Assembly (NCBI GenBank): GCA_000787465.1
Contig: JSYX01000099.1
Span: 1-64,000, forward strand
Length of the DNA stretch: 64,000 nucleotides
Source: Thermomucor indicae-seudaticae
Lineage: Eukaryota; Mucoromycota; Mucoromycetes; Mucorales; Lichtheimiaceae
Direction of reading: 5' to 3'
Part shown: positions 1 to 64,000 of the stretch, in pieces
Numbering within the stretch: the stretch's first letter is position 1
How the letters are laid out: the number at the start of each line of letters is the position of its first letter
Made by a program: the position numbers and the translations under genes
The notes under the pieces: generated by a model
The model's input: only the letters and a program-made list of their open reading frames with translations
The model's database searches: none
What the model was told of the DNA's origin: nothing

Positions 1-60
1 TAAACATTGTGGGCTGTGCTAACACACCACCTTAGGAAAAAGAAAATTTAGAGAGCAACG

Positions 61-2280
61 GGTAAATTTGACACGTACATGGAAAGACGGAAAGGGAGAG
101 GAAAGGGAAAAAAACTGAAAGAACGCTTGACTGGAGAAAAGGCACTCTTTTATAGTTTCAAGCTGATCATTCGCAGCCCGACAATTTTTTCTTTTCCATT
201 CCAGGAGTTAAACACTTTTCTATCTTGTGCAACCACGCTATCGCAACATCAGGCCACTTTACTTTGTTATCATAACTCTATAACCAGCTACATTGTGTCA
301 TCATCCACAGAAAACTATGTCTAGATTCCAGCAGTATCAGTTAGGGACTATGTCCAGTGAGGAAAGTGTTGGCACGACACTATTAAGGAGGTCATTTTCT
401 ATCACAGGTATCAGCAGCATGCATCCGGAAAATGGAGTATGGCTTTTTGTTTACATGGGCACCAAAATGATGGTACGTTACTTTCGCTTTCCATCACTTT
501 CTCTGGATAGCATCCAGTCCTCTGATGTTGACATACATTCCGGTCACTCCTCATAAACTTCGATGGTAACAAATTCCTGTTCCTAGGGAAAGGTTTGGGT
601 GGTATCAAAATTTTGCTATGTGCACCCGGTGGCTCCGTGAAATTACGAGAAATGACATTTATTGATTTATTTGGGGATGATCACCGGAAGAACTTCAACT
701 TAAAAATAAAGACAAAATCTATCCGAACGTCCTTGTCAAATAGCGTATCTCTCTTGTATCCACAGAGTGGGTACGTGACTACGGCAGAAAGGTAGATTTA
801 AGACTCCATACGCGATCAACTACCTGTACGCTTGAGCAAGTGAGTACGGCTCCCAATGCATGTATGTGGAACTACCGGGTGGGATGTCGTCATTGATAAA
901 CCAATGGCGGCCAGCAGAAACCCAAAATAGGTAAGTTTACTTTTTTGCGCCACGCTGTAAAAATTGTCCCACATCCCTTTAAAAGTCTTCAATTTATGGT
1001 CAATTAAAAACTATCAAAGTTGTCGAATGATTTCGTAAGCTAGAAGTGGTAGGAACCGCTGTCTTGGGCAGAAAAGAGGTTTATAGTCTTTGGAGAGGCA
1101 GGACCAGTTCTTTGTTTATGTAGACTAGGAGAAGTCTGGATATTCAAGATCAATCAAACAAATCTGGAATTTCGAAACCTTATTTGACTCAGCTGATCTT
1201 GAAGTATCGATCCACAGCAGCCATCACCTTCCGTAATATGCCTTTACTGAAATGCTGTCGAAGCACGCCATATGTATCGTCACCATAGATATTGCTTTTT
1301 TCTTTCAACTTTTCCTTGGGTTCAGCTTTGTTAAGCTAGCAAACAAAATTGTCAGTGGCACAATTTACAAGACGTACCCGTTTCTTGGTACCTTAGCGAA
1401 AAGAGAGTCAGGCTATCCCTTGGCTTACGTATACTTTAGCTTTGGACCTCCCGGATAGTTAGCCACCTAGGTGCTTTATAAGGGCAACCAGAGAAAAATG
1501 GGCGCGACTTGCCTAGTCCTCTGCATTATGATAAAAAGAAGAATACCAAGAAGGATTCCAAGATAAATTTGACCAAAAGGCAGCTTATCGAGCAACACAA
1601 CAGAGCAGACAGCACTCATGGAGGCTTTATGAAACTATCGGTTCAATTGGACAAATAAGCATTGTAAATTCATTCACCTGGGCAAACTCTATCGGTAAGC
1701 TATCACGATCTTGAATTACCTCGATTGAATATTATACTGATTGTGGTATACGAGTCAAACCAGAAAACAATGGAGACAAGAAGTATCGTGAAAGCGACAT
1801 TTATTTATGAATCATCGTCCACATCTCATGTGGGCTTCTATATAGGAAACGGCGATTCTGTCCATCCTTCCCGTTGGGGTGGATATCTGAAACAGAGGGT
1901 AATACAGTAGGATGATCGATGGTTGACATTATACCTTGTCGTCGATACATGTCGTGTGCGAGGTATTATTTCCACTACAATGTGGTAGCTTTGCCAAGTA
2001 ATAAATGGTCGGTTCAGATGGCGATGTTCCCTCTGTTGCTTTACCATGTAAGATGAGGCGTCGATCCTGATCGTTTATTGTATTTTATAGTGCGCAACTG
2101 ATGTGGTCTGCCACATTGATCATTCCTTTGAATTATCGGCGCCGGTAATCACTCCATTTCGGCAAGCGCTGTATGCTTTTTGCACCAAAGTGATGTTTAC
2201 GACTGAATCCATGTTAGGAATTATTCTAGCGACAAGATGCTCTTTACTAGGTTAGCGCATACATTTACAAGTAATTATGA
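61..2280 (+). other. unresolved coding-like segments, unidentified gene or relic
   Basis: I do not recognise a protein here. Several stretches read as well-composed protein on the plus strand and can be partly joined through plausible introns. The 'HPENGVWLFVYMGTKM' segment near 420 joins past introns at about 475-517 and 542-585 into 'GLGGIKILLCAPGG' and continues to about 765. Further open stretches follow at about 780-900, 1090-1290, 1515-1665 ('LTKRQLIEQHNRAD'), 1735-1805 and 2093-2268. I could not close a single reading frame through all of them. This may be a real multi-exon gene whose introns I failed to place, or a decaying copy. No start, stop or domain is certain. Confidence 0.3.
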
Positions 2281-3335
2281 ATAAAAAACGTGCAAGTTAT
2301 AATGCTGGCCATATCATGTCCCAGCATGGCGAAGGGTCATTCCTAAAGTATATTTTGATCTTACCTTTACCGATTTTCTCTCTCTTGCGCAAAAATAAAG
2401 TAGTATCAGCTGCTCTTTTCCGTCTCTGAATCTGCGGATTCTTGCTATGCGAAATTGCTTCGTTACACAGTAGCCACGGGTCGCTGTTGCCATCACGGAA
2501 AAAAAAGTTGTCAAAGAAATTTTAATCTGCGCCTTCAATGCCAGGTGTGGCCTGGCTGTCTTCTAAGTCCCGGCCGTCCATGGTACATTCTAACAGACTC
2601 TGTGCGATTGCAATATCCAGTAAGCACGTTATCCAGCCTTCTCCGTTTTTTGAGTAGTTGTACAATTAAAAATACGAGGAAGTATTCCCAGTTTATGGTA
2701 TGCTAGCTTATCATTTTCTTTTGACGTATTCAGTGGACGGAATACGTATCAATAGCAATGCAAGACTGGAAAGGGCTGCTTGTGATAGTTTAAGCTTCTT
2801 TTTAGTGCCATTGAAAGGATATAATGATATCACAAAGTAACGACCACTTACTCACATACCCTAATTCTCGACTGATACTGTTCAGTGCTCTGTTTCCAAG
2901 CCAGTTTTTTCCATAGGCTATTACCATGTCTGTCCCGTGGAATCGCCCATCGGTTACATGTTGGGTACTTCGGAAAGCCCAAGGAAGCGATGTGATAATT
3001 ATAATAATCCATCTGTAACTAGATATAGGAGGTAAAGATCATTTAAAGAAATTCCTTTATTAAATAGTTGAGACCATTACGGCTACAAGAGGCCAGAAGT
3101 CTTTAAGTCTCGGACAGTCTATATATGCATGGAATGAAGCCTACGGAAAAGGGCGATAAATATATTCTATCATGTTTAAATCAAAAGTTCTGCAGAAACC
3201 ATCTTAAAGGTCGGAGTGGGTGCTGACAATTGAAATCACTTTTGCTTACAGTACGCTACCGTTATTACCGACACAAAGTATCTTTTGAACTAAACTGTGG
3301 GCTGCATGGTGGGTATGAAATGTCACAACAATTCA
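2281..3335. other. intergenic, nothing recognised
   Basis: AT-rich sequence with only short, overlapping open frames on both strands. I see no domain, RNA gene or repeat. Confidence 0.4.
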
Positions 3336-3339
3336 AAAT

Positions 3340-3539
3340 GACGACGAAGAAGTAAAGCCAGCGCTTTCTCGAAAAGAGCGTAAGCGCAAATATCGAGAAT
3401 TTCTCGGTTCACTTGACATCAAGGATGATCTGGATATGGAGCTGGTCGCATTTTTCTACGTAAAAGAATTAGCAAAATGGAAGCCGAAGATGGGAAGGCG
3501 GCTCAGCAGACTGAAATTGCTGGCTTTTTCAAGCAATAA
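3340..3539 (+). pseudogene. C-terminal relic of a pogo/CENP-B-type transposase
   Basis: A Lys/Arg-rich stretch reading 'LSRKERKRKYREFL' lies in one frame. After a one-base shift it is followed by an open tail beginning around 3460 that ends with 'QQTEIAGFFKQ' and a TAA at 3537. A 'Q-T-x-I-x-x-F-F' tail just before the stop is common at the ends of pogo/Tigger/CENP-B-like transposases. No DDE catalytic core or HTH domain is present, so only the last part of the gene survives, with at least one frameshift. The sequence just downstream looks like an element terminus, which agrees with this reading. Family assignment rests on the tail motif alone. Confidence 0.5.
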
Positions 3540-3600
3540 ACGGGTCTCCGAGGCGTTACCATTGACGCTCGATTAAACGATTTTTTGGCCAAAGGCCATC

Positions 3601-3703
3601 GGATACCGGTTTAGCGAATTACCGATATTTCCCTGCTAACCGTTTTCGTTAGGCCCAAAAGCCATCGATTTAAGGAAAATATCGGTTAAGCGAGCGGTGA
3701 CTT
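3601..3703. repeat. inverted repeats at the end of a relic DNA transposon
   Basis: Two arms face each other: an 'accgatatttcc' arm near 3621 and a 'ggaaaatatcggt' arm near 3674. The outer end, read on the minus strand from 3703, begins 'agtcACCGCTCGCTtaacc'. The ACCGCTCGCT core also occurs in the terminus of the element at 39775, suggesting a related family. It lies directly downstream of the transposase relic, so it probably marks that element's 3' end. Confidence 0.5.
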
Positions 3704-3751
3704 TACAAGCTCTTGTTCGAAGCCATCTGAAAGGATGATATCCCTGGCACG

Positions 3752-4361
3752 ATGTACGCCATCGCAATTGGACTCGACGTGAATGGTTCGGTACCTTCTT
3801 GCTTTAATTCATCCAGAATCCCATTGCTGGACGACGCGAGCGACATAGAAGAGCATCCTTTGAAGGATCCGTCTGCCGAAGTCGAGGAACACCAACCGCC
3901 CATTGGTTTGCCGTTGAACAAGAGCCTGTCCCACCACGGCATCGACTTCGAGAGCATCAAGAAGGAATTGGAGATGTCATACTTTTCGTGCGTTATCCTC
4001 TTCAGTTTGCACTCTTGCATGGTCAAGTGCCGGGTAAGGACCGTGGCCGGGTGTCTGTGTATCCTAGGGCTCTTGACCGGACGGGTCATAAATGGGACGA
4101 GTCGTCGCGAGTCCCACGCCGACTACAAGCCCTAGTCGATGCCATGGCGCAATGACTGCTGCAGAATGGCGCCAACACGAACATGGTGGACGGTTGGACG
4201 GGTTGCACGTTGGCCCAGTTGATCGGCATGTTTCATGTGGTGGATGACGGGGCCATTCAATACTTGAATGCCAAGAACGCTGCACGAGGACAGGATCCCG
4301 TCATGCGAGACAGTGCACTGCGCCCATCACGGCCGTCGGGCAAATCTCGCATCAGGAGATA
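3752..4361 (+). pseudogene. ankyrin-like coding fragment, broken
   Basis: From 3752 an open frame codes for an acidic segment ('DDASDIEEHPLKDPSAEVEE'). After 4145 another frame reads 'LLQNGANTNMVDGWTGCTL', which resembles an ankyrin repeat (LLxxGAxxNxxDxxGxT), and runs to a TAA at about 4359. A TGA stands just before the ankyrin-like part. I found no convincing intron joining the two parts. The minus strand of 4087-4140 shares a peptide-like motif with the locus at 43207-43255 (see findings). Treated as a relic; a spliced gene is possible. Confidence 0.3.
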
Positions 4362-5201
4362 AGAAGCACACTTCCTTATGTCGCTATATACCCTTACTTA
4401 TTCTCAAATCTCTTGTATTTCTTTATCTATATCATGTCTAGATTTGATACCCATCTCCGTTGAAGTTCCTCTTTTATTGTATTTCTATGTATTCTTAGCT
4501 TTTTTCTTCATCTTTAATGTGTAATATATCGCTGTATAACAGGTACCTGCATGAAGAAAGGCCATTGTTTATTCGTATTCTATGTCACGGAAATGCAGCT
4601 TCTACAAGGTCTATCCTGAGCAGTGCGTCAAGTACTTACTCTTGTTCATTCAATGGATAGACCACAGAGCCATAATGAACGCTGCTCTTCATCAAGACCA
4701 TGATTTGTTGCGTGCTGACCTTCCCGTATTTTCTCTTTGAAATCCTCCCTTAATAAGAACTACTTGCTGCAGTATCCGACAAAGGTATCAATGATACAGT
4801 AACTTTCGAGCCGTTGGATTTGTAATATCCGGGCCAGTAATGGATAGAGAAAAGATGGCATTGCTTTTCACCCGTCCATCGCCAGTACTATCCCTACCGA
4901 ATTGTCTTTGAAGAGTTTTACCATACATTGAACTCAGGTCTCGCACGCTGCCAATGCCTCATTCCTGAACTCGGATTATTGCGAAGACGGTATCTTCCAG
5001 ATGATCTTCAAATATCGGGCGCCAATCCTTGATCTGGTACGGAAGCAGTAGGTTTCTTGGGCTCCTTAGCAAAGCGGGAAGTGACTTCATGGACGTGCTA
5101 CAAAGTCGCGAAGGAAATCCCATTTTGAAAGTTGGCTCCGTCGCATAAAGTCGTTCAAAATTAGTTAAAGTGCTTTTACTGTAAAGGCGTAATAAATCGA
5201 C
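4362..5201. other. intergenic, nothing recognised
   Basis: About 840 nt with no open frame or motif I can support, except that the last part must carry the promoter and 5' UTR of the gene starting at 5202. Confidence 0.5.
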
Positions 5202-8026
5202 ATGGAAGAAGACGACCTGTTCAATGATGAGGACGTCGGTTTCATGGACGAGGTCATGGACGTCTTGTTGACTACCGAATCGCAATACTTGAGTTCCCAG
5301 CAAGTGCCACGATCAAACCATTCGGCCATCGATCAACACGCGAATACGACTGCGATCCGCGATCCTTCCACATCGTACAATGCCAACCGTTCCACATCGT
5401 CGATACTAGCGAATACCAGTCGAGCCCTCGTTTCAGCGAATGCAGTAGAAGGAACGACAAACGACGTTCCTATGACGAACGATCTACTGCAAGAGGCAAG
5501 ACATTTGAACTGGATCACGGGTTACTTGATCACACTGACGCCTCTTGCGCGGTCATAGAAAGATCGCATAATCGAAAGTCTACGTTTCACGATTGAACGT
5601 CTTCAATTCAAAGTAACACAAGACGAAAGTGCGAAAGAGAACGCGCTACGCGAACTCGAACGTGTCCAGTCAGAACTGCGGTTCAAAGTAGGTTTATAAC
5701 TAAAGGAAATAATATTGCGGCAGGACGTCTTATCGTGTAAAGTCTCAAGAGTTAGAGAGTGCTCGCCTCGAGTTGAATGCTATGAAAGCCAAGTCTGCTA
5801 CTACTAAGCAACAGCATACCGAAGAACGCTTTTACAGGTCGGAGCAGGTGCCCGCCCAAACCGAGAGACCAAAGAAAAGTGAGTGTGTGGCATTTGTATT
5901 TTGACGACGGGCCATGTTGATTGATGTTGCCTTGCAGAGCCGGTGTTCCCGAGCACTCCAGGATTCTCGACCGGTGGTAGTCGAAGACCAGTTTCGCGAG
6001 CAGGCTCGCTAAGCCAGGATCGACAGACCTGTAGTCCAGTCGTCGAAGCAGCCTCTTTAAAACGGAAAAGACTGGAGCCCGAGGTTAAGAAAGAGCAACC
6101 ACAGACTGTGCCAGAGAAGCCAATGACGGATAACCAGCGCATCAAGGTAAAACAGGACGCAGCGTATCTATAGCTGATCGGAGGGCGCTCACGGGGGTTT
6201 TGCATTTGCACAGTTTTTGAAAATCTTGCTTGCAGATGAGTTAAAAGCATGGCTCAGAGAAACAAAGACACCTATCGACAAGTTCGAACAGAATCCCTCA
6301 CCTGCAGTGATTACCATGTTATCCGACCGGTTTTCACGCAAATTCATACCCGATCAGAACGCACGGAGCGACTCTTCTCAAAAGCTTGAATTACTTGCGC
6401 GAGATTTGGTTGGATGCATGCCCGTTCACGATAGTAATTTCAACCTGGATGCCACGATCCGTGACTTGATGAAAAATCTTGGGTTGATTATGATCAGATG
6501 CATAGCGGACTGCTTAGTATGTGTATGCTTCTTCTACGTCCGATCGCAAATACTCACGCTCTCCCGTTTCAGATAACTGTCCTGATATATGCCATCGATA
6601 CATTGTATTCATTGGCACTACATTATGTGCAGTGTCTTCAGTACTTGCACGGGGAATACGAGAGAGGTAAGATATGAGCCTTGCTAGCAATGCATGAGGA
6701 AACTAATATCGTGATAGTGCCAGATATTTCAGTGCTAAAAAACTTGCTAACAGTCTTGAATCTGTTCCCTATCCTTGACGACCAGGACGAACAGAAGCTG
6801 GACAATCTGCAGCCATATGTACCCATGATCCCCAAATCCAGCTTTGTGGAACTCAAGAGATTTTGCGAGCAGTACAAGGTGGACGCGTCCGACATACTGC
6901 TGATGAATAAAACACGGTTACCCTTCGAGACAAGAAGACGAGTACTTTATCAGATAACGGACATATTCCTTGCGATACACTACAAGTTGGGAACATCAAG
7001 AAGGTGAAAATACATCCCGATCGTCCATAGAAAGAAGGTACTGATGAAGCTTCAGTCTTGAGCTCCTGTTAGAGAATGAGCAATTCGCGAGCCTTGTGAG
7101 CGCTTCAAAACCCCTCAAGGTCATGTCAAAGGCAATGGATGTTGTTTTGGCTTTGGCAAACGGTATTGTGACGTATAATTTATACAACTCACGCTGTTCT
7201 CACTAATGTGTGATCTTGTAGTTGACGGCTCATGGTTCTTCTCGGAGCATAACGTGGATGTAAACTACGTACCGATTCTAGATCGCTTGGTTGAAATTAT
7301 GCGTATGCCTTGTCCTTCACTGTCTCAGGATGTAGAGGTAATGGATTCTATTGAAAAACGGCACTCTGGCTCCGCTTATGTGTAATTTAGTGGTACCGTA
7401 TTCGGATCAAAGTGTTTGTAACTCTACGGGCAATTCTAAGTTCAGGAGTTCCGGAATCATGGCTTAAACTAGTATGCGAAACGGTAATGTGCGCGGGGGG
7501 ATGCTGTGTTCATATAGCTTGGTTCTGACGCGACAGTTAGGTTCTGATGCCTGTTCTTCAAACCATCAAGAGCGAATGCACTCGGTTAGAGGATATGGCT
7601 AAACCTCCCTATATAAGGGTGCCAATGGAAAAGAGGTATGGATGTCATGGGCGCGTCTATGCAGTTCTCAACTGAAGTGCTGTTAAGTCAGGAACTTATA
7701 GCCGATGGCGTTCTTTGCGTGATTGATATGCTTGAAATGTATCCTGCCATTGTCTCGGATACTGAATCTCAAAGATACGCGACTATCGTCGATACCCTTC
7801 GGAAGGCGTCCGAAAGAGCTGAAGAACATTGGAAAAGCGGTGACCAAGGTAATGTCCAACCCGCTCCTTGAATACATACTTTATCCCTTTTTTAACCTGC
7901 CCAACAGTTAGCCTTGTTATAAGGGAAGCGAGCAAATCATTAATGAAGCTTAGTAACAAGCTGTCGAGTAGTAGTAGTAGCGATCAAGCTACTGGAAGCC
8001 GTAAAACCCAAGATCCTCGAACCTGA
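5202..8026 (+). CDS. ATRIP/Rad26/Ddc2-like checkpoint protein
   Basis: Thirteen exons close in frame to 720 aa: 5202-5520, 5563-5687, 5743-5878, 5938-6146, 6214-6516, 6573-6666, 6718-7003, 7056-7162, 7222-7337, 7391-7483, 7541-7635, 7688-7848, 7908-8026. The N-terminus is acidic and ends in 'MDVLLTTESQYLSSQ', resembling the RPA-contacting acidic motif of ATRIP. It is followed by a coiled coil (about residues 106-190, e.g. 'ESLRFTIERLQFK') and a long helical C-terminal half. ATRIP proteins dimerise through the coil, bind RPA-coated ssDNA and carry the ATR/Mec1 kinase to DNA damage. Length fits the family (human about 790 aa). The identification rests on architecture and short motifs, not on long identity. 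The C-terminus ends in a Ser-rich tail. It is convergent with the BAP31 gene, 70 bp away. Confidence 0.6.
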
Positions 8027-8096
8027 CACTATAACCATGTTTTCCGACACGCAAAGCTAGTATTTGCATGTATCTATGTAATAAATGGATAATTGG

Positions 8097-9087
8097 CTAT
8101 ATGTTCTTTTTATCCTCAGATGATGGTGGTGATGATGAGCGCTTCAATCTTTCTACCGAAATGTCCTTCTCTTTGTCGGGTACAGAAGATTCCTGTGTGG
8201 ATGGTCAAAACTGGAAATCTGAAAGATGGCGATCTCATTCATACCTGCAACGCCGGGACTTGGCTGAGACCGGCGACTTGATCTTGCAAGCGAACCAGAT
8301 CAACAGTTATGTTATAGGTATGATTCAATATTCTAAATTCGATAGGCCATTAGAGGGCAGATACTGTGTGTATATCTTGTGCCATCCCTCGCTTACAATA
8401 AAAGAAACAGGGTTGATCCAGTAAGATACCTACAATAAGCAACATCATTAATTTTACTTTGTCTTCTCAAGCTGTGTAGCTTGCATACATGTTCCGTTGC
8501 GCGTAAAACTTCGTGGCCGAGTAGGCTGCGTCGGTGCGAACATCGTGCATTGCTTGGGCACCTCCAAGTGCGTTGGCATCAGCCTCACCACCGGCAGACG
8601 AAACGATAGCTGCATCAATGGCTCGAAGTCGATTAACAGAATCTACGGGATTCCCGAGTGTTATGATATGTATCTTGGTGCGCAGTGTGAGATTTTACCG
8701 AGGAACAAGACGAAAATGAACCTAATATGTTATTGTGTTATTTATTACCGTCATCAGCTTTCCTCTGTTGTTCCAACTTACACAAAAACAATCTTGAGGA
8801 TATATTTAATATGAGCTATCTGTTTGAAAAAGACAATCCTTAGTGTGTTTTTACAGATCCCACACACCGCGCACGCGCGCGAGAGAGAGAATAATACCTC
8901 TGGCGAAGTAGAAAGGAAGCGAAACATGGCTTTACGCCATGCCGTTGGTAACGGAAGCTGCAGTGTATTAGTTCCCAATCAGAACACCGACAGAGGACCA
9001 AGTTAAGCGCGTGCTTACCATTAGTATCAAGAAGTATAAAATCTCCAGAACCAAGATGAGGAAAACTATGGCATAATACAGAGTCAT
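8097..9087 (-). CDS. BAP31/Yet3-family ER membrane protein
   Basis: Seven exons close in frame: 9087-9019, 8957-8898, 8819-8784, 8673-8489, 8429-8397, 8332-8245, 8192-8097 (about 188 aa). The product opens with a hydrophobic helix (MTLYYAIVFLILVLEILYF), then 'LPLPTAWRKAMFRFL', a second hydrophobic stretch, 'DSVNRLRAID', and 'YAQRNMYLTGSTLFLLL' as the third membrane segment. This order and the AQRN-Y signature match BAP31/Yet1/Yet3 proteins, which act in the ER as export and quality-control chaperones. The C-terminus is charged and ends in KKNI, a dilysine KKxx ER-retrieval signal expected for this family. The soluble tail is short compared with human BAP31 (246 aa). Open frames on the plus strand here are shadows. 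Confidence 0.85.
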
Positions 9088-9546
9088 ATTTGCTTATACC
9101 AAGGGAAAAAGAACAAGAGGTCTAACAAAAGTTGAGAAAAAAGCAAAACCCTTTTCGCGATAGTGGTGGCATTTGGCATAATTATGAGGTCACTTTTACC
9201 GTCTTAGGAAACATCCAAACACGTGCGAGGCTCAAGAAGCAACGTCTTTATCCTTTCATAACTTCGCCCAAGGCCGCAACTGCTCATCTGATATTCGAGC
9301 TTTTCAGAAGCAAATGCGAAGTTTGATATATACGGTTACCGTATGACAAAGCCTGAGCTTTAAAAGAAACGAGCATTCAGACAGAAGGCGAAGCCCTTCT
9401 TTCATTGCTGGACTTTCCTCTTCCCTTTGTCGTGCATGGTATCTTGGCAGCTGCTAAATGAGGCAGAATAACCATATGTGGGGCAGGTACCTGGTATTTG
9501 TCTTTCTTTCTGCTGGGGAAACAGTGAAAAGCCTATATAGTTGTCA
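9088..9546. other. divergent promoter region
   Basis: Lies between the BAP31 start (minus strand) and the HSF-like pseudogene start (plus strand). No distinct TATA box or coding potential was recognised. Confidence 0.4.
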
Positions 9547-10678
9547 ATGACGTCTCCCGAATGAAAGGACAACCTTCGGCGCAACAACTGACGACGGCAG
9601 CAGCCTGGATGAACACGCGGCGAATGACGACCAAAGCTTAATTGTGTCTGCGCCGTCGGCAAGTTCGGGCGCTTCAGAGCCTTCACCACCAGCCTTTCTC
9701 CTCAAGCTGTACTTAATGCTTTGGAAACGTAGAATGCTTGATGATGAAGTACAACGCTTGATTACGTGGACACCGTCCGGGGACAGTTTCCGGATTGTGG
9801 ACGTGAACGAGTTCTCTCGCGCCATGTTTCTACGATATTTTAAACATAACAACTTTACAAGCTGTGTTCGATAGTTAAACAGTTGGTATTATCCGGGCAA
9901 AAAAAAACGAACAGCTGGGGTTCTATCAGGTAATGATTAATGGCCCGTATTGCAGGGTATGGATTCAGGAAAGTATCCGACCTGGATCAGTTGCAGAGGG
10001 CCCAGGTTATGAAAAAGCAACCCGAACGGTAAGATGGCGACAATGACTATGCCGTCTTGGGTGGAATTCCACCATGACAAATTTCGACCCGGCCAACGCG
10101 CCGATAAACTGCATTTAATCAAACGCAAGATCTCCAACAGAGCACCACCAAAGAACCGCACAGAGTTTAGATACGTATTCATGGATGATGAAACACACTG
10201 AATGTGGATCATGGAACAGGCGGTGGAAAAGATGCAAGAAAAGTCAGAGTTGATAGTTAGAGATACGTCGTCTAAGTTTCATGGTGTTCAAGCAGCACGA
10301 GGTAGACGATCTTCTGTCTCCACTTACGCGTTGTTTTGACTCGCGCGACCTTAAAAAAAAGTTATGGAGATCTTGTCGCGCAGCATTAATCTGCTTGCGG
10401 ATCTCAACTTGGGCAGCGCTGCCATCCAAGAGCTTCGTGCTTCACTTGATGAGGTGAACACGGTTTTCGCTATGGGTGAAGATTCTCGCTTGGAACCAAA
10501 CACACTCATAGGTCTACCGTGACAGCTGCATAATGCAGACGAAACTTACTCCCGAGTTATTTAGGCGACAATCAGCGTCCAGTGGACAAACCAGCAATTC
10601 GTCTCGACAGAATTGGAGGCAAATCTTATTGCGCTCAAAAGGTACTGACTATGGTGGCGGAAATCAAGGTAAACTGTA
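9547..10678 (+). pseudogene. decayed heat shock factor (HSF-type) gene
   Basis: ATG 9547 with an intron 9552-9600 (branch aactgac) leads to an HSF DNA-binding domain: 'FLLKLYLMLWKRRMLDDEV', 'ITWTPSGDSFRIVDVNEFSR', 'FKHNNFTSCVR'. At 9872 a TAG stands where HSF proteins have Gln in the recognition helix (VRQLN). The frame then continues 'LN', an intron 9882-9955 follows, and it resumes 'YGFRKVSDLDQLQRAQVMKK'. A one-base shift precedes 'SWVEFHHDKFRPGQRADK', which is the usual end of the domain. A further stop follows 'MDDETH', and other frames carry coiled-coil-like text to about 10678. Splicing does not remove the TAG. HSF proteins bind heat-shock elements as trimers; this copy should give only a truncated domain. 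A sequencing error could explain one lesion but not all. Confidence 0.8.
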
Positions 10679-10960
10679 AACTAGAAACGCGTTCTATCTC
10701 TTAGATCACAGTAAAAGTTCATGCTAGGATAATGACAGTTGCATGATCAAATCGGGTTATGCGATTACTGATAGCGTCTCTCTATTCGATTGTCATTCGG
10801 TTTCGCAAACTTATTCCGTAGAGGTGTTCGTTGAGTGTTTTTTCGATCTTACATTCGTTTCAAACCATATGTAGACTGGAAGACCAATCGAAAACCATTT
10901 ATTATCTATGGCGCGCATTTGGCTGGGAGCCATAATCAGATGGCGGACGACAATACTGAA

Positions 10961-11494
10961 TCAAGAATGCGCTATACTTGACCGTTTGAGGGATTGGGGC
11001 GCGACATAAGCTGGATGCTTAAGATATTGCGGATCAGTGTCGCTCCGCTTTAGGCACGTCAAACAAACCCTGATATCTTTTAAGCCAACAACGTTTTCTA
11101 AGCGTCTCGGCAACGGACGGACCGTCATGGCCCATGCCACCGGTTGACAGAAAGCGTCCATCCACTGTTTCTTTTCAATCGCCTTTGTGCCCTTGGGAGG
11201 TCGTCCGCGTCTGGGTGTATTGGCGATTGCATTATCCGAAGACTCGTGCTGCTCCTGTCGATAGAACATGTGTTTTGGATGCTGGCAGTAACCGATACGA
11301 GCATTCGAGATCCGTTTCTTTTTGCTCCTTTTGCTCGCTTTCTGGTCGTTCCCTGTTGCTTGCTGTTGTTGTTCATCATAACCGACTATGTCTTGGCGTA
11401 TAAAATCCGGTCTTGTTGCTCTGGGGTCAAACGCCGTAGCAAGCAAGCGGTCCACTTCATCAACGTAAGAACAATTTCCTGTTCGTTGATCCAT
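10961..11494 (-). CDS. AT-hook-containing protein of unknown function
   Basis: Single-exon frame of 177 aa. It has a basic cluster ('KASKRSKKKR'), a typical AT-hook core 'RRGRPPKGT' near residue 95, and several Cys/His ('CQHPKH', 'CLTC') that might bind metal but form no pattern I know. AT-hooks bind the minor groove of AT-rich DNA, so a nuclear, DNA-binding role is inferred. The start at 11494 is supported by a TATA box at 11541-11550, about 47 nt upstream. An earlier ATG at 11526 in another frame lies so close to the TATA box that it may be outside the mRNA. I do not recognise a family. It is separated from IleRS (same strand) by 384 bp. Confidence 0.55.
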   Translation of the reverse strand: MDQRTGNCSYVDEVDRLLATAFDPRATRPDFIRQDIVGYDEQQQQATGNDQKASKRSKKKRISNARIGYCQHPKHMFYRQEQHESSDNAIANTPRRGRPPKGTKAIEKKQWMDAFCQPVAWAMTVRPLPRRLENVVGLKDIRVCLTCLKRSDTDPQYLKHPAYVAPQSLKRSSIAHS

Positions 11495-11540
11495 CTGGGG
11501 AACGGGATTGGAAAAGAATCGCTCATGCCCTTCAACACAG

Positions 11541-11550
11541 TTTTATATAT
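11541..11550 (-). promoter_or_regulatory. TATA box of the AT-hook gene
   Basis: On the minus strand the sequence reads ATATATAAAA, 47 nt before the ATG at 11494. A start of transcription about 25-30 nt downstream would leave a short leader. Confidence 0.55.
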
Positions 11551-11878
11551 TCCCCTTTTTTGTATGATGCCGTCATCTGTTGTATTGTTTACTGCGAATC
11601 AACAATTCACTATTACAACCGACAAGTGATCCCGGAACTATACGGAGTTCCCTCGGCCTCGATCATTATTTTTTTTTTCTATTGAAAAACTTGTCTTTGA
11701 CGAGTTTGTCTTTGGTCGATGGCCTCTGATATGAAGGCCCAGACTCTCGATATCCGCATTCATCAACGAAATGGAAAAAGCACTTTCTGGAATAACCATT
11801 TACATGCGGGGAAGGATGAATTTATTATTATTTTAGCGTCTATTTCGCAAAGATAAGGTCGAATGTCAATTTGTTCAC

Positions 11879-14800
11879 CTAAAGGAAACGCTCGGTGTTA
11901 GTTGATATGTTAACTCGACTTCCCCTTGCGAATGTCCCCACCTCTTGTGCTTCTTCAGCAAACACAGTGACGTTCTCCTTGATGTTCTTTACATCTTCTA
12001 GAGGCTTCTTGAGGACTTTGACGATCACGGCGGTCTGGCTGTCCATGACGGTCTTGAGTTCGTTATCTGGGTCGTTGGTGATTCTATAGTACATGTAAAT
12101 GTCATCGGTTGGTAATAAACCGGCCTTCTTTCTAAGACGCTGGACGCGGTTGATAACTTCACGTGCAAGACCTTCTTGCTCCAGTTCAGGATACTTTTTG
12201 ATATCAAGCAAGATAAGCACATCACGATCAGTGTTTGTCTCGTGATGGGCGTCTTCCTGATCAAAGTAGCGAACAACCTAGACAATAGGATGGATCGATC
12301 AGCCAAAAAAGCCGGGCCCCGATCATCATCATCATCAGAAAGTGGGAAAAAAGCACTTACGTTCAGGTCCTCATCAGTCACCTTGATACCGTCCACAACC
12401 ATTTCCTTGTTCTTGACAAACTCCTTGACTTGTTCGCTCGTCAGACTTGGAAGTGCCTTCTTGACCTTTTGCGCATCCTTCTTTAATTTCTGGCCCAGAA
12501 CCTTCCAGTCAGCTTCGGCTCTGTATTTCACGCCAAACTTGTCTTCGTCGGCGGTCACCAGAATGTCTCGCACGTTCAGTTCCTAAAGAAAACGCATGCT
12601 CTATTGAGCCGTTTTGATTGACTTTAGCTAATAATCCTTCTTACCTCAACAATATAACGCTCGAGTGCCTTGATATCAGCGTGATATTGTGGATCAGGAT
12701 GAATAACGATCAACTCCTTCAAAGGCGTCTTGAGAGAGATGTTCTTCTTCTCACGGATAGCACGGCCCAAGTCAATCACAGCCTGCATTCTGCTGACGGC
12801 GCGTTCAATTTCGGGGTCAAAGTATTCTTCTCTGACCGTTGGGAACTCGAGGAAATGAATCGAGCGGTCGTCAACCACATTCTCGTTCTTGGGAATGAAC
12901 TGCTTCAACGTCTGATACATGTTCTCCGTCAAGAACGGGGTGAACGGTGCCTTGAAAACGTTATGAGCAACATGATGGATGCAAAAAAAGCGTTTCTTTT
13001 CTTTACCATTGTCAAGCACAAAGTAAACAGAACTTCAAACAGCGTGTTCATTGCATACTTGGCATCCTCCAGACCATTTTCGCCCTATTTTTTTTTTTCG
13101 CACAGGTCAGTTATTAGTATGTACGTTACTTTGCGTGGTATGACGAAAACGAACGAACCTTCAATCTTTTTCTGTTGAAGCGGACATACCAATTGGTCAA
13201 GGTATCAATGAGTTGCAGCAGACGAGGCACGACCGTGTACAGTCTGTAGGCCGCCATTTCCTCTCTGATAAACTTGATCAAGGACTGGCAGCTTGCCAGG
13301 ACCCACCGATCCATGACGTTCTCGGACTTTTTCATGTCATGGTCATACATGAAATCATAATCGAACTGCTTCTTGAGCACGGCCGTCTGCGTAATAAAGA
13401 ATTTGAACGCATTGTACCAAGGCAGGAACACCTTGGAAATGATTTCCTTGACGCCTTCTTCCTTGAACTTTAGGAATTCGGCGCGCACAACAGGCGAGTT
13501 GATCAGGTATAACCGGAGTGCATCCGCACCGTACTTGTCGAGGACAATGTCGGGTTCAGGATAGTTCTTGAGGCGCTTGCTCATCTTTTTGCCATCCCTA
13601 TTATTATGATCGCCGTAAGTCAGTTATAAATACTACTTTTAGATAGATGGATACGCACGCTGCAAGTACGAGACCGCTGACAATGACGTTCTTGGCCGGA
13701 GGCTGGTTGAAAAGGTGTGTCGACAAGACAAGCAGAGTGTAGAACCAGCCGCGGGTCTGGTCAATACCTTCCGAGATAAAGTCGGCAGGGAACCCGTTCT
13801 CGAACTTGTCCGTGTTCTCAAAGGGATAGTGCTGTTGCGCGTAAGGCATCGAGCCAGACTCGAACCAGCAATCAAAGACTTCTTCAACACGACGAAGGAC
13901 GCCGCGGCCCGTCTTGGACGGGATAGTAATGTGATCAATGCTAAACAACCATGTCAATAAAGGATCCATTTTTTGACCCCGGATTGCTCGCTCTCTCTCT
14001 CTCTCTCTCACCTCTCTCTGTGGATATCGGTGATGGGTGAAACTCCACTAAGTTCCTCCAGTTCCTTGATCGAACCAACAGCGACAATTTCTTGGAGATC
14101 GTCGCTGACCCACAGCGGAATAGGCGTGCCCCAGTATCGGTTACGAGAAATGTTCCAGTCACGAGCATTGGCAATCCAGTTGGCAAACCGCTTCTCCTGC
14201 ACAAACGAGGGTACCCTGGAATTGTGTTATTCATGGCAAACGAGGATGGAGGATATACAGCCCACCCCCCACTTGCTTACCATCGCATCTGCTCATTGCA
14301 AGCCAAGATCTTATCGACCACGGGCTTCACGCGGACGAACCACGAAGGCACCGCGCGGTAAATGAGCGGCGTGTCCGATCGCCAGCAGAAAGGATAACTG
14401 TGCATAATTTGGGACTGGACGATCAGACGACCCCTTTGCTTGAGCTGCTTCTGAATCGCCTTGTCGGCGTCCTATCGACAGATTGTCAATTGATGAAGGT
14501 TGGGTTGTAGAAGCGCGAGGGAGGGACGTGATGATTACCTTGATATACATTCCGGCAAAGTCGGTCACCACAGGTTCAAAGCAACCCTTTTCGTCCAGCG
14601 GGCAAGGCAAGAACCCATCGGCATCAATCACACCGTGCTCCAGACAGACGCGGTAGTCGTCTTCACCAAACGCGGGCGCGTTCTGGACAATACCGGTACC
14701 CGAATCATCGGTCACATAGGAGTCGACCATGACCTTGTAGGCGCGACCCTTGAACTCCTTGACAAAGTAATCGAACATGGGTTCGAACTCCCAGCCCTTC

Positions 14801-15886
14801 ATCTCGGCACCTTTGTAGCGTTCCAGGACCGTAAACTTGGCCTTTTTCGGGTCCTTGTAGAGCGCATCCAATCGTTTCTCGAGCAAGATGTACTGGTTAC
14901 TGGTCAGCTCGTCCTTGATCTTGACATACTCAAAATCTGGGTGCACGGTCACACCCAGGCATGAGGTCAAGGTCCAAGGCGTCGTGGTCCATGCCAAAAG
15001 TTGTGTCGCTGGGTCGTTAATCAGAGGGAAACCAACAACGACTTTATTTCCAAACTGTTAGATTTAGCTCTTTCCAGTTATCCCGGGTTTCAGAAACGTA
15101 CTTGCCGGATCATTCACGTCCTTGTAGTTTTGGGATGACTCAAAGTTGGACAGAGGCGTATGGCATGCGGTCGAATAAGGCATGACCTTCTGGCCACGGT
15201 AGACCTGACCCTTGTCATACAGCTGCTTAAAGACCCACCAGACGCTTTCCATGAAAGTCGGGTTCAATGTCTTGTAGTCGTTATCAAAATCAATCCATCG
15301 AGCCATACGTTCGACTGTCTTTCTCCATTCACTCGCGTATCGCATCACAATCGCTCTGCATTCGGCGTTGTATTTGTCGATACCCATTTTCAGAACGTCG
15401 TCTCGTCCCTGCCAAATCGTTGGTTGGGATGATATGATACCAATCAAGCAACATCAAGATCAGAATCTCAAACCTTGATACCGAGTTTCTTGTCAATCTC
15501 GTATTCGACAGGCAGACCGTGCGTGTCCCAACCGAAACGACGCTCGACATTGTGGCCTGTGTTGTGGGCATACCGAGTGACGATATCCTGTGGGTGGGGC
15601 GGGTTGCTGGCTGTCAAACCTTGGGCCCGTCTTTACTTTAGGATCTAAATAGAACCATCCATACCTTGATGGTACCAGCCAACAAGTGACCATAATGAGG
15701 AAGACCGGTTGCAAACGGCGGACCGTCAAAGAACGTATACGGTTTCTTGTCCTTATTTAACTTGACAGACGTATTGAAGGCGTCGATTTCCCTCCAATAC
15801 GCGAGGATTTTCTCCTCTTCCTTTGGAAAGCTAGAAACCCAACGCTTAGTTGCTTCGTTCTGCGCGCGCGCCACACTCGCATTCAT
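11879..15886 (-). CDS. ILS1: isoleucyl-tRNA synthetase, cytosolic
   Basis: Class I aminoacyl-tRNA synthetase that charges tRNA-Ile with isoleucine in the cytosol. Twelve exons close in frame to 1088 aa: 15886-15665, 15587-15474, 15408-15102, 15041-14539, 14471-14281, 14215-14012, 13940-13659, 13597-13159, 13084-13007, 12950-12645, 12582-12361, 12277-11879. The HIGH motif appears as '[12 protein letters not shown]' near residue 63 and the KMSKS loop as '[15 protein letters not shown]' in exon 8. Between them sits the editing (CP1) domain with 'WTTTPWTL'. Family signatures '[10 protein letters not shown]' and '[13 protein letters not shown]' are present. No mitochondrial presequence is visible. 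Length agrees with yeast Ils1 (1072 aa). The intron at 14011 starts with a (GA)n tract on the coding strand. TAG is the stop codon. Shares a 656-bp divergent promoter with the G-patch gene. Confidence 0.97.
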
Positions 15887-16542
15887 AAAGTTTCATTTAC
15901 TTGAATTGCCCAGACACTAGGTTTTATAATGAGTCCATTTGGCACGGCCCATGCAAGCGGTCGCCCCCACCCCACTACGCGACTTACCGTCGGCTAAAGA
16001 CACGCTCATGCTTTAATTTCTCGAGACGACCCCGTCACCCTCTTTTTGTTCTCTGACCTTTTGAAATAGCCTTCAGCCTTCAGCCTTCAGCCCCTTAAGA
16101 TGAGTCACAAAATCACCAAGCCACACTGCTGCTTCAGAATGACAGGCGCAGCAGAAATCTATTACGATAAAGTTTGCTAGCTGGCTTTCTGCAGAAAGTA
16201 ACAGGAGCTTATTGTCAATTGGCACTCATGGTGAGGGTAACCAGGCAGACGACTACTGTGTTATCGAGATCCCCCTTTTGCAACACAACTTCAACCGCAG
16301 TTGGCATAGCATGGAAGTTTAGAGTATAGACCTTTAATGAGAACGTATTGAATGCTTTTCTCTGCATCGTTTGGAGAACTATTAAGGATAAATACAATAA
16401 AGTTGACACATGACCATGACGAACAATATGCTTGCGCTGTCATACATACTTTGTTGCAAAGTTTGCATATTGATCCTTTTACAATGCATTGAGGAAAAAG
16501 CTTCTCCGACTTTTCCCAACTGTATCTCAATACAAGTATAGA
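15887..16542. other. divergent promoter, IleRS / G-patch gene
   Basis: 656 nt between two divergent starts. A short tandem of 'ccttcag' occurs near 16070-16091. No TATA box stands out. The open frame on the plus strand that extends upstream of 16543 (from 16489) is taken as 5' leader, because the family N-terminus begins at the acidic 'MGDSDEEDYMS'. Confidence 0.5.
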
Positions 16543-17629
16543 ATGGGAGATTCCGATGAGGAGGACTACATGTCGTCCAAGTTCCTCGAAGAGGCTGCTA
16601 ATTACGAGCAGCAGTCGCAGAAGGAAAAGCCGTATAGCGAGCGGCGTAAGCAGCAGATCCGGGAGCAACAAGCCAAAGCTTACATTAAGCCACGCGCCCA
16701 GTTGGAACGCGAAGCACGCGAAGAAGGATTAAAGCGATCGGTCGATGAGAGTAACAAGGGAATGAAGATGTTAATGAAAATGGGCTTCAAGTGAGTCAAC
16801 GAAGCTAGATGGACGTGTGTTCGAATGACAATTCATGTGGGAAAGACAGGGTATGACGCTCGGTAAATCCGGTGGATTGGAGCAGCCCATTCCTCTCGAA
16901 ATGAAGACAGGCAAGTTCTATTGAACTCTCAACCAGTAGACAGAGGCTGTGTAACATCATCATCTTCATAGGGCGCGGCGGTCTTGGTATGGAATCGAGC
17001 CGTAAGCGTGAACTAGAAGAGCGCGAAAAAGAAGAAGCAGAGAAACGACAAAAGATGGATCCTGAAGGATTTCGTGAGCAGATGGCGGAGCGCTCGAAAA
17101 AGGCCAAGCTGGGTCGCAGAATAGCTGCGGCTGCAGCCCTATGCGAACGCTTTGACAAGGAAAATGTAAGAATGATTCACCTCGAGTCATCACAGCAACA
17201 ACCATGTTGCTAAAACCTCCCCGCTCATGTAGGGCATAGAGGTAAAAAAACAAGCTAAAGTATATATCCGGCGAACTGGGATGATTGACATCACCAGGCG
17301 AATGTTTTATGGACATTGATACCGAAACGTGAAGAAGAAACTGCTACGGACTCTGAGCAGAATGAAACAGAATCCGATACATCTCAAGAGCAGCCACAAT
17401 ATCCTAGCGAAGAAGTGAAAGAACTTCATTCCTTGCAAGTAAGTCTGATTGATGTGTCACAACGGGGAAAGTTATTCATTTATATACGGCACAGTTCGAT
17501 GAGCAGTTGAAGCGACTCGTGGATTATCTGCGCTCAAAGTATACTTACTGCTTCTGGTGCGGAGCCAAGTTCAATGACGAGCAGGATCTCTTGGAGAATT
17601 GCCCGGGACCCGAAGAAGATGACCATTGA
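16543..17629 (+). CDS. G-patch / DUF4187 protein (GPATCH11-like)
   Basis: Five exons close in frame to 260 aa: 16543-16790, 16846-16910, 16972-17165, 17298-17438, 17495-17629. The protein begins 'MGDSDEEDYMSSKFLEEA', has a basic coiled coil, then a G-patch split over three exons ('MLMKMGFKQGMTLGKSGG', 'GRGGLGM'), an ER/K-rich helix and a C-terminal DUF4187 segment with 'YCFWCGAKFNDEQDL' ending in an acidic tail. This order matches GPATCH11 (CCDC75/CENP-Y). G-patch proteins commonly activate DEAH RNA helicases; the exact role of GPATCH11 homologs is poorly defined. The second intron (16911-16971) has a GC donor (GCAAGT), needed to keep the G-patch in frame. Convergent with the polygalacturonase. 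Confidence 0.92.
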
Positions 17630-17883
17630 ACTTGAAGAGAGAGATAGATTGCACTTGCCAACATCGTTTTCGCTCTTTTGTTGGTAATCCAGGAAATAGT
17701 GAGATCGATGGATACGCTGGCGATTTATTATTGTATGTGGAATCTTTTACTGAAGAGAACGAGATTGCATGAAAGCTCATACAGTACGGGAAATTCCGCA
17801 GCAAGACTCCAATGATCAATGATGAACAATGCTAAAAAAAAAAGCTAGAAATACACACACACTTTATTGTTATTTAAGATGAT

Positions 17884-19144
17884 TTAGTTGCAGTAAGAGA
17901 TCTTGCTGGAACCTTGGAGGTTCTTGCAGACGTTTGCGGTCGTCTTGGAGCCGGCCTTGACCGTGATATCCTTGATGGTAAAGTCCGTGCAAGGGGTATC
18001 AGTCGCGCAGTTGACGTAGAGGATCGGGTTCTTCTTGTTGTCCGCAGCCGTGCCCGAGATGCCCGAGATGGTCACGTCGCTGATCGATAACGAGTGCGAG
18101 TCTTGGCCGTTGCAGTACTTCATCTGGTTGTTGTCGCAATAATGGGTCGTGATCAGGATCGGGTTCTCGGCGTTCTCGAGGTAAATGTCCTCAAAGGCGA
18201 CGTCCTTCACCGTCCCCTTGCCGCCGGGCCAGGTCTTGATCCGGACACCGTTCTGGCAGCCAATGCAAGAGTTGGAGATGAATCGGAGGCCGGAAACCGA
18301 TTCGGTCTTGGAGCTGCCGTGCTTGCCCAGGGAACCAACGCTGAAACCGTGGCTGCCGGTGCACTTGAGGTCAGTGACCAAAAGATCGGTGACGCCTGCG
18401 GTGTAGTTAGTGAGTCATGGTATCTATTCTTCTTTTTTTCTCTCAGAGTACCATCATTGACGGCAATACAGTCGTCACCATTGACAATAGTGGACGAGCG
18501 GATGGTGACGTTGGAGGACGCAGAGACGTCAAAAGCATCGGTGTTGTGGGCGTCGTACTTTGCATTGTCTGACTTGGCGTGGAGGTTCAGTTTCTCAAAG
18601 ACGACGTTCTTGCATCCGTTAATGCTAAAGTGGGCTCTGGGTGCTTGGCTGATGGAGAAGCCGCCAAAGTACGAGTTGGTAGCCTTGGGCTTGAAAAGTG
18701 GCGGGGCCTTGCGGTTCTGGGCATTGTACCTTGAAACAGCAAATGAGTATATATATATGTGGGCTAGAGAGTGAATGAACGCGTCGATACATACCAGCCC
18801 TGACCGTTACCGTAAAAGGCACCCGAGCCGCTCCAGTGGATGTTGTCGCCTTCAATGTAGAAGAACGCCTTCTCCTTTGTGAACTTGATGTCGTACGAGG
18901 GGAGGTTGACGGTAGAGTCAAACTGGACGGTGACGTCCTTGAGACCGGTCACGGAAACGACGCTCTTCATGTTAAAAGTGGTGCCACTGGGGAAGACGAC
19001 CGTGCCGCCGTTCTTGCACTTGGAGAAAGCGGCTTCAATGTTGGACGAGTGATCGCCAGAGGTAGAGACGGTACAGGTGGTGCCGGCATTAACAAGGGCA
19101 GAAGCCAACCAAATGGCCAGACCGGTTGAGATAAAGAAGCGCAT
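17884..19144 (-). CDS. secreted endo-polygalacturonase (GH28)
   Basis: Three exons (19144-18795, 18729-18452, 18395-17884) give 379 aa. A signal peptide (MRFFISTGLAIWLASALVNA) leads to a right-handed beta-helix of family GH28. Catalytic motifs are present in order: 'NTDAFDVS', 'NGDDC', 'GSHGFSVGS' and 'RIKTW', providing the three catalytic Asp, the His and the substrate-binding Arg/Lys. The enzyme hydrolyses alpha-1,4-galacturonan in pectin outside the cell, typical of plant-debris-degrading Mucorales. Eleven or so Cys suggest disulphides. A TATA box lies about 60 nt before the ATG. The long open frame on the opposite strand (18094-18774) is antisense shadow. The name endo rather than exo is inferred from length and overall resemblance. 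Confidence 0.95.
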
Positions 19145-19203
19145 GTTGAATAGAGAGTGGGTCGGGTTTGATGTGTAGGCAATCCTTGATTCAAACACGC
19201 GTC

Positions 19204-19210
19204 TTTTATA
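19204..19210 (-). promoter_or_regulatory. TATA box of the polygalacturonase gene
   Basis: Minus strand TATAAAA, about 60 nt upstream of the ATG at 19144, as expected for a strongly inducible secreted-enzyme gene. Confidence 0.5.
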
Positions 19211-20909
19211 TCTTTTGGGCTCTTCAGCTTGTTGCTGTCTGTGCTCTCTTTCTGGTCGGCCTTTTGCAATGCTACTTACTTCCCGGGCAATGGTCCGATG
19301 AATTCCCCGATATTGATACTTCCTTGCGGAAGCTTCTTGTTCAATGCTGTTTGCCTCGCTGAACTCCGAAAATACGCATTTCTGGTGACCCCGAAAACGT
19401 CCATAACGCTGGTGCCCATTACTAGGTGCATGGATACCGCGTATCTGACTCGCAAACCAGAAATGTTAAAGCTGATGTATCCCATTGGTGCTCTTCCTGG
19501 TAAAACGAGCATTGACGTCTATACCAATTTCATACAGGCCATTGCTTCATTCCTTACAGGGCTAGGACATGTCCCCAAAACGGTATTTCTGTGTTATGGT
19601 AACACGCATTTATCCCAGCATCCGAGGAATTCGAACGCAAATCACTCACTGCACATCACAGAGAGCTCAATGGATTGACATTCAACACGGACTTTTCTTT
19701 TTGCGAACAGTGATAAATTGATGAGGACACATGAACTAGGATACGCTGTTTTGATGGTTTTGCAATTGCAGGTCTCGTTTGTATCTTGTCATGCACTGTG
19801 TTGCATTTCGTGCCAGCAAATGGGTCTGGGAATCGTATGATATTACCAGGGTTCCGATCATGAAGTCTGTGCTTCGTGGTACGACGGGATGCATCGGCTT
19901 TCGATCGTGAGCTTCCAACGAATCGTATATCATCTGGTCCGCTCACATTGGAGATAAATTGATGATAAAGAACAACTACGAGAGCTGCACGAAGTGTAGC
20001 GTCGTGCAAGATGGACACATCAATATGCTATTCATAGCACGTCCACTTGATTAAGAAAAGGCCTACGAGAGCAACTTCGCGTTGTTGGACCAAGAGGAAG
20101 CGGGCATACTCCGTCTTCCCGATCGAGACAACATTTGCGCTTCTATCCAAGACTTCGCAACACTACTGTAAACTTGGTCTAACATTAAGAACGACATGGA
20201 TACGCATTCAGCTTTCAGGTGGCGTCTCGCGTTGTATCTATTTCACGAACATGTCCGGGCAAGCTGTATGATATCTCTCAGCTCATAAGAACACAGCATC
20301 ATTAGGCTGTTCATCCATAGTCTTCGGTCCCGACTATCAACGCATGCCACCTGCCTTCTAGGTATACTTCCATTGCTCTACTTTGTATGTACCTGAGAGC
20401 CGAGAAATACATTTTTAAGCCATAGCGCCCCAAAAATAGATTATGTCGCCCATAATCTTTATTTAATATCATCAATATTTCGCGTTGCAAGATGCAGTAT
20501 GAATAAAAGCCTGCGCAAGCAAAGCGTAGAGGATAACGGCTTGCCTCATGTGTAATGGCTAGCTTTCACACCAAACCTGTTACTGAAATCTCGCGCAGCC
20601 CGCAAATTCCAATTTTCGAATGCGCGTAACCATTCTCTTCCCGCAAATGATCGCCTGCAACTTGCAGCATTGTTTGGGAGTTCAAACACTGCAAGTTGAA
20701 AAAGAGTCTTTCCGTTTTCGGACCTGTTGCGTCATTGAGAACGAAGCAAAAGCCAATCGATTTTTTCTTATTTCTCGATAGTGTGTGTCCCGTTTGTTGT
20801 CGCTGGACCGAGTAAGAAGATGTAGTGAATGGGAGGTGGAATGAATCGCAGCGTTTGTTAAATTGTTTGTTCCGTTTAAAGCTATCGTCATTTATTACAT
20901 TCGAGAAAA
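19211..20909. other. 1.7 kb without a supported gene
   Basis: Open frames of 78-149 codons exist on both strands (19229-19678 plus, 19276-19512 minus, 19656-20018 minus), but none shows a domain or splice structure. The last part carries the promoter of the DUF3020 gene. Confidence 0.4.
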
Positions 20910-22433
20910 ATGCAAGAGAACAATTCGCGGAAAGCTGACGGCGATCACGAACAACAGGAACAGCAGCCACAAGAGCAGTCGCAAGGAGCGTCATGCACGC
21001 AAGATCAGAGTCAGCAACCTCAGCAAACGACAGTTACCAATGATAATGCCAGTGAAGCCGCACGCTCAGTAGAAGGGTCAAGTGCACTGGAAAAAGAGCC
21101 ACAAACCAGTTCTTGTCCTACTCTTCTTGTTCATCCTACCCCAATACCAATCCAGGCTTATGAATTGCCTAACCTGAACATGACCGCAGAGCAGGCGCAA
21201 GCTATTGCGCAAGCGGCAGCAGCGGCCATGGCTGCGTCCAGTAGCGCAAGCAATAACCCTGCCTTATTCGCTCAAACAAACATCCATACTTCCTCAGGCG
21301 ATACGTCCAGTAGTAGTAGCAGCGCAGCAGAGAGCAGCACTCCTCCAAGTATTGCACCTGCAGGCGTGCAGCTCAGTATTAACGACGAACATCCAATGTC
21401 TTCAGTCCAACAACTAACGGCAGAGATGCTAAAACGTGAACTGATCAATCAGAAAGTAAATAGGTCTCTTTACCTAGAAAGACATGAACATAGATACTAA
21501 CATAGCTGTGTGGGAAAGGTCCGTGCAGATAATCGCGAACGCAAGAAAAGATGGAGGGCATTGAATGAGGAGCGAAGTATGCTGTCTCTTCTTCTTCTTC
21601 TTCTTTAGCCTCCTTTACTGAACAAACATCATCGTCATCAGACAAAGACAACGATCTACGCTGTCGTGTAAACAAACGGGCGACCAAACTGTTTGGCAAG
21701 GAAGACAGCGCAATGAAGCGTCGGTGGGCAGAGGAAGAATTCGCGAAACGGAAACAAAAACGTATTGAAAAGGAGCGAAGAAAACATGCCACAGATGGCG
21801 CCATGGGTGCAGCCACGAATAATGTATCTGGATCTAGCAGTCAATCACAATCAACCGTGCTGACTGTGGTAATATTCCAATTGGGCCATCATCCAGCATC
21901 GCAAAATGCAACTAACTTGATAACAGGGTCAACCGATCATACCACCGGATATGAACCCTCTGGCGCTATTTTGTCAGCAATTAGGAATGCTGACTTCCTC
22001 GCAGTCATCATCTACAGCCGGCTCAGCTGCACGATTAATAGCAAACAATGGTGCTACACGGTCAGGTCAACAACAGCAACAAGCCGACGGTCAACAGGCA
22101 AACCCGTGGCTCGCGCTTTTCCAGCAACTGCAACAACAAGCTCAGCAACAACAACAACAACAACAACAGCAGCAACAACAAGAAGGAAAGATCGCCGGTG
22201 CGTCAGAAGCACCCAGTTGTTCTAAAGAACAACCAAGTTCAGAGCTTGGAGAACGGTCCGAAGACAGGTTAGGAACGTTACTTGAGAGCGCGGCGGCTTC
22301 TGATAAGCAAGGGGAAGCCGGGGAGCGCGACGCAAATGCCAGTGGAGAGCAGCAGCAGCAACCAAGGAATATCGACTTTCCTGTGGAGGCGGTTTTAACA
22401 TTAATGCAGTTGAATGCTGGTTGGCGACAATGA
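20910..22433 (+). CDS. DUF3020-domain, Gln/Ser-rich nuclear protein
   Basis: Four exons (20910-21455, 21519-21576, 21642-21868, 21927-22433) give 445 aa. The middle, split by two introns, is the fungal DUF3020 signature: 'RADNRERKKRWRALNEER' followed by 'NKDNDLRCRVNKRATKLFG' and an acidic/basic coiled helix 'MKRRWAEEEFAKRKQKR'. The N-terminus is Gln-rich with an Ala run ('AEQAQAIAQAAAAAMA'). The C-terminal part holds a pure glutamine tract and ends 'PVEAVLTLMQLNAGWRQ'. DUF3020 proteins are fungal, basic and presumed to act in the nucleus; their biochemical role is unknown. Low-complexity flanks around one ordered domain look like a transcription regulator (inference). The intron in the DUF3020 motif is in phase 1 and restores Asn. 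Confidence 0.85.
22142..22183 (+). repeat. CAA/CAG repeat coding polyglutamine
   Basis: A run of CAA and CAG triplets in the last exon of the DUF3020 gene encodes about 14 consecutive Gln. Its length is likely to vary between strains. Confidence 0.85.
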
Positions 22434-22520
22434 AGATATCAAATGAAAATTGTGCATATTAAACCCGGGGGTTTTTTGTGTTAAACATTCCATTAAAATA
22501 ATCTCTCTCTTTTTTTACGC

Positions 22521-23663
22521 ATGTCGCTTGCTACACTTGGGTTTGACCTGCTGCTTTGTATTGCTGAAAACTTGAGCGCAAAAGATTTGATCCAGCTGTC
22601 GTCCACCTGCAAAGCGCTATGGGCGGCGTTGCAGAATGACGACTTGTTATGGAAACGGTTATGTGATACGGATTACGGACTGACGTACAATCATCCTAAG
22701 CAGACATACTTTGCACTCTATCGACAATCGGCCAAGCGAGTGTATGGTCGATTACCATGTCGCCACCTCCGTTGGGTGTCTTGTCCAACAACAGCAGCAC
22801 TCGAAATATCGACATGTTATTTCCAAGAAGAAAAACATCAGCGAGAAAAGTTGTGTATTTGTATGCATTGTCGCAAGACCTGTAAGGCTTTCTCTCTCTC
22901 TCTCTCTTTTCTTTCGCTTCAGTTGATGATATTCTTTATGCTGCAAGTGTGCGAGCGTCATGCGCGGTGGCATACGCGGGCCTATGGTCATGAGCTATTC
23001 TTTAAACCCAACATGGCAGAGATATTCTGCCAATCCTGTGTTGACTGGGTAAAGTAAGAGACAGAAAGAGAGATACATACACGTTAACTGTATGTTATTT
23101 CTTTAGTTGGGCGGCAAGGATGCGGATCCAGCGGAACAGTACTATGCAACCCTCATTGGCGACGCTTGGATGAAACGGTTGTTCAAACAAGAAGAATGGC
23201 AGGATATGGTTTCTGCTCGAGAACAACGACGTCACGAACGTTGGTTACGATGGCACGACACCCCTTCTCGCGTCGTATCCAATCCAAAGGGATATTGCTT
23301 TGTCTCGGCCGAGTTCATGTGGGAGTGGGAACAGTTTGTTGAAGGTTGGCGTACCTGGCCACCTTGGGAAGTAAAAGTGAATCATCATTATACTACCAAT
23401 ATGCGCCCTTTACTACGCATGGACCCTTTCTCGCGAGAGTCGAGTGATCTTGTCATAGTGTCCCTGGAAACGTGGGAGTACCTTGAAAAGACGTATGATA
23501 CAGGAGGAGTCAAAATAACAGAAGGTATAGATATAAAGTGCGCTTCTCGTTTTGCATGGCCCCCTGACGAGCTTTTGTTGTAACAGAAGATCTTGTGCAT
23601 TCAGAAATATGGAAGCACTTGTTGATGCGCTACAAAGATAGAGTATCGCGCCAGTATACATAG
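22521..23663 (+). CDS. F-box protein with a DUSP-like domain
   Basis: Four exons (22521-22881, 22948-23048, 23107-23524, 23587-23663) give 318 aa. Residues 5-50 are an F-box ('LGFDLLLCIAENLSAKDLIQ', 'LSSTCKALWAAL'). A Cys/His cluster follows ('CICMHCRKTLCERH', 'FCQSC'), probably zinc-binding. The C-terminal half contains 'GYCFVSAEFMWEWEQFVEGW' and 'SSDLVIVSLETWEYLEKTY', which resembles the DUSP domain of ubiquitin-specific proteases. F-box proteins recruit substrates to SCF ubiquitin ligases; a DUSP module here would be the substrate side (inference). The first intron begins with a (TC)n tract; other frames across 22750-22880 are open too, and I chose the one that preserves the metal ligands. 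The stop lies 49 bp from that of the opposing lipase gene. Confidence 0.75.
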
Positions 23664-23674
23664 CTAATGATAAT

Positions 23675-23676
<2 letters not shown>

Positions 23677-23707
<31 letters not shown>
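23677..23707. repeat. (CA)n microsatellite between convergent genes
   Basis: About fifteen CA units fill most of the 49 bp between the F-box stop (23663) and the lipase stop (23713), so both 3' UTRs must cross it and overlap. Confidence 0.9.
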
Positions 23708-23710
<3 letters not shown>

Positions 23711-23712
23711 TA

Positions 23713-26252
23713 TTAATGCATGGATCGAGCTCGTTTCTTGAGCTCCACAGGGTTAGATGGTGCAACTACTACAGGCAGTCTCTCCACATTCATAGCCTGC
23801 AGTCGTAGAACAGCTGGCATGAAGTTATTAATTTAGCTACAATGATGCTCGATTTTCTGCTTACCCTTATCCAGGGCAAGTTCAATCCTACACCGTGTTT
23901 TTATAAATGATAACAATGGCCACGTCGACCTTTCACCGTGCAGGATCCTTTTGTGCGAATAAGAAAGATCAAGTCGCGATCATTTCGTATGTATCTTTCT
24001 TACCAGTATGCCAGGGACGCATGGCTAGGATTTGAGAACAGTGTATTCAAATCCTACAACCTATGTCAGTTATGCACAGGTAAACGGACGTATTTCTTTT
24101 ACCGAAAACGATATGTCTGGTACGATTGTCACATTGCCGGATATCTTTTCCTGCACCACGGGTCGCAGTACCCGCGGCAACAAATGAAGTTGATCCAGCT
24201 TTTAAAAAGTTAATGAACAGTCTGAAGGACAATGTGTAAAATGCGTTCTAGTACCTGATATAACCGATGCTTAAACTCGGAAGCAATGATAAATCCAATC
24301 TTGTTCCACAAGGTTTCCCGTTGTAGAACATTACTTTTTGGCACAAATGGGATCGCATAAGCCATTGCCTGCGAGACAATAAAATGATTGACATTAAAGA
24401 GTTCTGATAATCGGTTCAGAGGCTCCTCGCTTTCGACATGTTATTTACTCAATCAATGGGAGGACAAAAGCGTGTTCTCTTACCTTTCACTGGTTTCAGA
24501 CCAATGATTCCACTTAACGGTAGACGGGCTCCATTTCACAATGTTTCCATTCTTGTCCTTGGCAAGCAGTTCACAACTTCCGAAAAGACCAACAGATGCA
24601 GTTGAGCAACACGCTGCGCTCCATATAAGCTAAATACAGCGAGGTTCGTCCTATGCCACTCGAAACAAGCTATCGTTCAATGCACTCTTACCACATTGGG
24701 TGCAGTCAGATAGTTGAGAAGCTGCGGGACTTCTTGAGTTCGGCTCGAAGAGACACTAATATTGAGTACCCGACCGGATCGAGCATAAGCTTCCTGTAAA
24801 CTCTTTTTGTTTAAAACCTTACCCACCACACTACAGAGCGCTTTCTTTTTACCTCGAATGTCAAGTCGCCAACATTGGCACGGACACACTGCTGCAGAAC
24901 TTTCATGTCCATCAAGTAGCCTTTTACAAAAACATGAGATTTTTATCCTTGCTACTTCACGAACTTTTTACTACACTTGCCATGTTTAAGAAGCCTAGTG
25001 ATTCTTCTCTTGAAATGCCTATGTAGTATTTTTCGTTTAGAGCATTTTCACAATCAGAATTTGGGGGTTTCGGCTTACCCTTTGTCACGCTTTGTCGCAA
25101 ACGCTGACAAATTGATTCCGTCGGGATGTAAGATATGCTGTGAAAAGATGCTTAGGCCCAAGTGCGTATTTGATACCAAGAGCAAGAACTTACGGGCAGT
25201 TCCTCGTCCGTGTGGATACAGATCAGTGCGGCAATCATGGCACCAATGGCGTTCCCACTAATGATTCTCGGTAACAGGCCTTGTTCATGCAATGCCTTTA
25301 GCACGCCCAGGTGATACAAGGCTATATAGATCATCAGACACACGGAAAACGATGACCCATCGGTCATATCGTACCGAATGCTGTACCGCCTTGCAATACC
25401 AAAGCCGAACAACCGAAGCCTTGGCGACTATCACTCAAAAACTTGAGTTTGGCTTGTTGATCCAGGTCGTTTGTTTCTTCGATATATTCGATCTGGGCAA
25501 CGACCTCATCCATATATTCCTCGATCAGTGTTTTGGTACTAGTTTTCCAGTGAGTTGGTTATACAGTCTCTTTCCCTCTTTTACGCACGAAATATTTACC
25601 CCAAGTAGCAATGTGAAAAGAGTTTCTTGTCACAAATGCCTCCAAAGTTCCTCAAGAGCCCGCAACGCAAGAGATAAATCATGCTTTGTACATCCTTGGC
25701 TTCTCGAGCGCGGCGAAGGTGTTCCAGTCTTGATTTGATTAACTTGTAGTCGTAGATCCGTGACTCTGGCTCTGCTTTCCATACATCGTTTTCTGCTCAT
25801 AATCACCCGCGTTTAATAACAAACACAATCCCAATAATCAAAGCAGCCCTTACTGAGAGTCCTATTAGCATAGCTCTCCTTTTTAGTACGAACTTTTCTG
25901 GCCGGCCCGTATTGTTATACTCACTGGTCTAGCTTTTCAGCCTTGGCTCGCCACTCTTCATACGTAGTCGACTGTGCAAGCTCCATTGCTAATCGATGTT
26001 CCGGCTCATTACTTTTTAGCTTCTGCAATGAGTCCTGCGCACGCACAGTATATGAGAAGACCGGTACAAAGAGAGAGATAAGACATTGAGCAAACCCACT
26101 ATTAGCCAAGGCTTCACAAAGCGAGACTCCAGGAGCGCAAAGATATTGTAAATGAGGCAAAGCAACGGCACAATGACATGACGCAAAGGATCATGGAGTA
26201 TCCGAACCACTACTTCTAAACAAGTGGTGCTGCCATCTTGATCTAGTAGCAT
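23713..26252 (-). CDS. patatin-like lipase, Tgl4/Tgl5 family, nucleophile missing
   Basis: Fifteen exons: 26252-26068, 26011-25925, about 25792-25600, 25538-25375, 25321-25194, 25137-25079, 25018-24981, 24920-24853, 24793-24692, 24629-24484, 24429-24255, 24198-24103, 24053-24004, 23947-23865, 23813-23713 (about 558 aa). All junctions close in frame except exon 2 to 3, where phases differ by one base. The N-terminus has a membrane segment. Family text includes 'AEPESRIYDYKLIKSRL', 'LIEEYMDEVVAQIEYIEET', 'QGFGCSALVLQGGTAF', 'LYHLGVLKALHEQGLLPRI' and 'SELFNVNHFIVSQ'. These enzymes hydrolyse triacylglycerol on lipid droplets with a Ser-Asp dyad. The expected GxSxG reads GNAIG (25242-25256), so the Ser is Ala. 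Intron 24921-24980 uses a GC donor. Either a non-catalytic paralog or an early pseudogene. Confidence 0.85.
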
Positions 26253-26397
26253 GACTGACCTGACAAAAGGAAAGAAAACAGTCGGGAGCTTCAAAAATTC
26301 ACATGCTTATCATAATGCATTATGCAAGGAAACTTCGAGTTATTATTACTAGGAGAAAGACTATTTACAAAACGGATCATGGGAGGGAGAGAAACTA

Positions 26398-29300
26398 TTA
26401 GATATTCCTGCCCTTTCCGTAACGGCCAAAACCTCGCATGCCTGCATGCCCTGGTATCTTGAGTCCAATTCTGCTATGCAACGCTGCATTACGGCCTTCC
26501 TCATTGTTTTCTTCTCCTTCTTCAATTCGTCCGTTGCTATTGTACAGACCCCCGTATCGTGCTCGCTCCAGTGATGCTTCCAAGTCTACACTCAGGTTCG
26601 AACTCGCCAAAGAGTACGTGGCTGAATGTATCGAGCACCGGTCAATCGGCACCACAGAATCGGTTGAATACGATCTCCCACGTGGAACAGTCCTGGTTGT
26701 GCCAGCCGCCGCCGCCGAAGTCTCTCTTCCTCCTCCTGCTACTGCTGTACTACTGGGAGCGTAGTAAGATGAATATTCGTCATTAGTAGTAGTATTGCGT
26801 GAAGAATAGGTGAAATATGAAGACTGAGAATGACTCGGTTTATGTTGTTGTTGTTTGTTGTTGCCGGTTTGACGAAAATTGCGAAGGGTATGTTCCGGGA
26901 TATAGGGTGGTTGTTGTACTGCATAGCTATCGTGGAATGGATTGTCCAGTTCGGATGCGAAAGGGTTTTCGATAGTAGTAGGAGCCTTGGTCGAGCTCGC
27001 AGTAGAAATCTCAATGCTCCTCTCCCCATGTTCCTGTGGCAGTCGCACGGTGCTAGGCTTATTATAGCCAATAGTAGGGTTGCTGTCGCCTCGGCCACGC
27101 ATCGGGTACCTTCGCAGCTGTGCTGCTGCCATGGGTGGCGATGGTATCATTTGTTCCCCAAAGGATGATTGTACGCTATTTGCTCGTCGACCTCTTCCAC
27201 TCACGAACCCAGTAGTAAATCCTGTGAAATTCGAGTCCAATGCTGCCGCTTCTTCCATTGCGCGTTGATATGACTTTTCCATTTCTGCAGCTTCAAACTC
27301 GGCAAACCGTAGCCGTGGCAATAGATCTTCTTCTTCCACTTCTGTTGTGCTTTTCTGCTCGTAGACGTCTTCTTCCGATCGCGGTGATTTATTGTTGTTA
27401 TCGACAGCGCCATGAAGTCGTCCTCTCCTCCCCTTGTTGTTCGCTGTAGGCCACACATCATACCACCGCTCAGCGTAATCGCTACACCATGCTGCGACCA
27501 AAGGAAACCAAACCGCAAACAATGGGACCCCAAAAAGGCCGTAAATGATAAACCATAATACATACTTGAACTGCCGCCGGACAATAAAGTAAAGGATATG
27601 AAGCACAACGAGTGCCGTAAAGCTGATCGCAATAATGGTGTACGCGAGACCCCTTCCGATGAAGAACCGGATGTACACACCGTACAGGTATATAATGATA
27701 GGCACAGAGAATATCATATCCAACAATTTCGAAAACGATAATATCCAACAAGCGACACCGAGGTTCCATGCGACTCGATGCATCTCGATCTGGTTATGAA
27801 AAGCAGCACGTAGATTGCGTGACTGAAGTGCTTGCAAAGCAAAGATGTTGGTTGGCAACATAGCATACCCGATCGCTTCTGGCTCGAATCCAAGGCGATG
27901 GTGGGGATGGGACCGCAAAAGTACGATACCTAGATATTGCTCTTCTCCCAAAAGGAGTACGTTTTGCATGTGTAGCGTGTCCGGCCGCGGTGTCGCAAAT
28001 CCACGAAGCACGGTCGGATGAATACAACATGGTCTTATCCTAGAGTTGGGTGCCAACGACAGCCGGGATTCACGCCCTGTAGCCATTGTATCTCGCCCAC
28101 CACCACCATCACTGCTGCTGCTACGATCATCAGCGTAAGGGTTGATAATAATCTCGTCGCTCACTTTAGGCCACTTGCTAAGCGCCCGTATTGTCTGCTG
28201 CGATACGCTATTATTATTGAGCTCTTGCGCCACCGTAATCTGTTGTTCTTCTGCTGCCATGACCTCGGTCCACAATTTGTACATCATGAAGCCACCATTG
28301 ATTGAAAGAACAGTACCCAAGAAGGCTTCATACGCAAGCCCGGAGTAGAAAGTTAGATAAAGCGGGAATATCTGAAGCATGGTGGTGATGTTCTGCTCTG
28401 GGTTTGCCGGACGCACGTGGCCACTGATCGCGAGCATTTTCCTATCCTTTTCTAGCCGTGACACCATTTTCTGTAAGGCATCTCCCTGGACTTGCGTGTC
28501 TGCATCCATCACGAGCATATATTTGAATTTTCTTGGATCAATGCCGAGGACATTATAGAATTGGTTGAAAAGCTCATACTCCAGAGGCGTCATTCGATTA
28601 TTGGCTAGGTTCATGCAACGCTCCAGGAAACTGAACACCAGGACCAAAGAGTCACGTTTGCCTCGATTACCAGGCACGACTTCCAATGATGCTGCTTCTT
28701 TCGGGCTGCCAACCTTGACCACCACCAAATATGGTACCCGGTTTCGCCCCGTTTCATAAAAGCCGGAATACACTTTGGCGTAGTTGATCTTTTTGCGGTT
28801 CATGCCGAGCGATGCATACGGCTGAGAGACCGGATCCTCCGTTCCACTATAGCCGAGCGACTCCAAGATGCAGAGATACGTTTCCTTGGAATCATGTGCG
28901 CTCCTCACAAGCCCGTCGCAGACAAACAAGAGCAACTTTTTGCTGTCGTCGTAGTTGGTCCGTGCCAGCGAATCAAACGCCTGTTTCAGTGTCTCTGACG
29001 GCTCAGCGTAGCATGGTATCATTAAAATTGTGTACGGCCAGCCGGCGTTCCTGATCGCAGAGGAAAATTCGGGAGGCGTCGACGAAAATAACAATCGCTG
29101 CATGAACCGAAGCCGACACAGATGCGCCAAGTTCATCTTGATCAGGAAGTACAGCAAGCCAACGCCCATCGTCGCCCACAATGCCGGATTGATCTTTAAG
29201 CATCCCGTGGGTGCTAGCTCTTCCGTAATGCCGGCGTAAAACAGCGTTTTCATGCATTGCTCATAAATACCTGCGTTGGCAATGTTGGCTTCGAACTGAT

Positions 29301-30321
29301 CCGAAATGTCTTGACCGAGGTTGATAAATAACATTTGTGTCAGATCAAGCGGTAGGAACATACGATCCAGTGCGAATGCCCGTGAGTATATGCCGTCTGA
29401 TACCTCCACAACATTCGTCACTGTTTCGAGATAAAGGGTGACATCCAGTACCACGCCGTTGAGAACAACCAATGCCCGGCCGTCGCCGTAGATTGATGGC
29501 AGAGTTGTGAAATTGCTGACGACATCCATAGTGTACACAATGTCTATCAATCACAGACAATCAACATCACTATACACCTTCTTTCCCCAAAAAGAGAGAG
29601 ATGGAGAGACAAACCTCCGCTTGTCGGCAAATCCACTGGGTATGGATAACATGGCGCACCAGTTTGATTCCAATGACGCGGATACGGACAAGAAACGAGC
29701 TGGTTGTTTTCGTAGAGGTAACCAGGATTATCATTCAGTATTTCTGCAAGATAATTATCTGCCTGGGCGGACCGGTCCGTTATGCCGAAAATGCAAGCCT
29801 GTAACGTCGGGTCGTCGTAATAATCTCTCCCTTGACGATCCAGTAGTGTGATAAATTTCGGAAACATGCTCGAGACGTCCAGGCCGGTATAGTTCATGAC
29901 GGTGGCTGCAACCGGTGACGAGTGCATGTATTTCGACCAGTCCACTGCTTGTCCATGAAGCGCTGCGAATTTCGAATTGTTCTTGAAGACATTGTCGAAA
30001 GGTTCGGAATGCTCCGTGTCGCAAAAGAGTGTCGAGATATATTCCAACCAAAACAGAAAGACGCCGACAAAGACAAGGAAGAGGACACAGATTGCGATCT
30101 TTTCACGCCAAGCTTGACGAGCCGCTGCAAAGTACAGAAAAAATTAAAGTTTTTTGTGTGCAAAAAGGGGGCGCCACTTAATTACCTGCAGTGCGTAGAC
30201 CGACAACATATTTGAGGATAAAATCGGGGAATATAAAAGTACATGCTCGAGCAAACAGCACCCAGACAATGCGTCTGTAGGTAGGCTTGCGCACATATGA
30301 GTAGTTTTCGGCAACCCTCAT
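26398..30321 (-). CDS. divergent chitin-synthase-like protein (GT2)
   Basis: Three exons from ATG 30321 (30321-30186, 30124-29615, 29543-26398) give 1263 aa; an upstream first exon ending near 30350 cannot be excluded. The N-terminal membrane region ('FARACTFIFPDFILKYVVG', 'RQAWREKIAICVLFLVFVG') and lumenal part resemble class IV/V-type chitin synthases. The GT2 core keeps 'NRGKRDSL' and 'MLVMDADTQV' (near 28500). Further on the usual motifs are altered: CGET reads 'SGHV', LPGCF reads 'INGGF', the ED pair reads EE, and the QRRRW segment reads 'QSRNL' (27811-27825). Several membrane helices and 'SDYAERWYDVW' (usual DDFSWG-TR) follow, then a long Ser/Asn/Gly-rich tail. Chitin synthases polymerise GlcNAc from UDP-GlcNAc at the plasma membrane; this one probably cannot, and may be regulatory. 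The 340 bp upstream to 30664 hold nothing else. Confidence 0.85.
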
Positions 30322-30664
30322 GTACAGATTCCAGCAGTCGGTCCTAGCATGTATAAGGGGAGAGGGGAAAAAGTTGGAAGAGAGGAGGAATGAGTAGAAA
30401 ATCAAAGTTAAGAGAGGCACTACAAGTATTTAGACCTCCGCTTCCTGACATCCAATAAAATCGTCGTAAGTACAAGTCAATGCTTAATATGGACGGCCCC
30501 ATGGGTTAAGGAAGCTTCTCTGCAACTCGGAGGGCCTTCTTTCTACACCCTAGATAGGAGATCTTTGTAGTATTTCTGCTACTGCAGTGGCGATGTGTTG
30601 CCTAATAACCTGGTCCTCAAAACATGCTGTTAATACCTGGCTCATTTCCACTTTATTCGGCATA

Positions 30665-33600
30665 TTAATTAGAGGAGACTAGTTCATTTCTTAATTCACT
30701 CAGGGCTTGCTGCCATCCAGGTGCCGCTTTGAGCTCCTGAATCCTGTTCTGAACGATGGCCTCCAGACGAGCCCTGCATTTAGTTTTCTCCAGTTGTGAT
30801 TCGATTTCCGGTGCCACGCCGAGTCCAGGAATTTCAGAGGACCACCGAACATAGGGCCAGACAGTTTGGTATAGTATGTTGCCGATATCCTGAGCAGACA
30901 TGAACGGGTACATGCGATAGATTTCCTGAAAGGATGTAGGAAGCGACTGTGGGTGAAAATAATCAATAACTGACTAATTGGAGTCAAGCAAAATTGTGAA
31001 TACCTTCCGCAAGAGCTTGGTTAAACGTTCGGTTTCTTCGAGCTGTGTCGGGTACTTGAATGCACTCGGCGCGCTTGCAACCTGAGGCATATGCCAGAAC
31101 GCTATAAAATACACCAGAATGCTTCGTATGATGTCGCCCACAGGGAATCGGACACCAGTGGAGCAATGCTCAAGGATTAGGAATAACACGGGATGATCCT
31201 TGAACGCATTTCCGATCGCTATATCTCTGGCGTACGGCAAAAATAGTTCGTAAAGAAGATGCATGGTTAACTAATAATAAAGATTGCTACCTACCTAGCA
31301 CATGGTATATTTTTTGGTAATGCATCGTCATAAGCATCCAGTGAAATGGTACCAGGCGGCCACTTTGCAGAGAGATGAGATAAGATGTGGAAATTGATAG
31401 CAGATGTATGATCTGTAATATGTACTCAGTTAAAATCATCGATGATATCGCGCGCAATTTTACCAGATGCCATATTTTGGAAATTACAAAATAAACGTGC
31501 AGTACGTTCAATATTATCAATGTACACCTTATCTTGAGTTCCTCTTCTCTCTGCGTTAGCTTCGTGCGAAACGGTAATCAAAACTGACTTACAATTCCGC
31601 GTCAATGTAGTCTTTGCCTGTGATGTACTGAGGAGGACGTCGTTGGTTGAGGCCCTGAATGACACTCAAGTAGCTGCTCGTTCTGCTCCTTTTCTGATCA
31701 TCGGTTATCTTGCTTATGATATCACGTCGCTCTCGTTGCAGTGCGTCAAAGTCTACATTGGGAAATATCTCCAAGGCACCATTCAGGATGCTGTCGAGCG
31801 CTACGCTAAGAATAGCTTTGCCGAGTTCGAGATTCTCGCAACATCTAGTGACTTTTTTTGCAGGCCACAGTTATAAATAGGCGATGTTCAAGATAACCAG
31901 CAAATAACTTACTCAAGGCTTCAAGTTCATCCAAGACCAATGCTTCGTTTTTTTCATCCTGCCACGTGTACCGATTTTTCATATGCTGGAACCATCCGTC
32001 GATAAGTATTTTAGCGGTTTTCCACGTGTCAGTCGTAGCCCTGGTGTCTTGCCAGAAGCCAGACTGTCTCAACACTTTATAACCCAAAGCACGGCATTCC
32101 ATCGAAGGATGGTTGACGAACAGCAGCATGATCTCGCGCCAATGTTGTGTGACATAGTGCCGATATCCTCCCACTTTGTCTACCTGATCGTCATCAAAGA
32201 TCATGGCCAGGTTTCCAAGTATTCTTACGACGCTTAGTGACCCTTCGCTGCTTGCAATTTGGATCGCCATAGCTTTTGAGAACGTCCGCTCTAGGACCGT
32301 CCTGTGTGTATCCACTCAGTAAACTAGTTTTCTTACCCCACTTTTCTTTCAACTTACTCAAAAATACCAGGCCATTTGGCTTCAGCAGCCGATACCAGAT
32401 TCAGGACAAGGTAACGGGCTCCCGCATCGCCCAATGCTCTATCCTTTGAACACGAGGTATCCGATTCAGTAACGAGTCTCACAAAAATGTCCGCTGCCGC
32501 ATCTCTGGTGCTTCGAAGTACAACAAGTTGCATCAAGAATAACGGGATCTGTAAACCATCCCTGCTTCGAGATGAAGCTATGATCGAACAAACCCAGTCC
32601 ACAAGATCAACTGACGCAGGCACTAGCTCAAGCTGCTCGAAAGACGGGCGCAATGAATCCAACACGGAAGAACGGTCGCCGGACTAGATAACATATCTTA
32701 ATAGAAAGAATGGCGTGATAACCGAGAGAGAGAGAGAGAGAGCTTACTGGAACCAGATAATGTAGTCCTAGACGTGCATTATGGGCCATTGAATCGAGAG
32801 CAATGGCAACATCCAATGCATGTTTCATGATCGGGCCAGACTTGTCAAACGCAACGTTGTATAACCATGATGGAAACACACTTGCCACACTGACAGGATT
32901 GCTGCATATATGTTGTTATATATACATGACGGAAGCCGCTATAGCAGAAGTACGTTACCCAAGAACAATGCATACTACAGAGTACTGTGTAGTGTGTTCG
33001 TACAAAAAGATATCACCCATTGTATCGTCTTGGAGTAATCGGCGAAAGATGTCTGACCAACACTCTATATTACTCCCCGTTAGACAACAACGCTTGCAGT
33101 AAAGAAATAAGGATCCCCACCGTTCAGGAGTCTTGGTGAGATCCGAGGTAAAGCCAAGAGATACCCAAGTGTGTGCTTCAATACGACTTCTAGTAGTATT
33201 ACGTTAATCATCATGCAACATGTTTAGAATTGAGGTGCGGAAACAACTGACCGTCATTATCTGACATACGCGTTTCTTTTGTGCAGTCAATGTACCTCTC
33301 AAGTAAAAGAATCAACGACTGCTTTGCCGCTTTTTCCTTTTTGTTCTCCAACAAGTAATTGAAAAGTTCACAGCCCAACATGGTCAACTTTGATTGGTCT
33401 TCAGTAAGACCAGAAGACTGTCTACAAGAAGAATTGAGCCAACAAATACCACTATGCATCGCGCTCTAAACTAACACTTACGATACATGTGGCATACCCG
33501 ATTTAGCAAATGCTCGAATCAGGTATTCATGTGTGCGTGGAACGGCGTATTGTGAAAGCTTTTCGCTCACTAAGCATAGCAGCCAAGTCATTGGCTTTGA

Positions 33601-34214
33601 TGTACGCATGGAGCCTTTCGCAAGCTGGGGGACAACGTCAGATAATAATATCTCCCGCGAACGCGACGATCTCTCTCTCACCTCGAAGAGAATATCCAGA
33701 GCGCTTTGACAATGGAACATCAGCTCAAAAAGTAAAACAATGCGACAAATAACTTAAACATACCTATCGCCAACAGCTTCGTGAAACGCTATACACTCAA
33801 TCAAAAGATCAATTAACGATGTATCGACTGGATTTTTCAAAACATATGACATGACGTTTACAGCCGCAGTATGGCTTCCACCTCATTATCATACAGAAAC
33901 TTTAGCAGAAGTCGCTTTCAAAGGGGATGGAGAATGGTGGCGTTACCATTGACGGGCGTGCGTTCACGTAATGTCTTATAAGCCCACTAAGTTTGTTACG
34001 ACATGTTAAAAGAAAACGAAAAGAAAACAACTCTTTCAACATTTGCATTTGAACGACTGATTACTTCAATGAGCTTTTTGCCATCAGTTGACAGAAAACG
34101 CTTCAACTTTTTTATAGCAAGAATGAGGGATTTCCGATCAGCATCAATTGACGTTTGATCGCTGATGGCAGCCGTCAAATACTGAAGGCTGTCGTCCGAA
34201 CATGTCGGCAACAT
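30665..34214 (-). CDS. large helical-repeat protein, function unknown
   Basis: ATG 34214 begins 'MLPTCSDDSLQYLTAAISDQ'. The first exons close in frame: 34214-34065, 33986-33947, 33881-33764, 33713-33692, then 33624-33482. Later exons read 'SKLTMLGCELFNYLLENKK', 'WSDIFRRLLQDDTMGDIFLY', 'GPIMKHALDVAIALDSMAHN', 'RPSFEQLELVPASVDLVDW', 'VVRILGNLAMIFDDDQVDKV' and a C-terminal 'WQQALSELRNELVSSN' ending at 30665. I estimate about 15 exons and 900-1000 aa; not all junctions between 33200 and 30900 were verified. The composition (Leu-rich amphipathic helices, no low complexity, no membrane segment) suggests an ARM/HEAT-type solenoid. I do not recognise the family. One intron holds a (GA)n tract near 32725. 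The stop codon of FN3K lies 47 bp upstream of this start. Confidence 0.6.
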
Positions 34215-34261
34215 GACCTTTGGAACTTGGTTTTTTTGCAGCGAAAAAGGGAAATTTTTCT

Positions 34262-35209
34262 CTATTGTTGAAGAGCGTCCGATAAAAATGATATTGAAGT
34301 GCTCAAGTACGAAGAGCCAAACATGTTGAGGTGATTGACAGCATGATAGAGCGCATAAATGCTGATTCGTTTGTCATAGCCCGGCTGCTTGGGTAATTTC
34401 TTGTGATATGCTTCGTAAAACGCTGGGCCGATTCCACCAAACAATTTCATGATACCCAAGTCGGCTTCATGATGACCCCAATAAGGAGCAGGATCCAATA
34501 CGACGGGCTCACCCGTGTTGGCGTCTGCAGCCCAGTTGCCACTCCACAAGTCGCCGTGCAAAAGGCTCGGTCGAACCTCGATCCCTTCAAAATAGGAATC
34601 CAAACGATCCAAAAGCTGCTGACCCATCTTTTTCAGCTGTGGGTTGCGTCCGCCGCGTGTTGCCAAATCAAACTGATACGAGAGACGTCGACGCAGAAAC
34701 TCGACCCAGTCCGATGTCCAGGTGTTGTCCTGAAAGGTGCTTCCGATCGTGTTATTGATCTCGAACCCGAACTGGTCCGGTCCCCGTACCAGGTGGAGAT
34801 CCGCCAGTTTCTCCCCAAGCTTTTGCTGGATATTGCCTCGACTACCACCTTCTAGCTGAAGATACTCCATCGCGAGAAACGCGCAACTTCCGTCTGATAA
34901 AACGCCGCTCGCGTACGGGACCGGGACCCGAATGGTTTTCGTGTCGGCCAAGGCACGAAGTCCTATTTCTTCGGCCGCAAACATTTCACGCACTTCCTCA
35001 AGCGATTGTCCCGGCGACGCGCGACACACTTTGACGAAAACTTCTTTGCCGGTGCTCGATGTGCAATGAAACGCATCACTCACGCAACCACCACCAATCT
35101 GCCGAACCTTCTCCAACGCCTCGTCTTTCCCAAGCACTTGGCGCTCTTGAAGGCAAGGCGTGAGTGTGCGTTGAATTGCTTCAGCAAGATTGCTTCCACC
35201 AAACGCCAT
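34262..35209 (-). CDS. fructosamine-3-kinase family protein
   Basis: Single-exon frame of 315 aa covering the whole FN3K (fructosamine/ketosamine-3-kinase) fold. Visible kinase-like features are the nucleotide-binding 'GGGCVSDAFHCTSSTGKEVF' with 'VKV' following, the hinge 'FLAMEYLQLEGG', the catalytic loop 'SLLHGDLWSGN' and the metal-binding 'VVLDPAPYWGHHEADLGIM', followed by 'LFGGIGPAFYEAYH'. These enzymes phosphorylate the sugar C3 of glycated protein lysines so that the adduct falls off, acting in the cytosol as protein repair. Length matches the family (about 300 aa). No intron, unlike most neighbours. The start is the first in-frame ATG, with the conserved helix immediately after. It may be co-transcribed with, or share regulation with, the gene 47 bp downstream, but fungi do not normally use operons. 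Confidence 0.93.
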   Translation of the reverse strand: MAFGGSNLAEAIQRTLTPCLQERQVLGKDEALEKVRQIGGGCVSDAFHCTSSTGKEVFVKVCRASPGQSLEEVREMFAAEEIGLRALADTKTIRVPVPYASGVLSDGSCAFLAMEYLQLEGGSRGNIQQKLGEKLADLHLVRGPDQFGFEINNTIGSTFQDNTWTSDWVEFLRRRLSYQFDLATRGGRNPQLKKMGQQLLDRLDSYFEGIEVRPSLLHGDLWSGNWAADANTGEPVVLDPAPYWGHHEADLGIMKLFGGIGPAFYEAYHKKLPKQPGYDKRISIYALYHAVNHLNMFGSSYLSTSISFLSDALQQ

Positions 35210-36763
35210 TTTGAAACCTTTCAGTAAAATCGTTGGTTTAATAGAAATGACTCGAGAAAGAAGGGAAAATAGGCGTCAGGAAAGTTCCGATAACACGTAA
35301 GACGAGGCTATAACGTGCCTGTATCGCCTATTAGATACATGATTGCGTGGATAGTAGCTCCGAGAAAAGAAAAGATGGTCTTGTTCATGTCAAGACGGTG
35401 CCTGTATCATCCTTGACCATTCTCCCCAAAGATGTCCTGTTCGTAACTCCATACGCTTCGTACACTCAGCATTCCACATGTCTGTAAGCAGCACGATAAA
35501 GAAGGCATGTATTCTTGCGTGTAAAACAGAGTCATGCTACGGCATCCATTCTGTTATCAGTAGTGGAAGGACAAGTTCTTCTGTTGCTTAACCGCAACCG
35601 CATGGATGAGCTAGCACATAAAGCTCTCGTAGGCGAAGTTATCTATTCACCTCGCATATCCGATTAAAGAACATGGCATCATGAATATTAAGTATACATG
35701 CTTCCATGAAAGTATCAGCCTAAAGCCTCGCTAGAACTTGCATAATGGTGATAAAGTATTGGGGCTTTGAAAGAGATCGCATCGAGGCTTGGCCGGACCT
35801 ATTAAAACCTCTTGATAGCTAGTTAACCGTACATCGGTCTTCCCGTACGCACCCGGATAACAATTGTAAATCGAGACCGTAGGAGAGATAGCAGTTCGAT
35901 AGTTATTTATTAAAAAACTACTTTACGTCTAACGGACTTATTGTCTTCGGGTATTTTCTTTTTCTATTGCCTCCAAGTGTTACGGTCGGCAAAGGAGTCT
36001 TGGGAATATATCCTATAAAGTTACTAGAAAAGTTGGGGGCTAAACTCAATGAGATTCTGTTGCCTTTACCATAATCAGCGGCTGCATATGGCAAAGAATG
36101 CGTGTCTAAGAAGCCGTTGGAAAATCGGCATAAATGCTGAGTGAAGAAAGTCCGTGCACCTGATTAGATTACACACCTGAATCCGAAGTGCACAGAGAAG
36201 GTGTCTGAAGAGAAGTAGACTTGCTGCTAGTCGACTTTGTAGTGTTGCGGATTCCTGTGTTTAACCTGTCAGGGCTACTGCCGGGAGTGTTTCGAGAGGA
36301 CGGTCGCCCGAGAAGATGTCGGAGATAGACTCAGAGGAGAGGGTTCCGTATTAGTTGTCGTCGAATGGAGGCTGCACAGAGGGGGAGAAGCTCTGCTGAT
36401 CGTTGTAGAATATGCCTTCATTATTGTTTGATTTACAAACGTACCCAGTACGGTGTACCGACCATGGTAGTACGTTTCGAGTTGACGTCTTGTATCCAAG
36501 CGAACTTTAACAACCAGTACAATGGATATAGGCTTGTACTTAGGTCTCAGTAACGCAGAAGTTGTATATTACTGGTTGAGTGAACCCATGACAGTCTCTC
36601 ATTTAGATACGGATACCTCTGTTACCGCTTTGAACTCCTTGAGACAAGTTAATAGGCCCATGGCAAATAGAAAGTTATAAATAGGGTGTAGAATTGGACG
36701 TAATAAAAAGGATATCTTTCGGTCTCACTGACCCTTAGTTTCCTTACTATTGTGATATTTCAT
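35210..36763. other. 1.55 kb intergenic, nothing recognised
   Basis: Lies between the FN3K start and the APSES stop. Only short open frames are present (for example 36275-36499, minus, Ser/Thr-rich), without domain support. Confidence 0.45.
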
Positions 36764-37793
36764 TTAGATAAATCTCTTTGGATCAGCTTCGAAAAGCGGG
36801 TATAGACACTCGTAGATCCTGAACTTTGTTGCCAGATAAATGGCACGGTGCAATGGGACCCTGTAACATATGATGAGTTATATCTAATAAAAAAGCGGAG
36901 GGATTATGGCTTTTATACGCACCAGACCCCTTTGAGATGCATAGCTCCTCTTCTGATGACGACACGACCCTTTCCCTTCTTGAGAATGCCGTCACGCTTC
37001 CCACGCGTCATACCCACAACGTTAAGTAGCTTCGTTCTGTTGATCATGTTGTGGTCTTTAAAAAGCAAAACGAGTGGTGTTAATAATATGCAAGGACATT
37101 GGAATCCTTTTGCTTTTAGTTACCTGCGCGCCTTGATACGCAGATCTCTTTGGCATACACCTGGTAACAGATTGTGCCTTGGTCTTCCCAAGCAGTGGTT
37201 GTGAAGTTTGGACGTTCTGAGGTGGTGTTAAATCCTGGTCGCCCTCGCGTGATGTCGAGTGCCGAAATGGGATCAGCTTTTGGTGCAGTAGCAGAAGTTC
37301 AAGTGTAAGGGCGCGTATGATTAAGAGAGGAAGAAGACTGGCCACAGGCATTGTTCCAGGAGAAGTCCACAGGAGGTCCCGAGCTGGTTTGGTATCCGGC
37401 GTTGGTAGTAGGAGCAGGGCCATAATAAGCCGCGTATGAAAGCTGAGTAATGCTTCTACTGTATGGATAGTGGTCTGCAAGCACGGTACTAGATGCGTTA
37501 TAGCTCGAGGTCGTGGCTGGCTGGACGTGATATGAGTAGCAATAGCAATAGCAGTGGCAGTAGCAGCAACAACAGCAGCAGCAGCTGCTGCTGCATCTGT
37601 ATTGATCACTGTGCGCAAGTATGCTTAGTTGAGTTGAATAAGGCTGTGGAGTGTTGTTCTCCTGATGGCCAGCATAAGGTGGTAGTTGCGGCGGCGGTGG
37701 TGGTGATGATGCTGAGGCTGAGCCTTGAAGGCCTAGATTTGGAGCCGGGCTGCCAGGTGTGAAGGGTAAACTTTGATAGACGCTTGCGAACAT
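36764..37793 (-). CDS. APSES transcription factor (StuA/Efg1-like)
   Basis: Four exons (37793-37346, 37276-37124, 37055-36923, 36860-36764) give 276 aa. The N-terminal half is rich in Ser, Pro, Tyr and contains a Cys-rich run encoded by TGC/TGT codons (about residues 69-85). The C-terminal half is an APSES DNA-binding domain: '[20 protein letters not shown]', '[20 protein letters not shown]', '[10 protein letters not shown]', then '[20 protein letters not shown]' and '[11 protein letters not shown]' at the end. Compared with StuA/Efg1 (NHMINGTKLLNVAGMTRG), a few usually invariant positions differ (G to R, A to V; KIG to RRG). APSES factors control hyphal development and sporulation and bind MCB-like sites. 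The protein stops right after the domain, so it lacks the long C-terminus of StuA. The first intron (37345-37277) was placed to bypass an in-frame TGA at 37299. Confidence 0.88.
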
Positions 37794-38638
37794 ATTAGCG
37801 TGAAAAGTAAAAAGGAAAAAGAAAGAAGAAAGAGGATTGTGATTCGAAAATGTGTGTGGCGTGTGCGTTTATATACTGTTGATCTGCATGTGAAAATGAG
37901 TTGGCTGGTGCCAACGATCAGGTATCCTGTGATGCATGCAGACTATGATGTGGCTGCAGACACTATAAAGTATTGCTAACCTCATAATTTCTTTTGTTTG
38001 TTGTCACGATGAGGGAAACCGTAGCAGAGATGCTTTGATGTTATTCGTTGTTCGGGTCCCAGGAGACGTTTGATAAAGCTTCTCTTTTTGGACGAATTCG
38101 TAGTCCTAATTTTGAGAATATTTTTTGTGCAAGGTAGTCCACCAAGTTGTTTTGTCTGTGCGCAGCTGATCTGTTGACCAGAGACATGAGAGCCAGAACA
38201 CACAAAAAAGAAAGACCAAGTCATTCAGTCACTCGTTTTCTGTGTCACTACTGTATATAGATAGATAATCGTTGCTTTTTTCATGAGAGGAAAATCCGCG
38301 AAGAGTATTAAATGGACCAAGTCTGTATACATGTAATCATCATCAAACGTCTCGTTGCGCTGAATTCGCCAAGCTCACCCTAACAATTACACCAAGTTTA
38401 TCGAAAAAGAACAATCGCCTAGGTTCCACACAACCTGCAATATTGGAATAACCAACCTTGCCTTTGCACACTAAGCTTATTCTTCAAGTACTCTAATAAA
38501 CAAAGCATCATAAAATTGTGTCCTGGATTCCATCACATTGGCCGTATTACTGTTCCGTGGACAGCTTCCATTCAGGGATTGTCACTTGTCTGCGTATGTA
38601 GTGCCCACGTCATGTGCTGCGCCCAAACAGAGACATGG
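37794..38638. other. APSES promoter and intergenic sequence
   Basis: Upstream region of the APSES gene running into the first inverted-repeat element. No gene supported; long upstream regions are usual for APSES regulators. Confidence 0.45.
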
Positions 38639-38640
38639 TA

Positions 38641-39316
38641 CAGAGGAACCCCGTTAATTTTCAACCCTCGTTATTTTCATGTTCTTCTGAGAAATATCCA
38701 GAAGACACAGTGAAAATTTTCAATCCCTCGATATTTCCACTTTCAAGGGACTCGGAGGGGTTGAAACACTTAACGGGGTTCCATTAGCCAATGAAATCCG
38801 ACCAAGAAGCTGAGCTGAAAAACTTCCTGTTCAGAAGAAAGCTCTTCACCAAATTTTGCTTTGTATGACGTCGTGACCTTAGGCTATGCATAGTGGAAGT
38901 CTTTTCTTGTCACATAACGGAGTTCTCTCACTGTTACCAATGACAAGTACTGGAGGCTAAAGTAATCAGAGACAATTTTAATCACTGTATGCTATGTGCA
39001 GGGAACGTACGAGCTCGTCTTCAGAAAAATATCTGTTTCCCAATGCTTATCCCGTTGCACTTACAGAGTTGCTTGGTGATGGTTCCCGAAACGCTATCGT
39101 TTTTATTCTAATTGTATCATCGTACAGACTCAGCGGATGCAGCGCAGCAGTATCAGTCTGTTATCATAGCATGCTTAGAAAAGCGAAATAGGTCATTGTT
39201 CCAACAATGTGGCAAATGCACTAGTCAGGCGTTGCGCATTCGAATCCAAGGACGGACCCCGTTAATTTCAAGGTCTCAACGAAAATCCTGGCCTTGAAAT
39301 TAACGGGGTTCCTCTG
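38641..39316. mobile_element. 676-bp TA-flanked inverted-repeat element (MITE-like)
   Basis: Starts CAGAGGAACCCCGTTAATTT directly after TA (38639-38640) and ends with the exact reverse complement directly before TA (39317-39318), so the terminal inverted repeats are perfect over 20 bp with a TA target duplication. That combination and the CAG start are typical of Tc1/mariner/pogo superfamily elements. No transposase is encoded, so it is non-autonomous. Each end is itself an inverted pair: a second, degenerate copy of the terminus lies at 38770-38784 (left) and at 39254-39272 (right). It may therefore be two short palindromic units flanking 470 bp of other DNA, or one nested element. Confidence 0.75.
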
Positions 39317-39774
39317 TACATGCAGCCCTCCTCTCGTTTTTTTGCCACAACTGCGAGCATTACGCTTCTGGCACATAACCCTCTCGGGGTGACATATTCC
39401 GTCGATCATTGCGTAACTCTTGTTTATCGAGTAGGGATAAATTCAACTTTGAAACTTGGATTTTCTCCCTCAATAGATAATAGGTTATCTCAAAAACGTC
39501 TAATCCGAGTGTTGTCATTTGCGACAAATAATGCAGGGCCCTTTCCCCTATTATTCTTGTAAAGACACCTCCTGTCTTTTTCTGGGGGCATATTTCAGCT
39601 CCCTTTGGAAACCCAACGGTGACAGCGAAAATCAGCTTTTGTTTCATACCGACAACGTGATCTAACATGCGAAAGCTTTCCGCTTTGAGAGGTCGCAGAC
39701 GCCACATGTACAGCATCTGATCTCTTCTGTCTACGACACGCCAATTTATACCATCAGATAAATCGCAACAATTA

Positions 39775-40354
39775 CAGTAACCGCTCGCTGTAATGATAAT
39801 TATGTAGTGATCGCTCGATTTAGTGATCACTTTTTCCATTCACCATTCTGGTAAGCAGGGGAATATCACTAGTTCTATATACTGATCAGTGTTCAGATAC
39901 TTTGTTTTATGAAGCGCTGATAACAGAGAGCCAGCTTCTGCCGATTGCTGAAATGGAATCACCTTGTCTCGTTGGTCTCCTCGTTGGCGTCGTTGAGTAG
40001 CTTTCTTTTCGCTGACTGAGATGCTGCTTCTTTGACCTCGCTTGAAGTAATCAATCGGAACATTGGAATGAACACTGAAAACGAACATGAAGACAACCTG
40101 AAGAGCCCGTTTATATGCCTAAAAATAATTGTTAAAGTGCTATCCCATCGTCGTCCTCAGCGTTCTCTGGAGACGAGCAAAAAGTTCATCCGTGATAATT
40201 ACAGACCATTCTAGAAGCATGCTTTCTCTTGTGAAGCCTATGGAAACAATTGGAAGATGATATGTTACAACTATTGATTGATTTATGTAGTGATAATTTT
40301 ATGCAGTGATCACTTTTGGTTGTCCCTGGTGAGCGCTACAGCGAGCGTGTACTG
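39775..40354. mobile_element. 580-bp TA-flanked inverted-repeat element
   Basis: The left end reads CAGTAACCGCTCGCTGTAA after TA (39773-39774). The right end, on the minus strand, reads CAGTACACGCTCGCTGTAG before TA (40355-40356). Inner copies of 'gtagtgataattat' and 'gtgatcac' near both ends extend the symmetry. No complete transposase is present. Open frames on the minus strand inside it (39840-40088) and crossing its left edge (39360-39839) show no known domain. The ACCGCTCGCT core also appears at the relic terminus near 3693. A non-autonomous Tc1/mariner/pogo-type element is the best reading. Confidence 0.65.
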
Positions 40355-41640
40355 TATTGATGCCACATACAAAAAGGAAGCTTAGAGTCAATCGTTGTCA
40401 ACTTATAAACAGCGCCAAGTTTAGAATTTGTGGATTTGTCGTATTTCTGCCAGTCGAGCATGATAAATTGTGAGTAAATTACCATTAACCCGTCTTATGA
40501 ACTAAAGCATCTCCTGACTTCAACGTCCAGAAAAGCTAAATAATTTTGCAGACGGCAACGAGTATTTGTGCCTAGCAGGAGTACCGTTTTGGAATCGATG
40601 TTGATTAATGTCTTGACGTGTTCGTCCCATTCCGCGTTCTCAACTTCCAGTTATTCTCCTCGTTGAATTTCATTATCGACCTCTTTTGGTACGTAATCGC
40701 CCATTTTGATGTTGATAAATATCGTCATCTCGTTTATGCAAGTTGAAAGAGTAAAATTGGAGATATATCGGTCTGCAAGGGCGGATTGTTCTCAGGTCAA
40801 AGAAACAAAACAAATAATATTCTCGAGTTATTTTTACATGAAGAGGAGCACGCGCAGCCAAGTCGATCATAAGCAAGCAGTCCCCCCTTTTGACTTGTAG
40901 AAGCTATATAATTGATCATATGCTATGTACGATTGAAAGAAAATATAATTTCTAAGGTATTGGGTAGCTATCGTTATGAAGTAGCCCTGATATTCACAAC
41001 TCTTAACAAATATGTAGAATGGGTGAATTCTCTTTCACAGCCACGTTGCTTCCGCCAGCACTATGATTTACACATAAGGCTTTCCAGGTTCAAATGTAAT
41101 CCAATACTATGAACTAAGAAGTTCCCATCAATTTTTTTAGGCTTCCTTCATGCTCAAGAAAATGGTTCGAGATTCATGTACTACATCGTTGTAAAAATCA
41201 AACCATTTATTTACTTCCTAAAATACTCTATACATTAATTATTAAATTCTTGCATGCATTGCACACACCTTACAATATTTTTTGATTTGTAGACGTTTCT
41301 ATCAATTTGAGGAATAAAACAGCTTGCGAACGTAATTGTATCGTGTATACAAGTAACTGTTGGCTTTTCTACGAGATCTGTTATGCTCAGCTATCGGTTA
41401 AATTTAGATGTTCTAAGGGCCTAAACGGATCGCTATTCGTCGGAAAAGTCCTTAAAACCTGGGGTTTAGTTCCTTATAACCGATATTTTAGGTACCTGAA
41501 ATCTTTTTTAATAAGGACCTAAAACTTCAGTTATATGGAGATTTTAAGGAGCTTTTAGGCACCTACAACTGAGATTTAGGTCCAGTGAAACAGAAGATAA
41601 TTTTTCACAGCGAGTCACCGCGGACATTTTTCGAGCACGA
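40355..41640. other. AT-rich, repeat-like, no supported gene
   Basis: Very AT-rich stretch with short frames only. Around 41410-41585 the sequence repeatedly carries 'aggNcctaaa' or its complement (41415, 41487, 41512, 41550, 41577), which looks like the ends of an old repeat, but no boundaries are clear. Confidence 0.35.
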
Positions 41641-41643
41641 ACA

Positions 41644-41651
41644 TATATAAA
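41644..41651 (+). promoter_or_regulatory. TATA box of the gene at 41715
   Basis: TATATAAA, 64 nt before the ATG at 41715. The nearer ATG at 41655 would lie upstream of any TATA-directed transcript start, so 41715 is preferred. Confidence 0.5.
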
Positions 41652-41714
41652 GCCATGGTAGCCGCACCAAGGTTTTGTATACATCCTTTTTTCTTCTTCT
41701 CACATTCTGCAACC

Positions 41715-42588
41715 ATGCGTAACTTCGAGCAAGCAAGTCAAGAAATCTCTTGGATCCGCCAGTTTTTGGGTGACTTTGCAAGCATAACGTGCAGAAATAA
41801 CCCCTATACCAAGAGACAAGTGCATCAAATACGCTGTTGTTATTGCGACATCAGCCTGACAAATCGTGGAATGCGTGTATTCAAATACGCGGTTGATATG
41901 GCGCGTGCAAAAGAAAGTTCACAAAGACATTTTATATCTTGTAATAGCTTGCCCGCTCGCATGACCAATCCATTCAGGTGTTTACCATTGACGTGGTCCC
42001 AGACACGTATGTGAGGGCCGGGGTGCCATTTCGGAAAATTGTCCTGCTGTTAAATACATATATATCCATATAGCCTGGGTTACGTGCAAGAAGATTACAA
42101 CGCTACATCGTGTAGTTGTCGCATTAGAGATACCGCATGTTTAACTTAGTACGTAAAGCCTACTAAGCTTGGTAAGATTTACTCCTTTTGCTAATATCTT
42201 TTTGTTGTCAGCGGAAATATTGTTGGTTATAATATCACTCTGCAATACAGGGATTGCTTACTCAATTCAAATAGCGGTCATAGTTGGGTGTTCCTTGACG
42301 GAGACGTCAGTGCAAGCCCGATCCATGTCCAGTATAAGACGATAGACAGTCCAGACGGGGAAAACCCATTGCACATGATGAAATAATACAGTGGCACCTA
42401 TGGAAGACGAAATTCCGCTATTATGGGGCTTTGTACGCAACGCTTCCGAATGTACAGTCCACGAATCCTGTCAACTCATCGTGGATCTTCCATCAGAGGC
42501 GCCTCTGGTAACACGGATCCCAGTTTTCCGAAAGATTCGGGCAACCATGGCCGATACGCAGTCGGAAGAGATGGAGGGGTATCGTTAA
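41715..42588 (+). CDS. unrecognised multi-exon gene with zinc-finger-like start
   Basis: Supported by a TATA box and an ACCATGC start context. The first exon reads 'MRNFEQASQEISWIRQFLG' and contains a Cys/His pattern 'CCYCDISL' ... 'SSQRHFISC' that resembles a BED-type or BIR-like finger. Later segments read 'VFTIDVVPDTYVRAGVPFRK', 'GNIVGYNITLQYRDCLLNS', 'GHSWVFLDGDVSASPIH', and a last exon 'MAPMEDEIPLLWGFVRN' to the TAA at 42588. Introns at about 42041-42211 and 42347-42389 close in frame; the junction between the first exon and 'VFTID' (about 41970) does not close in my hands. I know no family with this order. It overlaps the opposing gene's stop by four bases. Confidence 0.4.
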
Positions 42589-43673
42589 TTTAAAAACAAT
42601 AAAAAAGCAAAATATACATCAGCTGCAGCTTCATCCATCTGGCCACTTTCAGTACCGTTCTTTAAAAAATGCTCGTAGACAGAGCTGCAATGTATTTCCG
42701 GAGTCTGCTTTCCTAGTGTAGGATCATGAATTATATGCATTGTTACATAAACGTCTTTGGAAAATATACTTGGAACCACTTCAAACTTCATATAAGTCAT
42801 CTATGTTCTCACCTGTACATGCAAAAAAGTTTATTTAATAAAGAACAGATACCTACGTGAAAGTAAATGAAGACAAACTTACCCAAGCCTTCTTATTGAA
42901 TCAATAGTTTCCGTTTGGATTCAGTGTGATCGTTTCGTAGCCACGCTTTTTCCCCATCAGGGTAACATTTATCACTGTTCCGGTCTATTTCCAATCAATT
43001 GGGTATGTACCTATACATATAAACTCTCAGTCAATATCCAGCATTCTTGTACTTACATTGATGTTTTCATCACACATTATCCTTGTATCTCCAGAAGGTA
43101 AGATGGCATGGCTAAAAGGGACAGCCTGAGAAACAGGGTTCTCGACCTCTGTGGGTCCTTGGAAGTTCCCAAAGAAGAGACCAATAGGGCCCTTAATGGG
43201 ACGGCCCATAATGGGACGGGTCGTCCTGAGACCCGTCCCGATCAAGAGTCCTAGAGACCAAAGAGGGGAACATGAGGACCCACACCACGTGGCCGGAGGC
43301 TCCTTATCCGTAAGCCACTCATCCACAGACGGGAATTGCCATCCACGCAGGCGCCGCATGGGACCCCACTATTGCTCAGCAGAACAATGTGAGGTAGACC
43401 ACGCGACAGGCCTCCTACGTTTTTATTGACTCCATCCCGGGAATGCCGGTCACAGCAGCAGGAGATACAGCAGTCTGCGAGTTCTTCTGTAGTTGGCTGG
43501 TGTAAAAGAGTATCAGCAGCCAAGGCACCAAGCCAATCAATTAGCGAAGAGGAAGCGGCCAGACCGAATACAAAAAAAGAGACCACAACATAGGGATAAA
43601 GTTCTGATGGTGCATAACTGATAAGGACGCCGAAAACCTGGTAGGTCAAGGCCACAAACAACGAAAGGTTCAA
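42585..43673 (-). CDS. unrecognised gene or decaying gene, minus strand
   Basis: Coding-like blocks follow one another on the minus strand. The first is a hydrophobic block near 43673-43450 ('VFGVLISYAPSELYPYVVV', 'LAASSSLIDWLGALAADTLL'). The next is 'GPTEVENPVSQAVPFSHAIL' at about 43165-43060. Then 'TGTVINVTLMGKKRGYETIT' runs at about 42990-42910 with an in-frame TGA shortly after. The last is 'MTYMKFEVVPSIFSKDVYVT' from 42800 to a TAA at 42585. I could not join them all, and the internal stop suggests either an unplaced intron or decay. The block at 43207-43255 shares a short peptide motif with 4087-4140. No family recognised; the blocks may belong to more than one gene. Confidence 0.3.
43213..43239. 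repeat. perfect 10-bp hairpin
   Basis: GGGACGGGTC and its exact complement GACCCGTCCC are separated by the 7-nt loop GTCCTGA. The related sequence at about 4095 retains the left arm but only five matching bases on the right. Confidence 0.7.
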
Positions 43674-46075
43674 CAGAGCTTACGCCATGGAGAGCGAGCA
43701 ACATGCGCCAATCCGAACGGACTGGAAAGCAGTTCAAGAGATAGGAGGATCCACAAGGGAGCAAGAAGATGTTACAGCGCAACGTTTTTGGGTATTGTGA
43801 CCTATATATAACAACAAAGACTAGTTTGAGATGCGTCAACAATGCACGATACCGATACGACAGTCGAAGATGTGATCAACAGTCCAAAAGTTTTGCGAAA
43901 AGAGAAGAATACATGTGTGGGAATGGACTGTCAAAAGGGCGTCTATTTATATCTCTTTTTGGTAGGCATGAGCTTATCCCGAATGTCCAGAAAATTTTCG
44001 AGCTGATAGACAACGCTTATAGCCAATGATGATGATACGGAAACTATGCTTTTAAGCTACAAGTAGTGAGAGCACAAACAAGAGCAAAAGCTAAAGGCAC
44101 CTGAGAGAGTTGATCCATGATTATTTGGACATTGTACACATCCATGGAATAAAAGTTACGTCAGTTAAAGCCAGACAACCTTGCACATCATTTCAAATAA
44201 AAAGATTCTCGCTGAAGAGTCGAACTTAACTAGCGTCAACCAGCATGAATATATGTATGGAAATGCTTATAACTTGCTATAATGATAAAAAGGAATAATT
44301 AAAGAGTGGTAGTGGTATGGTTGTGTTTTATCATGCAAACGACTGAGGTGTATATGTGACAAGCCTCTGTGTGTGCTGAATGCGCCAATGTTCTGTCAAA
44401 GCCAATTTGTAATGCTAGATCTTCGGAAAGGACTGGATTAAGCTAGCACAGGAGGAAATGAAGTAGCAGCAAAGATGAAGCACATGATGTAATTATTACA
44501 CTAAACCATTATGTCTTTTTTCTTTCTCTTCGCGACCAGCTAATTATACAAACGACATTGAGAGTTTAAAGGATTACTTCTATATCAAGAGTGTGTAATT
44601 CATTAAAAAAAGAGAAAGGAAGAGAGGATATCCTTAATACAAACTATTAGCTTGTTACCGTTGTCTTTGAGGCTGCGTCAGGAACTCTTGTAACCAAGAT
44701 CCAGTATTTCGATTTTCTTCTTGTTGATTGTGGTGGTCGATTAAAGAAGATATGTCAGTCGATATATGAGCTGATGGTGCAGTAACGTAAGGGGAAGACA
44801 AGGCGACGACAACAGGACCAGGTAATGCAAGGACGAAGAGGAGGACATGGTCTTCCTCCCAGCACGGTCGACGGAGGGCTGCACAACAAGCCGGTAGACG
44901 GCAGTAGGGGCAAGACCTTGGACATAAACCTGAGTTCAGGTTCGGACAAAGAAGAAGAAACAGCAGGTGTCAACAAACATAGCAAATAGATCCTACCATC
45001 GTCAGGATACTACTTGCATTAGGATAGGACCATCACAAGGGACTAGGAGAGAGCCGCGACGGAAGAGGAGACAATGCATAAAATGAGCGGAGTCATAGCA
45101 TTTCGGAGTCGGTGGGGCAGCATTTTGGCTCGGTTTCCACTTACTTCCTGTAGCCTTCTTTCTCACTTACCTTCTTCTCTGACGACCGTGTCTTTTTGAA
45201 TCCCACTCTACTGGATTCCGTGCAATAAATACAAAAACAGCATTTTGGCTCGGCGCTTCATTAAAACGAATTGCGGTTGGAACGCGTGAGCATTGCGGCG
45301 AACGATGGCCACGACCATCATGATACAGGCGAATCTACCGAGACTGGCTGCCAAGGCAATGGTGCGAGTAGAGAGGAGAGAATTTTCCGCCGCCGGCGGC
45401 GACGACGACAGGAAGGATGCGTCATTGTGAGGATCTCTCGGGCACTTTTCCTCTTGAACGGGAAGAGCGGAAGTAGGATCAGCGAAAGAAGGACGTCAAG
45501 TGAATAAAATTCTAGCAACATTGCAAGTCTGTGTCCACGCTAAGGGCCGGATCGATATTATCACAGAATGCCGCTACCGACGCGGTGACGCTGATCGGCG
45601 ACGCGACTCGGAGACGGAGCAGAGCTGACATGGTCTCGGTTCCAGCTAGGATCAATGTTCAAAAAGAGAGTTGAGATTTACCCGTACATACACGCCAAGG
45701 CAGAAGAATCTCGGCAGCATGATTGCTTTCCAGCATATACAAATTGAGGAAGTATAAGCAAGCAGTTGTAAAACAACACCACAGTTTCCACTGGTTGCTG
45801 AAGTTTGTCATGCTTATTCGACGCTTATCCACAATACTAGGATATGGGATCCTTAGGCGCAGACCATAGCCAGACTCAGCATCTGATATATCTGCAACTG
45901 TATCTAAAAGCTAATAACAGTTTACAGAAGCAGAAGGACAGGGAAGCAGGAAAGCAGTGAACGGACGCGTAGGCACAGGGGCTTGAGCATCACTGCAAAG
46001 CAACGTGAAAAAATTTCTGAGCGCGGTTAAGTCGTCAGACAATTCTCCGGGAACGACGCACTTGCTAACAATCAA
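43674..46075. other. 2.4 kb without a supported gene; one direct repeat
   Basis: No frame with domain support. An exact 16-bp direct repeat, cagcattttggctcgg, occurs at 45118-45133 and 45238-45253, spaced by exactly 120 bp, upstream of the TPR/F-box gene. Low-complexity GC-rich triplets (cgccggcggcgacgacg) lie near 45391. Confidence 0.45.
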
Positions 46076-48243
46076 ATGAGCAACATAAATTGGAGCGAAC
46101 TGAACAGGGATTGTTTACTATACGCATTCATACCTGTCGAGGGTGTAAAGATATATTTCGAGTCCGGAAAAGCAAGCGCAGCGCGTCAAATGCACCAGAA
46201 TGCCGTTACGTTCTTCAGCCATGCAATTGCTGAAGTTGAACATCCGCTGCTGTCCATACTACATGCGCATCGTGCAGCAGCATACAAAAACTGTGGAGAA
46301 TATGGCCGAGCTATGGAAGACGCCGAACGTGCCATTCAGCTATCGCCAAACCTACCGGACGGTTACGTTCAGGCAGCGGATGTCTTGCTAAGAGAGGGCA
46401 AAGACGGCAAAGCTCTGGTTCATTTGAACAAAATGTTGAACTCAGTATCCAATATGCACATGCCCTATAAGATATTGTATACTTGGAGACAGGTTTTGAA
46501 GAGACGAGTCGAGCAAAGGAATAATCATGTTTTCGAGCGCCTCCCGTACGATATTCTTAACCGCATATTCTCCTACTTGTCCTTCAAAGACTGTGTAAGG
46601 AGTGCTGCCACATGCAGAAGCTGGCGCCATTTTTTCGACGACTGGTCGCCCATGTATCGCCACGTTACCTTAACTTTTGCGCTATGCCGTCATATTCGTC
46701 GTGCATTAAAGGCCGCAAAGATTCAGGAAAGCCTCCGAATCGTGGATATGGATGGCTTGTATCTCGAAACCGGCATCGCGCTGAACTCTTTGGTAACTGC
46801 CGGGTGCTCTCGCATTGAGTCCGTAAGTAAGTCCGCTGTACTTTTCTTCCTGAATGCATTATCTTTGCCACGCAGTACATACAGTAACACGTCTTAGGCA
46901 CTGTCACTGAACATAGACGCGAAGTCGTTAGTCGAGTACCCCGCTTATTCACCTCCTTATACAGCTTGATCAAGCAGAACAGCCACCATCTTTCTAGGTT
47001 ATTGCTTCATCTGAACCACGTCGGTGTGTTCCTGGTCGCAGCATCCGCGTTAGACGTCTGCCCCAACCTGATCGAACTGGTGGTTGCACCATGCGATAGA
47101 CGTGGCCCCCAGTTTGAGAAGCCAGAGTGGCCTAATCGTCGTTTTCGCTTGCAACGCCTGTTTTTGAGAGGAGAATATTTCATGGCGACAGAGATTCACG
47201 GTCTGCTGAGATGTTGCCCTGATTTAAGATGCCTGGGTTTGCATTATCCAGACACAAGCGATCATATCGCTGTCCTGAGTGCGATATATGACTGCTGCCC
47301 ACAACTTGAATGGCTGTCATATGTCGACGATACGCGCGAAGTACTGTGCGATCCATTCAAGGATTGGTCGAAATACGTAGTGAAGAACTCTGGACTGCGG
47401 GACTTCCACTTAACTTATCAAGCATGGACCAGTCCTGATCCTGTCATCCGCCAATTTTTCCAACGGCATCATCACACTCTGAAGAGTATCCGGATCAACC
47501 CGAGACTCACAGAACCCGCAACTGAGTCCTTAAACACGCTCGCAGCCGTGGGCGCTCCATGTTTGATATCTTTTCGTCCTACAGATAAAGAGCGGACACT
47601 GCAAGCGGGAGCCGAGGAAGTTGGTAGAGCTGTAGCAAGTCTCATGAAGAATGCCCCTGTGCTGCGCGAAGTACAGCTGGACGGAGTAGATTTGCGGGGC
47701 TGGGATGATGCGTTTGTAAACATGGCCAATTTGAGATGCTTGGAAGAGATCGAGCTGGTATGCTGCAGACATCTACCAAAACGCGGTTTAAGCCATCTAT
47801 TTGAAAAGTCCCCTAGCTTGCAACGTTTGCACTTTCGTGACCGGGATGCAAGGCGTTTCGACTTATCTGTGGTAATGGAAGCATTGTCGACGAAGCAACC
47901 TCCGGTCGTCAGCTTAACTTGCGACCGCTTGGACGATGACACCATAGCGGACGCACTATCGCAATGGAAAAATGGCTCCACAGTTGAGAGGTTGCGTATT
48001 TCATCCAGAGGAAGGATTACGCGTAAAACGTTGCTGCTACTCGCAACTTTTCCTAGCCTGAAATGCTTAGTCCTTGATGTCGATCATATCACCCAAGCTG
48101 ATCTGTGTGAATATCTCCGTGCGAGACCTGACTCGGCTAAGGTAATATTTGAGCCGACTCTTAGAGAAATATACTTTCAAGGAACGTATGTGCGTGAAGC
48201 AGATGGACCAATCTGTTTTATTGCTTTCGAGTATCATTATTGA
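46076..48243 (+). CDS. TPR / F-box / LRR protein (Dia2/Pof3-like)
   Basis: Two exons (46076-46826 and 46898-48243) give 698 aa. The N-terminus carries tetratricopeptide helices ('FESGKASAARQMHQNAVTFF', 'AYKNCGEYGRAMEDAERAIQ', 'LREGKDGKALVHLNKML'). Around residue 150 follows an F-box ('FERLPYDILNRIFSYLSFKD'), then leucine-rich repeats ('LLRCCPDLRCLGLHYPDTS', 'MANLRCLEEIELVCCRHLPK') to the end. TPR-F-box-LRR is the architecture of yeast Dia2 and fission yeast Pof3, SCF adaptors that act in replication-fork and heterochromatin maintenance. Orthology is inferred from order only; Mucorales have many F-box/LRR proteins. The intron uses the second of two overlapping GTAAGT donors, the only one that keeps the frame. 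Confidence 0.8.
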
Positions 48244-48988
48244 TCGTTCTGCACACAATAGTTTAGTGTACAATAATTGCAATAATAAAAATCCTCCAGC
48301 ATAACAAGTATTTTAGTCTCTCTTTACGCGCAACATGATATTAGCTCTCGGATCACAGTCTATCTGTGCATCTTATTCAGTGGGCTTCACCGAGAGAGAA
48401 AGCATATACATGGTTCCTTCACAACAAGTACACATGTATAGTTAGCAATAAATGAAGGCAGGAGTTTCCTTTGGGACGTAGAACGTGCCATTTCTGCTTT
48501 TCTGCCTGGGTGGGTTTATACAGAAGACACCGAGATCTTACTCTATAAAATTATCATAAAGTTTCGAATATGATTTCTGTTATTAAGGCATCAGAGGACA
48601 CTCAGTCTAATAATAATGGGAACGAGAATATTTTGCCTTTGACGAAGTCATTCCATTTCTTCATGTAACAAACGTTATGAACCCGCTTGATTTGCACCTG
48701 CGGGAAAACCTTTTGACGCTGCTGGCAAAGACCCTTTTTTGCATTTATTCCATTTTTCAATTGATGTTTGGGTGAAGGATGCTCCCGTCAAGTATGTACT
48801 AAACAATATTGCGAGGATTTACTGCAATCAACAACAGTGTCATGCAGAGAAAAATTCATTTGCCGCGTTAACTTCCTTTTCAGTGCTTAATGCAGCAGCT
48901 GACCCTTTTTGGCTGATCCATACCTTCGAGCCAGGACTGACCTTGGCAGTTGTATAATTTTTCCCTTCTAGTAATTTTCAACGCAATA
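48244..48988. other. intergenic, promoter of ATG2
   Basis: About 740 nt with no supported gene. The frame 48739-48957 has no recognisable domain. Confidence 0.45.
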
Positions 48989-51900
48989 ATGAGGGCCTGG
49001 GATTTCATTCCATCCGCTTGGTCGAACTTCACTCTGCCAACGATCATCCAAAAGCGATTGTACAAATTTCTGCTGCGAAAGGCAATCGGCCAATTTATCG
49101 CGAACGAGCTGGATCTCGAAAACTTTGACATTGAGCTTGTGAATGGGTCTGTTGAACTGCGGGATCTTGACCTTAATTTGCAGGTAGGCAGACCTAGATC
49201 TGCTAGACCGCCCACCGTCTGGATTGCTAACGTTAGAGTGTCCGATGCTGTAGGCGTTAAATGAGTGTATAACCGATACCCCGTTCACTCTTGAGCAAGG
49301 CAGAGTTGCCAGTATCAATGCGTCCCTGCCTTGGGCAAACTTTTGGAGTGGCGATATAGCATTGAAAATACAAGGTCTACACCTTACATTAAAACCTGCC
49401 AAAGACCGAAAACGGCAATGTAAGGAAGCAAATCCGTTCCGTTCACAAAAGCAATAACCGTACTCAGTATTAATCTACATGTAGCACGATCAAAAGACGA
49501 AGAAGATTCGCCTATTATGTCGTCCTCACTGCATTTTGCAGACGACTTCTTGCGAACAGAGATCGAAAATCAAGAGCTTATAGATTCTCTCCAGCAGTCA
49601 TTCCATGATACACCGGAAACTGCAGAGGAAGCAGGAATGGATGGCCTGCAGGTCTTGACTCGGGTGATAGATAAAATGCTTGCCAAAGTCAAAGTTGATA
49701 TTATCGACACAAGAATCCGCATCATACATACATCAAATATTCCACATCCAGCAACCGACGATCTAGCCTACACATCATCCAACGAATTCTTTCTAGACCT
49801 GGAATTTCCACGAATATCGTACTTTGATGAAACGCCAGAGTTCAACAATAATATTACAAACACTATCCGCCCTGACATAATGACTGAGTCGAGCGTATCC
49901 ATGCCACCTACAGCAAACGAAACCATCAAAATCATAACGTTGGATTCCCCTACAGTCTGGATCCGTTCAGCTCAGTGCTCGCTAAAATCCATGTACTCTA
50001 TCCCAAAGCAAAGTGCGACGACGTTACAAACAGTCGATGAGCATAACCACCCTGAACATGTGGATTTGGATGATTCCCAATTCTACGAAGCGGACGAAGG
50101 GAATATGACTTCAATGTACCATAGCACGAACTCCGTACATTCTAGTCATATGAGCGGTTCAACAACACCGCGAGCCTACAGCCGATATGGATGCAGCCAA
50201 TCACGGTCGACAAGCAATAGACCTTATGAGGCTTTGCTTTTTACTACTATGAGCAAAGACAATTGGATACGTATGAAACTACGCCCATCGATGCCGTTTA
50301 GTACGATTCAAGCAGATATGCCGACTGTAAAGCAAGTGGATTTCCTTTGCACCCATGTTCTCACTGCTGTCACGCCTTGGCAAGTTGCCTTCCTTGGGGA
50401 CCTTTTGCAGGAAGTAACTGGTGCTTGGTCCGTTCCGCAAGCTTCTACGGCGAAGAAAGCCAGTACAGGCGACACGAGAGAAGCACCAGAAATCAACGCT
50501 GCTTTTGCTGATAGCGCTGCCAGAATGCCAAATACAATGAACGACACCCGCATCCAGTCAACAGGAAATAACGAGTACGCAAATACAAAGTCATCCACCT
50601 CACATACAACCCATACATCCACGATACCCCCTATGTTCAAGGTTAAAATGCAAATAACTGTCCTAGAATGTTATTTTCTATATGCAGAACCGTCTAATCT
50701 ATCAGCACTGAGCGGCTGGGCCGATTCAAGTAGTAGTCTGCGAGAAGAGATTAGCCACCTCAAACTGTCTGTCGACCGGTTTATTGTCCGCTTGCAGCAA
50801 TTTCCGAACAAGCCAGATCAAACGACGAAAGAAGCAACACATGATTCGGGTCGAAGGGATAGTATCAGTTTCAAGCCTTCTTCATCGTCATCTTTATCGG
50901 GTGCAAGCAGTTCCTTATTGTCCACTTTGGACTTACGCATATCTAGCCTTGCGCTCGATGAATGGGTCAAAGAGCCAATACAAAATTATGCGAATACTAG
51001 GAACCCAAAGAACAACGTCTGGCGACAGCGCTACGACCAATACAATCCGATCTTGGAATTTAATGATAGCATGCGAAACGATTATCGCCACGACGCCGAA
51101 TTTCCGGTCTATCCACAAGCGGTTCCTCCCGCTAGAGGTAGCGCGCCAACTCGCAGTGACAGCATCCGCGTGAGGATTGAAAAGAAGCAGTCTCAGGAGA
51201 CAAACAGCTTCGTTAGTGGTTAGTGTATATACAAACTTGTTCTGGATAAGCGAACTCTCTGTAACCACAAGGCAAATTCTAGCGACTTCTTTTGATCAAG
51301 ATGCCCATATAGACCTTCAGCCTTTTGCGCTTCACGTTGATGAACGTATCGTCGATCGTCTGGAGAACTACGTTTATTCGGCTCTCAGTCTAAGTGAGAG
51401 GCTCAAGGGGAAGAAAGGCTCATCTGAAGACCTGAGGTATGGCGATATAAATCCTGAACCTTTTTGATATCCTTAATTTGTATATCAATGGGGCTAGTGG
51501 ATCGGATAATTCGTTTGGCCAGAAGATATATGAAGACTTGGATCGTGCATCAATTGTACATCAATGTCGGAAACAGACCAAATTACGATGTGCCTTTATC
51601 CGGATATACCTCTATGTGCCCGATATGAGTCAAGTCAGCGTGCGCGACGAGTTCAACGATCAGTTTCACTCGGATCTCCTAAGTGTTGACATCAAGAAGA
51701 TTCTCCTATCGTGGAGTTCAGAGCACGATAATGAAGACGACGAGCATAAGTCAGCCCACACGATCTATAGTCGTCTTCAGACTATTAAATCGGACGAACC
51801 TGGGTTGCCGATAAAAGTACAAGTTGACTGTAACTTTATCAACGTGTTTCTGAAGCTTGCTAATGGTAAGGTGATTGATAAATAGTTCATACAAAAGTAA

Positions 51901-54900
51901 TGGCTTAAAAGGTTATGCATGACAGACAATATGGCGCGGTGCTGGTTTACGGCCAAGACATTGAGCCCAGCAGATAGTGGAGTAGATGCTTATTATCCTG
52001 CAACATCAACAGCGCAACAGTCTCCGAGTATTGAGATAACGATTCGATCCTCTGCATCTGCTGGTAGTTCCTCGGTATCCGCAGCGAAGCCTGGATTTTT
52101 CGGCACAGGTTCAGATATTCCTGGCAACTTGTTCGAGCACTTGAGCAGAAATGAAGGCTTCAACGTCGATCAGAAGATTCATGTGCCTATGGAAGAACAA
52201 GCGGAGTGCGCCATGGCGTTTAAGCAACGGACTGTTGAGACTTCTGTAAGGGTCGATCTATCAGTAGCGGCTTTGGATGCGGACTAATGTCATCTGATAT
52301 TAATAACAGCTTTTTGTCGTCAACTGCCACTTTCCGTTGACCCGCTTGAGTATTACAAGACAAGTCTGGGATAGAGTGCAAATACTGCAAAACGACGCGA
52401 TACTGTGGCAACCCAGGTTCCTAAATAATTTGACGAATGGTGCAGATCACAACGTCAGCACAGCGTCAGTGTTATCCACGGATTCAGAGGGATATGGAAG
52501 CTCTAAGTACTATTCAATGTCGACTGAGCAACCTGCGAGCATTAATTTCTTGAGGTCCAGCAGTATCATGAGTCAGAGCCTTGAAAGACTGGGGACAGAG
52601 AGACAGACACCCAGCCTGCTTGCCTTGGTAGTTGTTATGAGCGACGGTAAGTGTATAGGACCTGCTGTATGCATCCAACTTGTAGAAATAACGTGTCTAA
52701 AAACAGCAATATGGGACTTGATTCATGTGCCTGCCGAGGACCAAACACAAACGACTTACCGAGTACACATGTCTGACTTCCGATATTTTACTGTGCTAAA
52801 GCATTTGGGACTGGTGAGTTATATGAAGTAGGGAATATGGTTGTGGAAGCTCATAAAGTTTTGGCCAACTAGAACGAGAACATTACCACGCTTGATATAG
52901 ATGACCTCACGCTAAGTCGAATAACACCAAGTCATGTTCCTATTATTTACCGGACGTTGCCAAAGACGCTGAATGTAAGCTGAAGGTTCGTGTTTGGAAT
53001 TAGGAGATGCTTACGAGCGTGTAGAGCAAGCGAAACAACGCAATGATATCAATCTTTGCACGGTTGACACCCTATCCAGAACTCAACAAGCAAAACAAAC
53101 TCACGAGTGTTGTCGTCAATAATCTCTGCTGGCGCTTTAGCATGGATTTGAGCTTTCTTGAGCAATTAATGCCGTTTCAGAAAATTCCGGAAGAAGTAAG
53201 TGCCCGTTTATCCATTCAAATAACCATTCTAAATGATTCCTCCTTTTGCAGATGGTATTCATTGATCCGCCTACCCAGTACAACAAAGTGTATGCACATA
53301 TCCTTGACACCTCGATCGACTATAAACCATTGCATATACCCTCTAGATGCATAACTGTTGTTGAAAATTTTCGGGTAAGTGACAAGCATTTGAACAAAAT
53401 AAGGGTGAACTTATAGCAATGTGTGTCCAGGTGGTTACTGAAGTAATATCAAGTGGACAACCGCTGCTGGATGTACAAGCTTGCGTGGATAGTTTGAACA
53501 TTTACCTTATGGATGACGCGACCGAAATTGATGACAAGAAAGCAAAGCAGACGATCGAGTTACTTGGGAACCGACAAGTGGACTCGAAGAAATACTGGAG
53601 CACCATGGGATTTCCTTTAATATTACGCGTGCAAAGTTTTGATAGCCGTATCAAAGTGAAATTGGACGATCTGATTGAAGCACCCGGCATTGATATTGCA
53701 GTGCTGAACAACGTGCTTGTATTCGAAGGCTGCGCCGATTCCTTTCACAGTCTGATAAATTTCTTGACGTATACGGCAAACCAAGGTGACAAGTTGGATG
53801 AGGCTGGAAATAGAGAATCAAGGAAAGAGAAAGGGAAAAAGCCAATGGTCCCAAGACAGCCTGTTGTGGTTACTCGTCGAAAGAGCGGCCAAGGCGACGA
53901 CGAACAGCAGAATGAGGACATGCTGGCCAGCCTTGATCCTGACGCTTTTCGACGTTGGACAAACGGCCCAGTGGCTGATCATGGTGAAGGCTTTGGAGTA
54001 TCATTACCGGAGCATCTGTCACCTGGAACAGGGTCGACTCTGGGCTATGTGGAGGAATACTACACCACATCTTCCGTTCAGATGCCTCCTACGAACAAGC
54101 CGCAAAAGCCTCGCCGGAGACGTGATCTTGTTAACGATCAAGAAGGTTTCGTCAAGGTTTTGGCTCCAGATACGTATGAGCTTGACGTTGTTGAAGACTA
54201 TTATGTGGTCAACAAACAAAAAGTGGCCCCGAAAAAACACATCGTCGATATAAAGAGGGCGCTTTTGACGGCACGCGTGCGCGATTTCGATATCCATTTG
54301 AAGCTTTACGATGGTCATGACGTGCAATATATTCATGCTGAAACAAGCAAGCGGCCGCCGCCACCAACGCGCCCGGCATCGTGTAGTAGCACTGGTAGCT
54401 ACAGCAACCAGCACATATTGAGCGATTCCCTTTCTCGGGCAAGTAGCATTGACACCAATGCTACTTGGGATACGATGGCAGGGTTGTCGACACCGAGAAC
54501 GGTCTCGCCTGCCGAGTATGATATTTCGTCGCGATCTATGTCACTAGCTTCGGAGCATTCAGACAGTGTATTTGTGGACAGCAGCTTTGGCAGTGGCGAC
54601 GGTAGAAAGAAACCATCGCGGGCATCGACAACCGATCGTCGGCCGCAGCAGCGACGTCGACGACGAAGTTCTCCTGATATTGAGATCCATGTAGAAAGAT
54701 TATCGCTTGAACTGGACGTGATGCCTGTCAGCGATCAGCTTGGACTGCACTTGGTTTTGGCCGTGCGAGATTACGAAGTGATTGACAATGTGAAAACCTC
54801 ATCATGGAATAAGTTTTTGGGATACATGCGCCCGGATATCAATGAATTGCCACGCGAACAGGGCTCGGATATGTTGCGGTTGGAGTTGACCGGTGTTCGT

Positions 54901-56215
54901 CCGGTACGAGAAGACCCGACTATGGAGTATAGAGCTAAATTGAAGCTATTACCACTAAGGCTCTATGTCGATCAAGATGCTTTAAACTTTCTTGTCAAGT
55001 ATTTCACCTTTGACAAGAACTTGCTACGTTCAACGGCTTTAGCGAACGCTTCTATTCCTGAGGATGCCGCTAACACTGCAAATAATGAGACGAAAGGCTC
55101 AGGAAACGATATATTTTTGCGTAAGTAGTTCTGTAAGAAGCCTAGAAATGAATGAGTGATGCTAAGGCTAAAGAATGCAGAACATGTGGAAATCTACCCA
55201 ATCGCCTTAAAGATTGATTATAAGCCCAAGTGTATCAACTATGGCAATATCAAAGAAGGTCAATTAGCCGAGCTCGTGAACCTTTTCCATTTGGACGGTG
55301 CCGAGATCAAGCTGAGTCACATCAAACTGACAGGCGTAAACGGCCTTACTCGCCTGAGTGAAAAGCTCGCGCAAGAGTGGTTGCCTCACATAAAGAACAC
55401 TCAGGTGCCGCATATGGTTTCAGGCGTGTCTCCTATTCGGTCCATAGTCAATGTAGGATCTGGCATGGCCGACCTGATTCTTCTACCGATACATCAATAT
55501 CGCAAAGATGGACGCATTATCCGAGGTATGGAGCTAGCTAGAAGTTTATCCAAGCTTAGTGCTTACCTTTTTTTTTTTCTGTCTGTCAGGCTTACAAAAA
55601 GGCACACAATCTTTTGCCCGGGCAACAGCCACAGAAGCTCTTAAGTTGAGTGCTAGGCTCGCTTCTGGTGCACAAGTCATTTTGGAACACGCCGACGACT
55701 TCTTCTCGTCATCTTCTTCGCCTGGCCGCCATGTATACTACTATGATCAAGAAGGAAGCGACGTGGAAGAAGATGATGGCGAAGACGACTATGTCTATGC
55801 TGACTCTGCTACGGCTGCGGCTGCGATGAATGAATACTATAATCATCGAAGCACCCGTAGCAAGTTTGCTAATCAGCCATCGGATATATCCCAAGGACTT
55901 CAGTACGCTTACCGGAGCCTCAGTCGTAATTTCGGTTCTGCTGCGCACACCATCCTAGCGGTGCCGACCGAGGTGGATCCGCAAAGTAGTGGGTCTTCTC
56001 CTACGAACACTCCAACCAAGACTATCATACGAGCTGTGCCTGTTGCAGTTATCAAGCCCATGATCGGCCTTACGGGTGCGTTTCAGAGTATTTTGATGGG
56101 TCTACGAAATACCATTGACCCAGCGATGCGTTTACAGAATGAAGATGTAAGTCTATCTTGTTGCGTAATTATGCAGCTTTCTAACACCAATCTTTAGAAA
56201 TACAAGAGAGGATAA
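48989..56215 (+). CDS. ATG2: autophagy-related protein 2 (ATG2)
   Basis: A bridge-like lipid-transfer protein that links ER and phagophore and supplies lipid for autophagosome growth. The start at 48989 gives the chorein-type N-terminus: 'TIIQKRLYKFLLRKAIGQFI', 'ELDLENFDIELVNGSVELRD', 'LNECITDTPFTLEQGRVASI'. Verified early exons: 48989-49183, 49254-49419, 49485-51218. Further exons follow at about 51288-51435, 51510-51863, 51922-52246 and 52312 onward, then one long exon around 53450-55120. The C-terminal ATG2 region is clear: 'SQGLQYAYRSLSRNFGSAAH', 'IIRAVPVAVIKPMIGLTGAF', 'LMGLRNTIDPAMRLQNED', and a last exon KYKRG-stop. Total roughly 2000 aa, usual for ATG2. Long Ser/Thr-rich insertions lie between conserved blocks. 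Middle exon borders between 52650 and 53450 were not all checked. Confidence 0.95.
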
Positions 56216-56500
56216 GACTGCATCTTCTGATTGCATGATACCCTCCCCCTCTCCTCTCGTATTTAATGTTTAATCTACCATGAAGACATTTTCGGTTATT
56301 TTCATTTCCTTGTCGTCTGTGATATCGTTTTAGTTCGGAACTCGTAATTTGGAGCATGAATAAAAGATCCATCGTTCCATCATATATCCGTGTACGGATG
56401 GGAATAGTCAGAGACTCAAATACCGAATTTCAATGCCGGTAACATGAATTACATTTGTTGATTATTCTAGTATATACAATGCATGCTACATGCAGAAAGC

Positions 56501-58313
56501 TTAGTAGCTTCTGCCAAACAACATCCAATGCTTGGCATCTTGGCCACAAGCAACGCACTTGGTAACGCCAGGGACGATGGGATCATCCTCGGGTTGATCA
56601 AAAGGTTTGCAGAGGGACTTGGCACCCATGGACGGAGCACGCTCGTCTTCCTCTTCACCTTCATTAGCACTATACCTCGTTCCGCTGTTAGTTAAAAGAG
56701 AAAAAGTCCATGTTGGGTTAGTATAACTTACGTTCTAGCGGAATTCTCCTTGATACTGTCTTCGCACTCCGTACGATCGCACCATGGGATCAAGCACAGC
56801 TTCTTGCTGTTCAGTGTAGGCACAAAGTCTTCCCACTTCTTGACGCGCACAATGGACTCGTCCATCTGGCGCTTGGCACGCTCGAACATTTCGCGCTGAA
56901 TGGTGTCCAGGGTATCCTTGACGCCTTGCTCGAGATTGTCCAAAGGAATCGCGAACTTGGCGCCCGTATCGCGGCGCGCACACGTCACCTGCAACTTCTG
57001 CAAGTCCTTGGGGCCAATCTCGATACGGAGCGGCACGCCGCGAACCTCCCAGTGGTTGAACTTGAAGCCTGGGGTATAATTTTCTCGGAGGTCCGTCTTG
57101 ACCTTGACGCCGACCTTCTTGAGGCGCTCAGCAACGTCCTTGCATCCGTTGTGCACCTTCTCGAAATCGGCCTGCGTCGACTTGACCGTCAGACCACAGG
57201 GGATAATCACGCACTGGTACAGAGCCACGCGCGGGGGGAGAACAAGGCCCTTGTCGTCGCCGTGGACCATCACCATCACACCAATCGTACGCGTCGAAAG
57301 ACCCCACGAGTTCTGCCACACGTAGACCTTTTTGGCTTCCTCGCTTGCGCTGGCGGGAGCATTCGGGTCTTCGACCGTGATGTTGAACATCTTGCTAAAG
57401 TTCTGTCCCAAGCAGTGTGAAGTGCCACCCTGGATAGCACGGCCCGTCGCAGGAATGAAACCTTCCACGGTCGTGGTGTACAGACCACCTGCAAACTTTT
57501 CCTTTTCCGATTTCACACCCTTCACCACAGGCAAGGCCAACAGGTCGTTGTAGACTTGGGCGTACAAGTCCAAAATCTCTCGAACTTCCTTCCCAGCTCC
57601 CTCCTCTGTCAAATGGGCAGTGTGTCCTTCTTGCCACAAGAATTCGCGGGTACGGAGGAAAGGCTCTGCCATCGGGCCAATTGTCAGAAGTCTATGTTGC
57701 AGAACGGTCGTTAGAAGATCACTTACGAGGATGCTTGAATTCCCAACGGACAACAGAGCACCACTGATTAATACGGAATGGAAGATCACGGTGAGAACGG
57801 ATCCATTTCGAAAAGTAAGGGTACATGACAGTCTCGGATGTAGGGCGGATAGCAAGTGGTTCTTCCAGATCGCTCGAACCCGCCTTGGTGACCCAAGCAA
57901 CTTCGGGTGCAAATCCTTCAATGTGGTCCTTCTCCCGCTGCAGAGACCGGTTCGACACAAACATGGGGAAATAAGTGTCCTCCACACCCATTTCAGTGAT
58001 TGCATCGTCGAAGAAGTCTGCCACAGTAACGTCAACATTCATTCTAAGCGCACGCGCGCTAACTGCAAGACTCTACTTACTGGTAATTTGCTTCCAGATG
58101 TTGTAGGCAAGAGGACGCAAGATGTAACAACCCGAGACATCGTAATAGTCCAGCATTTCACTTTTCAAAAGGACCTGAGAAAAACAATCAGTCATGCCAG
58201 CCTCTCTCTCCCCCCTAATGGATACCTTGCATTACCTGCTGGTACCATTTGGGAAGATCGACATCCTTCTTGTACTCGATACCCAATTGGTGACTATCGT
58301 CGGCTTTGCCCAT
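56501..58313 (-). CDS. prolyl-tRNA synthetase, cytosolic
   Basis: Five exons (58313-58236, 58174-58081, 58017-57727, 57665-56732, 56684-56501) close in frame to 526 aa. Class II synthetase of the eukaryote/archaeal type that charges tRNA-Pro. Motif 1 region '[20 protein letters not shown]', motif 2 '[20 protein letters not shown]' and '[20 protein letters not shown]', proline pocket '[17 protein letters not shown]', motif 3 near '[13 protein letters not shown]'. The anticodon-binding domain follows, then the C-terminal zinc-type domain ending '[18 protein letters not shown]' with the terminal Tyr typical of this type. It lacks the N-terminal editing-like (YbaK) domain found in yeast and many other fungi, since the protein starts '[17 protein letters not shown]' close to the catalytic core. 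The long open frame through the third intron is fortuitous. Confidence 0.96.
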
Positions 58314-59006
58314 TTGAATGAATTGAATTTGACAGTTCCTGACGCGGGGGAAGGGTGAAGGTGTGCCTAAAATTTTCCAGACGCGAAAAAAAGTTGAGTT
58401 TAAAATCGTACAATGAATTTTTGCCTAAGTCCCATGCTCTGACAAACTGCTGAATGCGATCAAAAACCGGTGTTGCGCAAGTTTCCAAGGAAAAGGCTTT
58501 TAACTGATTGTGCCAAGACTCTCCTAAGTTAATTGTATGACAATATACATCCTATAAGAATGAAGCCTTGTGTTAGCAGCAACAATATCTTGTCAATTGA
58601 GGCATTCCTCCGTGCCTTCCTCCATAATCTTTTCCTTGCTAGGAACTGGCCGAGTATGCATAAATAGAAGGTGTTGTTATTCGCAGCTCATATCGTACAA
58701 GATGTTTTCCTTTCTAAATTTTCTTTCACCAAGCCCTTTGATGCTTTCCCTATCGGGTAGTCCAGTTTCTCAGGGTAGCCAGTCACACATTGACGCTTTC
58801 CTTATGATCACAGTGGCAATTAGGCGTGATAGGCTAATAGAGTTTAACTTTTATAAAACCGTCAACGTTACGAGCTTTTCTAGTTGCTACTAGATACATA
58901 TGATAGATGACATAAGGTGATAATAAAGTTTACGTTGTGGGTCTTGGAGTAGTTGATCTTGTAACTGCTATGTAAATGGGCATAAAAGTCTTGTTATCAT
59001 TCCGTG
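58314..59006. other. intergenic, nothing recognised
   Basis: Contains the upstream region of ProRS and the 3' region of the PAS/GATA gene. The plus-strand frame 58570-58893 shows no domain. Confidence 0.45.
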
Positions 59007-60941
59007 TCACTCATTGTGGGCATTCTGAGAAGAAGGAGACGATATAGTCGCACCTATTCGTTTTTGCTTTGCCAAAAGCCGTGAGAAACGTAAACCGCAG
59101 GCGTTACATAAACTGATCGTTATTAGATGAAAACCAGCGGCTTCCCTTCGAGCATGACCAGCCTTACGTACGTCTTGTTCCCAGTAGGGCCTCTACGCCA
59201 CTCTGGGCTTGCGCTCGTGTGACATTTCGCACAGACCTTCTTCTTTTGATACTCCTGCTCGGGAGGCCGCTGCTTGCCGCTACGGTGTCGTATTCCAGGT
59301 TGTAATATGGACGGAATAGACTGACTGCTTTGCAAGTTTCGTGGCAGTAGCGGCGGATACGGTGCAGTTGAGGATTCGGCTTGTCTGTAACGAAGACGTT
59401 CGCAAGCCGTGGCGATTGATGATATAGAAGCCCTAAAGTGGTCTTCTCTACGTTGCTTTTCAGTTATTTGACAGATATGATCACTCGACAAGAGGAGGGG
59501 GACTCACTCTGAAGTTTCTGTCAGGCTTTTATCAGAAACCACGATGCCACATCGCGATGATAGAGCAGCCGTGCTGGGAGCCGACGAGCAATGAATGTAG
59601 TGCTGGTACGTAATAGGATGATTACCGCCGAGGCCGCTACTTTGTTGCAAGCCTAATAGCATTTTGGTCATTTGGCATGCACTAAAGGTAATGGCGCCGT
59701 AGGGTACAATGATACGCTCCATGCGATAGGTATCGTCAGACAACTTGATCACGGAGCTCGACCGAACATGATGCGTGCACGCGATTTCTTTACGGTCGGG
59801 AACAATGCAATAATAATGGCTACTTTCCTCCTCCTGCTGCTTTTTTCCATGTGCGTTGAACCTTTGGACCTCTTGTTCCATGACGCGCTGAGCAACATAA
59901 AGTGCTTCATGTTCTTGTCGACAAGCGAAGCCTGACAGTTGTTGTTGCTCAAAACGATCTGGCCAACAAGCAATTGATTGACCCGTGGTACTCTGATGAA
60001 TCTGAAATAAGCAAATCGGGTCGTCCCGCTGACGGTCTCCCTCCATGCCTCTTCGAAGCATGTCAAGCATTTTGCAGGCATCCTACGATTACTCTGTCAG
60101 AAACAATGTCAGTATCAGGGAGGATGTTCTTGCCGCACCTTCCACAGAAACTGGCTTTCTCCGCAGTTGTGGGATGTTGCCGAAGACCGGAAGTACTCTA
60201 TCGAAAACGAAACCGTGAGCGTCTGGTTTCTGTCTAGCATGATCCACATACCAGAATTGTGGAAAAACGCCAATGCAACGTGTTTTGTCGTCATATACAT
60301 TACCACGTCGACAATGACCCACGCTTCTTCGTTCAGTCTATCCTTTGACTAGATGGGTGGGGGCAAATTATGGATCCCATGCGTCATTGTCGTCTTGGGG
60401 TCCATCAAGGCAGCTTACCCTACGGTTCCGTTTGGATGGAGCGTTGTGATAGTTTGGGAGTCGATCCAGATAGCTAAACGATAGTAATCGGCACCTGTTT
60501 CGGTTTTCATACATGTAGGAGCCCCAACATATGTAGAGGAGTTAGTGAAAAAGCGTAAAACATAACGACAACTTTCCATCCGTTGGGACATCAAATAAAA
60601 ACAAATACATATTCGTATGTGCTTTGATGGGTTTCTTAAACCACAACTACTTGCTGTGTGCAACCCCATTTGATGACGGGAGAAATAAAGAAATAAACTC
60701 GAGCCATGTACCTTGTGATGGATCCAGCGAGCGTGTTATCGCGCATAAACTTTGTAAAATCATTGCGTGCTAGTTCAACCTCGTCGGGATGTATAAAGTC
60801 AAGAAGAGATCGATGAAGCAAGAGCTCCTCGATCGTATGATCATCCACTTTAACTTGGGTTACAGATCCAGATAGATAGACAAAGCGAAACTGTTCTCGG
60901 CATAATAATGCCCAGAAACAAGAGGTGCAAGAAACAGTCAT
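59007..60941 (-). CDS. PAS / GATA-finger transcription factor (white-collar-like)
   Basis: The first exon region (ATG 60941) holds a PAS domain: 'FRFVYLSGSVTQVKVDDHT', 'LLLHRSLLDFIHPDEVELAR'. Middle exons (60670-59508) read 'ADYYRLAIWIDSQTITT' and 'VIKLSDDTYRMERIIVPYG', probably the end of the PAS region and a linker. The last exons, 59447-59172 and 59112-59007, join through a 59-nt intron to complete a GATA finger: 'VCAKCHTSASPEWRRGPTG' then 'LCNACGLRFSRLLAKQKR', giving C-x2-C-x18-C-x2-C. PAS plus a C-terminal GATA finger is the plan of white-collar proteins, which with partners mediate blue-light responses. I saw no LOV Cys motif (NCRFLQ), so a WC-2-like partner or other family member is more likely than a photoreceptor. 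Exon junctions between 60720 and 60075 are not settled. Confidence 0.75.
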
Positions 60942-61285
60942 GTACTCGTTCCTTTAATACTAAACGGTCTCTCTGTTTGTTATCGTCTTGTTTTCAGTGC
61001 CGGAGCTAAGTGTAATACCTAGTACTGTCGGAAGGAGAGACAAGAGGTATGTAGGCAACGACGAAAAAGGAAGGGGAAAAAATGAAAGAAAAGAAAACAA
61101 ATTGAAGGAACCATGGCAGTAAATGATAGTCTAGGAATTTTCTCAAAAGGCAAACCGAGAGAAGATACCTTTACAAGTGTTCCACGCGCGCCGGAAAAAG
61201 GTATAACAAAGTACAAAACCAAAGTTGAAGTGTTACTAATTGTCAAAGCGCGCACAGAAAGAAGACTCTTGGACATTAGAAAGAC

Positions 61286-61499
61286 TGCAAATAGCTCCTT
61301 GCCACTGACTTGCAACTGTTGGACAGCCTCTGGAACTGCGTTACCCAGGAATGGTGCGGTACCCACAATAAGCCCTCCTTCATAATGATCAACAGCTGCC
61401 AACAGCAAATAGTAATCGGAAGGGTGTCCCGATAATGTTATTGAATTAAAAAGATGCGATGCAACGTCGGAAGACCCTTGTGTGCGAAAGTCATCCCTT
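61286..61499 (-). other. coding-like segment upstream of the PAS/GATA gene
   Basis: An open, well-composed stretch reads 'DDFRTQGSSDVASHLFNSIT', 'LSGHPSDYYLLLAAVDHYEG' and 'GLIVGTAPFLGNAVPEAVQQ', ending before a GTCTTT that could be a splice donor. It could be an upstream exon of the PAS/GATA gene or part of a separate gene. I found no start codon or firm join and do not recognise the sequence. Confidence 0.4.
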
Positions 61500-62507
61500 C
61501 TATGTAGTATGTACTACGATCTCGGAATGTCGGCCGTCAGCACAACAATATATGGACTCGAGACAAGCTCACCAGCTTACCAGCAAAGCTTTTGCTGCAG
61601 TGGTTTACGAATAGACGTCTGCACGGTTCCAGTAAAGTGGACGTCACAACGGTACTACGTTGCGACATCGATAAATGACAAAAATGACTTATCCACTTCA
61701 CGTAGTAAAGTGAAATGCAGACGCGTCGTTTCAATTCCAGCAGAATTAAGCTTGGAACCCTGCTATTGACTAAAATAAGAATAAGCTTTACCCGTCAATC
61801 AAGAATATATTACACAACGAATCAAGCTTGCGTTACTTTTTATTGTCCGCGCTTTTCTCGATCAAAGAGTTGAAGCAAGTTTATGCTTCATTGAAAAGAA
61901 AAAACCAGGTTGTGGCTCGACCGTAATGTCATCTTACCGCTTTGTTCAATGGAATAAAGCTACTAGATTTTCTGGATTCGCCGCGTTAAGGTCTATCTAG
62001 ATATCATGAAAAACATTCCTCGTAGTGACACTCTCAATAGATTGGTCCCTTGTCAAGGGAGATGGTCGAGCACTGCATTAGAGAATATCTGTTTCTGGCA
62101 TTCTGCCGAGCTGTTCCGCACTTCATGCGCTGATTATCATTAACTCATGATTGCGACGAGTGCAAAGTAAAAAAGAATCTTGCGCCAGTGGTTCCCGAGG
62201 ACCCTTCCGTCGGGAAACATGCATCCATGTCATTACATTTTTGGTAAGTCCAAAGGATCATCCTTGCATGCATGACAGTAGGAATTTTGCCCGGAGCATC
62301 GCTCCGACTTGTTTATCCGATAGAAACCAACGATGATGCCGCCGATCCTTGGTTACAACGTAGAAATGAGAAGGAAAACTTGTACGTACCCGCGGTGTAA
62401 AACCCGAAAGTGAACGGGCAAGGACACGGGCGCCTGTAGCAGGGCCCGATCAACCTTAATGGAATATAGCTGTGGGAAACTCAAAAAGAATGATAAGGTT
62501 TATTATA
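61500..62507. other. 1 kb without a supported gene
   Basis: Some minus-strand frames near 61540-61770 look coding-like but could not be joined to anything. From 61800 to 62507 nothing is visible. The end holds the arrestin 3' region. Confidence 0.4.
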
Positions 62508-64000
62508 TCATGAGATAATCCAAAAGTCATCCAATGTCCGTTCTTCAACAGTCATATCATCAGCTAATTGTAATGATCGCGATGGAGTCGGCTGCACTTC
62601 CGGTGGTATTGGTATTCCCAAAGCGGACAAGTCAGTGGAAAACGAGCAATGAGGTCTGTGCCCTGAATGATCGCGTGGATGAACAGCAGCCGTAGCTGAC
62701 ATGGCCCGTCGACTACGCGTATTCGTTCGTGTATTGTTGTTATTTGTCTCGGGCGGCAAAGAGTTTGCGGATGTTGATGAAACGAAACCTCGAACCCAAC
62801 AGCAACGATCGTGCTGCTCCGCCAAATCTTCTTCTTCTCCTCTTCCACGCTCCTGTTCAAGCTGCAGGCTGGTCATATAATCTGGAAGCTGCTCCTCATC
62901 CCGTGTAATATCCTGATAGCTTGGTAAAGCATCTGCTGCAGCGAGGTCATGCGTGACATTGATACGGCGTGTGATCTGGATAGGTAATCCGATACATATA
63001 GGCTTTTGGTGATGATGTGATAGATGGATAATGAAGCGGATATAATGGCGGATATGCAAAAAGGGTGATTCGAGCGAGTAAGTCAAATCTCCCTGCGAAA
63101 GGGTGGTGACGTTTTCTCCGTTGGCAGACACGACTTTAGCGATGGATGATGTTGGGTTGTTTGGAAATCCAGGTATCGTCGATTTGGTATACCGTGAATT
63201 ATGCGGCTGGAGCGGAAATGAAAATGTAATGCGGGTATCGAGCGGAGGATGAAGGTAGGTAGAAGGTGCATTGACTGACATGACGAGATGGCGTTTACTA
63301 TTAGAACTAGTACAGGTAATTATTATTACAGTGGACGCCTGCCAAATGGTACATGTGAATTTACCTTGATCCAAATGATCCATTGTGGTATAACTCTTCT
63401 TGGAGAAAATCGACCTGTACTTTTTTCACTCGGATCGGAATATCGGTACTGCTGCTTGGGCTCAAGATTCCCTCGAATTCAATGCCCTTCTCGTTTTCCA
63501 GGCAGACCCATCGCGGGACATAGAATTGCCAGGCCAGACTTCCCGGTCGTTCGCCACGCATGGTCCGTCGAGGGACTCGGTAACCGACCACTTGCCCGTA
63601 CGACACGTCCTTGGGTACCAGTGTTTTCAAGACATTGATTTCGCGTTCGACATTCATTTCCTTTGCAAGCTTGGAGCTGGGAAGGACTTTGGCCGATAAT
63701 ACATGCTGGATTTCCAGGAACTCGGACTTGAACGTCGGTGCGAGATATCCAGGGACCGTTACTTCGAATCCTGAAAAAAGGATGTATAAGAGACCTTCGT
63801 TTTATGAGTGGGGTGTGTCTTTTCATATTGCCATACCCAGTTCTGTAACACCAGCTGGTAACGTGGCATCTTCAAGCAGTATGCTCTTGCATTTGCGCAA
63901 TGTTTTCCAGGCATTCATCTTTTCAGCCAAAATGGCGTGCTGCGATTTCAGTGGATCTCGCCAATTCAAGTAGGTGTGGCTTTTCAATCGAATCTCGACA
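62508..64000 (-). CDS. alpha-arrestin (ART-like), 5' end outside window
   Basis: Three exons are seen (64000-63837 partial, 63770-63365, 63306-62508), closing in frame; the gene begins beyond 64000. The text follows an arrestin fold: N-domain end 'VEIRLKSHTYLNWRD', 'GFEVTVPGYLAPTFKSEFLE', 'RPGSLAWQFYVPRWVCL' with 'IPIRVKKVQVDFLQEELY', then C-domain 'LDTRITFSFPLQPHNS', 'PFLHIRHYIRFIIHLSHHH', 'PICIGLPIQITRRINV'. After the folded part come 'ALPSYQDI' and 'QLPDYM', PY-like motifs that recruit Rsp5/Nedd4 ubiquitin ligases, and a disordered tail. Alpha-arrestins direct ubiquitination and endocytosis of plasma-membrane transporters. The PY motifs are not the full PPxY, so ligase binding is an inference. 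The visible part is about 455 aa. Confidence 0.88.

Follow-up and report, generated by a model that had tools for sequence, protein, structure and literature searches.

The locus described here lies on the minus strand of the window, a 64,000-nucleotide stretch of Thermomucor indicae-seudaticae DNA, and raises the question of whether a chitin-synthase-like membrane protein that has exchanged several of its signature motifs is still an enzyme and, if so, what it makes. Our comparison of the encoded protein with its relatives favors, with a probability of about 0.6, an active GT2 transferase whose acceptor gate has been rebuilt and whose product is not chitin. The coding gene consists of three exons separated by GT-AG introns (Table 1) and specifies a product of 1263 aa, and the Phycomyces relative P0013 aligns with the start of exon 1 from its own residue 1. 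Exon 3 is open over the approximately 3.1 kb that the earlier note had described as an uninterrupted frame. The Chitin_synth_2 domain (PF03142) was matched at 317 bits against a Pfam cut-off of 27 and, judged by its sequence, the window gene is a division II chitin synthase homologue with altered motifs. A cytochrome-b5-like match reached 21.7 bits in the window protein, under the Pfam cut-off of 23.7, and 31 bits in the Basidiobolus clade member P0115. Relatives carry DEK_C in a C-terminal part that the window protein, ending earlier, does not reach (window 26398-26470 and downstream), and when the final 220 residues from seven relatives were compared with the DNA downstream of the window gene, no match was obtained.

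Table 1. Features of the window gene, in window coordinates with residue numbers of the predicted protein.
Feature	Position	Strand	Remarks
Exon 1	30186..30321	-	Residues 1-45; start codon at 30321; splice sites and open frame
Exon 2	29615..30124	-	Flanked by GT-AG introns; reading frame maintained
Exon 3	26398..29543	-	Whole GT2 core, C-terminal membrane helices, tail and stop codon; open frame, PF03142 match
NRGKRDSL	28645..28668	-	Nucleotide-sugar motif, kept
MDADT	28495..28509	-	Metal-binding DxD, kept
ISGHV	28414..28428	-	Replaces canonical xCGET; Glu591 and Thr592 positions changed
QIFPL	28360..28374	-	Replaces QxxEY (channel-entrance motif); Glu609 and Tyr610 positions changed
INGGF	28288..28302	-	Replaces LPGCF; gate-loop signature Pro gone (Pro631 and Cys633 positions)
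Insert between gate motif and base site	28030..28269 (approximate)	-	Residues 641-720
GEEQY	27934..27948	-	Replaces GEDRY; general-base site carboxylate retained as Glu750
LQSRN	27814..27828	-	Faces QRRRW; Arg791 retained (27819-27817); Asn792 (27816-27814) in place of Trp

All peptides quoted in the earlier note are encoded on the minus strand at the positions it gave, and one of its pairings requires correction. QSRNL (27825-27811) had been set against QRRRW and is present at that place, but the register is off by one, as the alignments pair LQSRN with QRRRW, whose Arg shares an invariant column with R791. The same register comes from profile alignments to PsChs1 and Xenopus HAS1, both of them weak at that place. 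With LQSRN facing QRRRW, the Arg of QxxRW is therefore kept and its Trp lost. The exchange of QxxEY for QIFPL is a further changed acceptor motif, which the first reading of this locus had overlooked.

The extent of these changes was assessed across proteins from three protein searches, which together list 242 proteins, the best 120 of 158, 158 and 656 matches. P0001 was dropped because it is identical to the window protein in exon 3. The clade set of 118 rows comprises the window protein, P0002-P0115 and P0159-P0161, with the boundary after P0115 fixed by search rank and the motif table, and with P0159-P0161 included for their lack of QxxRW. The canonical set of 129 rows comprises P0116-P0158, P0162-P0242 and five proteins of this genome (L031-L035). 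Taxon labels were taken from source names, and many rows carry none. P0114 is gapped at the early motifs, which gives a denominator of 117 there.

On the donor and catalytic side the clade is strongly conserved. NRGKRD is found in 117/117 readable clade rows, as is the first Asp of DxD, and the second Asp is kept in 114/117 with Asn in the other three. Glu749 and Arg791, the Arg of QxxRW, are each present in 118/118, and position 750, the general-base site, is acidic throughout (83 Glu, 35 Asp), Asp being the canonical residue there. Glu is able to act as the base in inverting GT-A enzymes. These counts do not support the earlier claim that catalytic residues are missing. What has changed is the acceptor side, as the earlier note had also held: Glu591 and Thr592 of CGET, Glu609 and Tyr610 of QxxEY, Pro631 and Cys633 of LPGCF, and Trp792 of QRRRW are each found in 0/118 clade rows and 129/129 canonical rows, where the Trp count is true by construction for the 81 rows P0162-P0242, called canonical for having QxxRW, and the other residues are independent of that choice. 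In the earlier 48 canonical rows, chosen without a QxxRW test, the Trp, Pro, Glu and Tyr are each present in 48/48. The Gln position of QxxRW is Leu in 84/118 clade rows, and new basic residues are conserved at Lys556 (113/117) and Arg794 (109/118). Thr565 of the window protein, the counterpart of PsChs1 Thr385 by the alignment made here, is replaced by Ile, Val, Met or Leu in 54/117. At the metal site, the clade members P0071, P0089 and P0093 read DAN instead of DAD and may be losing activity.

Solved chitin synthases provide a framework for interpreting this division. In PsChs1, according to the available part of PMC9556331, Pro454 and Trp539 enclose a chain sugar at the entrance of the channel, Tyr433 touches Trp539, Arg538 contacts the diphosphate and Thr385 is a small residue flanking the sugar site; alanine changes at Glu432, Tyr433, Pro454 and Trp539 greatly impaired chitin synthesis. 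The portion of PMC10409773 at hand describes the equivalent slit in ScChs1 (Trp760, Pro675 and Tyr654) and Asp717 as the putative base. From the roles reported for the equivalents in these two enzymes, the clade appears to keep donor-side residues and to replace acceptor-side residues. The oomycete and yeast enzymes PsChs1, ScChs1 and CaChs2 have their fold in common with the window protein, whereas the clade has replaced the Tyr and the Pro/Trp slit by which PsChs1 and ScChs1 hold the acceptor sugar.

The clade with these substitutions, for which the earlier note had proposed to look, comprises the window protein and 117 relatives in Mucorales and beyond, with named members in Mucorales, including Rhizopus, in Endogonales and in Basidiobolus. 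After thinning at 88% identity, a FastTree analysis with 73 clade rows and 35 canonical ones supported monophyly of the clade at 0.998, and at 1.0 with the motif columns masked. A single Basidiobolus row fell outside the remaining clade rows (0.998; 0.995 masked). A group was also recovered for the 70 presumed Mucorales rows (0.993; 0.988 masked). The Gln of QxxRW is still present in three Endogonales-like and four Basidiobolus rows, and the early branches of the clade look like steps of motif change. Fennellomyces supplies the closest named relative among the matches listed, at 78% across the region searched. P0157, the only Mortierella protein whose place was tested in a tree, is canonical; no match named Umbelopsis occurs among the best 120 of 158, 158 and 656 matches.

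Within this genome the window gene stands apart. Among 15 loci with PF03142 matches that were examined, five weaker matches being left out, 13 keep QRRRW, LPGCF and CGET, so that 13/13 other division II genes are canonical; at L044 and L045 no two of the sought patterns fall in one frame. The window gene has no close second copy, the next best match in the genome being at most 38% identical over longer pieces. A Pfam scan of ten window reading frames revealed no sugar-polymer cluster. An Atg2-family reading frame (53383-55128, plus strand) and a prolyl-tRNA synthetase-like reading frame (56728-58038, minus strand) are ordinary neighbors, and the window also holds a GH28 (polygalacturonase-family) stretch at 17884-18414 and a fructosamine-kinase-family reading frame at 34262-35275, both on the minus strand.

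Sequence constraint is also unevenly distributed within the protein. Identity to the Fennellomyces relative is 80 and 85% in the catalytic segments and 53% in the tail; for eight canonical pieces from this genome, identity to two Fennellomyces chitin synthases, which are possibly non-orthologous, is 47-84%. A set of 114 sites is conserved in 95% or more of 35 canonical rows; in the 70 Mucorales rows, 48 of these sites are kept by 90% or more and 37 by no more than 10%. The donor segment retains 25 such sites and has lost 5, compared with 11 kept and 20 lost in the gate and QxxRW helix (Fisher p 0.0002 after setting aside 19 intermediate sites in both), a p value that serves as a guide only, since the segments were picked after the pattern had been seen and sites are non-independent. 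Outside that test, residues 717-783 have 7 kept and 4 lost sites and residues 813-935 have 5 kept and 8 lost, so the losses are not limited to the gate.

The structural model is consistent with a transferase core. An AlphaFold2 model of 27265-29529 (pLDDT 87.3, pTM 0.81) has the GT2 synthase fold, and the first Foldseek rows are hyaluronan synthases (Chlorella virus HAS and Xenopus HAS1), which have this fold in common with the window protein but differ from it and its clade in possessing QxxRW. A hyaluronan synthase was also the only PDB sequence match of a 43-row clade profile, at 22 bits; the corresponding search with 43 canonical rows, like one with a single canonical protein, was dominated by myosin motors and was repeated with six rows. 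The earlier statement that all membrane segments are kept is broadly right, in that two AlphaFold2 models have similar sets of long helices and a hydropathy scan finds 6 membrane segments in the window protein against 5-8 in seven compared proteins, although their positions do not all match. The loop from gate to base site has a median length of 121 (50-208) in 111 rows taken as Mucorales and 37 (36-41) in 48 canonical rows, and measures 37-81 in three Endogonales-like rows and 36 in the Basidiobolus row. The enlarged Mucorales loop, lying beside the gate, may serve a new acceptor or its control. The insert in the window protein is long and variable and contains a KWPKVSDE stretch, and a KWPK-like pattern occurs in 82/111 rows taken as Mucorales.

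The closest canonical proteins among the matches listed are of the division II superclass V type (cytochrome-b5-like, Chitin_synth_2, often with DEK_C and a myosin head). PF03142, the donor motifs and domain order are common to both, whereas the QxxEY, LPGCF and QRRRW of superclass V are absent from 118/118 clade rows, and no myosin head was found in the window protein or the six clade proteins scanned. According to the accessible text of PMC5122149, the survey by Goncalves et al. (2016) excluded proteins lacking D, D, D, QXXRW and did not retain the 'class VIII' of Melida et al. (2015), a paper whose title concerns Mucoromycotina cell walls and which is known to us through that text, the reason being the lack of QXXRW. 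By this description class VIII was reported without QXXRW, as is the clade found here, for which the present comparison shows that the Arg is kept, that further acceptor motifs are lost and that Endogonales and Basidiobolus have members. The clade is most likely class VIII, and its existence is probably not new. What is added here is the corrected register, the joint loss of acceptor-site residues while catalytic ones are kept, the single origin of the clade, and its members in Endogonales and Basidiobolus. In the open PMC literature, judged mostly from listings, we found no functional study of the clade.

Together, the clade counts, single origin, acceptor-side losses, conserved core and GT2 fold model speak for an active transferase. 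In this model the window protein would be a membrane-bound GT2 glycosyltransferase that descends from a division II chitin synthase; the donor and metal motifs, acidic base position and QxxRW Arg have been retained across the clade and the acceptor-site residues at the channel entrance replaced in every member examined. Sugar would still be moved from a UDP-sugar, to a different acceptor or chain, and the product would then not be ordinary chitin. The alanine results from PsChs1, as reported in the available part of that study, make ordinary chitin synthesis unlikely at such a site, and for the same reason activity cannot be assumed. The earlier note had left the choice between a pseudoenzyme and another specificity, and the latter fits better because DxD, the acidic base site and the QxxRW Arg are kept. 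A protein that binds UDP-sugar or UDP, forms no bond and serves canonical chitin synthases as a partner or regulator, for example in a mixed dimer, is a considerably less likely alternative: all three acceptor-site elements are lost together, single alanine changes at those elements cripple PsChs1 by that account, and the DxD, Arg and carboxylate could also be conserved for ligand binding in a protein that does not catalyze. The DxN of 3/117 rows would likewise count against an active transferase. However, the window protein has lost neither metal-binding nor base residues, the base site and QxxRW Arg are kept in 118/118 and both DxD Asps in 114/117, and a dead enzyme need not retain its base site.

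A protein that still makes chitin or short chito-oligosaccharides through a differently built gate would agree with the unchanged donor motifs and the homology to chitin synthases, but appears somewhat less probable again, given that all listed acceptor-site signature residues are absent in 118/118 rows and that the Thr565 position is so often exchanged. The possibility that the protein synthesizes mucoric acid, the glucuronic-acid polymer of Mucorales, which is a bold proposal and the most doubtful of the functional alternatives, is a special case of the transferase with a rebuilt gate, and its odds overlap with those of that reading. Its support is circumstantial: the accessible part of PMC6433966 reports GlcA transfer from UDP-GlcA to polyuronides by membranes of Mucor, which reach full activity only with Mn2+, and names no gene there; the genome has one UDP-glucose dehydrogenase-family locus; and Lys556 and Arg794 are new basic residues. 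Bacterial glucuronan genes were still unknown in 2023, according to the portion of PMC10180729 available. Against it, solid-state NMR of Mucorales gave no GlcA signals in the available text of PMC11437000, yet clade members occur in Rhizopus, and the likeness to hyaluronan synthases is not specific. Strain-specific decay or an assembly error has a negligible probability. The window copy does end before the DEK_C part of its relatives, but its frame is open over 3.1 kb and its core is 80-85% identical to the Fennellomyces relative; as the cause of the motif changes it is ruled out by the 117 other sequences with the same pattern. The earlier judgment that this is not simple decay thus holds, on the open frame and on a motif pattern common to a single clade.

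In summary, a survey that required QXXRW, as far as its available text describes, put such proteins aside as dubious, yet together they make up one conserved clade whose donor site is intact. Should they be active, they would illustrate how a processive synthase changes its acceptor while its catalytic core stays, and the window gene would be a candidate gene for a Mucorales wall polymer; if instead the protein is a non-catalytic partner, it would represent an unusual regulator of chitin synthesis.
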